A stretch of DNA of 64,000 nucleotides from positions 1-64,000 of the forward strand of contig NW_026611593.1 in the NCBI RefSeq assembly GCF_028502605.1. The letters are read 5' to 3'. The DNA is from Trichoderma breve (Eukaryota; Ascomycota; Sordariomycetes; Hypocreales; Hypocreaceae). This document shows, piece by piece, positions 1 to 64,000 of the stretch. The position numbers and the translations under genes are program-made. Below the pieces are notes generated by a model. The model had not been told where the DNA came from, searched no databases, and worked only from the letters and a program-made list of their open reading frames with translations. Position 1 is the stretch's first letter, and every line of letters begins with the position of its first letter.

Positions 1-91
1 TCCCTAACCCTAACCCTAACCCTAACCCTAACCCTAACCCTAACCCTAACCCTAACCCTAACCCTAACCCTAACCCTAACCCTAACCCTAA
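1..91. repeat. Telomere repeat array, (CCCTAA)n
   Basis: About 15 uninterrupted copies of CCCTAA read into the window, so the G-rich strand TTAGGG runs outward to the left. This is a true chromosome end rather than an interstitial block, because it starts at base 1 and passes directly into retrotransposon sequence at about base 92. No subtelomeric helicase gene lies next to it. Confidence 0.97.
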
Positions 92-3000
92 TACTAACGC
101 TTTAGATATTAAGCTAATTAAGGTAAGAAATAATATAAGGAAATTACTAAGGATAATAGTAGTAAACCTAGAAGAATAGATCTAGATATCCTATAGCGTA
201 AGAAGGAATTTAAGTACTATAATTACGGTAAGTCGGGCTATATAGTACAAAACTGCTAAGTACCTAAGAAAGAACATAAGAATAAGATTCTAGAACTAAA
301 AAGGGAAGTTTACCTTTTAGATAAAGAAAAACAATCCCTCGACCTATTATAACGAGAAGATAACAGCTACCTTTAACATAAGGAAGAATTAAAAGGAACA
401 GGTAAACTAAGGAGAATAACCCCGCCTAAGAATATACCTAATCCAGTTAAAAACCCTATAACTGAAGCTACAGCTTAGCGAAATTATAAGCTACTGCTAT
501 ACGAAAAATAAGTTAAGAACATTACTAACTTTATTAAAAGTAAATCCAATAAAATTAATAAACTTATTAAATTCTAATAATAAGTTAATATTTATAACCC
601 TAAATAAAATATTAAAACCTTTATATATTAAAAACTTTAGGACAGACTTATATAATAGTAACCCTATAATAATAAACAATAAATTATTATAAGTTTAAAT
701 ACAAATAAAATATAAAACCTTAAAGGAGACTACTAACAAATACCTTAAAACTACCTATAGGTTAATCCTACAAACAGTAATTACTACCGAATTTATTAAA
801 TAAACTACATTATTTACTAATATATATATTACCTAAAATAAAAGGTAAAATATAATACTTTCTTATACTAAAACTTAGTAATCTTTATTACAGACCCTTA
901 TTATAAAGGATAATATAGCAAATAGAAAGTTACTTATAAATTTTAAGAATTATAAATTATAATACTTAAACTTTACCTAACAGCGCCTTATAAATACCGG
1001 AATTATAAATAAACGGAAAATTACCTAACTTAATAGTATACTATTTATTAAATTATAAAGCTTATTTAATAATATAAATAGAATAAAGGAACTTACAATT
1101 ACCTATTTTAATAATATAGATAATATTAAGAATAGGATTATATATAGTATAGAAATAATAAACTAAAAGCCTGGTATAATAAAACTTTAGAAGAAAAATA
1201 AATCAAAGGCTAACGATTAGTAAACTAGCTATACTAAATTAAATTTAACTTTAAAACTTACGTAGGAGTACTTAAAAAGCTCCTTTAAAGATATTATAAA
1301 TTTTAAAAAACCCTTAATAACCTATAAAACAATAGAATTACTTATGATATATATATTAGATAAATAAGATAATACTATGGAGCAGTGGAATAGGATAACT
1401 GCGAGAACCTATACTATAAGTTATATATATTACGTAAAATTAAAGACTAGTACTTAAAAAACTAGAATAGTCTTTAGATAAAGGGTACTATAAGACTAAT
1501 AGAGAATTTATATTTTTTAAAAAGGAATATAAATATAATAGTAATAAAGAGAAAAAACATCTTAAAAAAAAAATTACTTTTATAATAATATAAAATAAAA
1601 AACTACTAAAAGTTATAATAAACTCTAAAGCAGATAGGAATTATATATTAGCTGTAACTGTAATACACCTACAGGTACTATAAAGATAAAAGAAGAAACT
1701 ATACTAACTCTTTTACGGAGAAGGAAAATAGTTTAAATATAATAATAAATAAATTAAGAGATAGACTAATTACCTATATTTTAAAGTATTTGGTTAAACT
1801 ACTTTAGTAATTTATAATATTATTAATACCCTAAAATAGAATATTGTCCTAAGTATACTATAGCTATACTAATATAAACCTTTAATAATATAAAGCAAAG
1901 GCCTAATTTATTAGCGAAATAATAAAGGAACTCTAGATTAAAAGGAGGATAGAGGAAGCTAGAAACCTTAACTCCTTAAGCTTAAAAAGATTCCTACGTA
2001 ATAACAATAAAAATAATTTAAAGCTGCAGAAGCTTAATCTTTAAAAAAGTTTACTAAAGGGAAACAAGACCTATATAAACTTAACTAATTCCTAGAACTT
2101 ATAGAAAAAAAACCCTAGGAAAGAGAAAATATATTAAAGGAAACCCCTATGCCTAAATAAAAAGAACTTATAAACCTAATAGCTAATATTCTAAAATAAT
2201 ACTAGAAGTTTAGGGCTTTATTTTAAAAGACCCTAATTAATCTAGATAAAAATATATAAATACTACTATATACTAAATAGGACTATATAATAAAACTAAA
2301 GGAAGGGAAGTAACTAAAACACTTTCTATTATATAACCTCAACTAGTTAAAACTAAATACCCTTAATAAATAAATATAAGAATAAAAGGAGAAAGGATAT
2401 ATTAGAATCTCTAATTCCCTAGTATAATACCCTATAATTTTTATTTTAAAGAAAAATAAAAAACTACAATTAGTCGTTAATTATAAATAACTAAATAATA
2501 TTACAATTAAAAATTAAACTCCTTTACCATTAATATCCAAAGTATAAGATTAATTATAAAAAGCTGTGATATACTCTTAGCTAGACTTTACTAATACCTA
2601 TAGATTAATATAAATAAAGGAAGGATATAAATAAATAATAGCTTTTAGTACCCCTGGAGAATTTTATAAATTTTTAGTAATACCTTAAGGACTAATAAAC
2701 GCACCTATATTTTTTTAAAAAAGGATTAATTATATCCTTTAGAAATATTGAAATAAATTTATTATTATTTACTTAGACGATATTTTAATATACTTTAAAA
2801 CAGAAGAAGAATACAAGGAATATATGCACTTAGTACTTTAAGTACTATAAGATAATTACCTCCTCGTAAACCCTAAAAAATATCAATTTTATACGCAAGA
2901 AGTAGAATTCTTAGGATATATTATTACCCCTAGATTTATATAAATAAACCTAAAGAAAGTTACCGTAATTAACGGATAGCTAATACCTATATCTGTTAAA

Positions 3001-6000
3001 AAAGTATAAAGTTTTATTAAATTAGCTAATTATTACTGACGTTTTATCCGGAATTTCTTAACTCTTGCTTAACCTTTAACTAATATAATAAAGAAAAATT
3101 AGAAATTTAAATAGACGGAAAAAGCGGAAGAAGTATTTTAAGTAATTAAGTAAGCTATAACCTCAGAACCTGTTTTAGCTATATATAATCCTAAAAGACT
3201 AATAGAAATAAAAACTAACGCATTAAAATACATAATTAAAGGAGTACTAAATTAATAAGACAATAAAGGAAAACTATACTTTATTATATTTTACTTACGA
3301 AAACTTAATAAAGCTGAACTTAATTACGCAGTCTATAATAAAGAATTCTTAGGAATTAAAAGCTGCTTAGAATAATAAAGTTAATACTATAGAGGAAGTA
3401 AATTTTAAATTAAAATCTTTACTAATTATTAAAATATTACCTACTTTACATTTACTTAGAAACTATCTAGACAACAGCTAGAATACTTTAAATTCTTAAG
3501 TAAATTTAACTATAAACTTATATACTATAAAGGATTAGAGAATAGAAGAGCTAATGTATTAAGCAGAAGAATTAACTATTTTTAAGAAATCCTTAACTAC
3601 TAAGGCACTATATTATACTAGAATATATAAGGTAATTATAAATAAAAATCTTTCAACCTAATTTTTAAAGTAGAAAAATATAATAAACTTTTTAAAGAAA
3701 TTAAGGAGTATATAAAAGATTAGGAACTATATTAGTTTCTATCTTAGGTTATATTACAGAATAGATATTCTATAAACAATAATAAATATTAGGTACCCCC
3801 TGAACTATAAAAGAAAGTTATAAAATACGTTTATAAATACCCTTTATTTAAATACTAAGGAATTATAACTACATATTAATAAGTACTTACGACGTATTAA
3901 TTTAAAGGAATAAAGAAAATTACCGCTAATATTATATTAACTTGCAATAAATATTAATATGCTAAATATAGAAGGTATAAGCTTTATAGAAAACTATAAC
4001 TTTTACTAATACCTAAATTACTATAGGAAATAGTTACCTTTAATTATATTACAGACCTACTACCCTTTAAAAAACCTTTCTTTAAGGCTATTTATAATAA
4101 TATTTTAGTAATAGTAAATAAGTTTACAAAACAAGTATACTTTCTACTTTACCAAAAATCACACTTAATAAAAGATCTTACATATATATACCTAAGGATA
4201 ATAGTAGCCGACTATAGTATACCCTAAGAAATTATTTTTAATAAAGGATAAACTTTTACCTTTAAATTCTAGTAAGAACTTATAGCTAGACTCAGAGTAA
4301 ACTATAAACTTAGCAGTATATACTACCCTGAAATAAATAATTAAATAGAACGGATAAATTAGATTATTAAATAGTACCTAAAATATTTTATTAACCTATA
4401 ATAAAACAACTAGGTTAATAAACTACCCTTTACTTAACTATATTACAACAGTATAAAATCTAAATTAACTAAGTTAACACTATTCTACGCTTTATATAGA
4501 TATACTCCCTTAGTATACCAGCCACCTTAGAAAGGACCTAACGTTAATAAAGCACAACTTTAAGCAAAATTAATAATTAACTTATATAAAAAATTAAAAA
4601 TATAGCTAAAATTTATTCAGAAGCATATAAAATATTATATAAATAAAAATAGGATTAAAAGACTAAACCTCTAGGAAGGGGATATAGTTTATCTACTTTG
4701 ATATATACAAGGCTATAAAATACTAAATATTAAAATAAATCGACTAAATAATAAGCTTAATTTTAGAAAAATCAGCCTATTTAAAATTTTAAAGAAAATT
4801 AGTAACGTTAACTATAAACTTAAAATACTAAAAGGTATATAACTAAAATACCTTATATTTTATATATTACTTTTAGAGAAAGTATAAATTAACAAAGTAA
4901 TAGAAAGATTAATTTTAAATAAAATTATTATTATTAAGGATAAAGAAGAATAAGAAGTTAAAAAAGTTTTAATAATACAAAGGAATTTAGAAGAAAATAA
5001 TAGAATTAAATACTAGGTTAGATAAAAAGGATATAATCTAATCTACAATACTTAGGAACCTATTAAAAACTTTAATTTAATAGAACTAATTTAAGACTTT
5101 TAGAAAAACTTAAGATTATATTTAAAACTCCTAACGCCAGCTACTTAATAAATAAAACTACCTAGAAAGAAGAAAGTATATAAGTTTCTTCCGTTAGCAT
5201 AAGAGGACCTAAATCTGCAAACTCTAAACTAATACCTAAGGAGGATTAATTAACGTTATTAAGGACTCCTAACTACTATAGGTTATATACCGTAAACTAC
5301 TTAGCTACTACCTTAGTATCCTCTTCCTTTATACCTTAATAAAATAACTTTTTACCCTACTCTTTAGCCTTTTTATATATTTTTTAAATACATAATAAAC
5401 GATCTAAGGCCTTAGCTAGCTAAGTCTAAAGCTTAAGTATTTAAGTATTAAGAGACTTAACCTATTTACCAGTCTCTTCTTCTTAACGCTTTAACGCCTA
5501 ATATTAAGCTAATACTTTTTCTACTAAAAAAAAAGTTATTAGAATATACTTATTAATAAATTAAGGATTACCTATAAAAACTTATTACTAAAACACTATT
5601 ATATAACTTCTGCACTTTTACGTAGTTGCTATAGTAAAAAAACGCTCCTAATATAATATATAGTAATTTAGTATAATAGTATTAAGTATAAGGTATATTA
5701 GTAAATAAACCTAAAGTAAGTACCTATTTAACAAAAGAAATAGTTTTACATTTTTTATAAATAGGTATAAGATTAAATATAGTACTATAATTATAAAAGA
5801 GGAAAATTACCTACTTACATTATATACTACTGCCTAAATTAAATAGCTAAGCCTTATCTTAAATCTTAAGGATAAGACTAATAGAAGGGGGTATTATATT
5901 ACAACCTAATCTTATATAATATTATAAATAAGTATTTTAGAATATCTGTTAAACCGTTTTAGCTAATTAAAAAAAGGAATAACTATATAATATTATTCCC

Positions 6001-6337
6001 TTAAAAAAGAATAACTAAGCTATATTATTCCTATATAAGAATAATAATTTATTAATATTTTAAGTATATGCAGGAATAATATACTATATTATTTCCTAAG
6101 AAACGACTGGATATATAAAATTTAATTTTTTATACTTTTTAAATAACTTAGATAAATAATTGTTAATAAAGTATTAAGATTAAATATAAACTAAATTTTT
6201 ATTATATTTTACTTACTTTGTAATTATATTTGCTTAAAGTTACTTCCTGTCCTCTTTACTAATATAAACTAATTAACCTTAGCTTATTACCTTAGGAACT
6301 TACCTTATATTATCTTAGTATTGGGTTGGGATGTTAT
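92..6337 (+). mobile_element. Retrotransposon A: RIP-degraded Ty3/gypsy chromovirus, 5'-truncated at the telomere
   Basis: The order gag, reverse transcriptase, integrase and chromodomain can still be read on the + strand despite constant stops. At about 222-264 lies a gag zinc knuckle in which the first two cysteines and the histidine read as tyrosine (KYYNYGKSGY...NC). Reverse transcriptase keeps YLDD at about 2769-2780, and LANYY-stop-RFIRNFL at about 3020-3060 is the gypsy NFYRRFI region with CGA turned to TGA. Integrase-like sequence spans about 3780-4500. At about 5010-5065 a chromodomain core of the V-R-W-K-G-Y...N-T-W-E-P kind has both tryptophans replaced by TAG. A purine tract AGAAGGGGG (5883-5891) precedes the 3' LTR. 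There is no 5' LTR: the copy begins inside gag, directly at the telomere. It is non-functional. Confidence 0.9.
5892..6337 (+). repeat. 3' LTR of retrotransposon A
   Basis: This stretch follows the polypurine tract. It shares with the LTR of element B an opening ATTACAACCTRATC, a central block from ACGACTGGATATATAA onward, and the whole right half ending near GGGTTGGGATGTTATA. The canonical TG...CA ends appear as TA...TA, as expected after C-to-T change. The boundaries were read from the A/B alignment and may be off by about 5 bp on the left. The U3 part (about 5910-6100) does not match U3 of element B. Confidence 0.75.
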
Positions 6338-9300
6338 ATTTATTAATTTTTAATTTTAAAAATATTTATAATAATTATAATAGTAAGTTAAATTACGTTT
6401 AAATATAAATAATTATGTACATAGGAAAAAAAAGCTAAGGAGCAGTTAGTTAAATATTAGTAAAAAGTTACTAAGGCTTTAGCTTATTTATTATATATTT
6501 ATTTTTAACGTAAATTTTTAATATATTAGGGTACTAAAATAGTTAATTAAGGCTTAAGGAGTTTAGATAAGTTAGATAATATAAAAAGGGTAGAGTTTAA
6601 GGCGGTAATTAATGTTTAAGTAGTAAAGGTAGTAAATATTATTAATTAAAACGTAGTTTTTAGCAATACCTTTTTAAATTTATTTAATCTTATTGTTAAT
6701 TCTTTTTCTTCCTAAATCTCCAGTTTAGGGTATAAAGATTTAAATCTTCCTATAGTAAGGGTGGGAATTTTAATACCCTTTTCTTTAGTTATTTCTTTAT
6801 TTATTAAGTAGCCGGTGTTTAAAGTTTTAGGTATAATCCTAAATTTTTCTAAAATTCCTAAATTAGTTTTATTATATTAAAGCTTTTAATAGGTTCTTAA
6901 GTATTATAGATTAGGTTATACCCTTTTTATCTAACTTAATATTTAATTTTATTATTTTCTTTTAAATTTCTTTATACTACTAAAACTTTTTTAACTTCTT
7001 ATTTTTCTTTATCTTTAATAATAATAATTTTATTTAAAATTAGTTTTTCTATTGCTTTATTAATTTATACTTTTTTTAAAAGTAATATATAAAATATAAG
7101 GTATTTTAGTTATATACCCTCTAGTATTTTTAGTTTATAATTAATACTACTAATTTTCTTTAAAATTTTAAATAAGCTGATTTTTCTAAAATTAAGCTTA
7201 TTATTTAGTTAATTTATTTTAATATTTAGTATTTTATAGCCTTATATATATTAAAGTAGGTAAATTATATCTTCTTCCTAAAGGGTTAGTCCCTTAATCT
7301 TATCCTTATTTATATAATATTCTATACGTTTTTAAATAAGTTCCAGCTGTACTTTAAGTTCTTTATATAAATTAATTATTAATTCTACTTAAAGTTGTAC
7401 TTTATTAATATTAAATCCCTTTTAAGGGGGCCTATATACTAAAGGAGTATATTTATATAAAGCGTAAAATAGTATTAGCTTAGTAGATTTAGATTTTATA
7501 CTATTATAATATAACTGTATAAGAGGTAGTTTATTAACCTAATTATCTTATTATAAATTAATAAAATATCTTAGGTATTACTTAATAATTTAATTTATTT
7601 ATTCTATTTAACTATCCGTCTTAGGATAGTATATACTACTAAGTTTATATTTTACTTTAAGTTTTACTATAAGTTTTTACTAAAATTTAAAAATAAAGGT
7701 TTATCCTTTATCTAAGATAATTTCTTAAGGTAGGCTATAGTTAGCTATTATTATCCTTATATATATATATACTAAATCTTCTGCTAAGTATAATTTATAA
7801 TATAGTAAAAAGTAAGCTTACTTTATAAACTTATTTACTACTACTAAAATACTATTATAAATTACCTTAGTAAAGGTTTCCTTAAAAAGTAGTAGATTTA
7901 TAATATAATTAAAGGTAACTGTTTCCTATAGTAGTTCTAGTATTAATAAAGGTTATAGCTTTTTATAAGGTTTATATTATTTATGTTTAATACATTAATA
8001 TTTATTATAAGTTAATATAATATTAGCGGTAATTTTCTTTATTCCTTTAAATTAATATATTATAAGCACTTGTTAATATATAGTTGTAATTCTTTAATAT
8101 TTAAATAAAGGGTATTTATAAATATATTTTATAACTTTCTTTTGTAATTTAGAAGGTACCTAGTATTTATTTTTATTTATAGGATACTTATCCTATATTA
8201 TAATCTAAGATAAAAACTAATATAGTTCTTAGTTTTTTATATATTCCTTAATTTCCTTAAAAAGTTTATTATATTCTTCTACTTTAAAAATTATATTAAA
8301 AAATCTTTATTTATAGTTACCTTATATATTCTAATATAGTATAATACCTTAATAATTAGGGATTTCTTAAAAATAGTTAATTCTCCTACTAAGTATATTA
8401 GCTCTTCCGTTTTCTAATTTTTTATAATATATTAATTTATAATTAAATTTATTTAAAAATTTAAAGTATTTTAGTTATTATTTAAATAGTTTCTGGGTAA
8501 ATGTAAAGTAAGTAATATTTTAATAGTTAATAAAGATTTTAATTTAAAACTTACTTACTTTATAGTACTAACTTTATTACTCTAAGCAGCTTTTAATTTT
8601 TAAAAATTCTTTATTATAAACTACATAATTAAGTTTAGCTTTATTAAGTTTTTATAAGTAAAATATAATAAAGTATAGTTTCTTTTTATTATTTTATTAG
8701 TTTAGTACTCCTTTAATTACATATTTAAATATATTAATTTTAATTTCCACTGGTTTCTTAAGGTTATATATAACTAAAATAGGTTCTAAAGTAATAGCTT
8801 ATTTAATTACCTAAAATACTTATTTAGCTTTTTTTATTTATTTAAACTTCTAATCTTTTTTTATTATATTAATTAAAGGTTAAGTAAAGATTAAGAAGTT
8901 TTAAATAAAATATTAATAATAGTTAGTTAGTCTATAGAAACTTTATATTTCTTTAACTAACGTTAGTGTTAGCTATTTATTAATTACAGTAACCTTTTTT
9001 AAGTTTATTTATATAAATCTAAGGGTAATAATATATTTTAAAAATTCTACTTCTTTAGTATAAAATTAATATTTCTTAGGGTTTATAAGGAGGTAATTAT
9101 TTTATAATACTTAAAGTACTAAGCGTATATATTCCTTATATTCCTTCTCTATTTTAAAATATATTAAAATATTATTTAAATAAATAATAATAAATTTATT
9201 TTAAAATTTCTAAAGGACGTAATTAATTTTTTTTTAAAAGAATATAAGTACGTTAGTTAATCCTTAAGGTATTATTAGAAATTTATAAAATTCCCCTAGG

Positions 9301-12300
9301 GTACTAAAGGCTATTATTTATTTATATCCTTTCTTTATTTATATTAATCTATAAGTATTAGTAAAGTTTAACTAAAAGTAAATTATAGCTCCTTATAGTT
9401 AATCTCTTACTTTAAATATTAGTAATAAAGGGGTTTAATCCTTAATTATAATATTATTTAATTATTTATAATTAATAACTAAGCGTAGTTTTTTATTTTT
9501 TTTTAAAATAAAAATAATAAGATAGTATACTAAGGAGTTAAAGATCTTAATATATCCCTTCTCCTTTTGCTCCTATATCTATTTATTAAGAGTATTAAGT
9601 TCTAACTAATTAAGGTTATATAATAGAAAGTACTTTAATTACTTCCCTTTTTTTAGTTTAATTATATAATCCTATTCTATATATAGTAGCAGTTGTATAC
9701 TTCCATCTAAATTAGTTAAAGTCTTTTAAAATAAAGCTTTAAATTTTTAATATTATTTTAGAATATTAGTTATTAAATCCACAGACTTCTTTATATTCTA
9801 TTTATTTATAAAAGTTTTATTAAGGAGTAATAGTACTTATAATATTACTTCTAATACCTTAGGTATATCTCCTTATTCCTTATATTATTTAATTATCCTT
9901 TTTAATTATTATAAAGTATAATTTTTTTCCTAAGGTTCCTTTATAAATTCTAAAAATTAATTAAGTTTATATAGGTTTTATTTCCCTTTAGTAAACCTTT
10001 TTAAGTAATAAACTTCTGTAGCTTTAAATTATTTTTATTATTATTACATAGGAATCTTTCTAAGCTTAAGGAGTTAAAATTTTTAACTTCCTCTATTCTT
10101 CTTTTAATCTAAAGTTTTTTTATTATTTCGTTAATAAATTAAGCCTTTACTTTATACTATTAAAGGTTTATATTAGTATAACTATAGTATACCTAAAATA
10201 ATATTCTATTTTAGGGTATTAATAATATTATATATTACTAAGGTAGTTTAACTAAAGACTTTAAGGTATAAATAATTAGTTTATTTCTTAATCTATTTAT
10301 TATTATATTTAAACTATTTTCCTTCTTTATAAAAAAGTTAGTATAGTTTCTTCTTTTATTTTTATAGTAATTATAGGTATATTATAGTTATAGCTAATAT
10401 ATAATTCCTATTTACTTTAAAGTTTACTATAACTTTAAGTAGTTTTTTATTTTATATTATTATAAAAGTAATCTTTTTCTTAAGATATTTTTTCTTTTTA
10501 TTACTATTATATTTATATTCCTTTTTAAAAGATATAAATTCTTTATTAATCTTTTAGTACCCTTTATCTAAAGACTATTCTAGTTTTTTAAGTATTAATC
10601 TTTAATTTTATATAATATATATAATTTATAATATAGGTTTTTATAGTTATTTTATTTTACTATTCTATAGTAAAGTTTTATTTATTTAATATATATATTA
10701 TATATAATTCTATTATTTTATAAATTATTAAAAGTTTTTTAGAATTTATAGTATTTTTAAAGGAGTTCTTTAGGTACTTTTATATAAGTTCTAAAGTTAA
10801 ATCTAATTTTATATAATTAGTTTATTAGTTATTATACTTTAGTTTATTTTTCTTCTAAGGTTAAATTATATTATTCCTTTAGTTTAAACTTTTAGTATTT
10901 AAGGTAGTTTAGTTCATTATATTATTAATACTATTTAAAGGTATATACATTAGTTCCTTTATTTTATTTATACTACTAAATAAGTTTTAGGGTTTAGTAA
11001 ATAATATATTATTAATTTAAGTAATTCTTTATTCTTTTATAATTTTTATATTTAAAAAGTATTATTAAGTAAGGTTTAAGTATTATAATTTATAGTTTTT
11101 AAAATTTATAAATAACCTTCTATTTATTATAATATCCTTTATAATATAGTTCTATAATAAAAATTATTAAATTTCTTTATAAAAAAGTATTATATTCTAC
11201 CTTTTATTTTAAGTAATATATATATTAGTAAGTAATATAGCTTATTTAATAGATTTTATAATAGTTATTATTAATAGGGTTAATTTATAAATAATCTTAA
11301 GGTACTTATTAATAATCTCCTCTAAAGTCCTATATTTTATCTACATCTAGGCTTATAATAATTTATTATTTATTATTATATAGTTATTATTAAGTAAGTC
11401 TATTTCTAAGTTTTTAATATATAAAGGGTTTAATATTTTATTTAGGGTTATAAGTATTAACTTATTATTAAAACTAAGTAAGTTTATTAATTTCCCTAGA
11501 TTTACTTTTAATAAAATTAATAATATTACCAGGTTATCTTTTAAACTAGGGTAACCTATAGTTTCATAAAGTTATATTTTTAATTATAAGGCCCCTTACT
11601 AAGTTAGGCACCAGTAAAATAGTAAATTCTTTTAATTTAAGGTCTTCCTCTTACCAAGGGTAGTTATTATCTTCTTATTATAATAAATTAAAGAATTATT
11701 TTTCTTTATCCAGGATATAAACTTCTCTTTTTAGTTTTAGAATCTTATCCTTATATTCTTTCTTAAGTACTTAGTAGTTTTAAGCTATATAGCTAGATTT
11801 ACTGCAATTATAGTACCTAAACTCTTTCTTATACTATAAAATATTTAGATTTATTCTTCTAGGTCTTCTGCTATTATTTTTAGTAATTTCTTTATAATAT
11901 TTTTTACCTTAATTTACTTAATAACTAAAGCTATAGTTTTTATAATTCTTCTATCTTTTTTTTATATAAAATTTAAACAGTAGGTTATTTTAATCTATAG
12001 CTTTTTATTAAAATTCTACTAAGGAAATAGCTTTTTATTAATATTTATTAACTTTTTCTTTTACTTTATATTTAAGGCTATTATAGAATATTTTCTTTAA
12101 TAATTTAAAGTCTTATTTAAATTAAAAAGCTATTTTATTAAACTTAACTATATAAGTAGTACACTTTTTAGTTTATTTAAGGTTAATAAGCTTATTTTCT
12201 AAAGCTTATTATTCTCCTATATTAAGGAATATTTTAACTAATTCTTATTTAAAGTAGCAAATACTTAAGTATATTTAAATAGTAATAGTAGATTTTTTAT

Positions 12301-13208
12301 TAATTAAGCTATTATTTTTATAATCTTCCTAAAATAGTTAAAACTAATTTTTAGTAACTTCTTTAAAATAAATAGTAATAAAAGTAACTTTAGCTTCCTT
12401 TTTTATAAAGGTTTATAAAAAATTATAAATATAGTAATAAAGTTTAGTAATAAATAAGTAAAGTTTTTTAAAACTTTTATTAAAAGGTTTAAGGTACTTA
12501 AGTTTTATAATATTTTTATTTTCTTTTTTAAAGCCTTTGGATTTTTTTTTTTTATTATTTAAAATACTAAAAAATTATTTATTAATATAAAATATATTTT
12601 AAAGGTATTCCTTTAAAGCATCTTCTTTAAGTTTATTCTAATTAAGCTTATTAGTAAAAGTAAGGTTTTTATTAATATCTTTAAGTTAAATAAATTTAAA
12701 AATAAAGATAAGGTTAGTAATTAAAGTAACTCCTTCTATATTAACATCTATTTCTCTAGCTATAATAATTTATTACTTAAAAAAACTTAGTATTTTTTTA
12801 AATAAAAGTTATTAACGTATAATATCCTAACCTAATATTAAATAATATAAGGTAAATTCCTAAGGTAATAAGCTAAGGTTAATTAGTTTATATTAGTAAA
12901 AAAAATAGGAAGTAACTTTAAGTAAGTATAATTATAAAATAAGTAAAATATAATAAAAATTTAATTTATATTTAATCTTAATACTTTATTAATAACTGTC
13001 TATTTAAGTTATTTAAAAAGCATAAAGAATAGAATCTTATATATCCAGTCGTTCTCTTAAATTACAGTTAAATTACGGTTCTATTAGATTACGATAGATT
13101 ACGATAGTGATCTATTAGGGGTGCGCTGCATAAGTGATCCTCTCCTGATTGGTTCTTCGGTCCGTACTTTAACCGGAGTACGTACCTATGCTGGATCAGG
13201 TTGTAATA
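6338..13208 (-). mobile_element. Retrotransposon B: RIP-degraded Ty3/gypsy chromovirus in inverted orientation to A
   Basis: Read on the - strand this is the same family as element A, base for base over long stretches. A 2785-3100 matches B about 9175-8860 (YLDD region), and A 5040-5100 matches B about 6905-6840 (chromodomain). The two copies therefore form an inverted repeat with arms of about 5 kb whose centre lies near 5.95-6.0 kb. The gag zinc knuckle is at about 11830-11770. B starts with a 5' LTR at its right end, but at its left end its 3' non-coding region runs straight into the LTR of A with no LTR of its own that I can see. Stops occur in every frame, so it is non-functional. Confidence 0.88.
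12818..13208 (-). repeat. 5' LTR of retrotransposon B, partly spared from RIP
   Basis: On the - strand it runs from TATTACAACCTGATC (13208) to GGTTAGGATATTATA (12818). About 12818-13050 aligns with the right half of the A LTR. About 13070-13208 has balanced base composition (for example GGTGCGCTGCATAAGTGATC on +), so the C-to-T decay stops inside this LTR. That well-preserved part is a U3 unrelated to the U3 of A. Confidence 0.75.
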
Positions 13209-13678
13209 TTTATTCTCAAGAATATACAAAGTATTCTATTACATAGCTTAATATATCTTTTACCTTAAAGTAGACAATAATAGTATATTGCCTATAGAGG
13301 ACAACTGTAGTAATAACAATAATAATTAAGTACAATAGACCATAGTTGCCTGCAAAAAGTATCCTAAGTAATACTTTGCATTCTCTCAAATGTACAAGCT
13401 TAGTGGGTCATGGTAATTCTTTGATGACGGCATTCTGAGCTAGGGATTTAATGGACAACACTCTGGACTTTTGGCCATCAAGGTGCAGACATTGAAAATT
13501 AAACCTAGAGCTCCTTGAAAATTTATTATATTTAATCTCGTCCAATTCGCTGTCTTTTCAATGCACTCCGCATCTCGTTTCTTTGTGTTTTACAACTTGT
13601 CATTCAATTGCCATCAAGTGGCCTGTCTGTCTATAGTTCCGTGTGTTTAGACTCATTCAGCCAGCACTTCCTTTCACC
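13209..13678. other. Intergenic: retrotransposon edge and ZIP gene promoter
   Basis: The composition is normal from here on. I see no gene. A CAAGGT half-site occurs at about 13479, resembling half of the fungal zinc-responsive element ACCTTNAAGGT, but a single half-site is not evidence of regulation. Confidence 0.5.
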
Positions 13679-14782
13679 ATGGCAACTTCAGGGGACTTTG
13701 ATCCTACCTCGGTGAATCTGACCGACCCTAATGTTGACTTGAGGGAAATCATATGCAGCCTTCAAACTAGTGGGAATGAGTACAACGGAAATCTCGGTGC
13801 GAGAATATCATCAATCTTTGTCATCTTCGTCGTCTCCACCGCCGTTACTCTCTTCCCTGTGGTAGCTCGTCGAAAGCCTACCTGGCGCATCCCTGCTGGG
13901 CTTTACATCTTCGCTCGCTATGTTGGAACCGGCGTCATTATTGCAACAGCCTTTATCCATCTTCTTGACCCTGCTTATGAGGAAATCGGCGGCGCATCAT
14001 GTGTTGGGTTGACAGGCTACTGGGCTGAGTTCCCATGGTGTCCGGCTCTTGTGCTGTTCGGGGCAGTCATGACGTTTCTTACCGAGCTGGGAGCCAAATG
14101 CTATATTGATGAAAAATATGGCGTCCAGACAGAGCGGGAGATTAGAAAGATGGTGGTCAGGCAGCCGGACCCTGCTGCACACGGCTCCTGTGGCATCCTG
14201 GAGCCTTCCTGTGGTCTGCTCAAAACGAATGCTGGTGAGAAGCCTACGGATGTACCAGAGCTGGAAGACTGGGAATCTCTAGAGAAAATGGCGTATATGC
14301 AGCAGATTGGCGCTTTTCTGATTCTCGAATTCGGCATCATATTTCATTCCGTCATTATCGGGCTGAATCTGGGTGTTGTCGGCGAAGAGTTCAACACCCT
14401 GTACCCCGTTCTCGTGTTCCACCAGTCCTTTGAAGGCCTTGGAATTGGCGCGCGAATGGCCTTAATCCCATTCCCGGGCAAGAGGAACTGGCTGCCCTGG
14501 ATCCTCTGTCTTGCTTACGGACTCACGACACCGCTGTCGATTGCCATTGGTCTTGGGTTGAGAACAACCTACGAACCAAACTCTTTTACTGCCAATGTTG
14601 TCTCTGGGGTTCTTGATTCCCTGAGTGCCGGGATTCTCATCTACACTGGATTTGTTGACCTGCTCGCGCGCGACTTCCTCTTTGAGTGCGACAGGACGAG
14701 ACATATAAAGCAGTTGGTTCAGATGGTTTTTTATACTCTACTTGGAGCAGGTATTATGGCATTACTGGGGAAGTGGGCTTGA
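13679..14782 (+). CDS. ZIP-family zinc/iron transporter (Zrt1/Zrt2 type)
   Basis: This protein moves Zn2+ (possibly Fe2+) into the cytosol across the plasma membrane. It is a single exon of 367 residues starting at ATG 13679 (CACCATGG context). An upstream GTG extension would add 12 residues and is not credible. Eight hydrophobic segments fit the ZIP fold. Transmembrane segment 4 carries HSVIIGL and segment 5 carries HQSFEGLGIG, the paired histidine/glutamate metal site of the family. The loop between segments 3 and 4 is usually histidine-rich; here it has a single histidine and two cysteines (HGSCGILEPSCG). The next gene downstream on the same strand is a COG0523 GTPase, a family tied to zinc delivery, so the two probably serve zinc homeostasis together. 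Confidence 0.93.
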   Translation: MATSGDFDPTSVNLTDPNVDLREIICSLQTSGNEYNGNLGARISSIFVIFVVSTAVTLFPVVARRKPTWRIPAGLYIFARYVGTGVIIATAFIHLLDPAYEEIGGASCVGLTGYWAEFPWCPALVLFGAVMTFLTELGAKCYIDEKYGVQTEREIRKMVVRQPDPAAHGSCGILEPSCGLLKTNAGEKPTDVPELEDWESLEKMAYMQQIGAFLILEFGIIFHSVIIGLNLGVVGEEFNTLYPVLVFHQSFEGLGIGARMALIPFPGKRNWLPWILCLAYGLTTPLSIAIGLGLRTTYEPNSFTANVVSGVLDSLSAGILIYTGFVDLLARDFLFECDRTRHIKQLVQMVFYTLLGAGIMALLGKWA

Positions 14783-15342
14783 ACTTATTATGTTTCACTT
14801 GATTTTCGTCTGTGGTTGTACATGGTCCCCATGTCAAAGCTCTGATCATGTTGATGTGTGGTTGTTTTTACCCAAACATGCGACGGGTATTTATGCTTGT
14901 AGTCACAATGACATACATTAGTTCACCATGTAGTGGACTACTTTGATTGAATTGCCTTTTAACTACCTAGTAGAGTATCATATATGTGTATTGGCCATAT
15001 TCCTATAAGGTATAGGAAGAGTTCCTAGAATATAACTTCCATCCTCAACAGAGGGCTTTCTTTGGACTAAACATATATTACTTGTAATTACTACTATAGC
15101 AAAAAATACTACGCGTGATGATTGATGGGTCCGTATTAGGGTTGCGAGCTGGTCCTCATCCTAGCTAATTGCTTCTTACGCCACTGCACCTTGATGGTCT
15201 TGCACATTATCCCCGCCAAGCCCTACTACATTCGACCCCTCCCTCCTCCCCTTACACATTTGAGATTTTCTGGGATGCACAAAAACTGTCAAATAAGCTT
15301 CAATCTCACTGCAATTCAATCCAGAGCTTCTACTCCTTGTCA
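14783..15342. other. Intergenic between ZIP transporter and COG0523 GTPase
   Basis: It holds the 3' end of the transporter transcript and the presumed promoter of the GTPase. No open frame or repeat is evident. Confidence 0.5.
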
Positions 15343-17452
15343 ATGACTGCTCCACTGAACGACTTGACGAATGACGCCTCGGAAGGAAATGGCGAACTTA
15401 CCCAAGCCAAAGCCTTGCCTGTTACCCTCCTGTCGGGATTTCTCGTAAGTTGTCGACCGTTAGCCCATTGGCCCAGGAGCAATTGGACCTAATTGTGCTT
15501 CTTAGGGCGCAGGCAAGACCACCCTACTGCAGCACATCCTCAAAAGTAACCATGGCCTTCGCATTGCCGTTATAGTCAACGACATGGCAGGGTAAGTGCG
15601 TTCAATGGCACATGGGTTTTGCGTCTCTGCACGGTTGGGGGTTACATGTAGCTGATGAGGGCTCTTTTTCTCCTTTCTTTAGTGTTAATATCGACGCTGC
15701 CCTCATCAAAGAAACCTATCGACTAAAAAAGTCGGATGAGAAAGTGATTGCGCTTCAAAACGGCTGTATCTGCTGTAATCTCCGCGGGGACTTGCTTGAG
15801 GAGATTCTGGATCTGTGGAAGCTCCAAGCTTTCGACTATATCATTATTGAGAGCAGTGGTATTTCTGAGCCGGAGCAGGTTGCCGAGACGTTTGATGCTC
15901 GCCTTTCGGAGAGTCTGGTAGGACACAAACAACTTGACGAATACACTCTTGAAACGCTAGACGCAATGTGAGTTTTTCTTTTTGCATCGCTTCGAGCGGA
16001 GACAATCATGAATGCTCCATGACGGATACTAAAGGATACTAAAGCTTACATAGTGCCCTAGAAAAAAAGCCGGTGGCCTAGAAAAAGTTGCACGCCTCGA
16101 CACGACCGTTACCGTAATCGACGCCTTTACCGTTATTCGCGAGTTTCATACCGACGAGCTACTCTCTGGAAGACAGGATAATGTCTCAGCAGAGGACGAG
16201 CGTACAGTATCCGATCTCATGGTGGATCAGATTGAGTTTGCGGACGTGATCGTGGTGAACAAGATTGATATGGTGAGGACTTGTTTTTTAAAGAACTCCT
16301 GTCATCATGTTTATTCTCTACGCAATTGTCAACTAACAAGAGGCACTGAAGATTGATGCTGATGCCAAGACGCGCATTTTTGATCTGATAAAACAACTGA
16401 ACCACCGAGCCAAAGTCTTGGAATCATCCCACGGAAAGATCGATCCTAAAGAGATTGTCAACACCAAGCTCTTCAATTTACAGGTTGCTCAGACTGGGTA
16501 TGGATGGCTGCAGGATCTCCACGCCATGAGTGTTCGAGAGGTAAGGATTTTCCCTTTGGGAGCTGTTTTGATTGGAGTGAACAGTTTTTCGCTAATGTAT
16601 TCATTGTAGATGGAAGGGGGCAATGTGGTTAGCCTTCAAGCAAAGGCTCAGGCTTTCAGCGTGCAAAGTTTCATCTACACCAACCAGCGCCCTTTTCACC
16701 CTCGTCGTCTTTTCGCAGTCCTTTACGACAAATTCATTCTGCAATTAGAGCATCCCGATGACAGTGACGACGAAGTAGACGCCGACGACGAAGAAATGAA
16801 GGATGAAGACAATGGTGACCAAGACGTGGATATGGACAATCAACCAGATGCGGATCTTGAGATGGATGAAGTAGTTTGGGACAACGAATTCCCTATCCCT
16901 TCAAACGAAGTCATCTTGGAGAACAAGCGCAAAGACCCTCTTCTAGCACCACTACTCAGGTCCAAGGGCGAGTTTTTCATCGCCACACGCCCGCATCGTG
17001 CCGGTAATTGGTCTCAGGCCGGAGCGATGCTCACTCTCACCGGAGGCCGTCCCTGGTTCTGCACACTGGATCCTGAGGAATATGTTACCGGTGACCCCAA
17101 GATCGACAAGCTTGTAGCTCATGACATTAAGAAGGGCGGTGAGTGGGGAGACCGTCATCAGGAGATGGTCTTCATCGGCGAGAAGCTGGACCATAATGGG
17201 CTCAAGCAGATGCTGAACGAGTGCTTGCTTACTGATGCGGAGTTCGAGGCTTGGCAGGAGATCATGAGAGACGATGCACGAGATGACGACTCCAAGTTTG
17301 AGGCGCTGAACGATGCGTTCGAGGATGGCTTCCCTGATTGGCCGGAAGACGATGGTCACGATCACGATCACGATCACGATGATCCAGATCATGACCACAC
17401 TGGCCATGCGCATTCCCATTCTCGTACTACCAAGCCATTCAAAAGGCTCTAA
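15343..17452 (+). CDS. COG0523/CobW-type GTPase metallochaperone (ZNG1-like)
   Basis: Six exons: 15343-15444, 15506-15591, 15683-15967, 16062-16272, 16352-16540, 16610-17452. They sum to 1716 nt (571 residues) in one frame. Intron 1 splits the Walker A loop GFL|GAGKTT. The metal-binding CxCC signature is present (NGCICCNL), followed by ESSGISEP, VIDAF and the G4 motif NKID. A long acidic linker (DSDDEVDADDEEMKDED...) precedes the CobW C-terminal domain. The protein ends in a His/Asp tail (GHDHDHDHDDPDHDHTGHAH), typical of zinc-handling members. Family members use GTP hydrolysis to insert metal into client enzymes such as methionine aminopeptidase. The acceptor of intron 3 (CCCTAG|AAAAAAAGCC) was chosen because the nearer one gives a stop. 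Confidence 0.92.
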
Positions 17453-18399
17453 GCCAAGTACAATACGTGCTGTACATGGATTGGGGGAAATTCTACATGC
17501 TGCTTTTCTGACCTAAGCATCTCGTGCATACACGCATTTTGAGTCAGGTTGAAGGAATTCGGCGTGGAAGAGGCGGAAGCAGGCTGATGTCTCATCCTAT
17601 GTTGTTAAGTAATATAGCATAGGGTAACTCTGTTTATAGCCTAACCATAAGACTACAATGACTGATAGTAGAGTGATCGCCATCAGCACGCTTCCGACGT
17701 ACTCAATCATGGCGGTGTCATTTGAGCACGATTATATCATCCAATACTCGCTTTCCTTGTCAACAGCCATCCTCTCCCACTTTGGATATCACTTCACGTA
17801 ACAGTTAAGGGTCTCGCGTGAGGTTTTGCGAAAACCCACCTTGAAGCATTGGCCATATAAACCTATCTTCCACTCCTAGCGTTTGAATATATGATGGAGC
17901 CGCGCTGATACCTTAGCTGAGACTCTTTACTCCGGCCTCAATGCGTTTTGGGTGTGGTCCAGAAGTCCTTCTCGACACTCGGCTGGGCCGCCGATAAGGT
18001 TGGCGGTTGTGGTCTCACTCCGGGCTTCGCCAGGTCATCGTCAGGAGGCATTTGCTCTGGCTCTTCGCTCGAGTCCAGTGCAGCATTGATGAGTGTTTCC
18101 AGACCAGGTCTGGTCTCGTATAGTTCCTCTTCTACTTTCATCTAATCTGGCATTTCAGATGTGACAGGTGATTGCGTAGAATCCTCCGGCTTAGCTGCAG
18201 GGAACTCGGGACTGGATTGGCGATCTTATCATCCTCATTTGTGACTTCGTCGGTCCTCGCCTGCAAGATCTCAAGACGTGCCAGAAGGTTGCCAACGTTT
18301 GCTCGCAATTCTAGTTTCTTTGCGACGAGCTTTGGCGATTTTCTTGTGGCCATTCTACGCTTTCGCCCCCGATTTGGCTCGTTCGTCTCTCTCACTATT
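17453..18399. other. Intergenic with undetermined reading frames
   Basis: On the - strand a frame of 100 codons (18440-18138) and another of 67 codons (18141-17938, ending FWTTPKTH) follow the broken vWA gene. The first continues the vWA frame, then loses any likeness to the family after LLFLNQLHAIA and becomes basic (RGRKRRMATRKSPKLVAKK). These may be the decayed 3' part of that gene or unrelated sequence. I recognise no domain. Confidence 0.3.
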
Positions 18400-19016
18400 G
18401 AGCTGGCGATAGCGTGTAGCTGGTTGAGAAATAAGAGCACTTGATTGGTCTCAGGAGTAAAATCGAGAAATTAAATGTTGCACGAGTCTCCGTGGTCCTT
18501 GTACCCCACGATCGCTATGCGTATAGAGGCTTCGTTAAAGAATGTCATGTTTAGCTCATTAATGATGCTTTTGACCTGGCCCTTAGCTGCTTCAATATAG
18601 GGATGCATAGAGCCAGTGGTGTCCATGAGAAACAACAAGTCGGTCGAGCAGGCTGCCTTAAACAGTCCCTTAGAACATGGTGGAGCGACGGCCCTCGTCA
18701 CATCGTACTTAAGCTGGAGGATGCGGAGCTCAGCTTCAGTGGTAGATAGCCTCGGTGCATCTTCGTGCTTAAGGTGTGAGATAAGATGTCGCATTTCATC
18801 ACGCTCTAACTCTACTAAGCGAAGCCGCTCGCGTGTTCGCGAAGTGTTAGCTGAAGTCAATAATAAATCCCGGTCAGGAAGATCAGAATCTCCTTTCGAA
18901 CGGCTTTAACCAAGTGAAGCGTAGAGCATAGTATCTGCTAGAGACTGTATATCGTCAAGCGAGGTGCGCGTCCGGGATATGGGAGTACACGATGGAAGGG
19001 AATTATTGGATGCCAT
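18400..19016 (-). pseudogene. von Willebrand factor A-domain protein, broken by two stops
   Basis: Reading from ATG 19016 gives one continuous frame interrupted twice. The first stop is TAA after MLYASLG, at about 18908-18906. The second is TAA after HGDSCNI, at 18473-18471. In both cases restoring CAA would reopen the frame, and family relatives read on smoothly (I-x-FLDFTP). The body carries the MIDAS start DTTGSM within LLFLMDTTGSMHPYIEAAKG, then GYKDHGD. This is the fungal vWA type that is often joined to an alpha-kinase; no kinase part is visible here. An N-terminal helix rich in Arg/Glu (about residues 60-110) precedes the domain. Non-functional as read. Confidence 0.72.
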
Positions 19017-19388
19017 GTTGGAGTTATAGTACGGTAAACGGTAAATAGGCTTAAGTGTTAGATGAGAAGTAATTTGTGTAATGGTGAAAATAGCTAAGAA
19101 AGTATCATAAAGTGAGTGAAAGCCTGATCATGATATAACCTCACGGGAGGGAGAAAACACCGCGTAGGTTTTAATGGGGAGAGGGGTTTCACTTTCCGCA
19201 ACCCCGCTCGGCTGTAGGCCTCCCGCATTTTATACTACTTGGCCTGCATATTTCTATCACATAAACTGTTTTCGCTTGTGACGCTACTCCTATACTCTAT
19301 CTCTTTGCGTACTATTTAACAGTGAAGCGTAGCAAATAAATCTCGCCTGAGTAGGCAGGAGGGGTAGCGTACACTCGTTATTACCTAT
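19017..19388. other. Intergenic, no gene seen
   Basis: AT/GC-mixed sequence between two broken - strand genes. It would be the upstream region of the vWA gene; no recognisable element. Confidence 0.4.
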
Positions 19389-20483
19389 TTAATATTTGGA
19401 CTTCTTCCTTCTTTTTATACCCAAATGCTTCTCTTCTATGTGCCTCTGCATATTGTCCCTGCGGCTGAATTTACGTATACACCATGGACATTCTCCTTCT
19501 TGCTTCAATATACCATTGGCTGGATCCTCAGCAAAGTCCCGATGATAGACCCAAATATGTCGATTCATAGCCTTATTATCACCAAAGTATATACCACACG
19601 TAATAGAATCCTTCTGGTTAGCTTTGCAGAGGATGTGAGGATCATGTTTTTGCTGAATGTGTTTGCTATAGACGTTGCGAGTTAATTGTTGCTCCTAAGT
19701 AGGGGAAAGCGTATGAGTTTCTTTGATGTAGAAATACCTTTCTAAATCTATACTTACGTCAGTTCACATGGGCGACGGAAGGTCTTGTTACAATCCTTCC
19801 TGTCGCAAACTACTGGCTTCTTCCTGTGAGTGGAAAGCTTTTGTGACTTTTTCCCTTTGCTTTCGGCATTGGCAATTGAAGGGAGATCCTCTGGACTCTT
19901 TATGAGTGAGGCTTGTGCCTCATCCTCTGCTGTCTGCATCTGGGTGAAAAATGCGGGTATTGCGTCATAGAACAATTGATTGTCTGTAATTAGTGCTATG
20001 GGCAACAAAATATATCTCAGTCCAATGACCTTTTAGTGTATTTCCATAATGCTTACCTTCGGAATTATGCTCTATCAGATCTTCGTCGTCTCTTTCTACA
20101 GTACCACCGCGTGGAACCTATAGGTTCTCTTCCTGGTAGTAAGGTAGAACAGAGCTTGTGGTATTTGAAAAGTTTTCTTGATTTTGCCGATATTCACGTA
20201 AAAAAGCTGGCTCTGCAGGAGAAGAGCCATATCCATCATTATATTGAGCCTGTTCGCAAAATGGCCAAGCGTCAAAGAATCCGGGTGACACAGTAGCCAC
20301 ATCTCCGTCCGCCCCCGAATCTATAAAAGACACTCTGGTGATTGAGCTGTCCGCGTAAGCCACTAAATTAGCATTTAGTAGACTTTAAACGATTCTAGAG
20401 TCGTACTCTTCTTCATTCCGATTAGCTCCGGATGATACAGGGTTTGAAGCCCAGTCATTGAACAAGGGGTAAGATGCATCCAT
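19389..20483 (-). pseudogene. C2H2 zinc-finger protein, RIP-type stops and a frame break
   Basis: The frame begins at ATG 20483 (MDASYPLFNDW). It carries an in-frame TAA after DSRIV (about 20390), then a TAG after YYQEENL (20118-20120), beyond which it still reads as coding (VPRGGTVERDDEDLIEHNSE). A normal intron (GTAAGC...CATAG, about 20061-20000) leads to a second exon with the first finger CDRKDCNKTFRRPCELT. After a GTAAGT site the rest is plainly coding: VYSKHIQQKHDPHILC, CGIYFGDNKAMNRHIWVYH and CPWCIRKFSRRDNMQRHI, ending at 19389. No AG acceptor gives the correct phase at that junction. Both stops are explained by CAA/CAG to TAA/TAG. The fingers match a fungal family of nuclear proteins. 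Confidence 0.7.
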
Positions 20484-21150
20484 GTCATAAGATTTGATAA
20501 TTCTGTAGGCGGCCTACAACATTTATTAGCAAGGTTCCTCTGCGTATTTTCGTTTGTCTAAACTTTAGTATACTATACTTACGAAAGGATTCAGTGTTTC
20601 TCTGCCTCCTTTAATACTTAGATATTTTAGGAAAACAAAAGCGGAAATGTATAAGACGGGAGATTAGGGAAAATAGCGTAATAAACTATATAGGAATTGT
20701 TATATATACTCACTATCCAATAGTAACATTAATATAAAAGCTTAGTTTAGTTAATTTAAGTAGTAAGTCCTAAAACTATTATTAAATTATTGTAAATAAG
20801 TACTTATATATTTTGCCCAAAATAGTCGAAATTGCTCTATGAAAATAGTCGCTACGGTGTATTGTATATGTTAGTATCACGTATTTTTATTAACATTCTT
20901 ATACCTTTCTCACTAATTATTGCCGAGACCAATGGCTGTCGCTACCTTAAGGATATAATGACACCGGCTCTCAATCCAAAGTATCATCAAGCGCTTCGAT
21001 GCTCCGCCACAGGCTGCGATTTTGCAAATTGACCAACCAAGGTATGATGCAGCCCAGCACTATGTCGCGCATACATAAGTTAGCTTCCTTAATCTATCTA
21101 GCCTTAGAGTGACACAGAAGGCTGGGACAAAATTATGCTCTTGTTTATTA
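20484..21150. other. Intergenic, AT-rich, no gene seen
   Basis: AT-rich between about 20640 and 20830. The short frames here show no domain or composition typical of coding sequence. Confidence 0.4.
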
Positions 21151-21590
21151 GTCGGCCTCCAAAAAGGTCATGTTGGTCAGCCTTGAAATAGAATTTTTGG
21201 TTGGCCTCCAAAAAGTGGTATTTAGTCGGCCTCCAAAAAGGTCATGTTGGTCAGCCTCAAACAGAATTTTTGGTTGGCCTCCAAAAGGTAGTATTTAGTC
21301 GGCCTCCAAAAAGGTCATGTTGGTCAGCCTCAAACAGAATTTTTGGTTGGCCTCCAAAAGGTAGTATTTAGTCGGCCTCCAAAAAGGTCATGTTGGTCAG
21401 CCTTGAAATAGAATTTTTGGTTGGCCTCCAAAAAGTGGTATTCAGTCGGCCTCCAAAAAGGTCATGTTGGTCAGCCTTAAAATAGAATTTTTGGTTGGCC
21501 TCCAAAAAGTGGTATCCAGTCGGCCTCCAAAAAGGTTATGTTAGTCAGCCTTAAACAGAATTTTTGGTCGGTCTCCGAAATAATTTTGGA
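21151..21590. repeat. Minisatellite, about six copies of a 73-74 bp unit
   Basis: Units start with GTCGGCCTCCAAAAAGG at 21151, 21225, 21298, 21371, 21445 and 21519, giving periods of 74, 73, 73, 74 and 74. Each unit itself contains two related halves, each with YGGCCTCCAAAAAG, separated by TTGGTCAGCC and a GAATTTTTGG spacer. Two variants alternate: the CCTTGAAATAG...AAAAAGTGG type (1, 4, 5) and the CCTCAAACAG...AAAGGTAG type (2, 3). Copy 6 decays into TCGGTCTCCGAAA. It ends about 245 bp before the start of the deaminase-like gene. Confidence 0.92.
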
Positions 21591-21834
21591 ATAACAATGT
21601 TGGGCGGCCTCCTGAGCAAGTTGGCAATAGCTTTTAAGAAAATTATATAATAATCGGCCTGTGTGCCGTTAGAACTTTAATAAAATCAAATCAGATAATT
21701 ATCCAGTATACAATATACAACTATCTTATTAAAAACATAGCTTTATGCATTTTACGCAATGTAAGTCTTTTCATGAATCCACATGCACTATAACACTCTC
21801 TAATATTCTTTAGCCAACTGCCGATTTAGACAAT

Positions 21835-23506
21835 ATGAATTCCTCTTCAACCTCACGTATTACGGTTCGTCTCAATGAGAGTAAGCTTGAACAGCTTTCA
21901 TACCTCTGCCTCCTTTTGGTAGCCGTAAATAAGGCTTGTATCAATAGGAAGGGCTCTACCTATACCTCAGGTAGCGGGAGTAAGGATAAAACTCTTACAG
22001 AGTTTCAGAAGTTTCTTACCAAGCTTGCATTGATTTGCGATACTCTGAAAGGGGAACACGGCCGTACCGTAACTGCTCTTGTCTGTCTCAAGGGAATCAA
22101 TGGCCCTGAGTACATTTTTACTTCCAATTTCAGGAAGCTTACAGAGCTTGAAGAAACAAAGTTATTCCTCTCCAGCTTGCTAACATTTGTTGGAACCAAT
22201 CCCGACAGCCTTCAGCCGAAACCGCTACAGAAGCAAGTTCTGTGGAGGAGTCTTGTATTCAACTTTGATAAGGTGGACTTTTACTTGACATCTTTGATCG
22301 ATGTATTGGATGATTGCATTGATAATGAGAGTCGCAGAGGATTAATTGGTCAGTATAAGCCAAAGGCAGCCTGCGCTTCACCTTTTGTGATTCCATCTTA
22401 TTAATCTAGCCAACTCTAATAGATTCCGAACCATTAAAGCAGCTACGCTATCTGCAAGAAAAAGCAAGTTTCCCTCGTGATATAACATCGTCGGACAATG
22501 CTCGTAACAAATGTAAGATACCCTTGCTCAGTATGTACTCGAGGCCTTTCCTTACGCGATAATGCTAAATGTTGTTATTCTTCTAGTCTTGAGAGACTGC
22601 GAAACTCTAATCAAGGCGATTCAAGCTTACAAAACTGGCTCTTTCGAAAAGACCCTTCAAAACCGCACTGTGGAAAAAAATACAGATGCTGCAGACTGGT
22701 GTACGCTTCGCCATTACCTTGGGCGCCTCCATTCTTACCGGCAGGCCTCAGAGATTATAGTCAACGCAGCTACTACATGGCCTGACCTATTCAAAAATCA
22801 TCGGGTCGACTATATCAATTCTGCTTTTAAGAAACGCATCCCTACACCAAATTTAACGGACTTGAACGATATTATTCCCATTGCGCTTCCCGGACATGAA
22901 GCGTCCGATTTTGAATCTGATATTAGTGAGCTGAGGATTCACGAGCTGGACAATATAATCCACAAGCAACTTCAAAGCTGGAGAATAAAGACTATGGTTC
23001 ACTGTGAGGTCCATCTTCATAACCATCTAGTTCAAAAAGGGAAAACAAGCTCTACCGATTTCTGGAGCGGTGCTATGTTCATAGCTACGTCCAAGCCCAC
23101 CTGCAGACTATGTCATCTCTATTTCAACAACCCTAGCAACGAATTTCAAGTTCAGACATCGCATATGAATCTCTATCCGAAATGGCGTCTCCCTGATATC
23201 TATGAGGACCAAGGTGCTGATACTAAAGATTCTTGTGAAGAGCTACTGCAAGATCTAATTGAGCAGTTTCAACAGGATTTGATCCTGATGCTGAAACAAA
23301 AAGAACCAAAAGGAAAAACTCACGACTCGCGGACAGATTCACACTCCAGAGTATCGACTAGAGTATCATATTTAGGGGAAGGGTTACGAGATACGCCACA
23401 TGCATTGTTAGCAGAGAGGCAAGGAAGATTTCACGGATTGTCCAGCCCGTCTTCTGAAGACGCCGAATGGCGTGATCTTCCGGAGGATATTGTTCACGCT
23501 ATATGA
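21835..23506 (+). CDS. Deaminase-fold protein of the fungal OTT_1508-like family
   Basis: Three exons (21835-22348, 22423-22512, 22587-23506) total 1524 nt, 507 residues, with clean GT..AG sites and phase. Intron 1 uses GTCAGT and joins GLI|DSEPLKQLRYLQ. The C-terminal half carries the zinc-deaminase signature: HCE in MVHCEVHLHNH (about residue 340), then SKPTCRLCHLYF giving CxxC, followed by SHMNLYPKWRLPDI. This arrangement is that of the OTT_1508-like deaminases found in fungi and intracellular bacteria, whose substrates are unknown but are suspected to be nucleic acids or nucleotides. The N-terminal 200 residues match nothing I recognise. Unlike the two genes on its left, it has no stops. 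Confidence 0.75.
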
Positions 23507-24633
23507 AAAACTAAGAAAAGGTTATTCCCGAGTTTAGTAATTATCCCTTATTAATGAAGAATATATTGTTATTATGACCTGGCTTGTATAGTTGCAGAAA
23601 TATCTCTTAGAAGCTTTTACATATTCAACCTTGATAGAAGTTTGTTCTAGGCAAGAACTGGCCCGCGAAGATTAAAATAAGACACCCCATTTGGAAAGTG
23701 CCTGTTCTATTCTATGCTGGTATTACCACGTGTGCCAGCGAAGAATATTGCCTCCAGCACAGTCAGCATCAGGAAAACACTACCACATTCGCAAAAACGG
23801 CGGCATACTCAGTACTTCCTACTGTGTATAGAGCCGGTGCTAAAATCGCACAACATGTCCCAATGCCCAGGAAAGCCCAGCTCCACAACCGAGGCTTGGA
23901 GAAGTCGGGGACTGGGCCAAGAAAAGAAACGTGATAGGTGCTATGCTGGCTATCTGCATTAGGCTAGATTGAAAGATAAATCAGAAATCCGCATTATGCA
24001 TCGTCCCGAGCGCATAGGTTGACTGTTCTTACCCCTTCACAGTAGGGCCAGTTGCCACGAGCATAAGGATCACTACAGCTACCACGGGTTTCGGATCATA
24101 CCAATACTTCGGTAAGTATATTCCAAAACTGATTTTTTTGCGGCCTTTTAGCAATTCTGAACAACAGTACGAACTTTATTGGCAGCAGAATTATTGTCTT
24201 AAGCTATCGCTAAAGTGGAGCGACATGGTTCTGTTATAACCCAACTACTAAAAATATATACCAATAGATAAACTACAGAACAACAGACTCATTAAAAAAG
24301 ACTTACTTTTTCAATTTTAAGCTACTTTTACATTAGAATTGCTCCGTTTCCATCTTTGCGCCAATTACATACTACCATCTCACCCATTGTTTAAGCCTTA
24401 AGAAACGAGCCCCAGTTCTATTATTATAATAAAGGTAAGACATAAGGAGCGAAGCACCGCTTTCGGATAGTATTTATGCTGTTATAATTAAAAGCTTTCC
24501 TAATAACACTACAAAACTATGAAATGCAAGGCAAATATACAGCTATTGAATAAATATATACAACCTTTTAGTATTCATATTATTATTGTATTGTCTCCAA
24601 TTTGAATGAACATCATTTGTTTACCCTTATTAT
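23507..24633. other. Intergenic, no gene seen
   Basis: Over 1.1 kb between convergent genes. Two overlapping frames of about 80 codons at 23698-23962 show no domain. The sequence becomes AT-rich after 24200. Confidence 0.4.
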
Positions 24634-26414
24634 TCACAATCCTTTAATATCAGTTAAATCAAAGTACAAAACAATCTTGGTATAACCTGTTGAGTTATGC
24701 GGCTTCCAATAAGTCAACTTCACTCTGGTCCTTGATTCTGCACTCAGAACTAGGCTGACATGTCGAAATCGAAATTGTACTGGGAGCGTTGGCAACCCAA
24801 TAGTTTCTGCATTTCTGGTCTCAAGAAGCGGATTGCTGCTAAAATTGACGCCATTGAAATAGTTGTCCTCTTCAAGTTCAATGATTGCCAATGCAGCGCG
24901 AGCTACCACCACGCTGTGCCAGATTCCTTCACTGTACGGCGCGACCATGAGAAGTTTGGCCGCCTGACGTCGCAAGATTGGATCACGGCATTTGAGTGCG
25001 GTGTAATAGAGAGCAGGTATGATACCAAGCTCGAGAGTAACTCTCGGGCCAGTGATGCAGCCGTGCCTCTGATGTGGCTCATGCACTGAGAACCCAGTCC
25101 TGTCCCACATTGAAACTGTTTGTGATAAGATGGAGGCAAAAGTGCTCGTGTGCTCATCGTATGCTGCTTCTGATGCGCATGGTGCGACGGCTATCATGAT
25201 GGAAATCATGGAGTGATACATCTGTAGCAAATGTACACCATGTATAGTCCTAAAATTCGATTTGGATATTAAGGTTGGCTTGTCGTGAATGTATGCCGCA
25301 ATCCAAGCCTTTTCGGCCCTCTGTAGCCTGCAATATTTCCGGTGTATATCGTCAGATACGGGTTTGGTTGCAGAGCAGTCATATTTCTCTGTAACCTGCA
25401 AGGCGTTAATTAAAAGAGCATCAAGGGCTCGACGTGCTTCGCATGGACCATCAAATTTGTCTGGAATAGTAACTTTTAATGACGTTGCCGCATCTAAAAA
25501 AGACACAAACGAAGAGATTGGTGTGCCACCGATCAACGTAGATAACAGCATGGTGCGAAAAAATGGCTCTATGACATTCTCGCCGTCGGAGTGCCGTTTT
25601 GCCCTCTCGCTCGGCCGACTGATGCGGCTGTGCTGATCTTGATCATATACGAAAAGAACACCTAGGCCGTGGTTAACATGGTGTAGGGCTGCCTGATGGT
25701 TGCCCTGGACTAGTTCAAATGCTGTGACCAATACACAAGTGATCAGTAAGACATGTCGGGATGCAGAGTCGTTCTGCAGGAGACGTGATCGAAGGAGACT
25801 GAGCGTTTTATTGTATTCGCGGAAAGCGAACAGGCGATGATGATGGTTAGTGCGGTCAGGATGGGTCATCAAATCCTGAGAGTCCTCTCGACTCTTATAT
25901 ATTGCTCCCAACGCGGCCGTCGCTGAGCACACCAATGGTTCTGTATAAGCTGCTTGCTGGACGAGATGTCCCCAGAATGGAGAGTCGAAGACGCTGGCCA
26001 GCCTGCCACTTATGCGAGCAGTGAAATGGTCCAAGTACCACCTCTTGTCTTCATCCGCAAATGGCACATCCATCAAAGGAGAGGGGATCTCTGCACGCAC
26101 TGTATATCGTGGCGTCTCGCTATCATTTGAATTCGAAGGAAAAGAATTTTGTACTGTGTTCCGGTTTATAGTGCCGCCACCCCAGATCCCATAACCTCCG
26201 CAATAACGGTTCCGAGATAGACACCTGTGGCACTCGGGCTTTGCTTCGTCGCATTTAACGCGGCGTTCTCTACAGGGAACGTGCGTATTAGTACAGAACT
26301 TGTGCCAACCTTTGTTGCTATGATCACACACTTGCACGTTTTACAGCCTGTCTTGACCTTCTTCTTCCCAATCGGGATCAGTGCCAATTGTCCCTGGCTA
26401 GTGGTTGAAGTCAT
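24634..26414 (-). CDS. Zn2Cys6 transcription factor (fungal-specific domain)
   Basis: Two exons: 26414-26332 and 26269-24634, 1719 nt, 572 residues. The 62-nt intron splits the zinc cluster after GCKTCK; joined, it reads GCKTCKERRVKCDEAKPECHRCLSRNRYCGGY, a complete binuclear cluster of six cysteines. An open frame runs through the intron and would produce an altered N-terminus lacking the first two cysteines. The remainder is the all-helical fungal transcription-factor domain (LITCVLVTAFELVQGNHQAALHH). There is no obvious partner: its neighbours are a deaminase-like gene downstream and a surface protein upstream. Confidence 0.88.
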
Positions 26415-27215
26415 TGTTGCAAATGTTGTAGATAGATTGTGACTTGATTTTCAGCTCGACTGAAGGACAGCTCGGGTTCTTGACAATGAGACTGGTCGTC
26501 TGCGGGTCTTCTCTTGAGACCAGATGGCTGGATAAATGTAGAATACTAGTAACTTTGCAACTTCCACGCGTCGTTATTCGTCATAGGGCTGAGCGCTGAT
26601 GCTCCGACTGAGCTGGCTGTCGCAAGGAGTCGGCTGTGTAACGGCATGTTGTTACGTTCAAATGCACTCCGTATGGTCAGCAAATACGAAGTACAAGAGA
26701 ACAACTCCGAGTTGTGTTGTGTGGGACTTGTCAGGCGTCGTTGTCCAATCCGCTGAAAGAATTTCCGAGCTCGCGGTCTTCCGAGCGTTAAAGCCGGCGC
26801 CAGAAAAGCCGACGCCAAAATCGAGGCTATAACTGGGCTCGTCCAATCGCTGTGTTTCCTTTCCGAAGCTCGGCACGGTCTGACATCTTACAGAGCTTCA
26901 ACTCCCGACAATGATATGTCCGTAGCGTCAAGCATGGCCTTGACTTCAGATCAGCAATGCTTCACTGTTTGAGTTGCAGCATTGGATGCAGGCACAGCCG
27001 AGTTGGCGAATGAAGGCTGACTTCCCGCCAAGATTAAGCTCCATTCTCCGACAATGCTCCCTGAAGATCCTGAGACAGAGGGTCATGCGAGTATATAAAA
27101 CCATGACTTCTCGCTGAATTCACAAACTAGAAAATAGAATTACCACTTCAACCAATAATTTACTTCAGCCTACGTCGTCCGATATACGAACTTGCCCTTT
27201 CAAACTACGCTCACA
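26415..27215. promoter_or_regulatory. Divergent promoter region: Zn2Cys6 regulator (-) and 8-Cys surface protein (+)
   Basis: About 800 bp. A TATA box TATATAAAA at 27092-27100 lies some 116 bp before the ATG of the surface-protein gene. CT-rich and CAACCA-type sequence follows it, as expected for a start region. No other element stands out. Confidence 0.5.
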
Positions 27216-27829
27216 ATGCACTATACCAAGATCATCCTCGCCGTCACTCCTCTGAGCGCTTTCGCGGTTCAGCTCAATCTCCCCAGCAGTGATATCCCTT
27301 CGGCATGCCGAGACACATGCCAAGCCATTATGGATGTTGCCAATAGCTGTGCCAACAGTCAATTGAGTGATGACGTCGAGAATCAATGTGTCTGTGGCGA
27401 GCAATCTCGTCAGAGCGCGTCTGATTGCTACGGCTGCATGCATAGTAACAATGGCCATACTTCGAGTAGGTTGAGTTCAAGCAACAAGACATCAATATTG
27501 TTCAGTCGCTTATATCAGTCATAGACATTGACCAAATCATCAACGTTTGCCATATCGATGGCGCCGCATCTGGTGGAGGTAACGGGCACTCAACTACTCA
27601 TGAGCCTCTTGTAGCTTCGACTACAACTGCTGTAGCACCACCTGCTAATTCTGACACCACGTCCACAGGAGGCCATACTAGCACCACATCCGCAGGAGGC
27701 CATACTAACACCCCTACAAGTCCCCCTGCAGTTGTAACTGGAGCTGCAGCTGTTGGGACTGTTGCCAATGGAGGCTTGGTGGGACTTGTGGCTATGGCAG
27801 CTGCTGGTGCTGTTGGTATGGGGCTTTGA
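27216..27829 (+). CDS. Secreted 8-cysteine, GPI-anchor-type surface protein
   Basis: Two exons (27216-27465, 27519-27829), 561 nt, 186 residues; the 53-nt intron closes the frame exactly. A signal peptide (MHYTKIILAVTPLSAFAVQ) is followed by a compact domain with eight cysteines: ACRDTC, NSC, QCVC, DCYGC and VC. The next 80 residues are Ser/Thr/Gly-rich with a repeated SAGGHT/STGGHT unit. A C-terminal hydrophobic stretch (GLVGLVAMAAAGAVGMGL) ends the protein, as in GPI-anchored cell-wall proteins. The spacing resembles CFEM-like proteins but does not match the strict CFEM pattern. Probably a cell-surface or effector-like protein; function unknown. Confidence 0.8.
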
Positions 27830-28294
27830 GTATTAGTTTAGCTTATGCCTCCGTGTTTATATAGTCTTTCAAACTCTTTAGACTAAGTCAATAAATGCTA
27901 TTGGATGTATATTATAAAGTGTAAAAATTAAGTTATGAAATATTTAATAGTTTATTATTAAGAGTGGGAATAGAAACTAACCTAATTGGCTTGATCAAAC
28001 CCAGTGCTAGGTTGCTTAGCCGCGCGGTTGATTACTGCATGCCGCTCATCAGAAGGTATTAATATCTTAATGCCGCTTGTGAAACTGCGTGGCTAGTTTA
28101 TCAACAAGGAAGGAAAGGCATATGGCTGATAAATTAAGGCTTTGTAATATTGGAAGAGAATAAATATCTAGGAGCCACGCAAGCTCAGATGGTGGCTCCG
28201 TGCCACTGGCGAATGATATATAGTTGAATCTGTTCTTGCAACTTCATAATGATATAAACATCACTGCATTCTCCCTATATTTGTCTGCGTCACA
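27830..28294. other. Intergenic, no gene seen
   Basis: 3' region of the surface-protein gene and promoter of the hydrolase. A GATATATAG sequence at about 28215 could serve as a TATA element. Confidence 0.4.
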
Positions 28295-29338
28295 ATGGTT
28301 CATTTTCGTTCCCTTGCCACTCTGCTGGTGGCCACCCTTGCCAGTGGCATGGCCAGCGCAAGCTTTGTACAGAGGCAGAATAAGCTTCGTGTCGAGACAC
28401 ACGTTGACTCTGGCCTCAGTTTCAATATGGTATCATCAATTATTATTGGATCCGAGGCAGCAGTGCTGATTGATGTACCACTTGCTGTCCCTGAAGCAAA
28501 TGAATTGGCAGCGTGGGTGCGAAGCACCACGGACAAGCCTCTCCTTGCCGTGTTTACCACGCACTTTCATCCCGATCACTACCTAAGTGGAGGCGCATTC
28601 CTCGAGCATTTTCCCACTGCAAAGTATTACGCCAACAGCAGGGCCATTGAACATATCAAGAGCGAGGCTCCTGCACAGGTATGAACGCACGATTTTCTTC
28701 TTCTCTTCTCATTCTAACTTCAATAGGTTGCAAGATGGCAAAAGACGCTTGGTGCCGACAATATTGTGTCCAATACCTCCATACCAACCGCCTATGACCA
28801 TACCTTTTTTACGTTACCCGGTAACGAAGGCGAACACATTGAACTTGTGGGCCTTGTTAGCGGCGACACAGTTGACGAGACGCTCTTCTGGATCCCTTCC
28901 ACCCGAACCTTGATTGCGGGCGACACCGTCTACAGCCACGAGCTGCACATTTGGCTTGCAGATTTGCAAACGACTGCCCTTACTTCATCTTGGATCGCAG
29001 GATTAGAACTGATTGAGTCTATGAAGCCCGAAACTATTGTCGCTGGGCATGCGCTTTCCGTCCAGGGTTCTACAGCGCAGCGGAATCTTCCCTACAGCCA
29101 GTCCTACCTTAAGTTTTGGCAGAAGAATATTGAAGCTAAAGGTCTCGATTTCTACACCCCGGAGCAAATTGTGGACAAATTCAATAGCACGTTCCCTGGA
29201 CTGATGGGTAATCTTGTATCAGCGACGTTGCTCAATATTACCGCTGGACAGTTTGGAAAGGGCGGCACACGTCAATACCGTGGTATTGATTTGCCTGCAT
29301 ATAATAACGCAACGTATTTAGAAGCTTGGAAGATCTAA
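28295..29338 (+). CDS. Secreted metallo-beta-lactamase-fold hydrolase
   Basis: Two exons (28295-28678, 28727-29338), 996 nt, 331 residues; intron 48 nt with a CTAAC branch site. A signal peptide (about residues 1-25, MVHFRSLATLLVATLASGMASA) precedes the domain. The metal-binding motif HFHPDH lies in FTTHFHPDHYLSGG. A further ligand aspartate is in IAGDTVYSHE and a histidine in VAGHALS. The fold binds one or two zinc ions and hydrolyses esters, lactones, lactams or thioesters; the substrate cannot be told. It sits among other secreted proteins. Confidence 0.87.
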
Positions 29339-32118
29339 GGTAGAGTCCACCAGAATACAGACTTTGTGTTTACGAAAATACCACTTATAAAATAGAGTTA
29401 TTAGTGTTAAGTCTATTGCGAATATAAGTTAATAGCGTATTGTATTTTGACTTTGCTGGGGATTGCATATGTGAAACCTCCGCCCAGCAACCTGTATAAT
29501 ACCAAAGGCTATCCCCAGTATGGAAACAAATCTAGAGAAAACAGCAAAGCTCCGTCTTCTCCTGATTTTAGCTATAACAATCCCATTGTTGCTCATAAGT
29601 TATAGATGCATAAAGCTATGCTGGTCGTGGTATTAGCTCTACATCATAATTTGGACTAGAACATCAGAATAATGCTCAACAGTAAGTAGACAAGAAACAA
29701 AACGTAAGAGCCAAGAGTATACTATAAAATATCCAGCAGATTTCCATAACCTGCCATGACTCTGATAATACTCGTCCTTTCTATAAATGCCTTTGCTGCA
29801 TTGGAAAATCTTGACCGCGAAACGTAGGTCAAGCTTAGGTCCGACGAAGTCAAAGCTAATCCAGGCTTGTCTGGGATTGTCTGTGAAGTGTAGCCAAAAA
29901 ACTGACAAATATATCAATATTTCCAGCCCCAATCTCTCATGCACACTAACAGCAACTTTATGAAGAGACTCGGGAAGTATATGATGGATATGCTTTGCAT
30001 AAAGATATGTCACAATTGAGGGAAGATTGACAATATGGAAGCCTGCTTACCAGACAGAATAGGATATATTTGTAAAGGCGTGTGGTAGGTTGTGATATTT
30101 TATTGGTGAAAGGTCTTAGTTATCTTACAAAACGTGGGGGGCAGGACCTCTTATATATACACAATCTACGAGATCCAGACTGATCGGTCAAGCATACCCT
30201 GCAACAGCAATATCTTTTTAATCAGGGCATTGCCTGTGTCGAGTCCCGAGATATCCCGCGACGGGGATCAAATGCGATATGAAGGGGAAAATAAAGCAGC
30301 GCTCAAAAAAAGCAAACCCTATATTGTCTGCTACGAAGAAAGCGGGATGACTGGGCTGTGGTAGCGACTGGTCAAGCCCACAACAGAAATATGGACCATA
30401 TCTCAATTCCATTAGGCAGAATTGTTTTCAGTTATACCAACCACAACCGGAACAACCAGCAGCGACGCTACTAATGGTATTATTATTTATTTACATCTCC
30501 GAGCAATTGATAGAGAAGCAACAGAACTTTTGCTTCCCAACCATTTTAGTAAGTTTACTATTTCATTTCTGTTCTTTTACTGCGGTGCCTCTATAGTGCA
30601 TACTGCATTCTTATTGCCTTCCCCAGTGGGTTAAGCCGAGTCTAAATCTATATTACACTACAGTAGAACGACAAAGGCCAACAGCAATGGAAGTGCCAGA
30701 ATTTGGATTAGTCTTGCTAACGCGCAACAACATTATCTAGGCCATTGTATCCGCCATTGTCATCCATCTATCTACCATTTTGAGTAATGAAGATTCGACT
30801 GACATAGGGAGCCTAATATACCTAAACCCTCCATCCCTAGCGATAATAAATAAGTGAAAGAATTGCCAGGATAAGGCAATTAACGCTGTGTAGGAACAAA
30901 GTCGCTGGCGTTGCTATTTCCCCTCCTATTACATCTGAACATATAAACATTATTGCATTTGGTTAAGCGCAAATGTTATATTGGCACTTGAGAGTAGTCT
31001 ATCGATGGCGCTATCGTGAACAGCATCTTGTCACGGTCTGGTCCTTTGTAACCGATCAACTCCTCATACAAACCCAGTAGCTTGCTCCATGACAGTACTT
31101 GTTACAATGGCGATGATTGGTTTAAGCTTCAACCATGTTGGCGCTACGATATAACGGGCCGTAGCATCCTTGATCAATGTCTACAGGACCAGCCCTGCCT
31201 TGTCAATAACGTTGTGCCAGCTTCAGATCACAACATTTCAGATCATACCATAGCAGGGGGGTAACAGAGCGGTTACGATAATGGTAGCCAATAATACAGC
31301 GTATCCTTTCCGCAATAAACGCATGCAACGGGCCTTTTGTTATTGCCCCGCCTGGTTCCTTTGTAAGTTAGGCCTACGTGCCGGCACTTTTGGACATCGG
31401 CGGCGGGGGTTGTGTCGGAGGATATTGAGTCTGGGCATTACCACCATTCCGGCTAGGTAAGGAAAATAAATCTCTTGGCCGGAGCAAAATCTAGATTAGG
31501 TAGCGCTACCAATCATCTAAGAGGATTATAGTTGTATTTCATCTACTCGTGCATCTCGATGCCGCTTCCGCTTCGAATAATTGTTCCACCTGCTACATAG
31601 GGAAGCTCTTATCTCCTCCACAGCTAACCCTTGTCCGCAAACCATTATTAGCGGCACTTGAGCGAGATGCGCCACAGGATTCGACTTGCCATATATAGCA
31701 GGTATTAGTAACAGCTAGGAACAGAAACGGGATCGACATGTGAATATCGTCACCTCGCGTATACCTTAGCTCCTTAAGCCTCTCGAGTAGCGACGACAGC
31801 GTTTAATCACAGGTCTGTCTAAGAAGTTTCTGGCAGTTACAACAACTGCATATGGGCCGCTTTACCCGTGTACAAAGGATTTGAATACACATGATTCGGT
31901 TAGGACGGAAGAGCATCAAGTTGTATAATCAAAAGTTCGATTGACGTGATCAGATATGCTGTAAACCTCATCAAGATGCTGAGGGAGCATCTTGCAGTAA
32001 AGAGGAATCTTGTGTATAAAAGCATGGCATCACGCCCCCATTATCAAGAATTTGACTCAACAGCATTCACACTCTAAATCTATTTGTCCTGAGCTAAACA
32101 TCTCCGTCTACTGACGCC
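29339..32118. other. Long intergenic region, possible gene remnant at 30013-29639 (-)
   Basis: Nearly 2.8 kb without a gene I can support. On the - strand, 30013-29639 gives 124 codons with a coding-like flavour (AVSVHERLGLEILIYLSVFW and SFDFVGPKLDLRF), but no start context, partner exon or known domain was found. A TATA box TATAAAA at 32015-32021 belongs to the protease gene. Confidence 0.4.
32015..32021 (+). promoter_or_regulatory. TATA box of the aspartic protease gene
   Basis: TATAAAA lies 98 bp before the ATG at 32119, followed by a CA-rich leader. Confidence 0.55.
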
Positions 32119-33338
32119 ATGCTCTTCTCTTCTATTGCCATTGTTGCGGCAGCAACTGCTGCCTTGGCATCGCCGGTAAAGCCAAGTGCCAAGACTGCCG
32201 CGCTATCAGTGAAGCGTGTCTCGAACGTCAAATCATTGAAGAATATTGTCCAAAAGGGCCAAGCACGCATCAACAAGATCAATGGCGTCAAGGACATCGA
32301 GGCCAGAGCTAGCGGCCCAGTTACCAACGAGGATGTTAGCTATGTTGCCTCAGTCACTATCGGTGGTCAATCTTGGGACCTCATCGTCGACACTGGATGT
32401 ACGTCATCACTACATAGACACTGAACAACGCATGTGCTGACCTGATATCCTAACTAGCTTCAAACACGTGGTGTGGTGCCCAACGCTCATGCGAGCCTTC
32501 ATCTACTGGCAAGTCCACGGGCGGTTCCGTCCAGGTTAGCTATGGTTCCGGCTCCTTCTCCGGCACCGAGTACAAGGACACAGTTAGCTTCGGTGGTTTG
32601 ACTGTCACATCACAGTCGGTTGGAGCTGCCCGTTCATCCTCTGGCTTTTCAGGTGTCGATGGAATTATTGGCTTTGGTCCGGTGGATCTCACTGAGGACA
32701 CCGTCTCCAACGCCAACACGGTTCCAACCTTCCTGGATAATCTCTACAGCCAAGGTTCCATCTCGACTGAGGTGCTGGGTGTTTCCTTCAAGCCAGAGTC
32801 TGGCAGTGACAGCGATGACACCAACGGCGAGTTGACCCTCGGCGGTACTGATAGCTCCAAGTACACGGGCTCTCTCACCTACTTCTCAACTCTCAAGAGT
32901 GGCTCTGCTGCTCCCTACTGGGGCATCTCTATTGCTAGTTTCACCTACGGCTCGACGACCCTCGCATCGTCTGCGACCGGCATTGTCGACACTGGTACTA
33001 CGCTCATCTACATCCCCACCAAGGCTTACAATGCATTCCTGTCTGCCGCTGGTGGCAAGACTGACAGCTCTTCTGGCCTCGCCGTCTTCTCAAAAGCGCC
33101 AACATCCAACTTTGCTATCAAGTTTGGCTCAACGACCTACACCCTCACACCTTCTCAATACTTGGTTCCCACCGCTCAGTACAGCTTCTACGGACTCAGC
33201 TCTGGAAAGTACTACGCTTGGATTAACGACGGTGGCAGCTCGGGTGTGAACACCATTATTGGTCAGAAGTTCCTGGAAAACTACTACTCCGTTTTTGATA
33301 CTACCAACGGCCGCATCGGCTTTGCTACCGCCGCTTAA
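32119..33338 (+). CDS. Secreted pepsin-like aspartic protease (family A1)
   Basis: Two exons (32119-32398, 32458-33338), 1161 nt, 386 residues. The 59-nt intron splits the first catalytic motif: IVDTG|SSNTW. The second catalytic motif is GIVDTGTTLIYIP. A signal peptide (MLFSSIAIVAAATAALA) and a propeptide of about 50 residues ending near ARASG precede the mature enzyme. The flap region is VSYGSGSFSGTEY. The C-terminus NTIIGQKFLENYYSVFDTTNGRIGFA is typical of endothiapepsin/aspergillopepsin relatives. It degrades protein outside the cell at acid pH. Confidence 0.95.
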
Positions 33339-33674
33339 ATGAATGCATGTTCATTTTTCTCCTGCTCATGAATACAACCACAGCGTAGTCTTCACGGGCA
33401 ATTATCACTATTGTCCTATATGATGAATATGTTGATTCATTGGAGGGCTGCAAGGCAGCTGGGGATTCACACCTGTTTTAGTACTCACGAGTAGTGCCAG
33501 TCTTAGTTAGCTTCCAGCTCTAAGTGTAGTGGGAATAAATGCGTTAAACTATATATTCTTGAATTGAGAGTGATGTATGAACACTATAACAGATGGAGGT
33601 TAATTTATTTTCCACCGACGATGCCGCTTGACTTTACACGACCGCGTACAACGGATGCTGTGACTACATGTAAT
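33339..33674. other. Intergenic between convergent genes
   Basis: 3' ends of the aspartic protease and of the RNase T2-FAD oxidase gene; no other feature seen. Confidence 0.5.
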
Positions 33675-36600
33675 CTAGACCAAACCAGCTACATCACTGA
33701 GTGGATCTCCGTAAGCATCATCTGGATTGTCTCCGACGCAGTGATGGCACCACAAATGGTTGCCCGGGTCGTGCGCTTTCTTGATGGCCAGCAGCTGTTG
33801 GTATAATGCCTGGCCCCAATAGCGAGATGTCCAATTGTGCATGACGTAGGAGCTCTCAGAGAAATAGCTGTTCGGACCAATGCGATACAAAGTGTGCATT
33901 GACTGTTGGGTGGTCAACGTACGCGCATTCCATAACATCACAGCTGAGCGAAAGCCAGGTGAGATGGCCGTATCGCCTGGCTGTGGACTCCCCAAATTGC
34001 CTGTCAACGAAGTGTAGAGGTAGTGAAAGCCACAGCGATGACCCGTTGGATCTGGCGAAGTTGTGTCAGGATTCTTCAAGGATGCCACGCAAATATCCAG
34101 CACCTCCATCATCGTGGGGGCGAACTTCGTTTCCATGGCTTGTCGTGACACAAAAACCGAATTTTGGGAGCCGGTAGCATTGTCAGAAGGCGGGTGTGGA
34201 GCAGGGAGAGGGTTACCGACGGCGAGCAGAAATTTGTCGGCCGGCATGCTGAGCACGTAGTCATAGGCCGACTTGAAGTTACGCTCCTCTATGGCCGTCA
34301 CCTCCAGCACTGACTTGAGTCGGTCGCGGAATAGACGGTAATTCGGCTCCTTTTCACCCCCTGCGTAGAAATATTCGAAATTGAATTTCCATGTGACTGC
34401 GCAAAGACCGCCGGTCTTATAATTGGAAGTATCGATGAAGAATGCTGCCTGCGTGCTGACCTTGGAATTCAACAGGAGCGTCCAAGCAGAGAATCGATTC
34501 CACATGGCCCTCAGCCACTCATAGCCAAACGGACTTGAATCGGGACAGAAGGTGCCGTTTTGGATCATCAAGACGTGGCTGAGACCACCATCAGGGACAG
34601 CGTGTGCTCGGATCGTCATGGAGAGAATCACACCCCACACGCCTCCACCGCCGCCGCGCATGGCCCAGAAGAGCTGCGGGTTGTGCCGTCGGCTGGCCAC
34701 CTTCTTGTGGACTACCGGTTGACCGTGCGCGTCCTGACCGACTTGCATGACTTCAATCTCCAGCACATTGTCCACACCGAGTCCCATGGAGGGGCCAAAG
34801 GGGCCATGGCCGCCCCCGAGATGGAAACCGACCATGCCAACCGTGGAGCACCAGCCCGACGCAATGACGCGGTTATACTGCTTAGAGAAGGCGTGCATCT
34901 CGGCGAAGACTGCGCCTGCGCCAAACTTGAATGCACCGCTCGGAGCAAGGACTGGGTCCTCCTCCCACTTAGAGATGAAAGATTTGTCTTTGAGCAAAAT
35001 GGTCCGGATGAGGATTCCGCCGGTCGGGCAGGAGTTACGACTGTTGTACTCGTGGCCTGAACCGGAAGTCGAGATGCATAACCGGTGACGGACGGCGAAG
35101 TTCAAGGCTCTGGCAACGTGTCGCTCGTTGAGAGGGAACACCACAATGAATGGATTCCAATCTCGGTACTCATTCTGGTGGAGAGCCGCCTTGCACATGT
35201 CGGACACATTGTTCCATTCTGTGGAGTTGCTGGATGCCTTGAAGCATGAGCGCCTCATCTCATTCACATCCTCATAATAATACAGGGCCTTAAACCCCGT
35301 AGCCGTATTTCCCAGGCCATAAAAGGATTGGTTGTTGAAGGAGCCGGTCGGCACTGGTGCCGGCTGCGGCTGCGGGTAACTAGCCCACTTGAGACCGAGC
35401 CGTGGTTCATTGGGGTCTAACTCTTGCTCCAGCTCTTGGATGGCTGTCTTGGTGGGCCAGCAACTCGAGTCATCAGGCGTGCACCAATCGTGGCGTATCT
35501 GGAGCAGATCTGTTACATCGCGTGGCTGTGGGGACCGCATGGATGGCACCGACTTGGCCGGGTCGCAGGATCCAGCTCCGCAGTAATCGTTCTCAGGGCC
35601 ACAGGAATAAGAACAATGTAAGCTGCATGGGTTGCAACGGCCCATGGCCCATTGCGTGTGCGGCGGGAGGAAGCTTTCTTCTACGTCATCTGGCGCCAGT
35701 CGATTCGGAGCACCGCAACGAAGAGTAGCGTAGGAATAGACCGGATGATATTGGAACTGGAAGTGGCAGGTGGTGATGCTGCCACTGGTGCTGGCGAGGA
35801 ATATTGTATTGTGACCATCGTCTGAATGGGTGACTGCGTAACGCTGCACTCCGCGACTTGGGTAATTTGGCCATTCTAGTGATGCCTGGCCGTCGGCAGT
35901 GAAGTTCCATCGAGCCAGGCCCTCTTGATAGTGGTTGGATACTTGGAGCGAGCGCCATATGCCTAGCAGTGCTGAAGGCACACCGGCAATGCCCGGTTGA
36001 TATGGGCTCAGAGGGCTGGGCTTAGACGCCTTGCTGACTGGTGAGTGCTGCAGTGAAGCGGCGGCAGGGTTAATGTCGGGCGAGAAGACACAGCCCGGGG
36101 CCAAAGACGACTTGCAGCGAAACATGAGGAAGTTGCCACAGTTGGGAGTGTCCATTGCAGCGTAAAAGTCGACAGGTGCCGGGAGACCAGTGTGGTTACA
36201 AGCGAAGAAGGCCACCTCGAGGCCACTAATGTCTGGCAGTCGCTTGATCAGGCAGTCTTCCAAGTGATGATTCGTACCACAATTCTTCAAGACAATTTCT
36301 CGGTCGGATCGAGGTCCGTAAGCACACGTTTGGGGGTAAGGGCTGTCAGTGGTGACTGTCAGAGTGTCCTCCGTAAAAGTCTGAGCGAATTCGAACTTGC
36401 CAGACCCGTGCTGCTCAGCTCCAAACGAACGCCATGTGCCCTTCCAGGGAGAGATTATGTCACTTGATAGCTCTGGCATCCCGAACCCAACATTGGGGAT
36501 ACTATAATTCTGGATTGGCATGGGTGCGTTGGTGGGATCAAGCAAGACAGTGCTGTCGAGATTGGCGGGAGGGCAGTTGGCCCAGGAGTCACTGCATGCA

Positions 36601-37412
36601 AAGCATTGATCAATGCACTCGCGAGACATCCTGGGGACACTATTCACCGTGTTGTCCGTCCAGCCAATTGTGGCGAGATATGCACATTGCACGCAGCTGG
36701 CACTGATAATCGGTTCTATATCCTTCAACCTTTTCTGCAGAGCCGGGTTGGCGTTGTACTCATTGGTCAGCACGAAAGCTGTGCGGTAATATGCTTCCTG
36801 TGGCATGCGAAACGCACTGCCGTCAGCCCCAGGTATGACGGCACATGTGCCGTGCTTCATCCACTCGGACAGGATGAAACACTGCATGGTGTTGTTATAC
36901 TTGGCGTCGGTCGGCCAATAGTAATGCAACAGACTTCCAAAAATTGTGAGATACGATTCGTCGAATTCTTCACCATGCTTACAGCCATAGGGCTGATTCT
37001 TTTCTCCACTCCCACCTTGGGAACCAGGCCACAGTCCGTGCAACGTGACTTTAGGTGAGCCCGGGGCAAAGTCATTCTGCTGCAATGCCAGCGTGTAGCC
37101 GTCGGTAGGCAGCAGCCCTGCAGGCTTGTGCTTGCCATCGCACAGAGAGAAGGGAGGTGGTTTCTGCTGCATGCTTTTGTCTTTACCCAAAATGGTGCAT
37201 CCCCGCGTCCACTTAAGGTTGCACGTATCAACGTGATAATTGACGGCACTGAAGCGCTTGTCAGGAATCGGGTTGGAGGCACAACTGTCCGAATGACCGG
37301 TACATGAGGCGGCAGCACCAGCGACCAGACACGCCAATGCCACCAAGACCAATGTAAGGCGTATGTGATACGGCCATAGCGTTGGCATTGCGCTTGGATG
37401 TGGCCGAGTCAT
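33675..37412 (-). CDS. Fusion protein: secreted RNase T2, tandem WRS-type repeats, berberine-bridge-type FAD oxidase
   Basis: One intronless frame of 1245 codons. I start at ATG 37412, which gives a signal peptide (LTLVLVALACLVAGAAA); the frame is open for 84 codons upstream but that part has no such character. RNase T2: CAS I is TLHGLWP (His about 125) and CAS II is SEWMKHGTC (Glu 183, His 187), so both catalytic sites are intact. Residues about 325-590 hold two related segments, each starting GTWRS/GIWRS, of unknown function. A Cys-rich linker follows (about 592-620). The oxidase spans about 640-1245. SGSGHEYNSRN (His 787) and SGWCSTVG (Cys 855) correspond to the two covalent FAD attachment sites. 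GGGHGPFG follows, and the C-terminus HNWTSRYWGQ...IKKAHDPGNHLWCHHCVG is the BBE element. It is less AT-rich than its neighbours. Probably secreted; its task is unknown. Confidence 0.88.
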   Translation of the reverse strand: MTRPHPSAMPTLWPYHIRLTLVLVALACLVAGAAASCTGHSDSCASNPIPDKRFSAVNYHVDTCNLKWTRGCTILGKDKSMQQKPPPFSLCDGKHKPAGLLPTDGYTLALQQNDFAPGSPKVTLHGLWPGSQGGSGEKNQPYGCKHGEEFDESYLTIFGSLLHYYWPTDAKYNNTMQCFILSEWMKHGTCAVIPGADGSAFRMPQEAYYRTAFVLTNEYNANPALQKRLKDIEPIISASCVQCAYLATIGWTDNTVNSVPRMSRECIDQCFACSDSWANCPPANLDSTVLLDPTNAPMPIQNYSIPNVGFGMPELSSDIISPWKGTWRSFGAEQHGSGKFEFAQTFTEDTLTVTTDSPYPQTCAYGPRSDREIVLKNCGTNHHLEDCLIKRLPDISGLEVAFFACNHTGLPAPVDFYAAMDTPNCGNFLMFRCKSSLAPGCVFSPDINPAAASLQHSPVSKASKPSPLSPYQPGIAGVPSALLGIWRSLQVSNHYQEGLARWNFTADGQASLEWPNYPSRGVQRYAVTHSDDGHNTIFLASTSGSITTCHFQFQYHPVYSYATLRCGAPNRLAPDDVEESFLPPHTQWAMGRCNPCSLHCSYSCGPENDYCGAGSCDPAKSVPSMRSPQPRDVTDLLQIRHDWCTPDDSSCWPTKTAIQELEQELDPNEPRLGLKWASYPQPQPAPVPTGSFNNQSFYGLGNTATGFKALYYYEDVNEMRRSCFKASSNSTEWNNVSDMCKAALHQNEYRDWNPFIVVFPLNERHVARALNFAVRHRLCISTSGSGHEYNSRNSCPTGGILIRTILLKDKSFISKWEEDPVLAPSGAFKFGAGAVFAEMHAFSKQYNRVIASGWCSTVGMVGFHLGGGHGPFGPSMGLGVDNVLEIEVMQVGQDAHGQPVVHKKVASRRHNPQLFWAMRGGGGGVWGVILSMTIRAHAVPDGGLSHVLMIQNGTFCPDSSPFGYEWLRAMWNRFSAWTLLLNSKVSTQAAFFIDTSNYKTGGLCAVTWKFNFEYFYAGGEKEPNYRLFRDRLKSVLEVTAIEERNFKSAYDYVLSMPADKFLLAVGNPLPAPHPPSDNATGSQNSVFVSRQAMETKFAPTMMEVLDICVASLKNPDTTSPDPTGHRCGFHYLYTSLTGNLGSPQPGDTAISPGFRSAVMLWNARTLTTQQSMHTLYRIGPNSYFSESSYVMHNWTSRYWGQALYQQLLAIKKAHDPGNHLWCHHCVGDNPDDAYGDPLSDVAGLV

Positions 37413-38854
37413 CTCTGCTCGACGCACACCACTGTTTATGGCGTGCGTTGTCGATGATGTGTTCAGGCAATGGGTACTCCACCACGCGAACTGTACTTTA
37501 ATTATAAGTTTGTTCAGATAGATAGAAAGAGGAGAGACGCCTTCAAGAAAGAGTTGGTGATAAGAGAGTTCCCAGATCACAACATACATGATAAGCAGTC
37601 TATATATACATCTTATATGTTCAGTTCGGTGACTTGGATAATGATTGGCAGCCAGTGCCACCATTTGCGGGCTTCACCCAATCGCAGGCTTTGAGCCTAC
37701 TCACTCATAATGATATGTCCAAACTGAGCGGGTTTCTTCTCCAAGAGGTGAAAAAGAGAGCTGATAAACCGATAGTGTAATTTCAGCCGCTGCAGCCACC
37801 ACTGCAAACTATTGAATGCGGGAGAACTGGGCAAGCTGATGCTGCTGGTAGGAGAGAAGACAGAGTGATAGTGTGGCTCAGCGTGGAAGCTGAGACAGGG
37901 GTCAGACGGGAAGTGATTGGAAGTGAGCTCAGCTAGGCTAGGTGGATGCACCAGTGGCGGCTGGCGCTTCGCTCAAGTGCATAAGTCTCGAAGGGAGGAA
38001 TTCTAGACTTTGACCCAGTATGAGTGTTATTGGCAGGGTTCTGAAGTTTGGTGCAAAGCTCACCCAGTACAGCTGCGGTTGAGATGAACATTGACCGCTT
38101 TCCAAGCGCCTCTCTAGGTCACCCGTAGGATCCGCCTCCACAAGGGAGCCAAAGGCTTTGCAAACTATTGGTAACAACCGAAAAGACCATCAGGGAGTTT
38201 CCTTCACCTTGCAGCTACTCTTTGTGTATTACTTTATACATCAAACTCTACAACTACTGTTCCAAATGGAAATATTGATCTGTAATACAACGTCTACGCA
38301 TCAATGCTATTAAGAACGGGAAAGGCATTTCCAGCAGGCAAAATGCCATCAGCCAACTCTACGCCTGCTTCGATGTGAACGCGGAAAACTTCAGACTGAC
38401 TAACTTACCAATTTCTTTTGTGAGATTGGGAGTCGGCGTAACTGGCACACATTCGGGCGGCACCTTCACGATCAACGCCCGGTCAACTCAAACCGTGGAC
38501 ACGATATTTCTGCCACTTCAATAATATGTATTATATACCTTTATGCAGTCATTGACGTTGGAATTCATGTTGTAATCGTGAAAAAAGCACCTCATATACT
38601 ATCTAAAGTAACTAACCTAGCCCTGACCTAATGTAGACCACTGATATTTGTGACTTTCGGCTTTGCTCGTAATGTTCGGTGAGTCGGATGTTTTCGGATT
38701 TTACAACGGAAACCCTTCTCCATGACCAGGCTATTTAAGAAACAACAAAAGCCTTTACCAGGGAAAAAGGTTCAGACGAACTATCGTACTCACGTATTCT
38801 GAATAAAACACCTTTCGTAATTTACTCTTCCTACACTGATTTTCAATTCACATA
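37413..38854. promoter_or_regulatory. Divergent promoter region: fusion gene (-) and aminotransferase (+)
   Basis: About 1.4 kb. A TATA-like TATATATA lies at about 37601-37608, some 190 bp upstream of the fusion-gene ATG. Ahead of the aminotransferase, CGG triplets in a TCGG context occur at 38658, 38677, 38685 and 38695, which could be half-sites for a Zn2Cys6 regulator. No further gene is seen. Confidence 0.4.
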
Positions 38855-40558
38855 ATGGCCTCCAGTCCCAAAGGTTTGAAGCCTGCGGAACGGGTTGCGA
38901 TCCAGCAGCAGGATGTGTGGTATGAACAATAGAGCACAGCCCATACGTAATACACTGCTGACAATCCGTTTTGCTCAAGGTCCATTATAAATGAGGCGGC
39001 CGCCGAATCTCTTATCCAACCTATTGCAAATATGGGCCAAGGCTTTTTGTAGGTGGCATTATACGCTGAACCGAATCAAAGTCGTTAATAGGAATTGAAA
39101 TAGTGATTACAATCCTCCCGACTTTGCAATCAATGCCGCAAAGGACGCGCTAGACAGGGTGGACTGCAACCAATATGCACCCACAAAGGTGAGACACTTT
39201 GACTATTGAATTCGCGTTTGCTAAAAGCTCTTCATCTCGTAGGGCCGCTCTAGTCTGAGAAAATCCATCGCCCGGGAATACTCGCTGTCCCTCCATCGTG
39301 AATTAGACCCAGATACAGAGGTTACTGTAACAACGGGGGCAAACGAGGGTAAATATAGGAATCTGACTTTTCCGTATGTTGATCACTAAATAGTCAGCCA
39401 GGAATACTGTGCGCACTAATGGCCTTTATCTCCCCAGGAGACGAAGTCATTCTTTTTGAGCCGTTTTTTGATCAGTACGTCTCGAAGAATACATGGTTCT
39501 ATTATGAAAACTGACTATCGTTAGATATATTAGCAACATTGAGATGGCTGGCGGTGTTATTCGCTATGTTCCCCTCAGCGCTCCACAAGAGAATACTCTC
39601 AGAACCTCCTCGGCAGAGTGGACGGTCGATTTTAAGAAATTGAATGATAGTTTCAATGAAAGTACCAAAATGATTGTAAGTCTTCTCAATGAGGGAATCA
39701 CACTTCCTATGAAGCTAATGGGATAGATTATAAATTCACCGTGCGTTTATACCTCAAGAATGTTATTTTCTTCTTATTAACTCCAGTAGGCACAATCCCG
39801 TTGGAAAAATCTTCTCACGCCCAGAATTAGAAACTATTGCATCTCTCTGTATAAAGCACGATGTTCTTATCCTTTCGGATGAAGTCTATGACCGACTATG
39901 CTACGTTCCGTTCACGAGAACGGCTACTCTGTCCGAAGATATTTTTTCTCACACGCTCACTGTTGGATCAGCAGGCAAAGCATTCCAAGCCACTGGTTGG
40001 AGAATTGGGTACCTGGTTGGACCTGATCACCTGATAAAGTATGTTGCCGCTGCTCATACTCGCATCTGCTACAGTAGCGTGTCTCCATTGCAAGAAGCAG
40101 TTGCTGTCGCGTTCGACAAAGCAAACCAGGTAGGATTCTGGGACTATAGTCAAAGAGAAATGAAGCGAAAACTGGATATGTTCATTCAGGTGTTTGATGA
40201 GCTTAAAATTCCAGTTCGTGTACTCCTTCTCTTCACCACTTTAATCTCATGCTCATTAGCTTTCCTATAGTATTCCTATCCAGAAGGAGGATATTTTGTT
40301 CTGGCAAATATGGCTTCGATCAAGCTTCCTGAGGACTATCCATTTCCATTACACATTTCAAGCAGGCCGCGGGACTTCAAGATTGCATACTTTCTAATTC
40401 GAGAGCTGGGAGTAGCGGCGATTCCTGTTTCAGAATTTTATAAAGAACAAAGTACGGTCGCTGCAACCAATTACCTTCGGTTTGCAGTTTGCAAGACAGA
40501 TGAAGTTCTCGAACAAGCCAAAGCAAAATTGCAACAAGTTAAGAAATATATTGTTTAG
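38855..40558 (+). CDS. Kynurenine-type aminotransferase (BNA3-like, PLP enzyme)
   Basis: Nine exons: 38855-38919, 38980-39048, 39104-39188, 39243-39348, 39402-39474, 39525-39675, 39727-39740, 39790-40213, 40271-40558. They sum to 1275 nt, 424 residues, in frame. Exon 7 is only 14 nt; without it the conserved stretch K-M-I-(V)-x-N-S-P-HNPVGK cannot be formed. Motifs: NMGQGFFDYNPPDF, CNQYAPTKGR, TTGANEG, EPFFDQYISNIEM, ILSDEVYDRL, the PLP lysine in TVGSAGKAF, and FAVCKTDE at the end. The family converts kynurenine (and other aromatic amino acids) to the oxo acid, giving kynurenate. It is the left-most member of the proposed catabolic cluster. Confidence 0.93.
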
Positions 40559-40894
40559 AATAGTTGGGTAACTACGAAGATTAGTTCAATTTCTGATGAC
40601 TTGATTAATTCTCATCTTAGCCAAGAGATACAAATTCTTTCACAATTAGTTATATCTCAGCTAGCCTCGTGTTCCAACAAACACCAACACCATCCGTCGC
40701 AAAATATTAGGAGCTGCCGCTGTCATTAGCTATGAAAGTATGTTCTGCAGCTATCATACATCAGGTGTTCATATCCATTACTAAATTAGATATCGGGAGA
40801 ATGTCTAGATCGTCCAATAGCCCAGAAAAATAGGCATTCCAGTCGCTATTGGGCATTAGCAAAGTTAGAAACCAAATAAAGCATAAACCTTATC
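40559..40894. other. Intergenic between convergent genes, nothing seen
   Basis: 3' ends of the aminotransferase and of the Zn2Cys6 regulator; no feature recognised. Confidence 0.5.
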
Positions 40895-43011
40895 TCACTC
40901 TGCAATTTCTATTGTAGGGAATATGCCTGATTCATCTCCTGAGCCTGTTGGGGGATTAACGATCCCATTTTGATCATCCCCGGAAGCCAAGTTACGGGCT
41001 GTGTTTTGCCGGACAACATTCTTCACTGTTTTCAGCAGTTGAATATGAGGCTCTGATAGCCACTGGGAATCATCAACCGTCGTATTGTCAGCCGTACCAG
41101 GAGAGGATCCTGCAGACTCAAAAATGTGAATAGTCCTTTTTTGGAGATCCAAAATTATAGAGTCGTTCTTTGCTTCCTCCCAGATGCTTGTCAGTAAAAT
41201 TGAACTCAAGGTCGTGTGGATCGTTGACCAAGTTCGAAGGGGAACAATGCTTAAAGTATGGAACTCAAGAAAAGCCTGCAATGCGTTTGTAAAGCTTCCC
41301 TTGGCTCTCATTCGCGCTCTTTCATATTCAGATGTATTTGTATCGTGACAAGCCTTTCCAAGAGCTGGCCTACAAATGACAGTCTCAAGAAATGATGTAT
41401 TTAATCGAAAGGCTAAAAAATGGAGACATTCTTGCAAGTTTTCACATTCATCCTGATTGCGTAAATGGGGTTGAGTGCTATCTCGAATACGATCGAGAAT
41501 TGTGAGCCATTGCATAGAGAGAGCTATTTGGGAGCGCCCTGTCTCATGCCTTTCGAGAATTGCCATTGCAAGTTGGCAGATATAATGCATGGCTTCTGTG
41601 AATGAAAGGCTCTTAGGAAGTAATAAACTTTCGAAGGAATATCCAGATCTTGATAATGCAGCAGGAAGTCGACCATGGCAAAGACTAAGAAGGCTATCTT
41701 GCCACACAATGGAAAGCCTAGTGGTTAGGTTAGAGAAACAACCGCTTATGACTAAGTCTGAGATAGATACTATGTTTTCCTATTGGTAGTCTTGACAGTC
41801 TTGGAATCTCTAGAAGAGGCTGATGATGGTGATGATGATGAGTCGTCCATATCCAGCCTCAACGCCTGGCCCAACCGTATAGTACAGCCTAGCAGTGCTG
41901 AAGAAGCATCAGACTGGCCATTATTCTGTAGAACATTTCCAATGACCAGCAAAGCTTGTATAGCCTGAACAGTAGGGCGACATAGATAGTTAGCAAGTCG
42001 AAGGGCATGGAAAGCCCTGCGAACTATCACGCCGATCAGTATATGCTTGATTTGCCGGGTATTCATTCCACACACTCAGATCACGAGATATATGCGCTCT
42101 TGAACCGTGGCTCAAGTCTGAGAACTGGACCCCTGATGCCATGGTAGCAAGGATTAATCCAATCTGCCCTAGGGATTTATCATCTGTCCAGCGATGAGAT
42201 TCCTTGAGTGGGTCGCTAAGCTCGCCAGTATCGAGTGATTTTAAATAAAGACGAAGTTCTAACTCAAAATCATTAATCTCGGCAAGAATTGGATTGAATG
42301 GAAAGACGAATGCTCGATACAAGTGAAAATACCTATACGTGTTCGCGATCAGCTAGATGATAAACGAATAGGCTACGCGTTACTGCTTACTTCAGCACCT
42401 CTTCCTTCTTTGGTAGAATCTCCAGTAGAGAAGTCCATCGATCCTGAGAAGATTTCACTTTCATAAATGGATAGTCGCCGTATGTGTTTTGTAGGCCTAG
42501 CATTTGTTCCACATCATCTTGAGTAGAAGACTCTCCTTCTCTCTTTTGAAGACGAACAATGACCGCAGCAGTATTACCGCCGGATACTAGGTGGCTATTA
42601 AGATTACCATGAATTGTTGGATAATCGGTGATAATCTGATGCGAAGAATCAGGTTCATCAATCTCCGGCTGTCTTTCAGAGTGCGGTGTAGACGTTCTAT
42701 CTGCTTAACTATACGTTAGCAAACGTGTGGATTAGCAGGCCAACTGGCAAACAATCAAGAAATCTAAGAAGATTACCAGAGCTTTTCCTGTCGTTTTCTT
42801 GTCTGAAATTAGTATATACACAAATCTCTGGGTGACCGCGTTTTTCGCAAGTCTTGCAAGGCGATTTGCTATCACACTTGACTTTTCGCAGTCGGCACGG
42901 ATAACACGCCTTGCTGTCCCTCTGTCTCTTTCTTAGTCTTAAGATTCGGTCAACTTCTCCCTGGCCAACCGTCTTTTTGCGCGTAGTGCGACGGTCGGAT
43001 TGACTATCCAT
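40895..43011 (-). CDS. Zn2Cys6 transcription factor 1 of the catabolic cluster (possible split stop codon)
   Basis: Exons on the - strand: 43011-42777, 42703-42391, 42332-42076, 42023-41771, 41717-40895. They total 1881 nt (626 residues if read through). The zinc cluster is KACYPCRLRKVKCDSKSPCKTCEKRG...C, with six cysteines, followed by a fungal-specific transcription-factor domain (GDYPFMK, RRAFHALRLANYL, VWQDSLLSLCHGR). The last intron (41718-41770, two CTAAC branch sites) is the only one that keeps phase, but it creates TAG across the junction (TA|G), where CAG would be expected to be harmless. Either the gene is newly inactivated, or a splice site escapes me. It is divergent from the monooxygenase gene, with which it shares a promoter. 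Confidence 0.8.
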
Positions 43012-43629
43012 ACTGATTCAATTCCCTTTTCCGAATATTCCGAGTCTGGAAGCAAGCAAGCGAAAGTATGGTAAAGAAAACAAGCTCTGTAGTCGCTTGA
43101 CTGAGGGGTTGAAGATTGAACATCGTGTATGTCACGTGAGATTGTTAAGGTCAATATTCCTTACATTCCAGAATGAGATTCTCAATTTTGGGAAAAGGGC
43201 CACAGTGTGTAGCAAATTCATTCAATCTAGATAAATATCCAGTCAATCTGATTCAGAATTGTTGCTAATTCTTTGACTATCTTCCTACATCGGAACTCCT
43301 ATCATCTCTGTATACAAGGCTAACCCCGTAATTAAGTTTGCCTTTGCAGTGGGCAGCAGATGCGGAGTGCCTTAGGTATCTTAATGTGTCAAACATTTAT
43401 CTCCTTATTTGTATGATCAAACTTCGTAACTAACAACATTGTTAGCTTACGTGAAGATAGGTATTGTCAATGTGATGCCAGCGAACAAGACCGAGCAAGC
43501 CCGAGCAAAACCGAGATTGACCGGCAAATACCGATAGCATGCGGAAGCGCAGTGCGGCAGAAAATGCTAAAAGGGATAATTGAGCAGTGAATTCTGTTAC
43601 TTAAATTCCTATCAGAACAGTTTGGAATC
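43012..43629. promoter_or_regulatory. Divergent promoter between regulator 1 (-) and FAD monooxygenase (+)
   Basis: 618 bp. It contains CACGTG at 43133-43138 near the regulator side and, on the monooxygenase side, an array of five CCG half-sites exactly 10 bp apart (43491-43533), reported separately. Confidence 0.55.
43491..43535. promoter_or_regulatory. Array of five CCG half-sites at exact 10-bp spacing
   Basis: CCGAG at 43491, 43501 and 43511, CCGGC at 43521 and CCGAT at 43531 all start exactly 10 bp apart, so they lie on one face of the helix. They sit about 95-140 bp before the monooxygenase ATG. Zn2Cys6 proteins bind CGG/CCG triplets, and one is encoded divergently next door, so this is a plausible binding array. 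Confidence 0.55.
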
Positions 43630-45522
43630 ATGTCTTCCAATGTTATTGCGCTTGATTGTATCATTATTGGAGCTGGGCTTGCTGGACTGGCAGCGGCGCA
43701 GGCGCTGAAGCTTGCTGGACATCGTGTCAAGGTCTCTTGCTAATGTGCAATTTAAATACCGGTCACGCTGCTGACATTTTCAACAGATTTTTGATAAATC
43801 GTTCCAAAAAGGCGAAGTTGGTGCAGGAATAAATGTCACCGCAAATGCTACAAAAATCCTAAGCAGCTGGGGTAATATGCGACTAACCCGGAAGACGGTT
43901 CGTCGATGCTAACTTGACCGCGCAGGATTTGACTTCTCTCGAGCTCATGCTCTTCCCTGCCGCGGGGCAGTTTGTTTCCTTTCGCCTTGTTCCAGAGTCA
44001 CAGTATTGCGTCAAGCAGCTAATAAACATGGCCATCAATAGTACCAGTTATTCAGCGCAAGCACCCTCCAACTGCTTGAAAAAACATCTGTTGAGAACGT
44101 AAGCGAGCAATGATGCTGCTAATCTTAGTTGGTTAACTGTTCTACTAGGACTATGAGGCCGATTTTCACTTCCTATATCGGCCTGACTACCATAAAGAAT
44201 TGAAACGACTAGCAACTACCCCGACAGACATAGGCAATGCCGCTACTCTTTATACTGGCATGAAGGTTGTTGATGTGGTATACTCTCTTGCTCTTGAGGT
44301 TTGGTATACCAGGCCACTAATATCCAAAATAGGACCCAGTAAAGGGATATATCGCATTGGCAGACGGCTCAATTCACCATGCAGATCTAATCATCGGTGC
44401 TGACGGTATTCATGTGGGCACTCTTTATGTTTCCATATCCCACATTGATCTAATGTTTCTAGTCAATTACGAGACAGCATGTATCGAAAGACGTCAGTCC
44501 AGTGAGAACTGGGTGGAACGCTTTCCGATTCACCATCCCAACAGAGACCTTGACGAGAATTCAAGGCGTCATAGATATTTACTCAAGAAAAAGTGGATGG
44601 TGGTCTGTCCTTACCTCTGATCATCAAGGACTTATTTGGTATGAATGCAAAGGGTAAGCATATCTGTTTGACAAATAGAGAGACTTGAAGTGTAGCTCTA
44701 ACTTCAGGGTGTATAGGGGAGAGCTTCAGAACTTTGTCGCTTATTATGAATCGGATGAGGATGTCGGATTAAAAGGTATAGTAACATTAAAACTTCTGTC
44801 GAGCTGATCTTAATTATTGTATATAGGACTCGGCCAAAATGAACTACTATCGGAGCTTTTAGCAGAATTCTCAGAATTCAATCCTATTATTATTTCTATT
44901 TTACGGTTAGTATTGAACGTCCAGGCGCTGAATAAGTTGATACGAATGATATGTAGCGTAGCTGAAGATATCAAACCGTGGATACTGCAGTATCAGTCAC
45001 CCCTCGAAAGCTGGTCGCGGGGGCAGTTACTGTTAGTTGGCGATGCTGCTCATCCTGTACGGCGCTCCATTTCAAAATTCGGAACTTTGATGCAAGGCTG
45101 TGGCTGACGTCATCTCTACTTATAGGTACACTCTGTTCAATCTGGGCAAGGCGTAAATCTAGCCATTGAAGACGCAGGTGCCTTGGAAATGCTTTTCGGT
45201 AACATGAAGTCAAAAGACGAAATCTCGGACCGAATTACAACATTCCAAAACGTTCGTTGTAAACGGGCAGGAGCTGTTCAAGTTCTGTCGCGGATCAAAC
45301 GTGGAACAGAATATCAAGAGACAAATGTCTTAGACAAATGGCTACCAAGCCACGTACGGGTGTTCGATGGCACGTCTCGAGATTTATTTATTTATGGGTC
45401 GGTTGATTTCTATTATTCATGAATCATTTGCTGCAAAGGTTTATTGTTTTCTAATGTTATATAGGCATGATGTTGTTCTTGAGTGTACGTTAGCAACATC
45501 TGGAGGGAGTGGAAATACATAA
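43630..45522 (+). CDS. FAD-dependent aromatic-ring monooxygenase (salicylate-hydroxylase-like)
   Basis: Twelve exons: 43630-43731, 43787-43871, 43926-43969, 44042-44098, 44149-44277, 44333-44413, 44463-44653, 44708-44775, 44827-44905, 44957-45056, 45126-45397, 45465-45522. They total 1266 nt, 421 residues, and every junction keeps phase. The three fingerprints of class A flavin hydroxylases are present: GxGxxG in IIGAGLAGLAAAQAL, the DG motif in LIIGADGIHS, and the GD motif in LLLVGDAAHPV. C-terminal IYGHDV is common in the family. It uses NAD(P)H and O2 to hydroxylate an aromatic or N-heteroaromatic acid; the substrate cannot be told. Two introns use less usual donors (GTCTCT, GTGGGC). Confidence 0.88.
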
Positions 45523-45748
45523 GTTAATATTGCTAGACTCAGTGGCATAGGGAAGTAGTTAATTTCGGAATGTATGTCTGACTTGACAATGTGAAAATTG
45601 CGAATTGAACCTACTAAATACGACAAAGGAATAAAGCAGCTGATTAAAGAGTACATGAAGTTTCTTTTGATACTAATTTTTCTGAATAGTTCGCCATTTT
45701 TACTCAGGAGCAATATTGATAATAGATTTATAGTTCATTCAGTAGCTA

Positions 45749-47417
45749 TTAGGTATTTGAGAACTCAATATGTTCCCCACGCTGTTTATCCAAGTCAGTG
45801 GTATTCCCTGCGCTACTTAACTCTTGCATATTCCCTTGATTAGCCTCTGTGATATTTGCATTTTGTTGAAGAGAAAGTTCAATGCCCAATTTCTCTGGCC
45901 CGATAATTACGGTAATAAATAGAAATGCATATGCACATGCGGCAAATATGCAAATCACTTTGCCATAATCATACTGAGTAATCACCCCGCTATTCAAGCT
46001 TGCAGGCTTACCCAGAGGAAACCTTTGTCCAATGGTAGCTTCGATAGTTGATGAAGCAGACGAGGCAAGGTTGCCCAACTGATACGAGGTACCCACAACG
46101 AAGGTTCGGAGAGCTGCGGGCGAAAGTTCCATTAAATGAATTGGCACGACGCCACAGGTACCCTGAATAGCGAATTGCTGAAAAAGTGCTGCAGCAATGA
46201 TAGCCTTCGTATGGATAAATGTGTACGGATATAGCAACGCAGCTCCCAACACAAACATGCAGAGCATACTGAGTCTTCGTCCAAATATTTGGGAGCAGTA
46301 TCCAACGATTGTACCTCCGATAATGGCTCCAAAGTTGGAAACGACTTGCACGATAGTTACCGTGGTAGCCGAGAAATTGTATTGGTTCTTCAATAATGTC
46401 GGATACAGATCTTGCGTCCCATGTGCCTAGTTGTAATGAGTTGGTCAAGCTGCTGTTCTCTGGTCCATGATCCCACTTACCAAAAAGTTGAGCCCTGCCA
46501 TAAGCAATACAAGGTAGATCAAGAGTAGCCAGTGTTGCTTCACAGCTATTTTCCCTTCTTTCATGAATGTTTGTGCAGCAGAAGGCTCCTGCTCTCGAAT
46601 TCTTTTACGTTCCAGAAAAGTCTCTGTCTCAGGGAGACATAATCTCAAAAGAATGATGAGGACAGGAGGGCCCGCCCCAAACCAGTACAGTGGCCTCCAG
46701 CCGTGAGGAGTCGTATTAACCAAAGCTCTTGAAAAAGCAGTCGCGAGGAGATATCCAAAGGCATAACCTTGTTGGAGTATGCCAGAAAAGAGACCGCGTG
46801 CGGCAGGGGGACAGTCTTCCAGAGCGGTTGCAGCGGCATTTCCGTATAAGCCACCCATAGCAATTCCATATAATGCTCTGACCACTAGGAATTGGACATA
46901 TGTCTGACAGAATCCGGTAGCCATTTCAAACACGACAAAGAGGATGTTGTTGATAATGAAGGGCCTATACGATCCAAGAATTAGTGGTCAGAGACATTTC
47001 CATACAGTCGTCGAGATCCAATCAATCTTCATACCATTTTCTTCCGTATCTGTCTGCTGCAACTCCAAAGATGGCCGCTCCAATAGACCTGAACATGAGA
47101 ACAAGAGTGATACCCCAAGTAATGTCTGAATTACCCTTGTTGAACGATTGGGCAATCTCCGTGACTGTCAAAGGGACCGTGAAGAAATCAAAGGCGTCCC
47201 AAGTCCAGCCAGCGAACCCGACGAGAAAGAATAGCCATTGTTGTTTGTTTAACAGGAAAAATAATTTCAGAGGATTTGGAGTTTTGTTCATTGGAGGTTT
47301 CAGCGTTGTTAACCTGGTCATGATGTATTGACCAGCCGTAGGCCGATTTCGTTCAATATGAGACGCATCTTGGACTTGGGCTTCCATCTCACCAGCAGAG
47401 CTGAATTCCACTGTCAT
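45749..47417 (-). CDS. JEN-type monocarboxylate:H+ symporter (MFS, SHS family)
   Basis: Three exons: 47417-47035, 46964-46481, 46426-45749; 1545 nt, 514 residues, in frame. I start at the second Met (MTVEFSSAGE), since the 15 residues upstream add nothing typical. The N-terminal FAGWTWDAFDFF and ADRYGRKWPFIINN are MFS/JEN elements. The family motif usually written NxxSHGSQDLYPT reads NFLAHGTQDLYPT, split by intron 2, with two conservative changes. Hydrophobic segments are consistent with 12 passes. JEN carriers bring lactate, pyruvate and related carboxylates into the cell with protons. It is divergent from the lyase gene, so the carrier and a carbon-carbon lyase are probably expressed together. 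Confidence 0.9.
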
Positions 47418-48211
47418 AGTTGGAAATAAGAGCCAACGAAAATTGATTGATTGAAATGACAACTTCGAAGAACAAGTTGTCGTATATGAGGTAGAGATCC
47501 CTCCGATGGTAAGAAAGACGGATCTATCAGGTCTTCTTGCTCAGTCCGTTGGCCATTTTATACGATGGAGCTGAAGGCGTTAGAAGGTATTGAAATGCCA
47601 ATCCTCTTATTTGTCGGTCAGTTGGTGCCATAGGCATATACTCTGTTGCTCCTGTTCCCCAGATTCCCCGCAAACTTGCCCACATCAAACCTAGATCCAG
47701 AACCCCATGTTTCCCCGGAATGAGCTACCAGTCATATGGCTTTATTTTGCTCAGCGAACTTTTAGCTTGGCTTTAGGCTGGATGGTGTAGGCAAGTGGCT
47801 TTTCTTAGGCACGTCTGGTCATATTTTTGCGTCGGCGCCGACCGGCCCGGGGCCACCAAGTTGAAGGATAGCGGCCCGGAACGGAGAGCGTCTACATATT
47901 TTGAGTAAATATCTCAGTAATGCATGATGAAGAATAATTTGGTGATAGCCAAGTGTAGTTCCGGGATATCCGGCTCGGCTGATAGTATAATAGAATACGG
48001 TTAATTTCGGTTTGCTACAGAATAGGAGATTTGTTACTCCGATGGTTATTCTCGGCATATTTTTGACCATAGAATAGCCTGCAGAATCGTATATAGTTGC
48101 TGTGAAGGAATTTATGAGGGCAATGTTGATGAATGTTTTCAGTGAAGTTGTCTGGCAAATTGCGAAAGTATAGAGCTCAGCCGGCTACAAATTTAATGAA
48201 CGTTGCCCAAA
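47418..48211. promoter_or_regulatory. Divergent promoter between JEN carrier (-) and lyase (+)
   Basis: 794 bp. It contains a perfect 12-bp palindrome GTCGGCGCCGAC at 47831-47842 followed by CCGGCCCGGGGCC, and CTCGG at 47974-47978 and 48051-48055, the same pentamer (reverse) as in the monooxygenase array. Confidence 0.5.
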
Positions 48212-49242
48212 ATGAAACCCTATCCATTCCAATTCAACAGCATGTCCTCGCCAAAAGCTGAACCAAACAGAGGTACGGAGTCCACTCTTCTTTGTAGGGG
48301 GCAAATACCTTCTATTCAAGCATCGCAGCTTCGGGCTATGATTCGCGAAGCATACTCGGACCCAAGCAAGATTCTCGCTACATGTTGCTCTGATGATGGA
48401 CTAGGATCACGCCTGGTCGAAGAAGCTGGGTTCCCGTACATATTTTTGGGTGGATTCATGGTCGCGTCTAGCTTTGGATTACCAGATACTGTCAGTTCAT
48501 GATTCTAAGGTGTGATGAAAGTGAGGCTGCTATGCTAACGATATAAAAGGGATACATTGCCTTTCAAGAAATGGTCAACCGCATTCAAGAAGTCAAACGA
48601 CAAACTACGATTCCTATCATTGCAGATGGAGATACTGGATACGGTTCTCCTGTAAATGTTAGGCGCACAGTCCAAGGTTTCGCCATGGCTGGTGCAGCGG
48701 GTATCATGATCGAAGATCAGACTTGGCCGAAGCGATGTGGCCATACTAAAGGAAAATCTGTAGTGTCCAGGGAGGAGGCCTTCGCACGAATCCAAGCAGC
48801 TGTGGATGCCCGCAATGAAGGAGTCGATATTGTTATCAACGCTCGCACGGATTCTTTTATCCTCGGATGGGACGAAGCAATTTATCGAGCAAAGAAGTTC
48901 ATTGAGATTGGAGCAGACATGGTTTTCCTAGAGGCTCTTCCAGATAGAGAGACGATGAAGAAGACGGTTGAGGCCCTCAATTTCCCCGTCATGGCTAACA
49001 TTATTGAAGGTGGCTTGACAGATAACCTCTCAGCTGAAGAGCTTGGCAAAATTGGTTTCTCAATAGCTGTATATCCCTTTACAATGGTGGCAGCTAGAGT
49101 CAAGGCTGTGAGGGAGGCTTTGGAGCGTTTGAAAGCGAGTTTCACAGCTGGGGCACCTCCACGTATCATGTCTGCCGGAGAGGTCTGTGAGGCTGTTGGC
49201 TTCAACAAGTACTGGGAGCTGGAAGAGAAGTATAAATATTAG
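48212..49242 (+). CDS. Isocitrate lyase/PEP mutase-family lyase (2,3-dimethylmalate or methylisocitrate lyase-like)
   Basis: Two exons (48212-48490, 48550-49242), 972 nt, 323 residues. ATG 48212 is the first in frame; ATG 48242 (MSSPKAE) is an alternative. Family signatures: the metal site ADGDTGYG, then EDQTWPKRCGHTKGK, which contains the K-R-C-G-H catalytic loop; INARTDSF and FLEALPD follow. The length of about 300 residues fits the short lyases of the family (2,3-dimethylmalate lyase, methylisocitrate lyase, oxaloacetate hydrolase) and not glyoxylate-cycle isocitrate lyase. It would cleave a 2-hydroxy- or 3-hydroxydicarboxylate to an oxo acid plus a second acid. The divergent neighbour is a carboxylate carrier. 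Confidence 0.9.
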
Positions 49243-49587
49243 TGGTATCTAAATGATAAAAGGGCTATGATTCACAGACAACTGTAGAAACTATATTGAG
49301 AATGTATTAATGAATGTTGTAGTATTTGATATGATGGTGCCGTTAAATTCTGTTCCTGGTTTATAATGGAGCTGGCTCAAGATTACGAGTTGTTCGCTCA
49401 GAACGGAAGATCTCAGATGAAGTATACTAACTTGTTTCACTCAGCCCTCCGTATGATATAAGAAAGTAACAAGCTTTCTGTTAATATATGATCTTTGTCT
49501 CTCGGAAGGCAAGAATTCATCTATCATTTTGTCTAAACTAATGGCGCTTCTTTACAGTCTCGATGTCCATTGGATAATATTTGCCAC
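49243..49587. other. Intergenic between convergent genes, nothing seen
   Basis: 3' ends of the lyase and of the flavoprotein gene; no feature recognised. Confidence 0.5.
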
Positions 49588-51153
49588 CTACGCCCTATTC
49601 TGATCTTTTGCCCTTCTCGCCGCAGCTTGACCAGCCAGTCGCCCAAACACTGCACCCTTAACTAGACCCGCAGCGCCAGGGTAGTTGAATGCAAAGAAAC
49701 CTCCACTAATCTCACCGACAGCCCAGAGACCAGGCATCTTCTCTCCTTCATTGTTAAGAACGTGAGCGTAGGGGTCAGTCTTGAGGCCGCCGTATGTGAA
49801 CGTAATGCCTGTGCCAGATTCGTAAGAATAAAACGAAATGCATTGTTAGGCCCACAGATGGGGCATAAACTTACCACATGTAACAGCGTATGCAACGAAA
49901 GGGCCTTGATCAATCGCCTGGGCCCAGTTGGTCTTGGGGATAGCCAACTTTGTTCTTGTGGATAGACCATCCAAGTGGAAGGGGTCGAACTGGCCCGTCT
50001 TTGGCACTGCAGCGTTGAATTCTCGAACCGTATCAACAAATTGCTTTACATTCAGTCCAAGCTTTTGAGCAAGTCCCTCTAAAGTATCATCAACTACAGG
50101 TGTGGCGGTCGAGTAACGCGGCTCCAAAGTCTTGAGGACTTTCTGGTCGAAGATCTGGAATGCGACTGCTTCTTTCTGCTTGGCAATCTGCTCTCCAATG
50201 GCAGCGTAAGTGAGCTCGAACGTGTTCTCGCCCTCATTCACAAATCTCTGTCCGTCTTTGTTAACCATTATGGCAAAAGGATAGGAATATCGGCTCGTTT
50301 TGTCAGTCAGCCTGAGATCGCCAACCGCGGGGGCATTGTGGTCGACGGGAACAGCATGACAACCGCCCCAGTGGCCTGTAGCTTGTGCTCCGTGAGAGAT
50401 GGCATTCTCAATCATGGTGCCCGTATTATAGCGGCATCCACGGACTTTAGCCAGATCCCACCCTTGCCCAAGGTACTGACGACGAAGGCGGGGCGATGCC
50501 TCGAAGCCACCACATGCCAGAATGACCTGGCCCTTGAAATCGACAAAGCCGTCCTTCTGTCGCGCGCGAACTCCGAGGATGTTGTCGCCATTGGTAATAA
50601 GATCATAAGCAGGAGAAGAGTAGTGAGCATCAATGGAACTCTTCTCTACAGCCGCCCAAAGATTGTCGGTCAGACCAATGCCTTCGTTATCGGCAATTAA
50701 ACAAAGCCCTGGGTTGATGTCCACAACATCTTGTGTGATTTGATCTTCGCTGAAGAACTTACTGAGTGCAAGCTTCCATCGCACTCCCTGGTCGCGCATC
50801 CACTTTACGGTATCATAGGAATGATCAAACATGACATGCATTGCCTCTTTATCGCAGTGACCGCGAGAAGTCTCCAACATCTCATTTGCATATCGCTCCT
50901 TGGTGAAGGGCACGAGCCTTGCGCGCTTGGCGAGATATTTCCAATCTGGGTGAATCAGTGGCTCAATATCCTCCATGCCATTGTGGACGATCCTGAATGC
51001 AGCAGACGCAAAACGACTGTTTCCGCCACGGTAAGCTTTGGGGGCTGCTTCGAGGATGGCAGTTCTGGAGCCAGCTTCGTGAGCAGAGAGAGCTGCAACG
51101 AGGGCTGCGTTGCCGCCGCCGACCACAATGACATCATATGAAAGACTTGTCAT
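49588..51153 (-). CDS. FAD-dependent tricarballylate dehydrogenase-like flavoprotein (TcuA/CobZ type)
   Basis: Two exons (51153-49875, 49808-49588), 1500 nt, 499 residues. The start MTSLSYDV is preceded by an in-frame extension of 23 codons that I leave out. The N-terminal FAD fold is DVIVVGGGNAALVAALSAHEAG with RGGNSRFASAAFR. TRGHCD/SRGHCDKEAM, TVKWMRDQGVRW and LACGGFEASP are characteristic of the TcuA/CobZ branch of the fumarate-reductase flavoprotein family. The C-terminus TFTYGGLKTDPYAHVLN...GLWAVGEISGGFF...NYPGAAGL closes the FAD site. Bacterial TcuA oxidises tricarballylate to cis-aconitate and works with a carrier; here a carboxylate carrier and a lyase are near neighbours. Fungal members may have other substrates. 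Confidence 0.87.
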
Positions 51154-51863
51154 GTTGATAATATTGACGTAAAATAAATTGGAACTGAAAGCCTGGTTCT
51201 TGGGAACTGGTATGCTGATCAAGTGGTTAAGAGATGACCTGAGAGGCAGCTTTCGTTATCGACGATGACACTTCGTAATATATATTCGATTACTTCTTCT
51301 CCATACATCCATATACTTCCTCAAACTTTACGTCTCTCTTTACGAATCTTTATATCACATGACATTTATTTTAACGTAGCCTAAATAATGTCTCCAAGTA
51401 AACGGAGCGGGTAGGATAGAATCCGGAGCGAAGCGGCGCTGAATAGGTGTCGTATTGTCCTGGAGGGCCGCTCCGCTCCGAGAAAGAAATTCAGGTGGCC
51501 TTCATTTACTTCTTTTTTTTATTCTTGATCCTCATTCCACTTAAAGGAAGCAACCTTCTACCCATTGTTCACCTTCACGGTTAATTATGCCTAACGCCGC
51601 TTACATTACGCATGACGATTGGTCTCCACCTCAAGTCAATGCTTTTTGCTCCAAGCTTTGATCATTATAACAGAATAATGACCATTCAGATTGATTGTAT
51701 ATATAAGCTTCGGTTGAATCTAGAGTCTGCTGGGGCTGCAACATTGTCAGTACAATAGGGATCACAAGTTAAACAGCACATTTGATCAGGCGTATTTCTG
51801 CCGACATGACGAACATCCCAAGCTAACAATCTTTAGAGCTCCATCTACATTTCATGAATTACA
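51154..51863. promoter_or_regulatory. Promoter of the flavoprotein gene with an inverted repeat
   Basis: A GC-rich imperfect inverted repeat pairs CGGAGCGAAGCGGC (51424-51437) with GCCGCTCCGCTCCG (51467-51480), one mismatch, 29-bp loop. CCGAG overlaps its right edge (51478-51482). Nothing else is seen. Confidence 0.45.
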
Positions 51864-54084
51864 TTAAATATCGAAATTAAATCCATCCGCGGTCAAATCC
51901 ATTCCTGACGCCCATGCAAAACTTGCCCAGTCCATGTCGGTTTGAGCTTGCAATTCAGGTGCATTTGAGCTCAACACATGTTCTGTGGCTGCGGAAGCTG
52001 CCTCCGACACTGCGTCTGATCCTATTGGAACTTTGGAGCACGATAATTAGTGAGATTTCTCGAAACAAGATGCAGCGATCAACAAGCAGTAAACAGCGGC
52101 TATTCGGGGCATACGAACTCGTCGCGGAAGAGTTTAATCCAATACTTCGTTGTCCTCCGACGTTGTCCCTCCAGTAGAAGAGACAGTCATACGCTAAACT
52201 GGCCCCAAATCGGCTTCGATGAACCAGGGATGGAGGCTGCCAACAACCAGGCGTGCTGACGGTGTCTGTGCTCAGCCAAAGCTGGCGCATGATCTCTGCA
52301 TGCCGTCCTGCAACGTCGTTATTTTCCACCGAGCATTTCCTCATGGCGCTTATAGCCTGGTTTAGAGTGGCATTTCCCAACTCTGTGTCAACATCCGGGC
52401 TGTAAGATGAGTTTAGGACTTTGAACACAGCTCCCGCGGCGGTGAATAGCATTCGGAATAAGTGAACTGGGATATGTGCAAAAAGGCTTATCCTAACGTC
52501 CACTTCAACAATATATGTGATAAAAGTAGTCGCAAAATTGTATGCTTCTAGGACGGCGAGTCTTCTCTCAGGAGAATCGGGATCGAAAAAGTGCTGGATC
52601 AGCAAAAACAGCTTCACTGCCGTATAGTGAAGACGAGTCAAGTCTATTTATGTGTGAGGCCAAACTGCGGAACCAATAAGGATCAAATATCTTACCGGAA
52701 GTTCCATCCATCCCCTGGAAAACGTTTTCAAGATCAGCTTCCAGAGCTCTGACAAAAGGACCAACATTTGTCGGTTCCGGTCCCTCAATCTCCGCTGGAT
52801 TGTCGAACATTGCTCTTGTAGCTTTACCAAAGAACCCTTGTAGTTCGGTTTGAGATTTCAGTGGTTGTGAAATACGTGGGAAATATTCATCTCTGATTCT
52901 TCCTTTGAGAGCGAAATTGGATAGTGTTGTAGGAAGTGATCCATATCCCGCAGCATTGCTAGTCAAAGTTAGCTGTAGTTCAAGGCAAAGCTCACGCTGT
53001 GTCACTTACTTGTGAGCTACTATAATACAGGCCAGCCAGGTTCGGATCTTCTCAGTTTGAAGAGGTTCTGTGGAAATGCAGTTGAACCGAGAGAAATAGC
53101 CAGGTTGATCTGGTTGATATAGACCCAACTGGGTAGCCATGCTTAGTGCAATATCACCCCATACCGGAGTATTTTCAAGCAATAGTGAACACGTTGGGAA
53201 AGGCCAAGTGCATAAAAGCAGCAGCGATTGTATAGTGGTGAGTTGGTTCCCTCGTGTGGAAATTACTTCCCAAGCAAGCTTTGTAACACAGCTGGATAAT
53301 TTCCTCAATAGGCTGACGTCGCGCTCATAACGACGCGCAGCAACGCTGATTATGGTCCAAAATAACAATGATGACTTGGATAAATACTCATGGGGCGTCT
53401 GATCAGGATCAAGAAAGGGGAGGAACGGGTGATACGAAGTAAAAAATCTGCTCTTGATTAGCTGTGCAGCACCGCGGATACACTTTGGCCATCAAATAGA
53501 ACATACACATTGAATAGCTCATTGATATGAGTATTCTTGAGCCGAACAGCTCCTATGCAACAAGAAATTGCATCAACAGAAGTGGGAGATGATACTGAAG
53601 GCACTGTACGACGATCATTCGGCGGTAAGAAATCGCTTCCCGCGGATTGAGAAGGTTGTAGAGACGGATCGATAGCCGGATGCACCACCACCTGTGATAT
53701 ATCTCTCTGACGATCTGATATAGGCGGTGAAGTTTCCACTCGTGGTCTATCTTGGGGTGTTGGCGCTGTTGAACTTCCTTGCTGCGAATGTTCGAGAGCA
53801 TTCATGAATACTTCAAGGCGCTTTTCCAATTCATCAAATCGCCTAGATACCTCCATTATAAACTGATCGTTCATGACAATGTTTGAGTTACTTGCCTATT
53901 TTTGTTATTTCTGTGAAATTGGGGGTCTTCTTTGCACAACAAGCCGTGTTTCTCGCACCGCCTACAGCGGCCATCGCCTTTCTCGCAGCGAGACTAGGAT
54001 TGTGTGTTACAACTGTTTATGCATGAACCTTATGGGCTGAGAAGGGTGTCCTACCTTACTCTGCCTGCAGGAAGTGCAGGCCAT
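51864..54084 (-). CDS. Zn2Cys6 transcription factor 2 of the catabolic cluster
   Basis: The zinc cluster is built from two exons (54084-54055 and from 53993): MACTSCRQSK|SRCEKGDGRCRRCEKHGLLC, six cysteines. Later exons are well defined: up to 53507 (ELFNV|FFTSYHPFLPF), 53447-53010, 52958-52696, 52643-52146 and 52021-51864, the last ending MDWASFAWASGMDLTADG, a common acidic tail. The domain carries LLFWTIISVAARR and LLLLCTWPFP, typical of the family. One junction is unresolved: between about 53917 and 53873 the zinc-cluster exon and the coiled-coil segment (RRFDELEKRLEVF) are in different frames, and candidate introns are either only 29 nt or remove the coiled-coil start. It lies between the flavoprotein and aldehyde dehydrogenase genes on the same strand. 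Confidence 0.8.
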
Positions 54085-55008
54085 CCGCCGACTGGCAAGC
54101 ATTAATAAGAATGAATGTAGAAGCTGGCTACGCTGAGGCCAATGGGGAGAAGTAGATGATGTGGTTGGGTGGATGGAGCCAATGTAGTCGTTCAGCTCCC
54201 TTAGTACATATCCCACGCACCCGAGAGTACCTAAGGGCCTTAGTCATCTTCGTGAGTAGTGGCGTACCCCGCAAACTGGTATACCCTAGAATCTTCATGC
54301 ATTTTAATTATTTATTACTGCAGTATCCCTAAAGAGAGTTGACTTCATGTTACCACTTTATATAAATCATTCACTATAGTATATTTATAATGCTATGTCA
54401 AAATTAACTTATAGCTAATAGTTGATACAACTTATGTATAACAAATAGTAATAGGCATTAGCACTCTTTCTGCAAAGCACAAGCCTTCTAAGTTCGTAAT
54501 TTGAAGCATAAACTAAGTGATTGCTAGTTATTATCACTATACCTTTTTCTGCAAAGTACAACTTCTCGTAATAATTTAACTCGCCGCTCCGGCCCGGGAC
54601 TCAGCTAGTACCTCCAAGGCAAATTGAACTGGAAAAAACAAATGTTCAGTAATTTGCCAATAAAGTATTACCTCGCAAAATTCGTTGGTGGATCGTTCTT
54701 TTCATGGTAGCATGCTAACAGGAGGAAGTTAGCCAATTCCTTATCCTGTCAAAAACAGGGTTTAATTCTGGGGAGATCCACCGACGAATTTTGCGAGGTT
54801 ATGCGGTAGGTAGCTGTGGAGAACAGACTAGAGAATGCATCTTTGAATTGGTACCTAGGTAGGCAGACAGACACCAAACATGGCGTAAAACAGCTCTATT
54901 GCTATAAGAATTGGAAATAAAATAACCTGTTATATCTTAATCCCTAACTAAACCTCAACGTGGTTTAATCGCTATTGCAATAAGACGCATAACGCTATAT
55001 TTTAGTTT
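54085..55008. other. Intergenic holding a small inverted-repeat element
   Basis: AT-rich, with the MITE-like element at 54671-54797 (listed separately). No gene seen. Confidence 0.5.
54671..54797. mobile_element. MITE-like element, 24-bp terminal inverted repeats, TTA target duplication
   Basis: The left end CCTCGCAAAATTCGTTGGTG and right end (reverse complement) CCTCGCAAAATTCGTCGGTG pair over 24 bp with one mismatch. Both ends are flanked by TTA, which reads as a 3-bp target site duplication as in PIF/Harbinger-type elements. The interior of about 79 bp codes for nothing; a small hairpin CCTGTC AAAAA... lies near 54745. A non-autonomous element moved by a transposase elsewhere is the likely explanation. 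Confidence 0.6.
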
Positions 55009-56652
55009 TCATAACCCACCGAGAGTAATACTCTTTATATTCGTGTATTCTTTCAGAGCATGGCTAGAACCTTCAATGCCTAGTCCGCTCTCCTTGACAC
55101 CGCTGAATGGCTGCTCACAAGCGCTGACCAAACCAACGCGACATCCTACCATGCCAACTTGAAGGGCTTCTGCGACATCCCACAACGTGTTGATGTTTTC
55201 TGTGAACAAATACCCTGCTAGACCAACATCGGTATCATTTGCCATACTAATGACTTCCTCCTGGGTGGAGAAAGGTATCAGACATGCCACTGGGCCAAAT
55301 GTCTCTTCCTGACAGAACAACATGTCCGACTTTGATCCAGTGATGATAGTTGGAGGATAGAAGTTGGGTCCGTAGCTGTCTTCGGCTTTACCTCCGAGAA
55401 TTACTTTCGCTCCTCGACTCACCGCATCATCCACATGCCGTTGCACCTTCTCCACCCCTTTACCGGCATACAACGGTCCGAAATTCGACTTTGGATCCCA
55501 GACGGAGGCTGAAGGCCGAATTGTCTCGGCAACTCGAGTCTTGAGCCGGTTGGCGAACTCGTCATATATTTTCTCGTGGATAAATATGCGATTTGCACAA
55601 ACGCATGTCTGTCCAGAGGACCGAAATTTGGACAGAATCATGCCATCCACTGCGCTGTCTATATTGGCATCTTCGAACACGATAAACGGTGCGTTGCCGC
55701 CCAACTCCAGGCTGGTCTTCTTGATATGACGTGCGCATTGTGTGTTCAGAATTTTGCCCACTGCTGTTGAGCCGGTGAAACTGAGGTGCTTGACTAGCTT
55801 GTTGTTGCAGAGTTCCTCTCCGATGATGGGCGTCGACTCTGGGCTACAAGTGATTACGCTGAGAACGCCGGCGGGAAACCCGGCGCGCTCAAATAACTTG
55901 GCCATGGCAATAGCACAGAGCGGTGTCTCTGGAGCAGGTTTCAGAACCACGGTGTTGCCAGCAGCAATTGCGGCTCCAGCTTTTCGAGTGATCATTGCCA
56001 CCGGTGAGTTCCAGGGGGTAATAGCGGCAACAACACCTTGAGGTTCTCTAACGGTCATGATGCGCGTGCCCCTGCGGTAGGCTGGGATCGTCTCGCCGTA
56101 GATGCGTTCGCATTCGGACTCAAACCAGTCAAGGTAATCTATGCCATATGCCACGGTACCAAGCGATTCACTAAACGGCTTGCCGAGCTCAATGGTACAT
56201 AGTGCTGCTAGATCATTCCGTGCCGCCTTGATGAGGTCTCCCCAACGACGCAGCATGAAGCGACGGTCACGGTGCGGAACCTTGCGAAAGATTTGGAAGG
56301 CATCTTCAGCAGCCTTGATGGTGTCCCGAACCTCTGCAACGGATAGATCAGGTACGAGGCATACCACTGCATCATCGACCGGATCTTGGCCAACGTTAGC
56401 ATGAAGAAAGAAATGCAATACCATTATAGAAGCTGTTTAGGGACTACGATCTCTACTCACCATGTACAGGAAAACTCTTTTTACTGGCAGCGGTAATCCA
56501 TTGCCCGTTGACGAAACAGCGATTGTCAACTAAAGACGGATCCTCAAACTGATGATCGTTTCTCATACATCAGCCAAATTTTGAAGACATCCAGAGTACC
56601 CTCTGCATCTACTTACAGTGTATTCAAAATGTTTTAACAAAATAGACTCCAT
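55009..56652 (-). CDS. NAD(P)-dependent aldehyde dehydrogenase, succinate-semialdehyde dehydrogenase type
   Basis: Three exons: 56652-56617, 56548-56461, 56384-55009; 1500 nt, 499 residues. The last intron was placed so that PVH|DPVDDAVVCLVPDL is formed; the longer open frame through the intron would give a false N-terminus. N-terminal RCFVNGQWI is the usual ALDH opening. Catalytic Glu (about 268) is in SLELGGNAPF and catalytic Cys (about 302) in SGQTCVCANR; TPWNSPVAM and FTGSTAVGK mark the cofactor site. The closing CEQPFSGVKESGLGIEGS is that of the GabD/SSADH branch. It oxidises an aldehyde to an acid. It is divergent from the alcohol dehydrogenase gene, a natural alcohol-aldehyde-acid pair. 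Confidence 0.92.
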
Positions 56653-57137
56653 TGTGAACGGCTTGTTTCTTGTAAAACAGAGGTATACTGTGCTCTACTA
56701 TAGGCGAATAGTTGATGACGATAAATAGATAGACTACTCATAGCTCTCTTACTCGAGCAGCACACACTTCATGCAAATCACACCTAATGACTGTCTTATT
56801 AACGACGACAGCAATATTATGCTAACTCCGATTAATTTGATCAAATGATGTCGGCGATAGCCTCAGCGGTACCTTAGTTGTCGAGCTAGTGGGCGCCACG
56901 AAACTCAAAATCACCGAGAGATTCCCCGCTCGGCGATTGCAGGGTTAAGCAATAGCTGTACGAACAAGTCCAAATGGCGTTGAATTGTTCTGTAGACGAA
57001 ATAAAGGAGCCTAATTTGTGTTTACTAAATCTCGTTTATCGCATCAATGGAAAACGATCTTGTGTAAAACCCCCCCGGGTATCAATTTCTCCTACAAGTG
57101 CAGAACAAAAATTATACATTGTCAAAGCTGATACAAC
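56653..57137. promoter_or_regulatory. Divergent promoter between aldehyde and alcohol dehydrogenase genes
   Basis: 485 bp. It contains an inverted pair CCGAG (56914-56918) and CTCGG (56929-56933), a form many Zn2Cys6 dimers bind and the same pentamer as in the monooxygenase promoter array. Confidence 0.5.
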
Positions 57138-58637
57138 ATGGCGACAATGCGTGCAGTTGTGTTCAACGGGAAATACGACGTCAGTGTGGAGGATCGACCC
57201 TTGCCGCAAATCGAGGATCCTAGAGATATTATTGTCAAAGTGCAATATGCTGGGCTTTGTGGAACGTACGTATTCTTTACAACCCATCAGGTAGCTCTAC
57301 CAAAAGGTTTGCAAAGCTGATCGCTTTGACTAGCGAACTACACATGTATCGCGGTCATCACGAGGTCCCTCGGGGATTCATTTTGGGACATGAGTTTAGC
57401 GGCACTGTGACCCAAGTCGGGGATGATATCAAGTTGTTCCACGTTGGGGATAAGATTACATGCCCATTCTCGATACAGTGGTATGCCACATCCATTACGC
57501 TTAGCCATTTTGCACCAGCTATGAGGGAAGTTCTAATATTGAGTGACCTTAGTGGGGAATGCTTCTACTGCACTCGTGGCCTAACCTCCCGTTGCGTCAA
57601 GGTTTCATTGATTGGCACCACAGCATTAGATGGAGCTCAAGCTGAATATGTAAGCCTTGTCTCTTGCCTTTTGGCCACGCCATCTCTATGTAATAATCTC
57701 CAATTATGACTGACGTATACTTTAGTTGCGGATCCCTTTGGCAGATAGTACTGCTGTCCTAGCCCCCCCAGAAATCGATGAGAAGCTTCTTGTTTTAATG
57801 GCTGATATTTTACCTACTGGGTACTTTGCCGCCAGTAACGGCTATGCTTTGCTGAAAGACACGGAGAGAAAGGACGCAGTCGTGGCTGTGGTCGGCTGTG
57901 GTCCGGTTGGTGAGACTCATCTTCCGCTTCGAGTCACTTAAAAGATTGTTCATTGACCAAACAACTGCCACTCTGTAGGTCTGTGCGCCATAGTATCAGC
58001 CCTCCAATTCAAGCCGAAACAATTATTCGCCATTGACTCCATCCCTGATCGACTCGAGAGAGCAAAACAACTGGGCGCTGAGCCGCTGAACTTTGCCACT
58101 GATCTTGAGGGGCTGAAGAAGCGCGTGTTTGAAGTCACTGAAGGAAGGGGAATCGATGTTGCACTTGAAATTGTGGGCCAGAGTCCGGCATTGAGGCTGG
58201 CGTTTGATATACTGCGGCCCTGGGGTGTTATCAGTAGCATCGGTGTGCATTATGGAGAGGTATGTGAATCACGATCAATTGAAGTTGACTGCTGGCGCAT
58301 TTTTATTCTAATTATGAGGTACTAGGTTCCATGGACTGGAAATGAGGCGTATCATAAGAACTTGCGATTGCAAATGGGCCGCTGCCCGGTTCGCGCCGTC
58401 TTCCCTCCAGCACTCGAAGTGTTGAAAAAGGCACAGCATCTATTGGGGTAAGTCACATGGATTATTTCGTACGTTGAGCAGATTAGGTACTTAAAGTAAA
58501 GCAGCTTCATGTGTGACAACATCATTTCCATAGAGGATGCCGAGGAGGCATATAGGCAATTCGAGAAAGGTAAAATCCAAAAAGTCATATTCGCTTTTGG
58601 GGATGATGTGCCAAAGAAAAGGCTAAATGTTGCTTGA
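57138..58637 (+). CDS. Zinc-dependent medium-chain alcohol/polyol dehydrogenase
   Basis: Seven exons: 57138-57265, 57334-57480, 57553-57649, 57726-57909, 57979-58259, 58326-58447, 58505-58637. They total 1092 nt, 363 residues, in frame throughout. Catalytic zinc: Cys in GLCGTELHMYRGHH and GHE in ILGHEFSGTV. Structural zinc: four cysteines in CPFSIQCGECFYCTRGLTSRC, with intron 2 inside this block. NAD(P) site: VVGCGPVGL. The enzyme oxidises an alcohol to an aldehyde or ketone; paired with the divergent aldehyde dehydrogenase it would feed an acid to the pathway. Substrate not determinable. Confidence 0.92.
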
Positions 58638-59919
58638 CTCTGAGTGGAAAATATATGACCTGCCTCTATTTTTGGTTGTAGTATGCCAGGAGAGGCATCT
58701 CCTTAGCTATGGCGGCTCCTGGGTAGATAGAGAGACTTGAGGCGTTGAAATAACTAGAAAAGTAAAGGGAAGGGGGGGGGGGGGGGCATATAGTATATCT
58801 ACTATATATTTAAATCAATAGAATTATAAAGATTAAAGCAAAAAGCTCCTCGTGTAATCAGTAGCCGTCCTCTTTGCTTCACTTATTAATAAGGAACTAC
58901 TTAATCTTATTACCGCCTTATAGAAATATACCGCAGTTGCACTAGATTAAGTCTAGCATATATACTATTTTAACAGCGTCTAGGTTTCTAATGGCTCTGG
59001 TAAATAGCTGCAATTGGAGAACAAAATGATATAGGATATATAGACCTTATGTTCTAGGCATCTTAAGCAGCTTTGACTTTGATTTGAGCCGTCTCGGCTG
59101 TGAATAGTGTATACGGAGCTTGTCCCTCTTGCGCAGCCATTGTGATGACTGTGAGATTGGAAACGTTGGGACTGGATGGATGTGCAGGTTATTGAAGTTG
59201 AGTGTAAAGATGATACCAATGGTAAAACTTAACTATTTGTTCTTATATACTTTACCTCTTTTTATGTAGAATTGGATTTTCGCTTTTCGCTTTTCGGGGG
59301 TTTTCTTTTACCTTTCATTTCGTCATGAGTTACATCATAATCGCTGTATCAGCGGCATAGCAGCGGCATAGCAGCGGCATTCGGTCGGCTCGGCTATTAG
59401 CACTTATGGAACTGCGCCATTTCTGCGGGATCCGTATAAAAGTCTTAGGCAGTATAGCATAGTAGACTAATGCAGGACTTTTGTCGCATGCAAGTTGTGA
59501 CTATTGATTATTCACTTTCTTGTAATAACCTCCAATTATAATAGGGTTGGGAATAGCTTTATCTCTGTATTTTATCCGCCATATCCGGTATCATGCCAAT
59601 ACTCCGCTATTAGCTATGTCGGCAGTTACTTATACCCCTCTCTGTTTTTTTTGTCGTGATAATATATGCGTACCCCTCATAGATCTTGTGTACTTTGAGC
59701 GAAATGTATACAAAATAGCGCTTAGAGTTATTGTTACAATAGAATTATAGAATGGAATCATACATAAACCTGTAGGGATTTTGTTTAATATATAAAGAAG
59801 GTACTATCTTAAGCTCCTCTTCAAGTATTATAGCATCATCTCTGTTTCTCTTACTTTTGATCTCGTGTAATAAATCTGCCTTATTCTCTCCTTTTTATCG
59901 TCTCTATATATTAACAACT
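58638..59919. other. Long intergenic region with a 15-G run
   Basis: A homopolymer of 15 G lies at 58772-58786. Near 59350 an 11-bp unit CAGCGGCATAG is repeated nearly three times. AT-rich elsewhere; no gene seen. Confidence 0.5.
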
Positions 59920-60522
59920 ATGTCTGGTCGTCTGGCTACATATGATGCAAGTGGTTTAATGTCCTCTATGGGAAACCACTCAAACTAATAGCTTTTTAAC
60001 ATCAAGTCTGCCTTAGAGAGCCGTTTACCAACTTATGGTAAACTTCTTTTTGAGGCCAAAACAGCTAAAGCTCTGACATTTGAGCAGCTAGCACAAATTA
60101 CTGGACGCACTGAGGTTGCAGTTGCAGCATTATTCTATGGGCAAACAACTGCAACACCAGAAGACGTTGACAAGCTTAGCGCCGCCCTTGACATTCCCCG
60201 CGAGGTATTAGCGCAGCAGCTACTTGGCTTCCCAAATCGTGGTCAATCAGGACCTATGCCACCCACGGAGCCGCTTATTTATCGCCTTTATGAGATAATT
60301 CAAAATTATGGCTATTCATACAAGGCAGTTCTTAATGAGAAGTTTGGAGATGGCATTATGAGCGGAGTTAACTTTACTACTAAAGTTGAGGCAGAAGTTG
60401 ACGAAACTGGTGCAAAATGGGCCATTATTACATTACGAGGCAAATGGTTAGTTGACACTCATTTGTTTATCTCAGTGATATTGATTACTAAGATGCATAG
60501 GCTTGACTTTGCCCGTTTCTGA
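59920..60522 (+). pseudogene. cynS: Cyanase (cyanate hydratase), two adjacent in-frame stops
   Basis: From ATG 59920 the frame reads 22 codons (MSGRLATYDASGLMSSMGNH...) and meets TAA TAG at 59986-59991. It then continues, still in the same frame, through a full cyanase: [52 protein letters not shown] and [12 protein letters not shown], the last two holding the catalytic Arg, Glu and Ser. A 54-nt intron (60447-60500) leads to the short end WLDFARF. CAA CAG would restore the frame, the signature of CpA-to-TpA change. Cyanase turns cyanate plus bicarbonate into ammonia and CO2. If an unseen short intron removes the two stops, or translation starts further in, the gene could still work, because the catalytic part is intact. 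Confidence 0.78.
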
Positions 60523-60787
60523 AGAGCATGAGTTTCACATACCAGATTAGTTATATATTACTGGCCATTGATTTTATAAATGAGGTTGAAACCATGCGAA
60601 GTAATATGACACTCTAGTCACAATCAGGCATTCATTCATTTTATAAATCAGCTCCGAGTGGTTAGTGAGATAGTAATCAGATGCATTATATACCTAGGTA
60701 TTAATAGCCTTCTGGAATTCTCATTTCACCAAAATGCAATTGTACAAATTAGATTACCGTTCAAAGTGCCACTGTCTTTGTGCATAT
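60523..60787. other. Intergenic, nothing seen
   Basis: 3' ends of two convergent genes; no recognisable element. Confidence 0.4.
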
Positions 60788-62969
60788 TTAGCTGTTGAAA
60801 GCGTTCAGCGAGGCCATATCCACCATCCCTCCAACCCATGTGCCTAGCATCCAATTTCCCAATGATGCCATATTTCCAAATCCGTCCATTCCTTCCATAA
60901 AATATTCATTTGTGTCTAATACCTCTTGCTGGGAGTCTATCGCCAATGAAGGTGGCATATTATCTGTTTCAAGCACTGGGTTTGGATCAAATTCCGTCAC
61001 CAGCCGTCCAACATCTTCTAACCCCTCATCAGATATTCTTTTCTGAGCCCTTGTTGCTGTGAGACGTGGTCGTTTGATCACTGCTCTCTGCCTAGCAGTG
61101 GTTTCCCCTGCGTCCTTAGACATACGGTGAATCGTATCCCATTTGGGACACAGCTCCGGTCCTAATTGCTCGAGGTACTGTCGCTGGTTGTCATCTATTG
61201 TAAATGTCAATAGCTCAATATGTTTGTCTTGCTGGGTAGCAGCGCGACAAACAGCGCGAATAACCCTTCGCGCGCCGGTGGCTGACGGGTATCTCTTTCC
61301 CATTTCTGCCAAACATTGATCAATAATATCTAACTCATGGCGCGTCTCAACCTCGAGGTTCGGGCATCTCAGACCGGTTGACTGGACCAGACCTGCAGTC
61401 ATCATATAGAAAACGAATACAGGCGCAAGCATAGGCAACTCGCCCCGGTTCAGAAACTCTTCGAAAATGGCCACAATGAAGGAAGTGGCTAGTAACGCCA
61501 TAGCGGAAGGCGCATGAGCTTTTGTTGGGAACAAAAGCACCAAGGCAGTAAAGTAAGCAACCCACAGTTGGCGAACCTTGAAATTATATGCGGCCAAATT
61601 TCCAGCTTGATGGTATATCCGTAGATCCTCGTGCAAATAACGGCTCCAGTTCAACAGCCTTGCTTCAATCGCCACTCGATTTGCTCGACCAAACATGTCT
61701 CTAACAATCGCTTCCGTCAAATCACCTAATATTCCACATATGTCAACATAAGACAGAAATAAGTGGACATCGAGATTAGACTCAGGAAAGTCGTTCAATG
61801 TTAGCGGCCTCACATCAAAACCCTCAGGATGTATAGCCCGTGGCCGTCCGTGGCACATGGAGATCAAACAATCTCGAGACTTTTGAGTGGACAGAGTCAG
61901 TGAATTCAGTTTATAGTTTGCTCGCAAAACCAGTAACAAAATACTTACGAATATGGTCCACCAAAGTCTCCTCCGTAAGCTAGGATGAGGTTGCTTGCGG
62001 TCTGGCTCCCGGTGGAGTCCAATCTGATGCGCCAGACCAACGGTCATGTGCAGCCAGAAGCTGCTGGAGTCGATCGATACATGCTCTGGCCCCGAAGGAT
62101 TCCACCATTGCAGCATACACATGGCGCGGACGATTACGAGCGGATTCTTCTCATGACCAGAATAGTACAATGCTTTGGCTCGGTGATAAAATGCCTGGCC
62201 AACCTCCTGCGCAGTCGGGGCCATTGAAACCCTACACCCTGCAGTACAGAGAGATTGAAAGAGGAGTAATGAGGGTTCGAAGTCGTCTGTCTTTCGGAAC
62301 TCTGATCGATTCACGATAGGCATCCACGGATAGCATCGCTCCATGAAATGCGAAATTAGGCTGTCCCCAAGAACGCGTGTCGGCAATTCTAATGCTCCGA
62401 GTTCTTGAAGATACCTATGATCTACTTCAGAGAACGCGTTGTTTGGTTCATCAGCATAGTCCTTCGCGTCTTCCTCGTCTATCGGGGCTACGCCTTGGAC
62501 ATATTCCGCGCGGCCGAGGTAGCTTCCAGGACTCGCATTGCTTGGCCGTGGTGGATCTCCGGCCTCTGCTCCGTTTGGCTGTGCTGGGCTTAGTAGCGAT
62601 GGCGCTGAAATGCTTCGCCGTTGTTGCTCTTGCGCTTGTATTGGGGTCGTGATACGGGTCTGGTTATTGGTGCTCCGCTTAGAAGGCGGTAAGTATGTGG
62701 TTTGTGGAAGCTCGCCTTTCCGCTTTCTCTGATGAGGCCTATATAATGTCAATATGGGCATTGTAAATTGCGCTTCATTGTAACTCAACCGTACACGCAA
62801 TCATCCCCGAATATTCGGCAATTGGTACATGGTGGCTCAGCTTGTACGTCGCACTTGACCTGCAACCAGTCTCAGCCTCCATCGTCAATTCTCGTCATTT
62901 GGATCTATCGGATTGCCTACGTACCTTTCTCCAATGACAGGCACTGCAGGCTTTGGCCCCTCGACCCAT
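60788..62969 (-). CDS. Zn2Cys6 transcription factor (XlnR/FTFA-like domain)
   Basis: Four exons: 62969-62925, 62859-62795, 62738-61949, 61879-60788; 1992 nt, 663 residues. The first two carry the zinc cluster: ACSACHWRK|VKCDVQAEPPCTNCRIFGDDC, six cysteines, with the usual intron after the RK. The 69-nt intron at 61880-61948 is a multiple of three and open, but joins WWTIF|SRDCLISMCHGRP, the normal family reading. The central fungal transcription-factor domain includes RRRLWWTIF and MTVGLAHQIGLHR. A Gln/Asp-rich tail ends it. The long frame that starts at 62800 gives a false N-terminus without the zinc cluster. Confidence 0.88.
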
Positions 62970-63560
62970 CTTTGCCTCCTGATGTTGGCTTATCATTTAT
63001 TTCTGGCTACAGCTTTGACGCTGGCAGGAGTACAAGGCAGAAAGTAGAAGTAATAGATGGATGCTAATGTGTTGGGTGAGTTCCGGTTTATGCGGGGTGC
63101 GGGGTGCCTATTAATTAATAGCCCCGATACTCCAGTGCTGAGATGCGGCATGCACGTTAACTGAGCACGAGGCAAACTAATAACACAGGCTAGCTCACGC
63201 TATAAAACGCCCTTTCCATACATGTAGTCCGGGGTACATAAGGTACTATACAATCTCGAAGGTCTAGTATACAGTAACTTTTCCCAGTTATATGCCTATA
63301 TCACAGGTATAATAATATCAATCAGCCACTGTAGTCTGATCTAACAATACTTACGTACAGTAAACTATCTAAATTCGTAGATGATAAGTATTTGACAGAT
63401 CGATCTTCGAACTCTCAAATACCTTACACATATACATATATATTAACTATGCTGGATTCTGATCGTATAGCTCTTAAACAACAGCTTTCCGAAAAAGAGA
63501 AAAGGTCACCTTCTATTATTCCATTACACACTTATACATGTCGAGAAATCTTCCCAGAAA
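62970..63560. other. Intergenic, promoter of the regulator
   Basis: No gene recognised; short frames at 63392-63640 on + show no domain. Confidence 0.4.
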
Positions 63561-63989
63561 TTATGTCGGGTCCATTCTCTCCTCTGTCCCTTGAGTGTTG
63601 CCAACGAGCACATCAAGATCATCACTTCCTATATAGATAGATGGACTGCCAACTGAAAGTGGAGATATGCCATCTTCGCCACTGTGAAGAAGTTGTGAAA
63701 TAAATGAACTGTTGGACAAATCGTTGCAATCTAATTCTTGTATCTCAACATTCTGAGAGTCGTCCAGGATGTCATTCCGTAAGCTGCTAATGGGAGGTAC
63801 TGTTTCCAGCGAGTTCTTCGTAATTTGACCTGAAATAGCCATGGCCTCGTACAATAAGTCGACGGCCTTCCGAATTCCATCCAAAACATCATTGAACTTT
63901 TGATAGCACTGTGTCGAACAATTGAAACAATGCATGTTATCAAAAGGTATCCCGAGCTTGGTGATATCACCAAGAGGTAACGCATTCAA
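63561..63989 (-). CDS. Unrecognised partial protein, 3' part, running towards the window edge
   Basis: A 142-codon frame with coding-like composition: CFNCSTQCYQKFNDVLDGIR, then a helical stretch (KAVDLLYEAMAISGQ) and an acidic tail (SIYIGSDDLDVLVGN). The Cys pattern CxxCxxxC plus an acidic C-terminus would suit the end of a regulator (the C-terminal region of Zn2Cys6 proteins of secondary-metabolite clusters has such a form), but I cannot confirm it. The start is probably to the right of this window. Confidence 0.4.
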   Translation of the reverse strand: MNALPLGDITKLGIPFDNMHCFNCSTQCYQKFNDVLDGIRKAVDLLYEAMAISGQITKNSLETVPPISSLRNDILDDSQNVEIQELDCNDLSNSSFISQLLHSGEDGISPLSVGSPSIYIGSDDLDVLVGNTQGTEERMDPT

Positions 63990-64000
63990 CTGTCTCTGCC

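Follow-up and report, generated by a model that had tools for sequence, protein, structure and literature searches.

The window, the whole 64,000-nucleotide stretch of Trichoderma breve DNA analysed here (contig NW_026611593.1, positions 1 to 64,000), encodes a protein in which an RNase T2 head and a berberine bridge enzyme (BBE)-type FAD oxidase are joined. The protein is tentatively regarded, with confidence slightly short of even, as a member of an apparently undescribed family of eukaryotic two-activity enzymes that are made for the secretory pathway and that would digest RNA and produce peroxide locally.

Judged by its reading frame, the protein is one continuous chain with two enzyme domains rather than the product of two genes. 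A complete open reading frame of 1245 codons plus stop occupies positions 33675..37412 of the minus strand, on which all features below lie, and reads RNase T2, lipocalin-like domain 1, lipocalin-like domain 2 (both as predicted from a model), Cys-rich linker and BBE-type FAD oxidase, an arrangement backed by full-length relatives. Frame and Pfam domain search agree with the original prediction of a single uninterrupted 1245-residue frame carrying both enzymes. The same open frame extends upstream of 37412, to 37664, and similar N-termini in the relatives P0003 and P0004 support 37412 as the start. The signal peptide claimed earlier is present as a putative one (residues 1–36, 37305..37412): a hydrophobic stretch, LTLVLVALACLVAGAAA, was read by eye and the N-termini of relatives were compared. 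That an assembly or gene-call artefact joins two genes has a negligible probability. Nothing but the rarity of the combination speaks for it, whereas the single frame is free of stops and the same chain occurs in many independent genomes and contigs, which rules the artefact out. An AlphaFold2 model of the full chain (mean pLDDT 65.1) is too weak for placing the domains relative to each other.

The head matches Pfam Ribonuclease_T2 (PF00445) over residues 120–228 (36729..37055; 5.9e-14, 53 bits against a curated cut-off of 26). In a PDB sequence search this part matched the plant RNases MC1, LE and NW. With the RNase T2 family, including these three, tomato RNase LX and the fungal FoRnt2, the fusion shares CAS I and CAS II, including the two catalytic His, the Glu and the Lys, as well as putative entry into the secretory pathway. 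It differs from that family in that the first His of CAS II is a Ser, in its long Cys-rich extensions and in the fused oxidase; FoRnt2, for instance, is described as a protein of 263 residues with a T2 domain (excerpt of PMC9366063). Residue conservation was counted in a family alignment of 73 rows, gaps being left out per column. Both predicted active sites (HGLWP and EWMKHGTC) are indeed found, with near-invariant catalytic His, Glu and Lys: in CAS I (TLHGLWP, 37026..37046) His125 is kept in all 69 non-gap rows, and in CAS II (SEWMKHGTC, 36843..36869) Glu183 and Lys186 are each kept in 70 of 71 and His187 in 71 of 71. The RNase active site is, by its residues, largely kept. Ser182 of CAS II (70 of 71 non-gap rows) replaces the His usual in classical T2 enzymes; unlike the window protein, P0074, a EukProt protein, and P0075 keep this His. 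It is counted here as usual, not defining, for RNase T2 membership, and its loss may lower the RNase activity. It is rather improbable that one half has lost its enzymatic function, with a T2 head that binds RNA or cell surfaces while the oxidase alone works, or the reverse. The Ser throughout the fungal-type family would fit such a loss, as would the fact that T2 is the most diverged part of the window protein in comparison with P0074 and P0075 (28–29% identity, versus 41% for the oxidase), but the near-invariance of both catalytic His, Glu183 and Lys186 is unexpected for a dead domain.

The middle of the chain contains two ‘WRS’ segments, at residues about 322–437 (36102..36449) and about 480–600 (35613..35975), and a Cys-rich linker read from the sequence (residues about 588–620, 35553..35651). 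The segments are predicted to be lipocalin-like, the second being probably of the same kind as the first. Their likeness to lipocalin-like proteins (4iab, 4i95, 4gzv) lies in a GxW start and in eight strands per segment in the structure model, and lipocalin-like rows top the fold comparison (VIA), only slightly above other rows. From the claim that the two segments are related, the common eight-stranded build in the model stands, while relatedness by sequence is weakly supported: BLAST of one segment against the other gives no significant match (E 0.73), and hhalign gives a probability of 9.5 and E 0.0034, its score of 23.1 exceeding the maximum of 17.4 among ten control comparisons.

The oxidase part matches Pfam FAD_binding_4 (PF01565) over residues 756–889 (34746..35147; 6.4e-13, 49 bits against a cut-off of 26.4). 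The C-terminal BBE motif (PF08031, residues 1191–1224, 33741..33842; 5.7e-4) scores 20.3 bits in the window protein, just below the cut-off of 20.6, and lies above the cut-off in all six scanned relatives that reach the C-terminus (P0067, P0069, P0074, P0075, P0046 and P0013). MtVAO615 was the best match in the PDB sequence search (1.9e-24) and also the best PDB match in Foldseek (6f72, 2.1e-18; the query model has a mean pLDDT of 65). MtVAO615 and MtVAO713 (6f72, 6f74) are VAO-type flavoproteins of Myceliophthora whose FAD-binding part and C-terminal motif align with the fusion oxidase; they are standalone proteins and no more than remote relatives of the fusion oxidase. The same fold family includes AA7 or BBE-like oligosaccharide oxidases, which, unlike the fusion, are standalone and have known substrates. 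Among these, the galacturonide oxidases of Phytophthora are described as secreted (excerpt of PMC12537922), and plant OGOX and CELLOX as releasing H2O2 (excerpt of PMC10011498).

Both covalent FAD residues named in the original prediction are present and near-invariant in the family alignment, His787 in 72 of 73 rows and Cys855 in 72 of 72. The second covalent bond, via Cys855, is not certain, as a His eight residues past the FAD-Cys matters for the C–S bond according to the excerpt of PMC4898691, and this position holds Phe, Tyr or Trp in the fusion family (Phe in the window protein). Oxidase-type oxygen gatekeepers are Gly at –2 and Val at +3 relative to the FAD-Cys (excerpt of PMC4898691; Gly and Val are likewise given as oxidase-type in that of PMC4513132). 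The corresponding Gly853 and Val858 are found in 72 of 72 and 71 of 71 non-gap rows, respectively. These gatekeepers are consistent with H2O2 production and fit the earlier claim of a peroxide-producing oxidase.

One search yielded 72 fungal-type relatives with 56–98% identity, 67 of them annotated with both domains, in Trichoderma, Fusarium, Sordaria, Colletotrichum, Dothideomycetes and the basidiomycete Naganishia. The idea that the fusion is an oddity of one genome is not borne out, and uniqueness to the Trichoderma genome is ruled out by these relatives. Besides the fungal type, P0074 has the same domain set in another order, and P0075 combines T2 and BBE without the barrels. The occurrence of the same domains in two orders, together with the T2-BBE protein P0075, argues that the domains belong together. 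A search with T2 only gave 11 matches, ten fungal-type T2 sequences at 53–80% identity and P0087 at 27%. Several of the ten are visibly pieces of fusions; P0078, P0079 and P0080 (284–294 residues) could be either first exons or T2 proteins that truly stand alone. The original prediction knew of no described enzyme joining the two domains, and among the literature matches listed, compared at the level of titles and abstract openings, no description of the fusion was found, so that the family is apparently undescribed. The original prediction would have been refuted by a known, widespread family of exactly this architecture; the family is widespread, but not known from those matches.

The oxidase tree, from which BBE loci of the Trichoderma genome itself were left out, places the ten fusions tested in one clade (100/100), inside a clade of 52 rows with all 42 solo oxidases used. 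From 15 ordinary BBE matches sampled, 11 of them from named fungi, 14 fall apart from this fusion and solo clade, and P0177 groups with the four outermost rows. The solo BBE-like oxidases (P0088–P0137), 13 of 50 of which are named, by the microbial-eukaryote collections MMETSP or EukProt, show 30–38% identity to the oxidase part of P0075. Most of those aligned share the Cys...CWP start of the fusion oxidase; no T2 domain is listed for them and they are too short for the barrels. The 35 that match SGWxxxVG all lack the FAD-Cys, and a Cys is found at this site in two of the other 15. The literature searches, made on wider subjects than this oxidase clade, tied no substrate to it. The original prediction had considered an origin outside fungi. 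What the tree supports is an oxidase lineage nested among solo oxidases whose named members stem from microbial-eukaryote collections, apart from the ordinary fungal BBEs. A T2 tree of 18 rows does not tell one gain of T2 from two, as the grouping of all fusion T2s in one clade (AU p 0.379) and two other groupings (0.478 and 0.460) are all retained. Single clades of the ascomycete copies (p 0.487) and of the Dothideomycete copies (p 0.378) are not rejected; a single clade of the Trichoderma copies is rejected at p 0.025, in one of three uncorrected tests. The fusion occurs patchily, and there are indications that it has moved laterally. Viral contigs scanned with P0075, a search that detects close relatives only, gave no relative. 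A pattern scan of a prokaryote collection (84,980 species), built on the oxidase alignment A4 (nine rows, namely P0075 and eight solo oxidases), found one bacterial relative, from Arthrobacter (L014, 34%). As stated earlier, the gene is less AT-rich than its neighbours: its GC content (54.7%, GC3 62%) exceeds that of all ten other window frames measured (GC 44.0–53.2, GC3 42.8–61.5). At eleven loci elsewhere in the genome (L002–L012), however, the longest open frames span GC 47.2–57.9 and GC3 41.4–73.7, which includes the values of the gene, and a recent foreign origin read from base composition is unsupported.

ER-retrieval-like tags, KDEL/HDEL-like and written here as xDEL, end 34 of the 67 family members with a complete C-terminus and none of 117 control oxidases. 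The tails that bear them are 23–56 residues long, and in a 60-row tree that includes 30 tagged members the tag underwent at least eight changes; the tagged rows are kin to each other and do not count as independent trials. Such a tag should keep about half of the complete members inside the cell, which makes the label ‘secreted’, as applied earlier, doubtful for many members as a family property. The window protein itself has a C-terminal tail (33675..33728) that ends in AGLV and carries no tag. A DEL-stop was sought in every coding-strand frame between 33201 and 33760 without any being found, which rules out a hidden tag downstream of the stop in that stretch. Tagged and untagged members may differ in role.

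The use of the protein as a secreted weapon, with RNase and peroxide directed against competitors or hosts as the original prediction proposed, is considered unlikely. This role would suit a window protein without an ER tag, a subtelomeric gene (34–37 kb from telomere repeats) and the patchy spread of the fusion. Moreover, a solo T2 enzyme (excerpt of PMC9366063) and solo BBE enzymes (excerpt of PMC12537922) of plant pathogens are reported to contribute to infection. However, these infection-linked enzymes are different proteins, and the ER-retrieval-like tails of so many members argue against a weapon.

For the preferred reading, that of a secretory-pathway enzyme with two activities, we infer both activities, the biological role and the coupling between them as follows. 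The RNase T2 head would cut RNA, the two lipocalin-like domains would hold a ligand or surface, or bring it into position, and the covalently flavinylated BBE-type oxidase would oxidise a substrate and reduce O2 to H2O2. Most likely, RNA from lysed or dying cells would be digested alongside local peroxide production. Untagged members, including those of Trichoderma, would be exported, while xDEL-tagged members would stay in the ER until damage to the hypha or its death releases them, by analogy with tomato RNase LX. The latter is an ER-retained T2 RNase that has, like the tagged fusion members, an ER-retention tail (HDEF) and is expressed in dying plant cells, according to a title cited in PMC6032998.

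A further possibility, which is quite improbable, is that the oxidase acts on the products of the RNase (e.g., the ribose 5′-OH), forming a two-step pathway on RNA. That the fungal type and P0074 arrange the same domains differently points to a functional link, and VAO-fold enzymes oxidise alcohols and in many cases accept sugars, in line with the PDB neighbours. However, we know of no enzyme of the BBE-like oxidase family that uses nucleotides, solo oxidases of the same clade lack a T2 domain in the chain, and a literature search on nucleoside oxidase, flavin and hydrogen peroxide gave, as far as the excerpts go, another enzyme only. More improbable still is a scheme in which T2-released ribose ends are converted to oxidised nucleotides and H2O2 by an enzyme that is ER-stored in tagged fungi and let out upon hyphal damage. 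If that were true, free RNA itself would trigger a peroxide burst.

New here are the reordered domain set, the fusion oxidase clade, the lipocalin-like prediction and the xDEL tags of the complete members. In many fungi a single chain unites two textbook secreted enzymes, and their domains recur reordered in a EukProt protein. This points to a genuine functional link of RNA cleavage with flavin oxidation, a link not addressed in the literature matches listed. The ER-retrieval-like tails challenge the usual assumption of export, made for both enzyme families, in roughly half of the members with a complete C-terminus.

The fusion gene lies at 33675-37412 on the minus strand, and its reading as one uninterrupted frame holds: it consists of 1245 codons plus a stop, without a break. 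In the encoded protein (the window protein), hmmscan places Ribonuclease_T2 at residues 120-228 (5.9e-14), FAD_binding_4 at residues 756-889 (6.4e-13) and the BBE motif at residues 1191-1224 (5.7e-4, slightly below its cut-off). The top match among PDB sequences is MtVAO615 (1.9e-24), and the head matches T2 RNases including LE and MC1. The T. breve assembly comprises 38.5 Mb in nine contigs, and the window opens contig C7. As CCCTAA is repeated 15 times at positions 2-91, the gene is situated approximately 34-37 kb from the telomere. A genome search yielded no second full-length fusion copy, the 21 other matches being oxidase parts only, and a PF00445 search found four further T2 places. At two other loci, L010 and L011, the T2 gene carries a Ser/Thr-rich linker and then a C-terminal extension, an architecture unlike that of the fusion.

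The telomeric repeats are followed by approximately 13 kb of 15-27% GC with large inverted repeats (2177-5156 pairs with 6796-9775 at 84%, and 504-2103 with 9942-11541 at 83%); the end of the chromosome (positions 1-13000) is an imperfect palindrome rich in AT. Other features are a tandem array at 21148-21580 (74-base unit, 5.9 copies, 94% matches) and an OTT_1508-like deaminase domain in an open frame at 22562-23506 (PF14441, 3.2e-19). A pepsin-like aspartic protease gene (32119-33338) is convergent with the fusion gene, approximately 340 bases from the fusion stop; its frame 32598-33338 matches PF00026 (7.9e-36), and frame 32119-32424 looks like its first exon.

A family search using words drawn from the whole chain (E up to 0.001) returned 75 proteins, including 72 fungal-type relatives (P0002-P0073), two more fusions (P0074, from EukProt, and P0075) and a plain oxidase match (P0076). 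PF00445 and PF01565 are both annotated (precomputed) in 67 of the 72 fungal-type relatives; the other five are P0026, P0070, P0071, P0072 and P0073, several of which are visibly truncated or misjoined models. The Fusarium agapanthi model P0072, with a PF20516 protein joined at the C-terminus of the fusion, may be such a misjoined model. The closest relative of the window protein is the copy of Trichoderma sp. SZMC 28012 (98.0% identity). Named sources comprise the Sordariomycetes Trichoderma, Fusarium and relatives, Beauveria, Stachybotrys, Sordaria and relatives, Colletotrichum and Apiospora; the Dothideomycetes Myriangium, Elsinoe and Boeremia; and two species of the basidiomycete Naganishia. 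Database names on the matches include ‘hypothetical protein’, ‘isoamyl alcohol oxidase’, ‘6-hydroxy-D-nicotine oxidase’ and ‘ribonuclease T2’. The T2-BBE fusion is undescribed in the titles and abstract beginnings listed by searches of openly accessible papers. A literature search by five locus tags found nothing.

Conservation of the active sites was counted in a family alignment of 73 rows, with non-gap rows as denominators. In the T2 head, H125 is kept in 69/69, E183 and K186 in 70/71 and H187 in 71/71 rows; S182 is present in 70/71, and P0074 and P0075 have His at this place. Both covalent FAD residues are kept as originally predicted (His787 in 72/73 and Cys855 in 72/72 rows). The oxygen-access residues of BBE-like oxidases are described as Gly at -2 and Val at +3 of the FAD-Cys position (PMC4898691, PMC4513132). 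Since the family has these oxidase-type gatekeepers (Gly853 in 72/72, Val858 in 71/71 rows), the fusion oxidase likely produces H2O2. For the second covalent FAD bond, a His eight residues past the Cys is stressed as important in PMC4898691; the family has Phe (51), Tyr (11) or Trp (9) at this place in 71 rows, and the adjoining His is invariant (71/71).

The domain order differs between the fusions. Fungal-type members have T2, segment 1, segment 2 and oxidase (the segments being the two predicted lipocalin-like ‘WRS’ segments), P0074 has segment 1, segment 2, T2 and oxidase, and P0075 has T2 followed by oxidase, without a WRS match. By BLAST, the window protein and P0074 share 41% identity over 600 columns of the oxidase (1e-154), 39% in segment 1 (2e-22) and 37% in segment 2 (6e-29), whereas the T2 parts share only 29% over 102 columns (0.004). 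Because of this low T2 identity, the T2 part would be either fast-evolving or acquired separately; an 18-row T2 tree favours neither.

An oxidase-part search with P0075 gave 123 matches, of which the best 120 supplied the solo set: at least 50 solo oxidases of 478-680 residues (P0088-P0137) among the matches listed. Thirteen of these 50 bear MMETSP or EukProt names; ‘Mesvir1’ is presumably the alga Mesostigma viride. Several (P0090, P0091, P0097, P0100, P0107 and others) are called ‘ribonuclease T2’ by JGI with no T2 domain listed, a name perhaps copied from the fusions. The oxidase tree (71 rows) contained 10 fusions (eight fungal-type, P0074 and P0075), the 42 of 50 solo rows exceeding 520 residues, 15 of 44 ordinary BBEs (one in three along P0138-P0181, with named fungi as the source of 11) and four outer rows labelled bacterial, among which P0185 alone has a bacterial name. 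All ten fusions group together (100/100), and their clade is nested in a larger one that also takes in the 42 solo rows (100/100), six of which are closest to the fusions (95/99). Fourteen of the 15 ordinary BBEs fall apart from this larger clade, and P0177 falls among the outer rows. SGWCxxVG occurs in 73/75 fusions; SGWxxxVG occurs in 35/50 solo oxidases, with Cys in 0/35, and among the 15 not matching, P0121 and P0123 have Cys at or next to the FAD-Cys position. A pattern scan of a prokaryote collection gave only one weak relative, and scanned viral contigs held no close relative. From these scans and the tree placement, the fusion oxidase appears to be eukaryotic in lineage. The fungal-type fusions sit within a set in which every named member stems from a microbial-eukaryote collection. 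Their source could be either old inheritance with many losses or transfer into fungi.

Among fungal copies, compared over 939 columns common to ten rows, identity to the window protein is 88.5% for T. velutinum, 86.0% for P0003, 81.4% for N. onofrii, 78.7% for T. atroviride, 78.3% for T. viride, 74.5% for N. liquefaciens and 74.3% for Trichoderma sp. SZMC 28014. The N. onofrii copy thus resembles the window protein more than the copies of three Trichoderma species do, and more than it resembles that of its congener N. liquefaciens (75.6% identity between the two), while the T. velutinum and SZMC 28012 copies are closer still. With 26 rows, a single clade of Trichoderma copies was rejected (p 0.025), and one of all ascomycete copies was not (p 0.487). 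In a 60-row tree, the Naganishia pair groups first with P0003 (SH-aLRT 98) and next with the trio of Trichoderma copies that includes the window's (99), away from the group of T. viride and T. atroviride. Lateral movement among fungi would be the simplest reading of these sequences; old duplications with losses could also produce the pattern, less simply.

The original prediction called the fusion ‘secreted’. This fits the window protein, which lacks the ER-retrieval-like tag xDEL and has no hidden tag just downstream of its stop, but is not supported for the family as a whole, as xDEL ends 34 of the 67 complete members (18 KDEL, 8 RDEL, 5 HDEL, 2 QDEL, 1 GDEL). Completeness was defined by HHCxG within the last 160 residues, found in 67 of 73 members including the window's and absent from P0043, P0056, P0057, P0064, P0065 and P0072. 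Four more members end in KHEL, AEKL, QAEL or QDKL, and the sequence of P0069 ends in a hydrophobic, membrane-like segment instead of a tag. Named Trichoderma and Naganishia rows of the family search also lack xDEL. The tag follows tails of 23-56 residues and is preserved while the remaining tail sequence varies. Tail composition predicts an xDEL-type end in approximately 4.5 of 10,000 cases, and DEL, EEL or NEL ends occur in none of 117 control oxidases (P0088-P0204). The 60-row tree, built without the tails, requires at least eight changes of the tag, its rows being related and not independent trials. Lehmann et al. reportedly provide a precedent for an ER-retained T2 RNase.

Beyond the observed architecture, conserved active sites, family and tails, both enzyme halves are predicted to work. 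Exported members would act outside the cell, and xDEL-tagged members would be stored in the cell and then released. Such storage and release is an idea that may account for the tails and for the pairing of an RNA-digesting with a peroxide-making activity.
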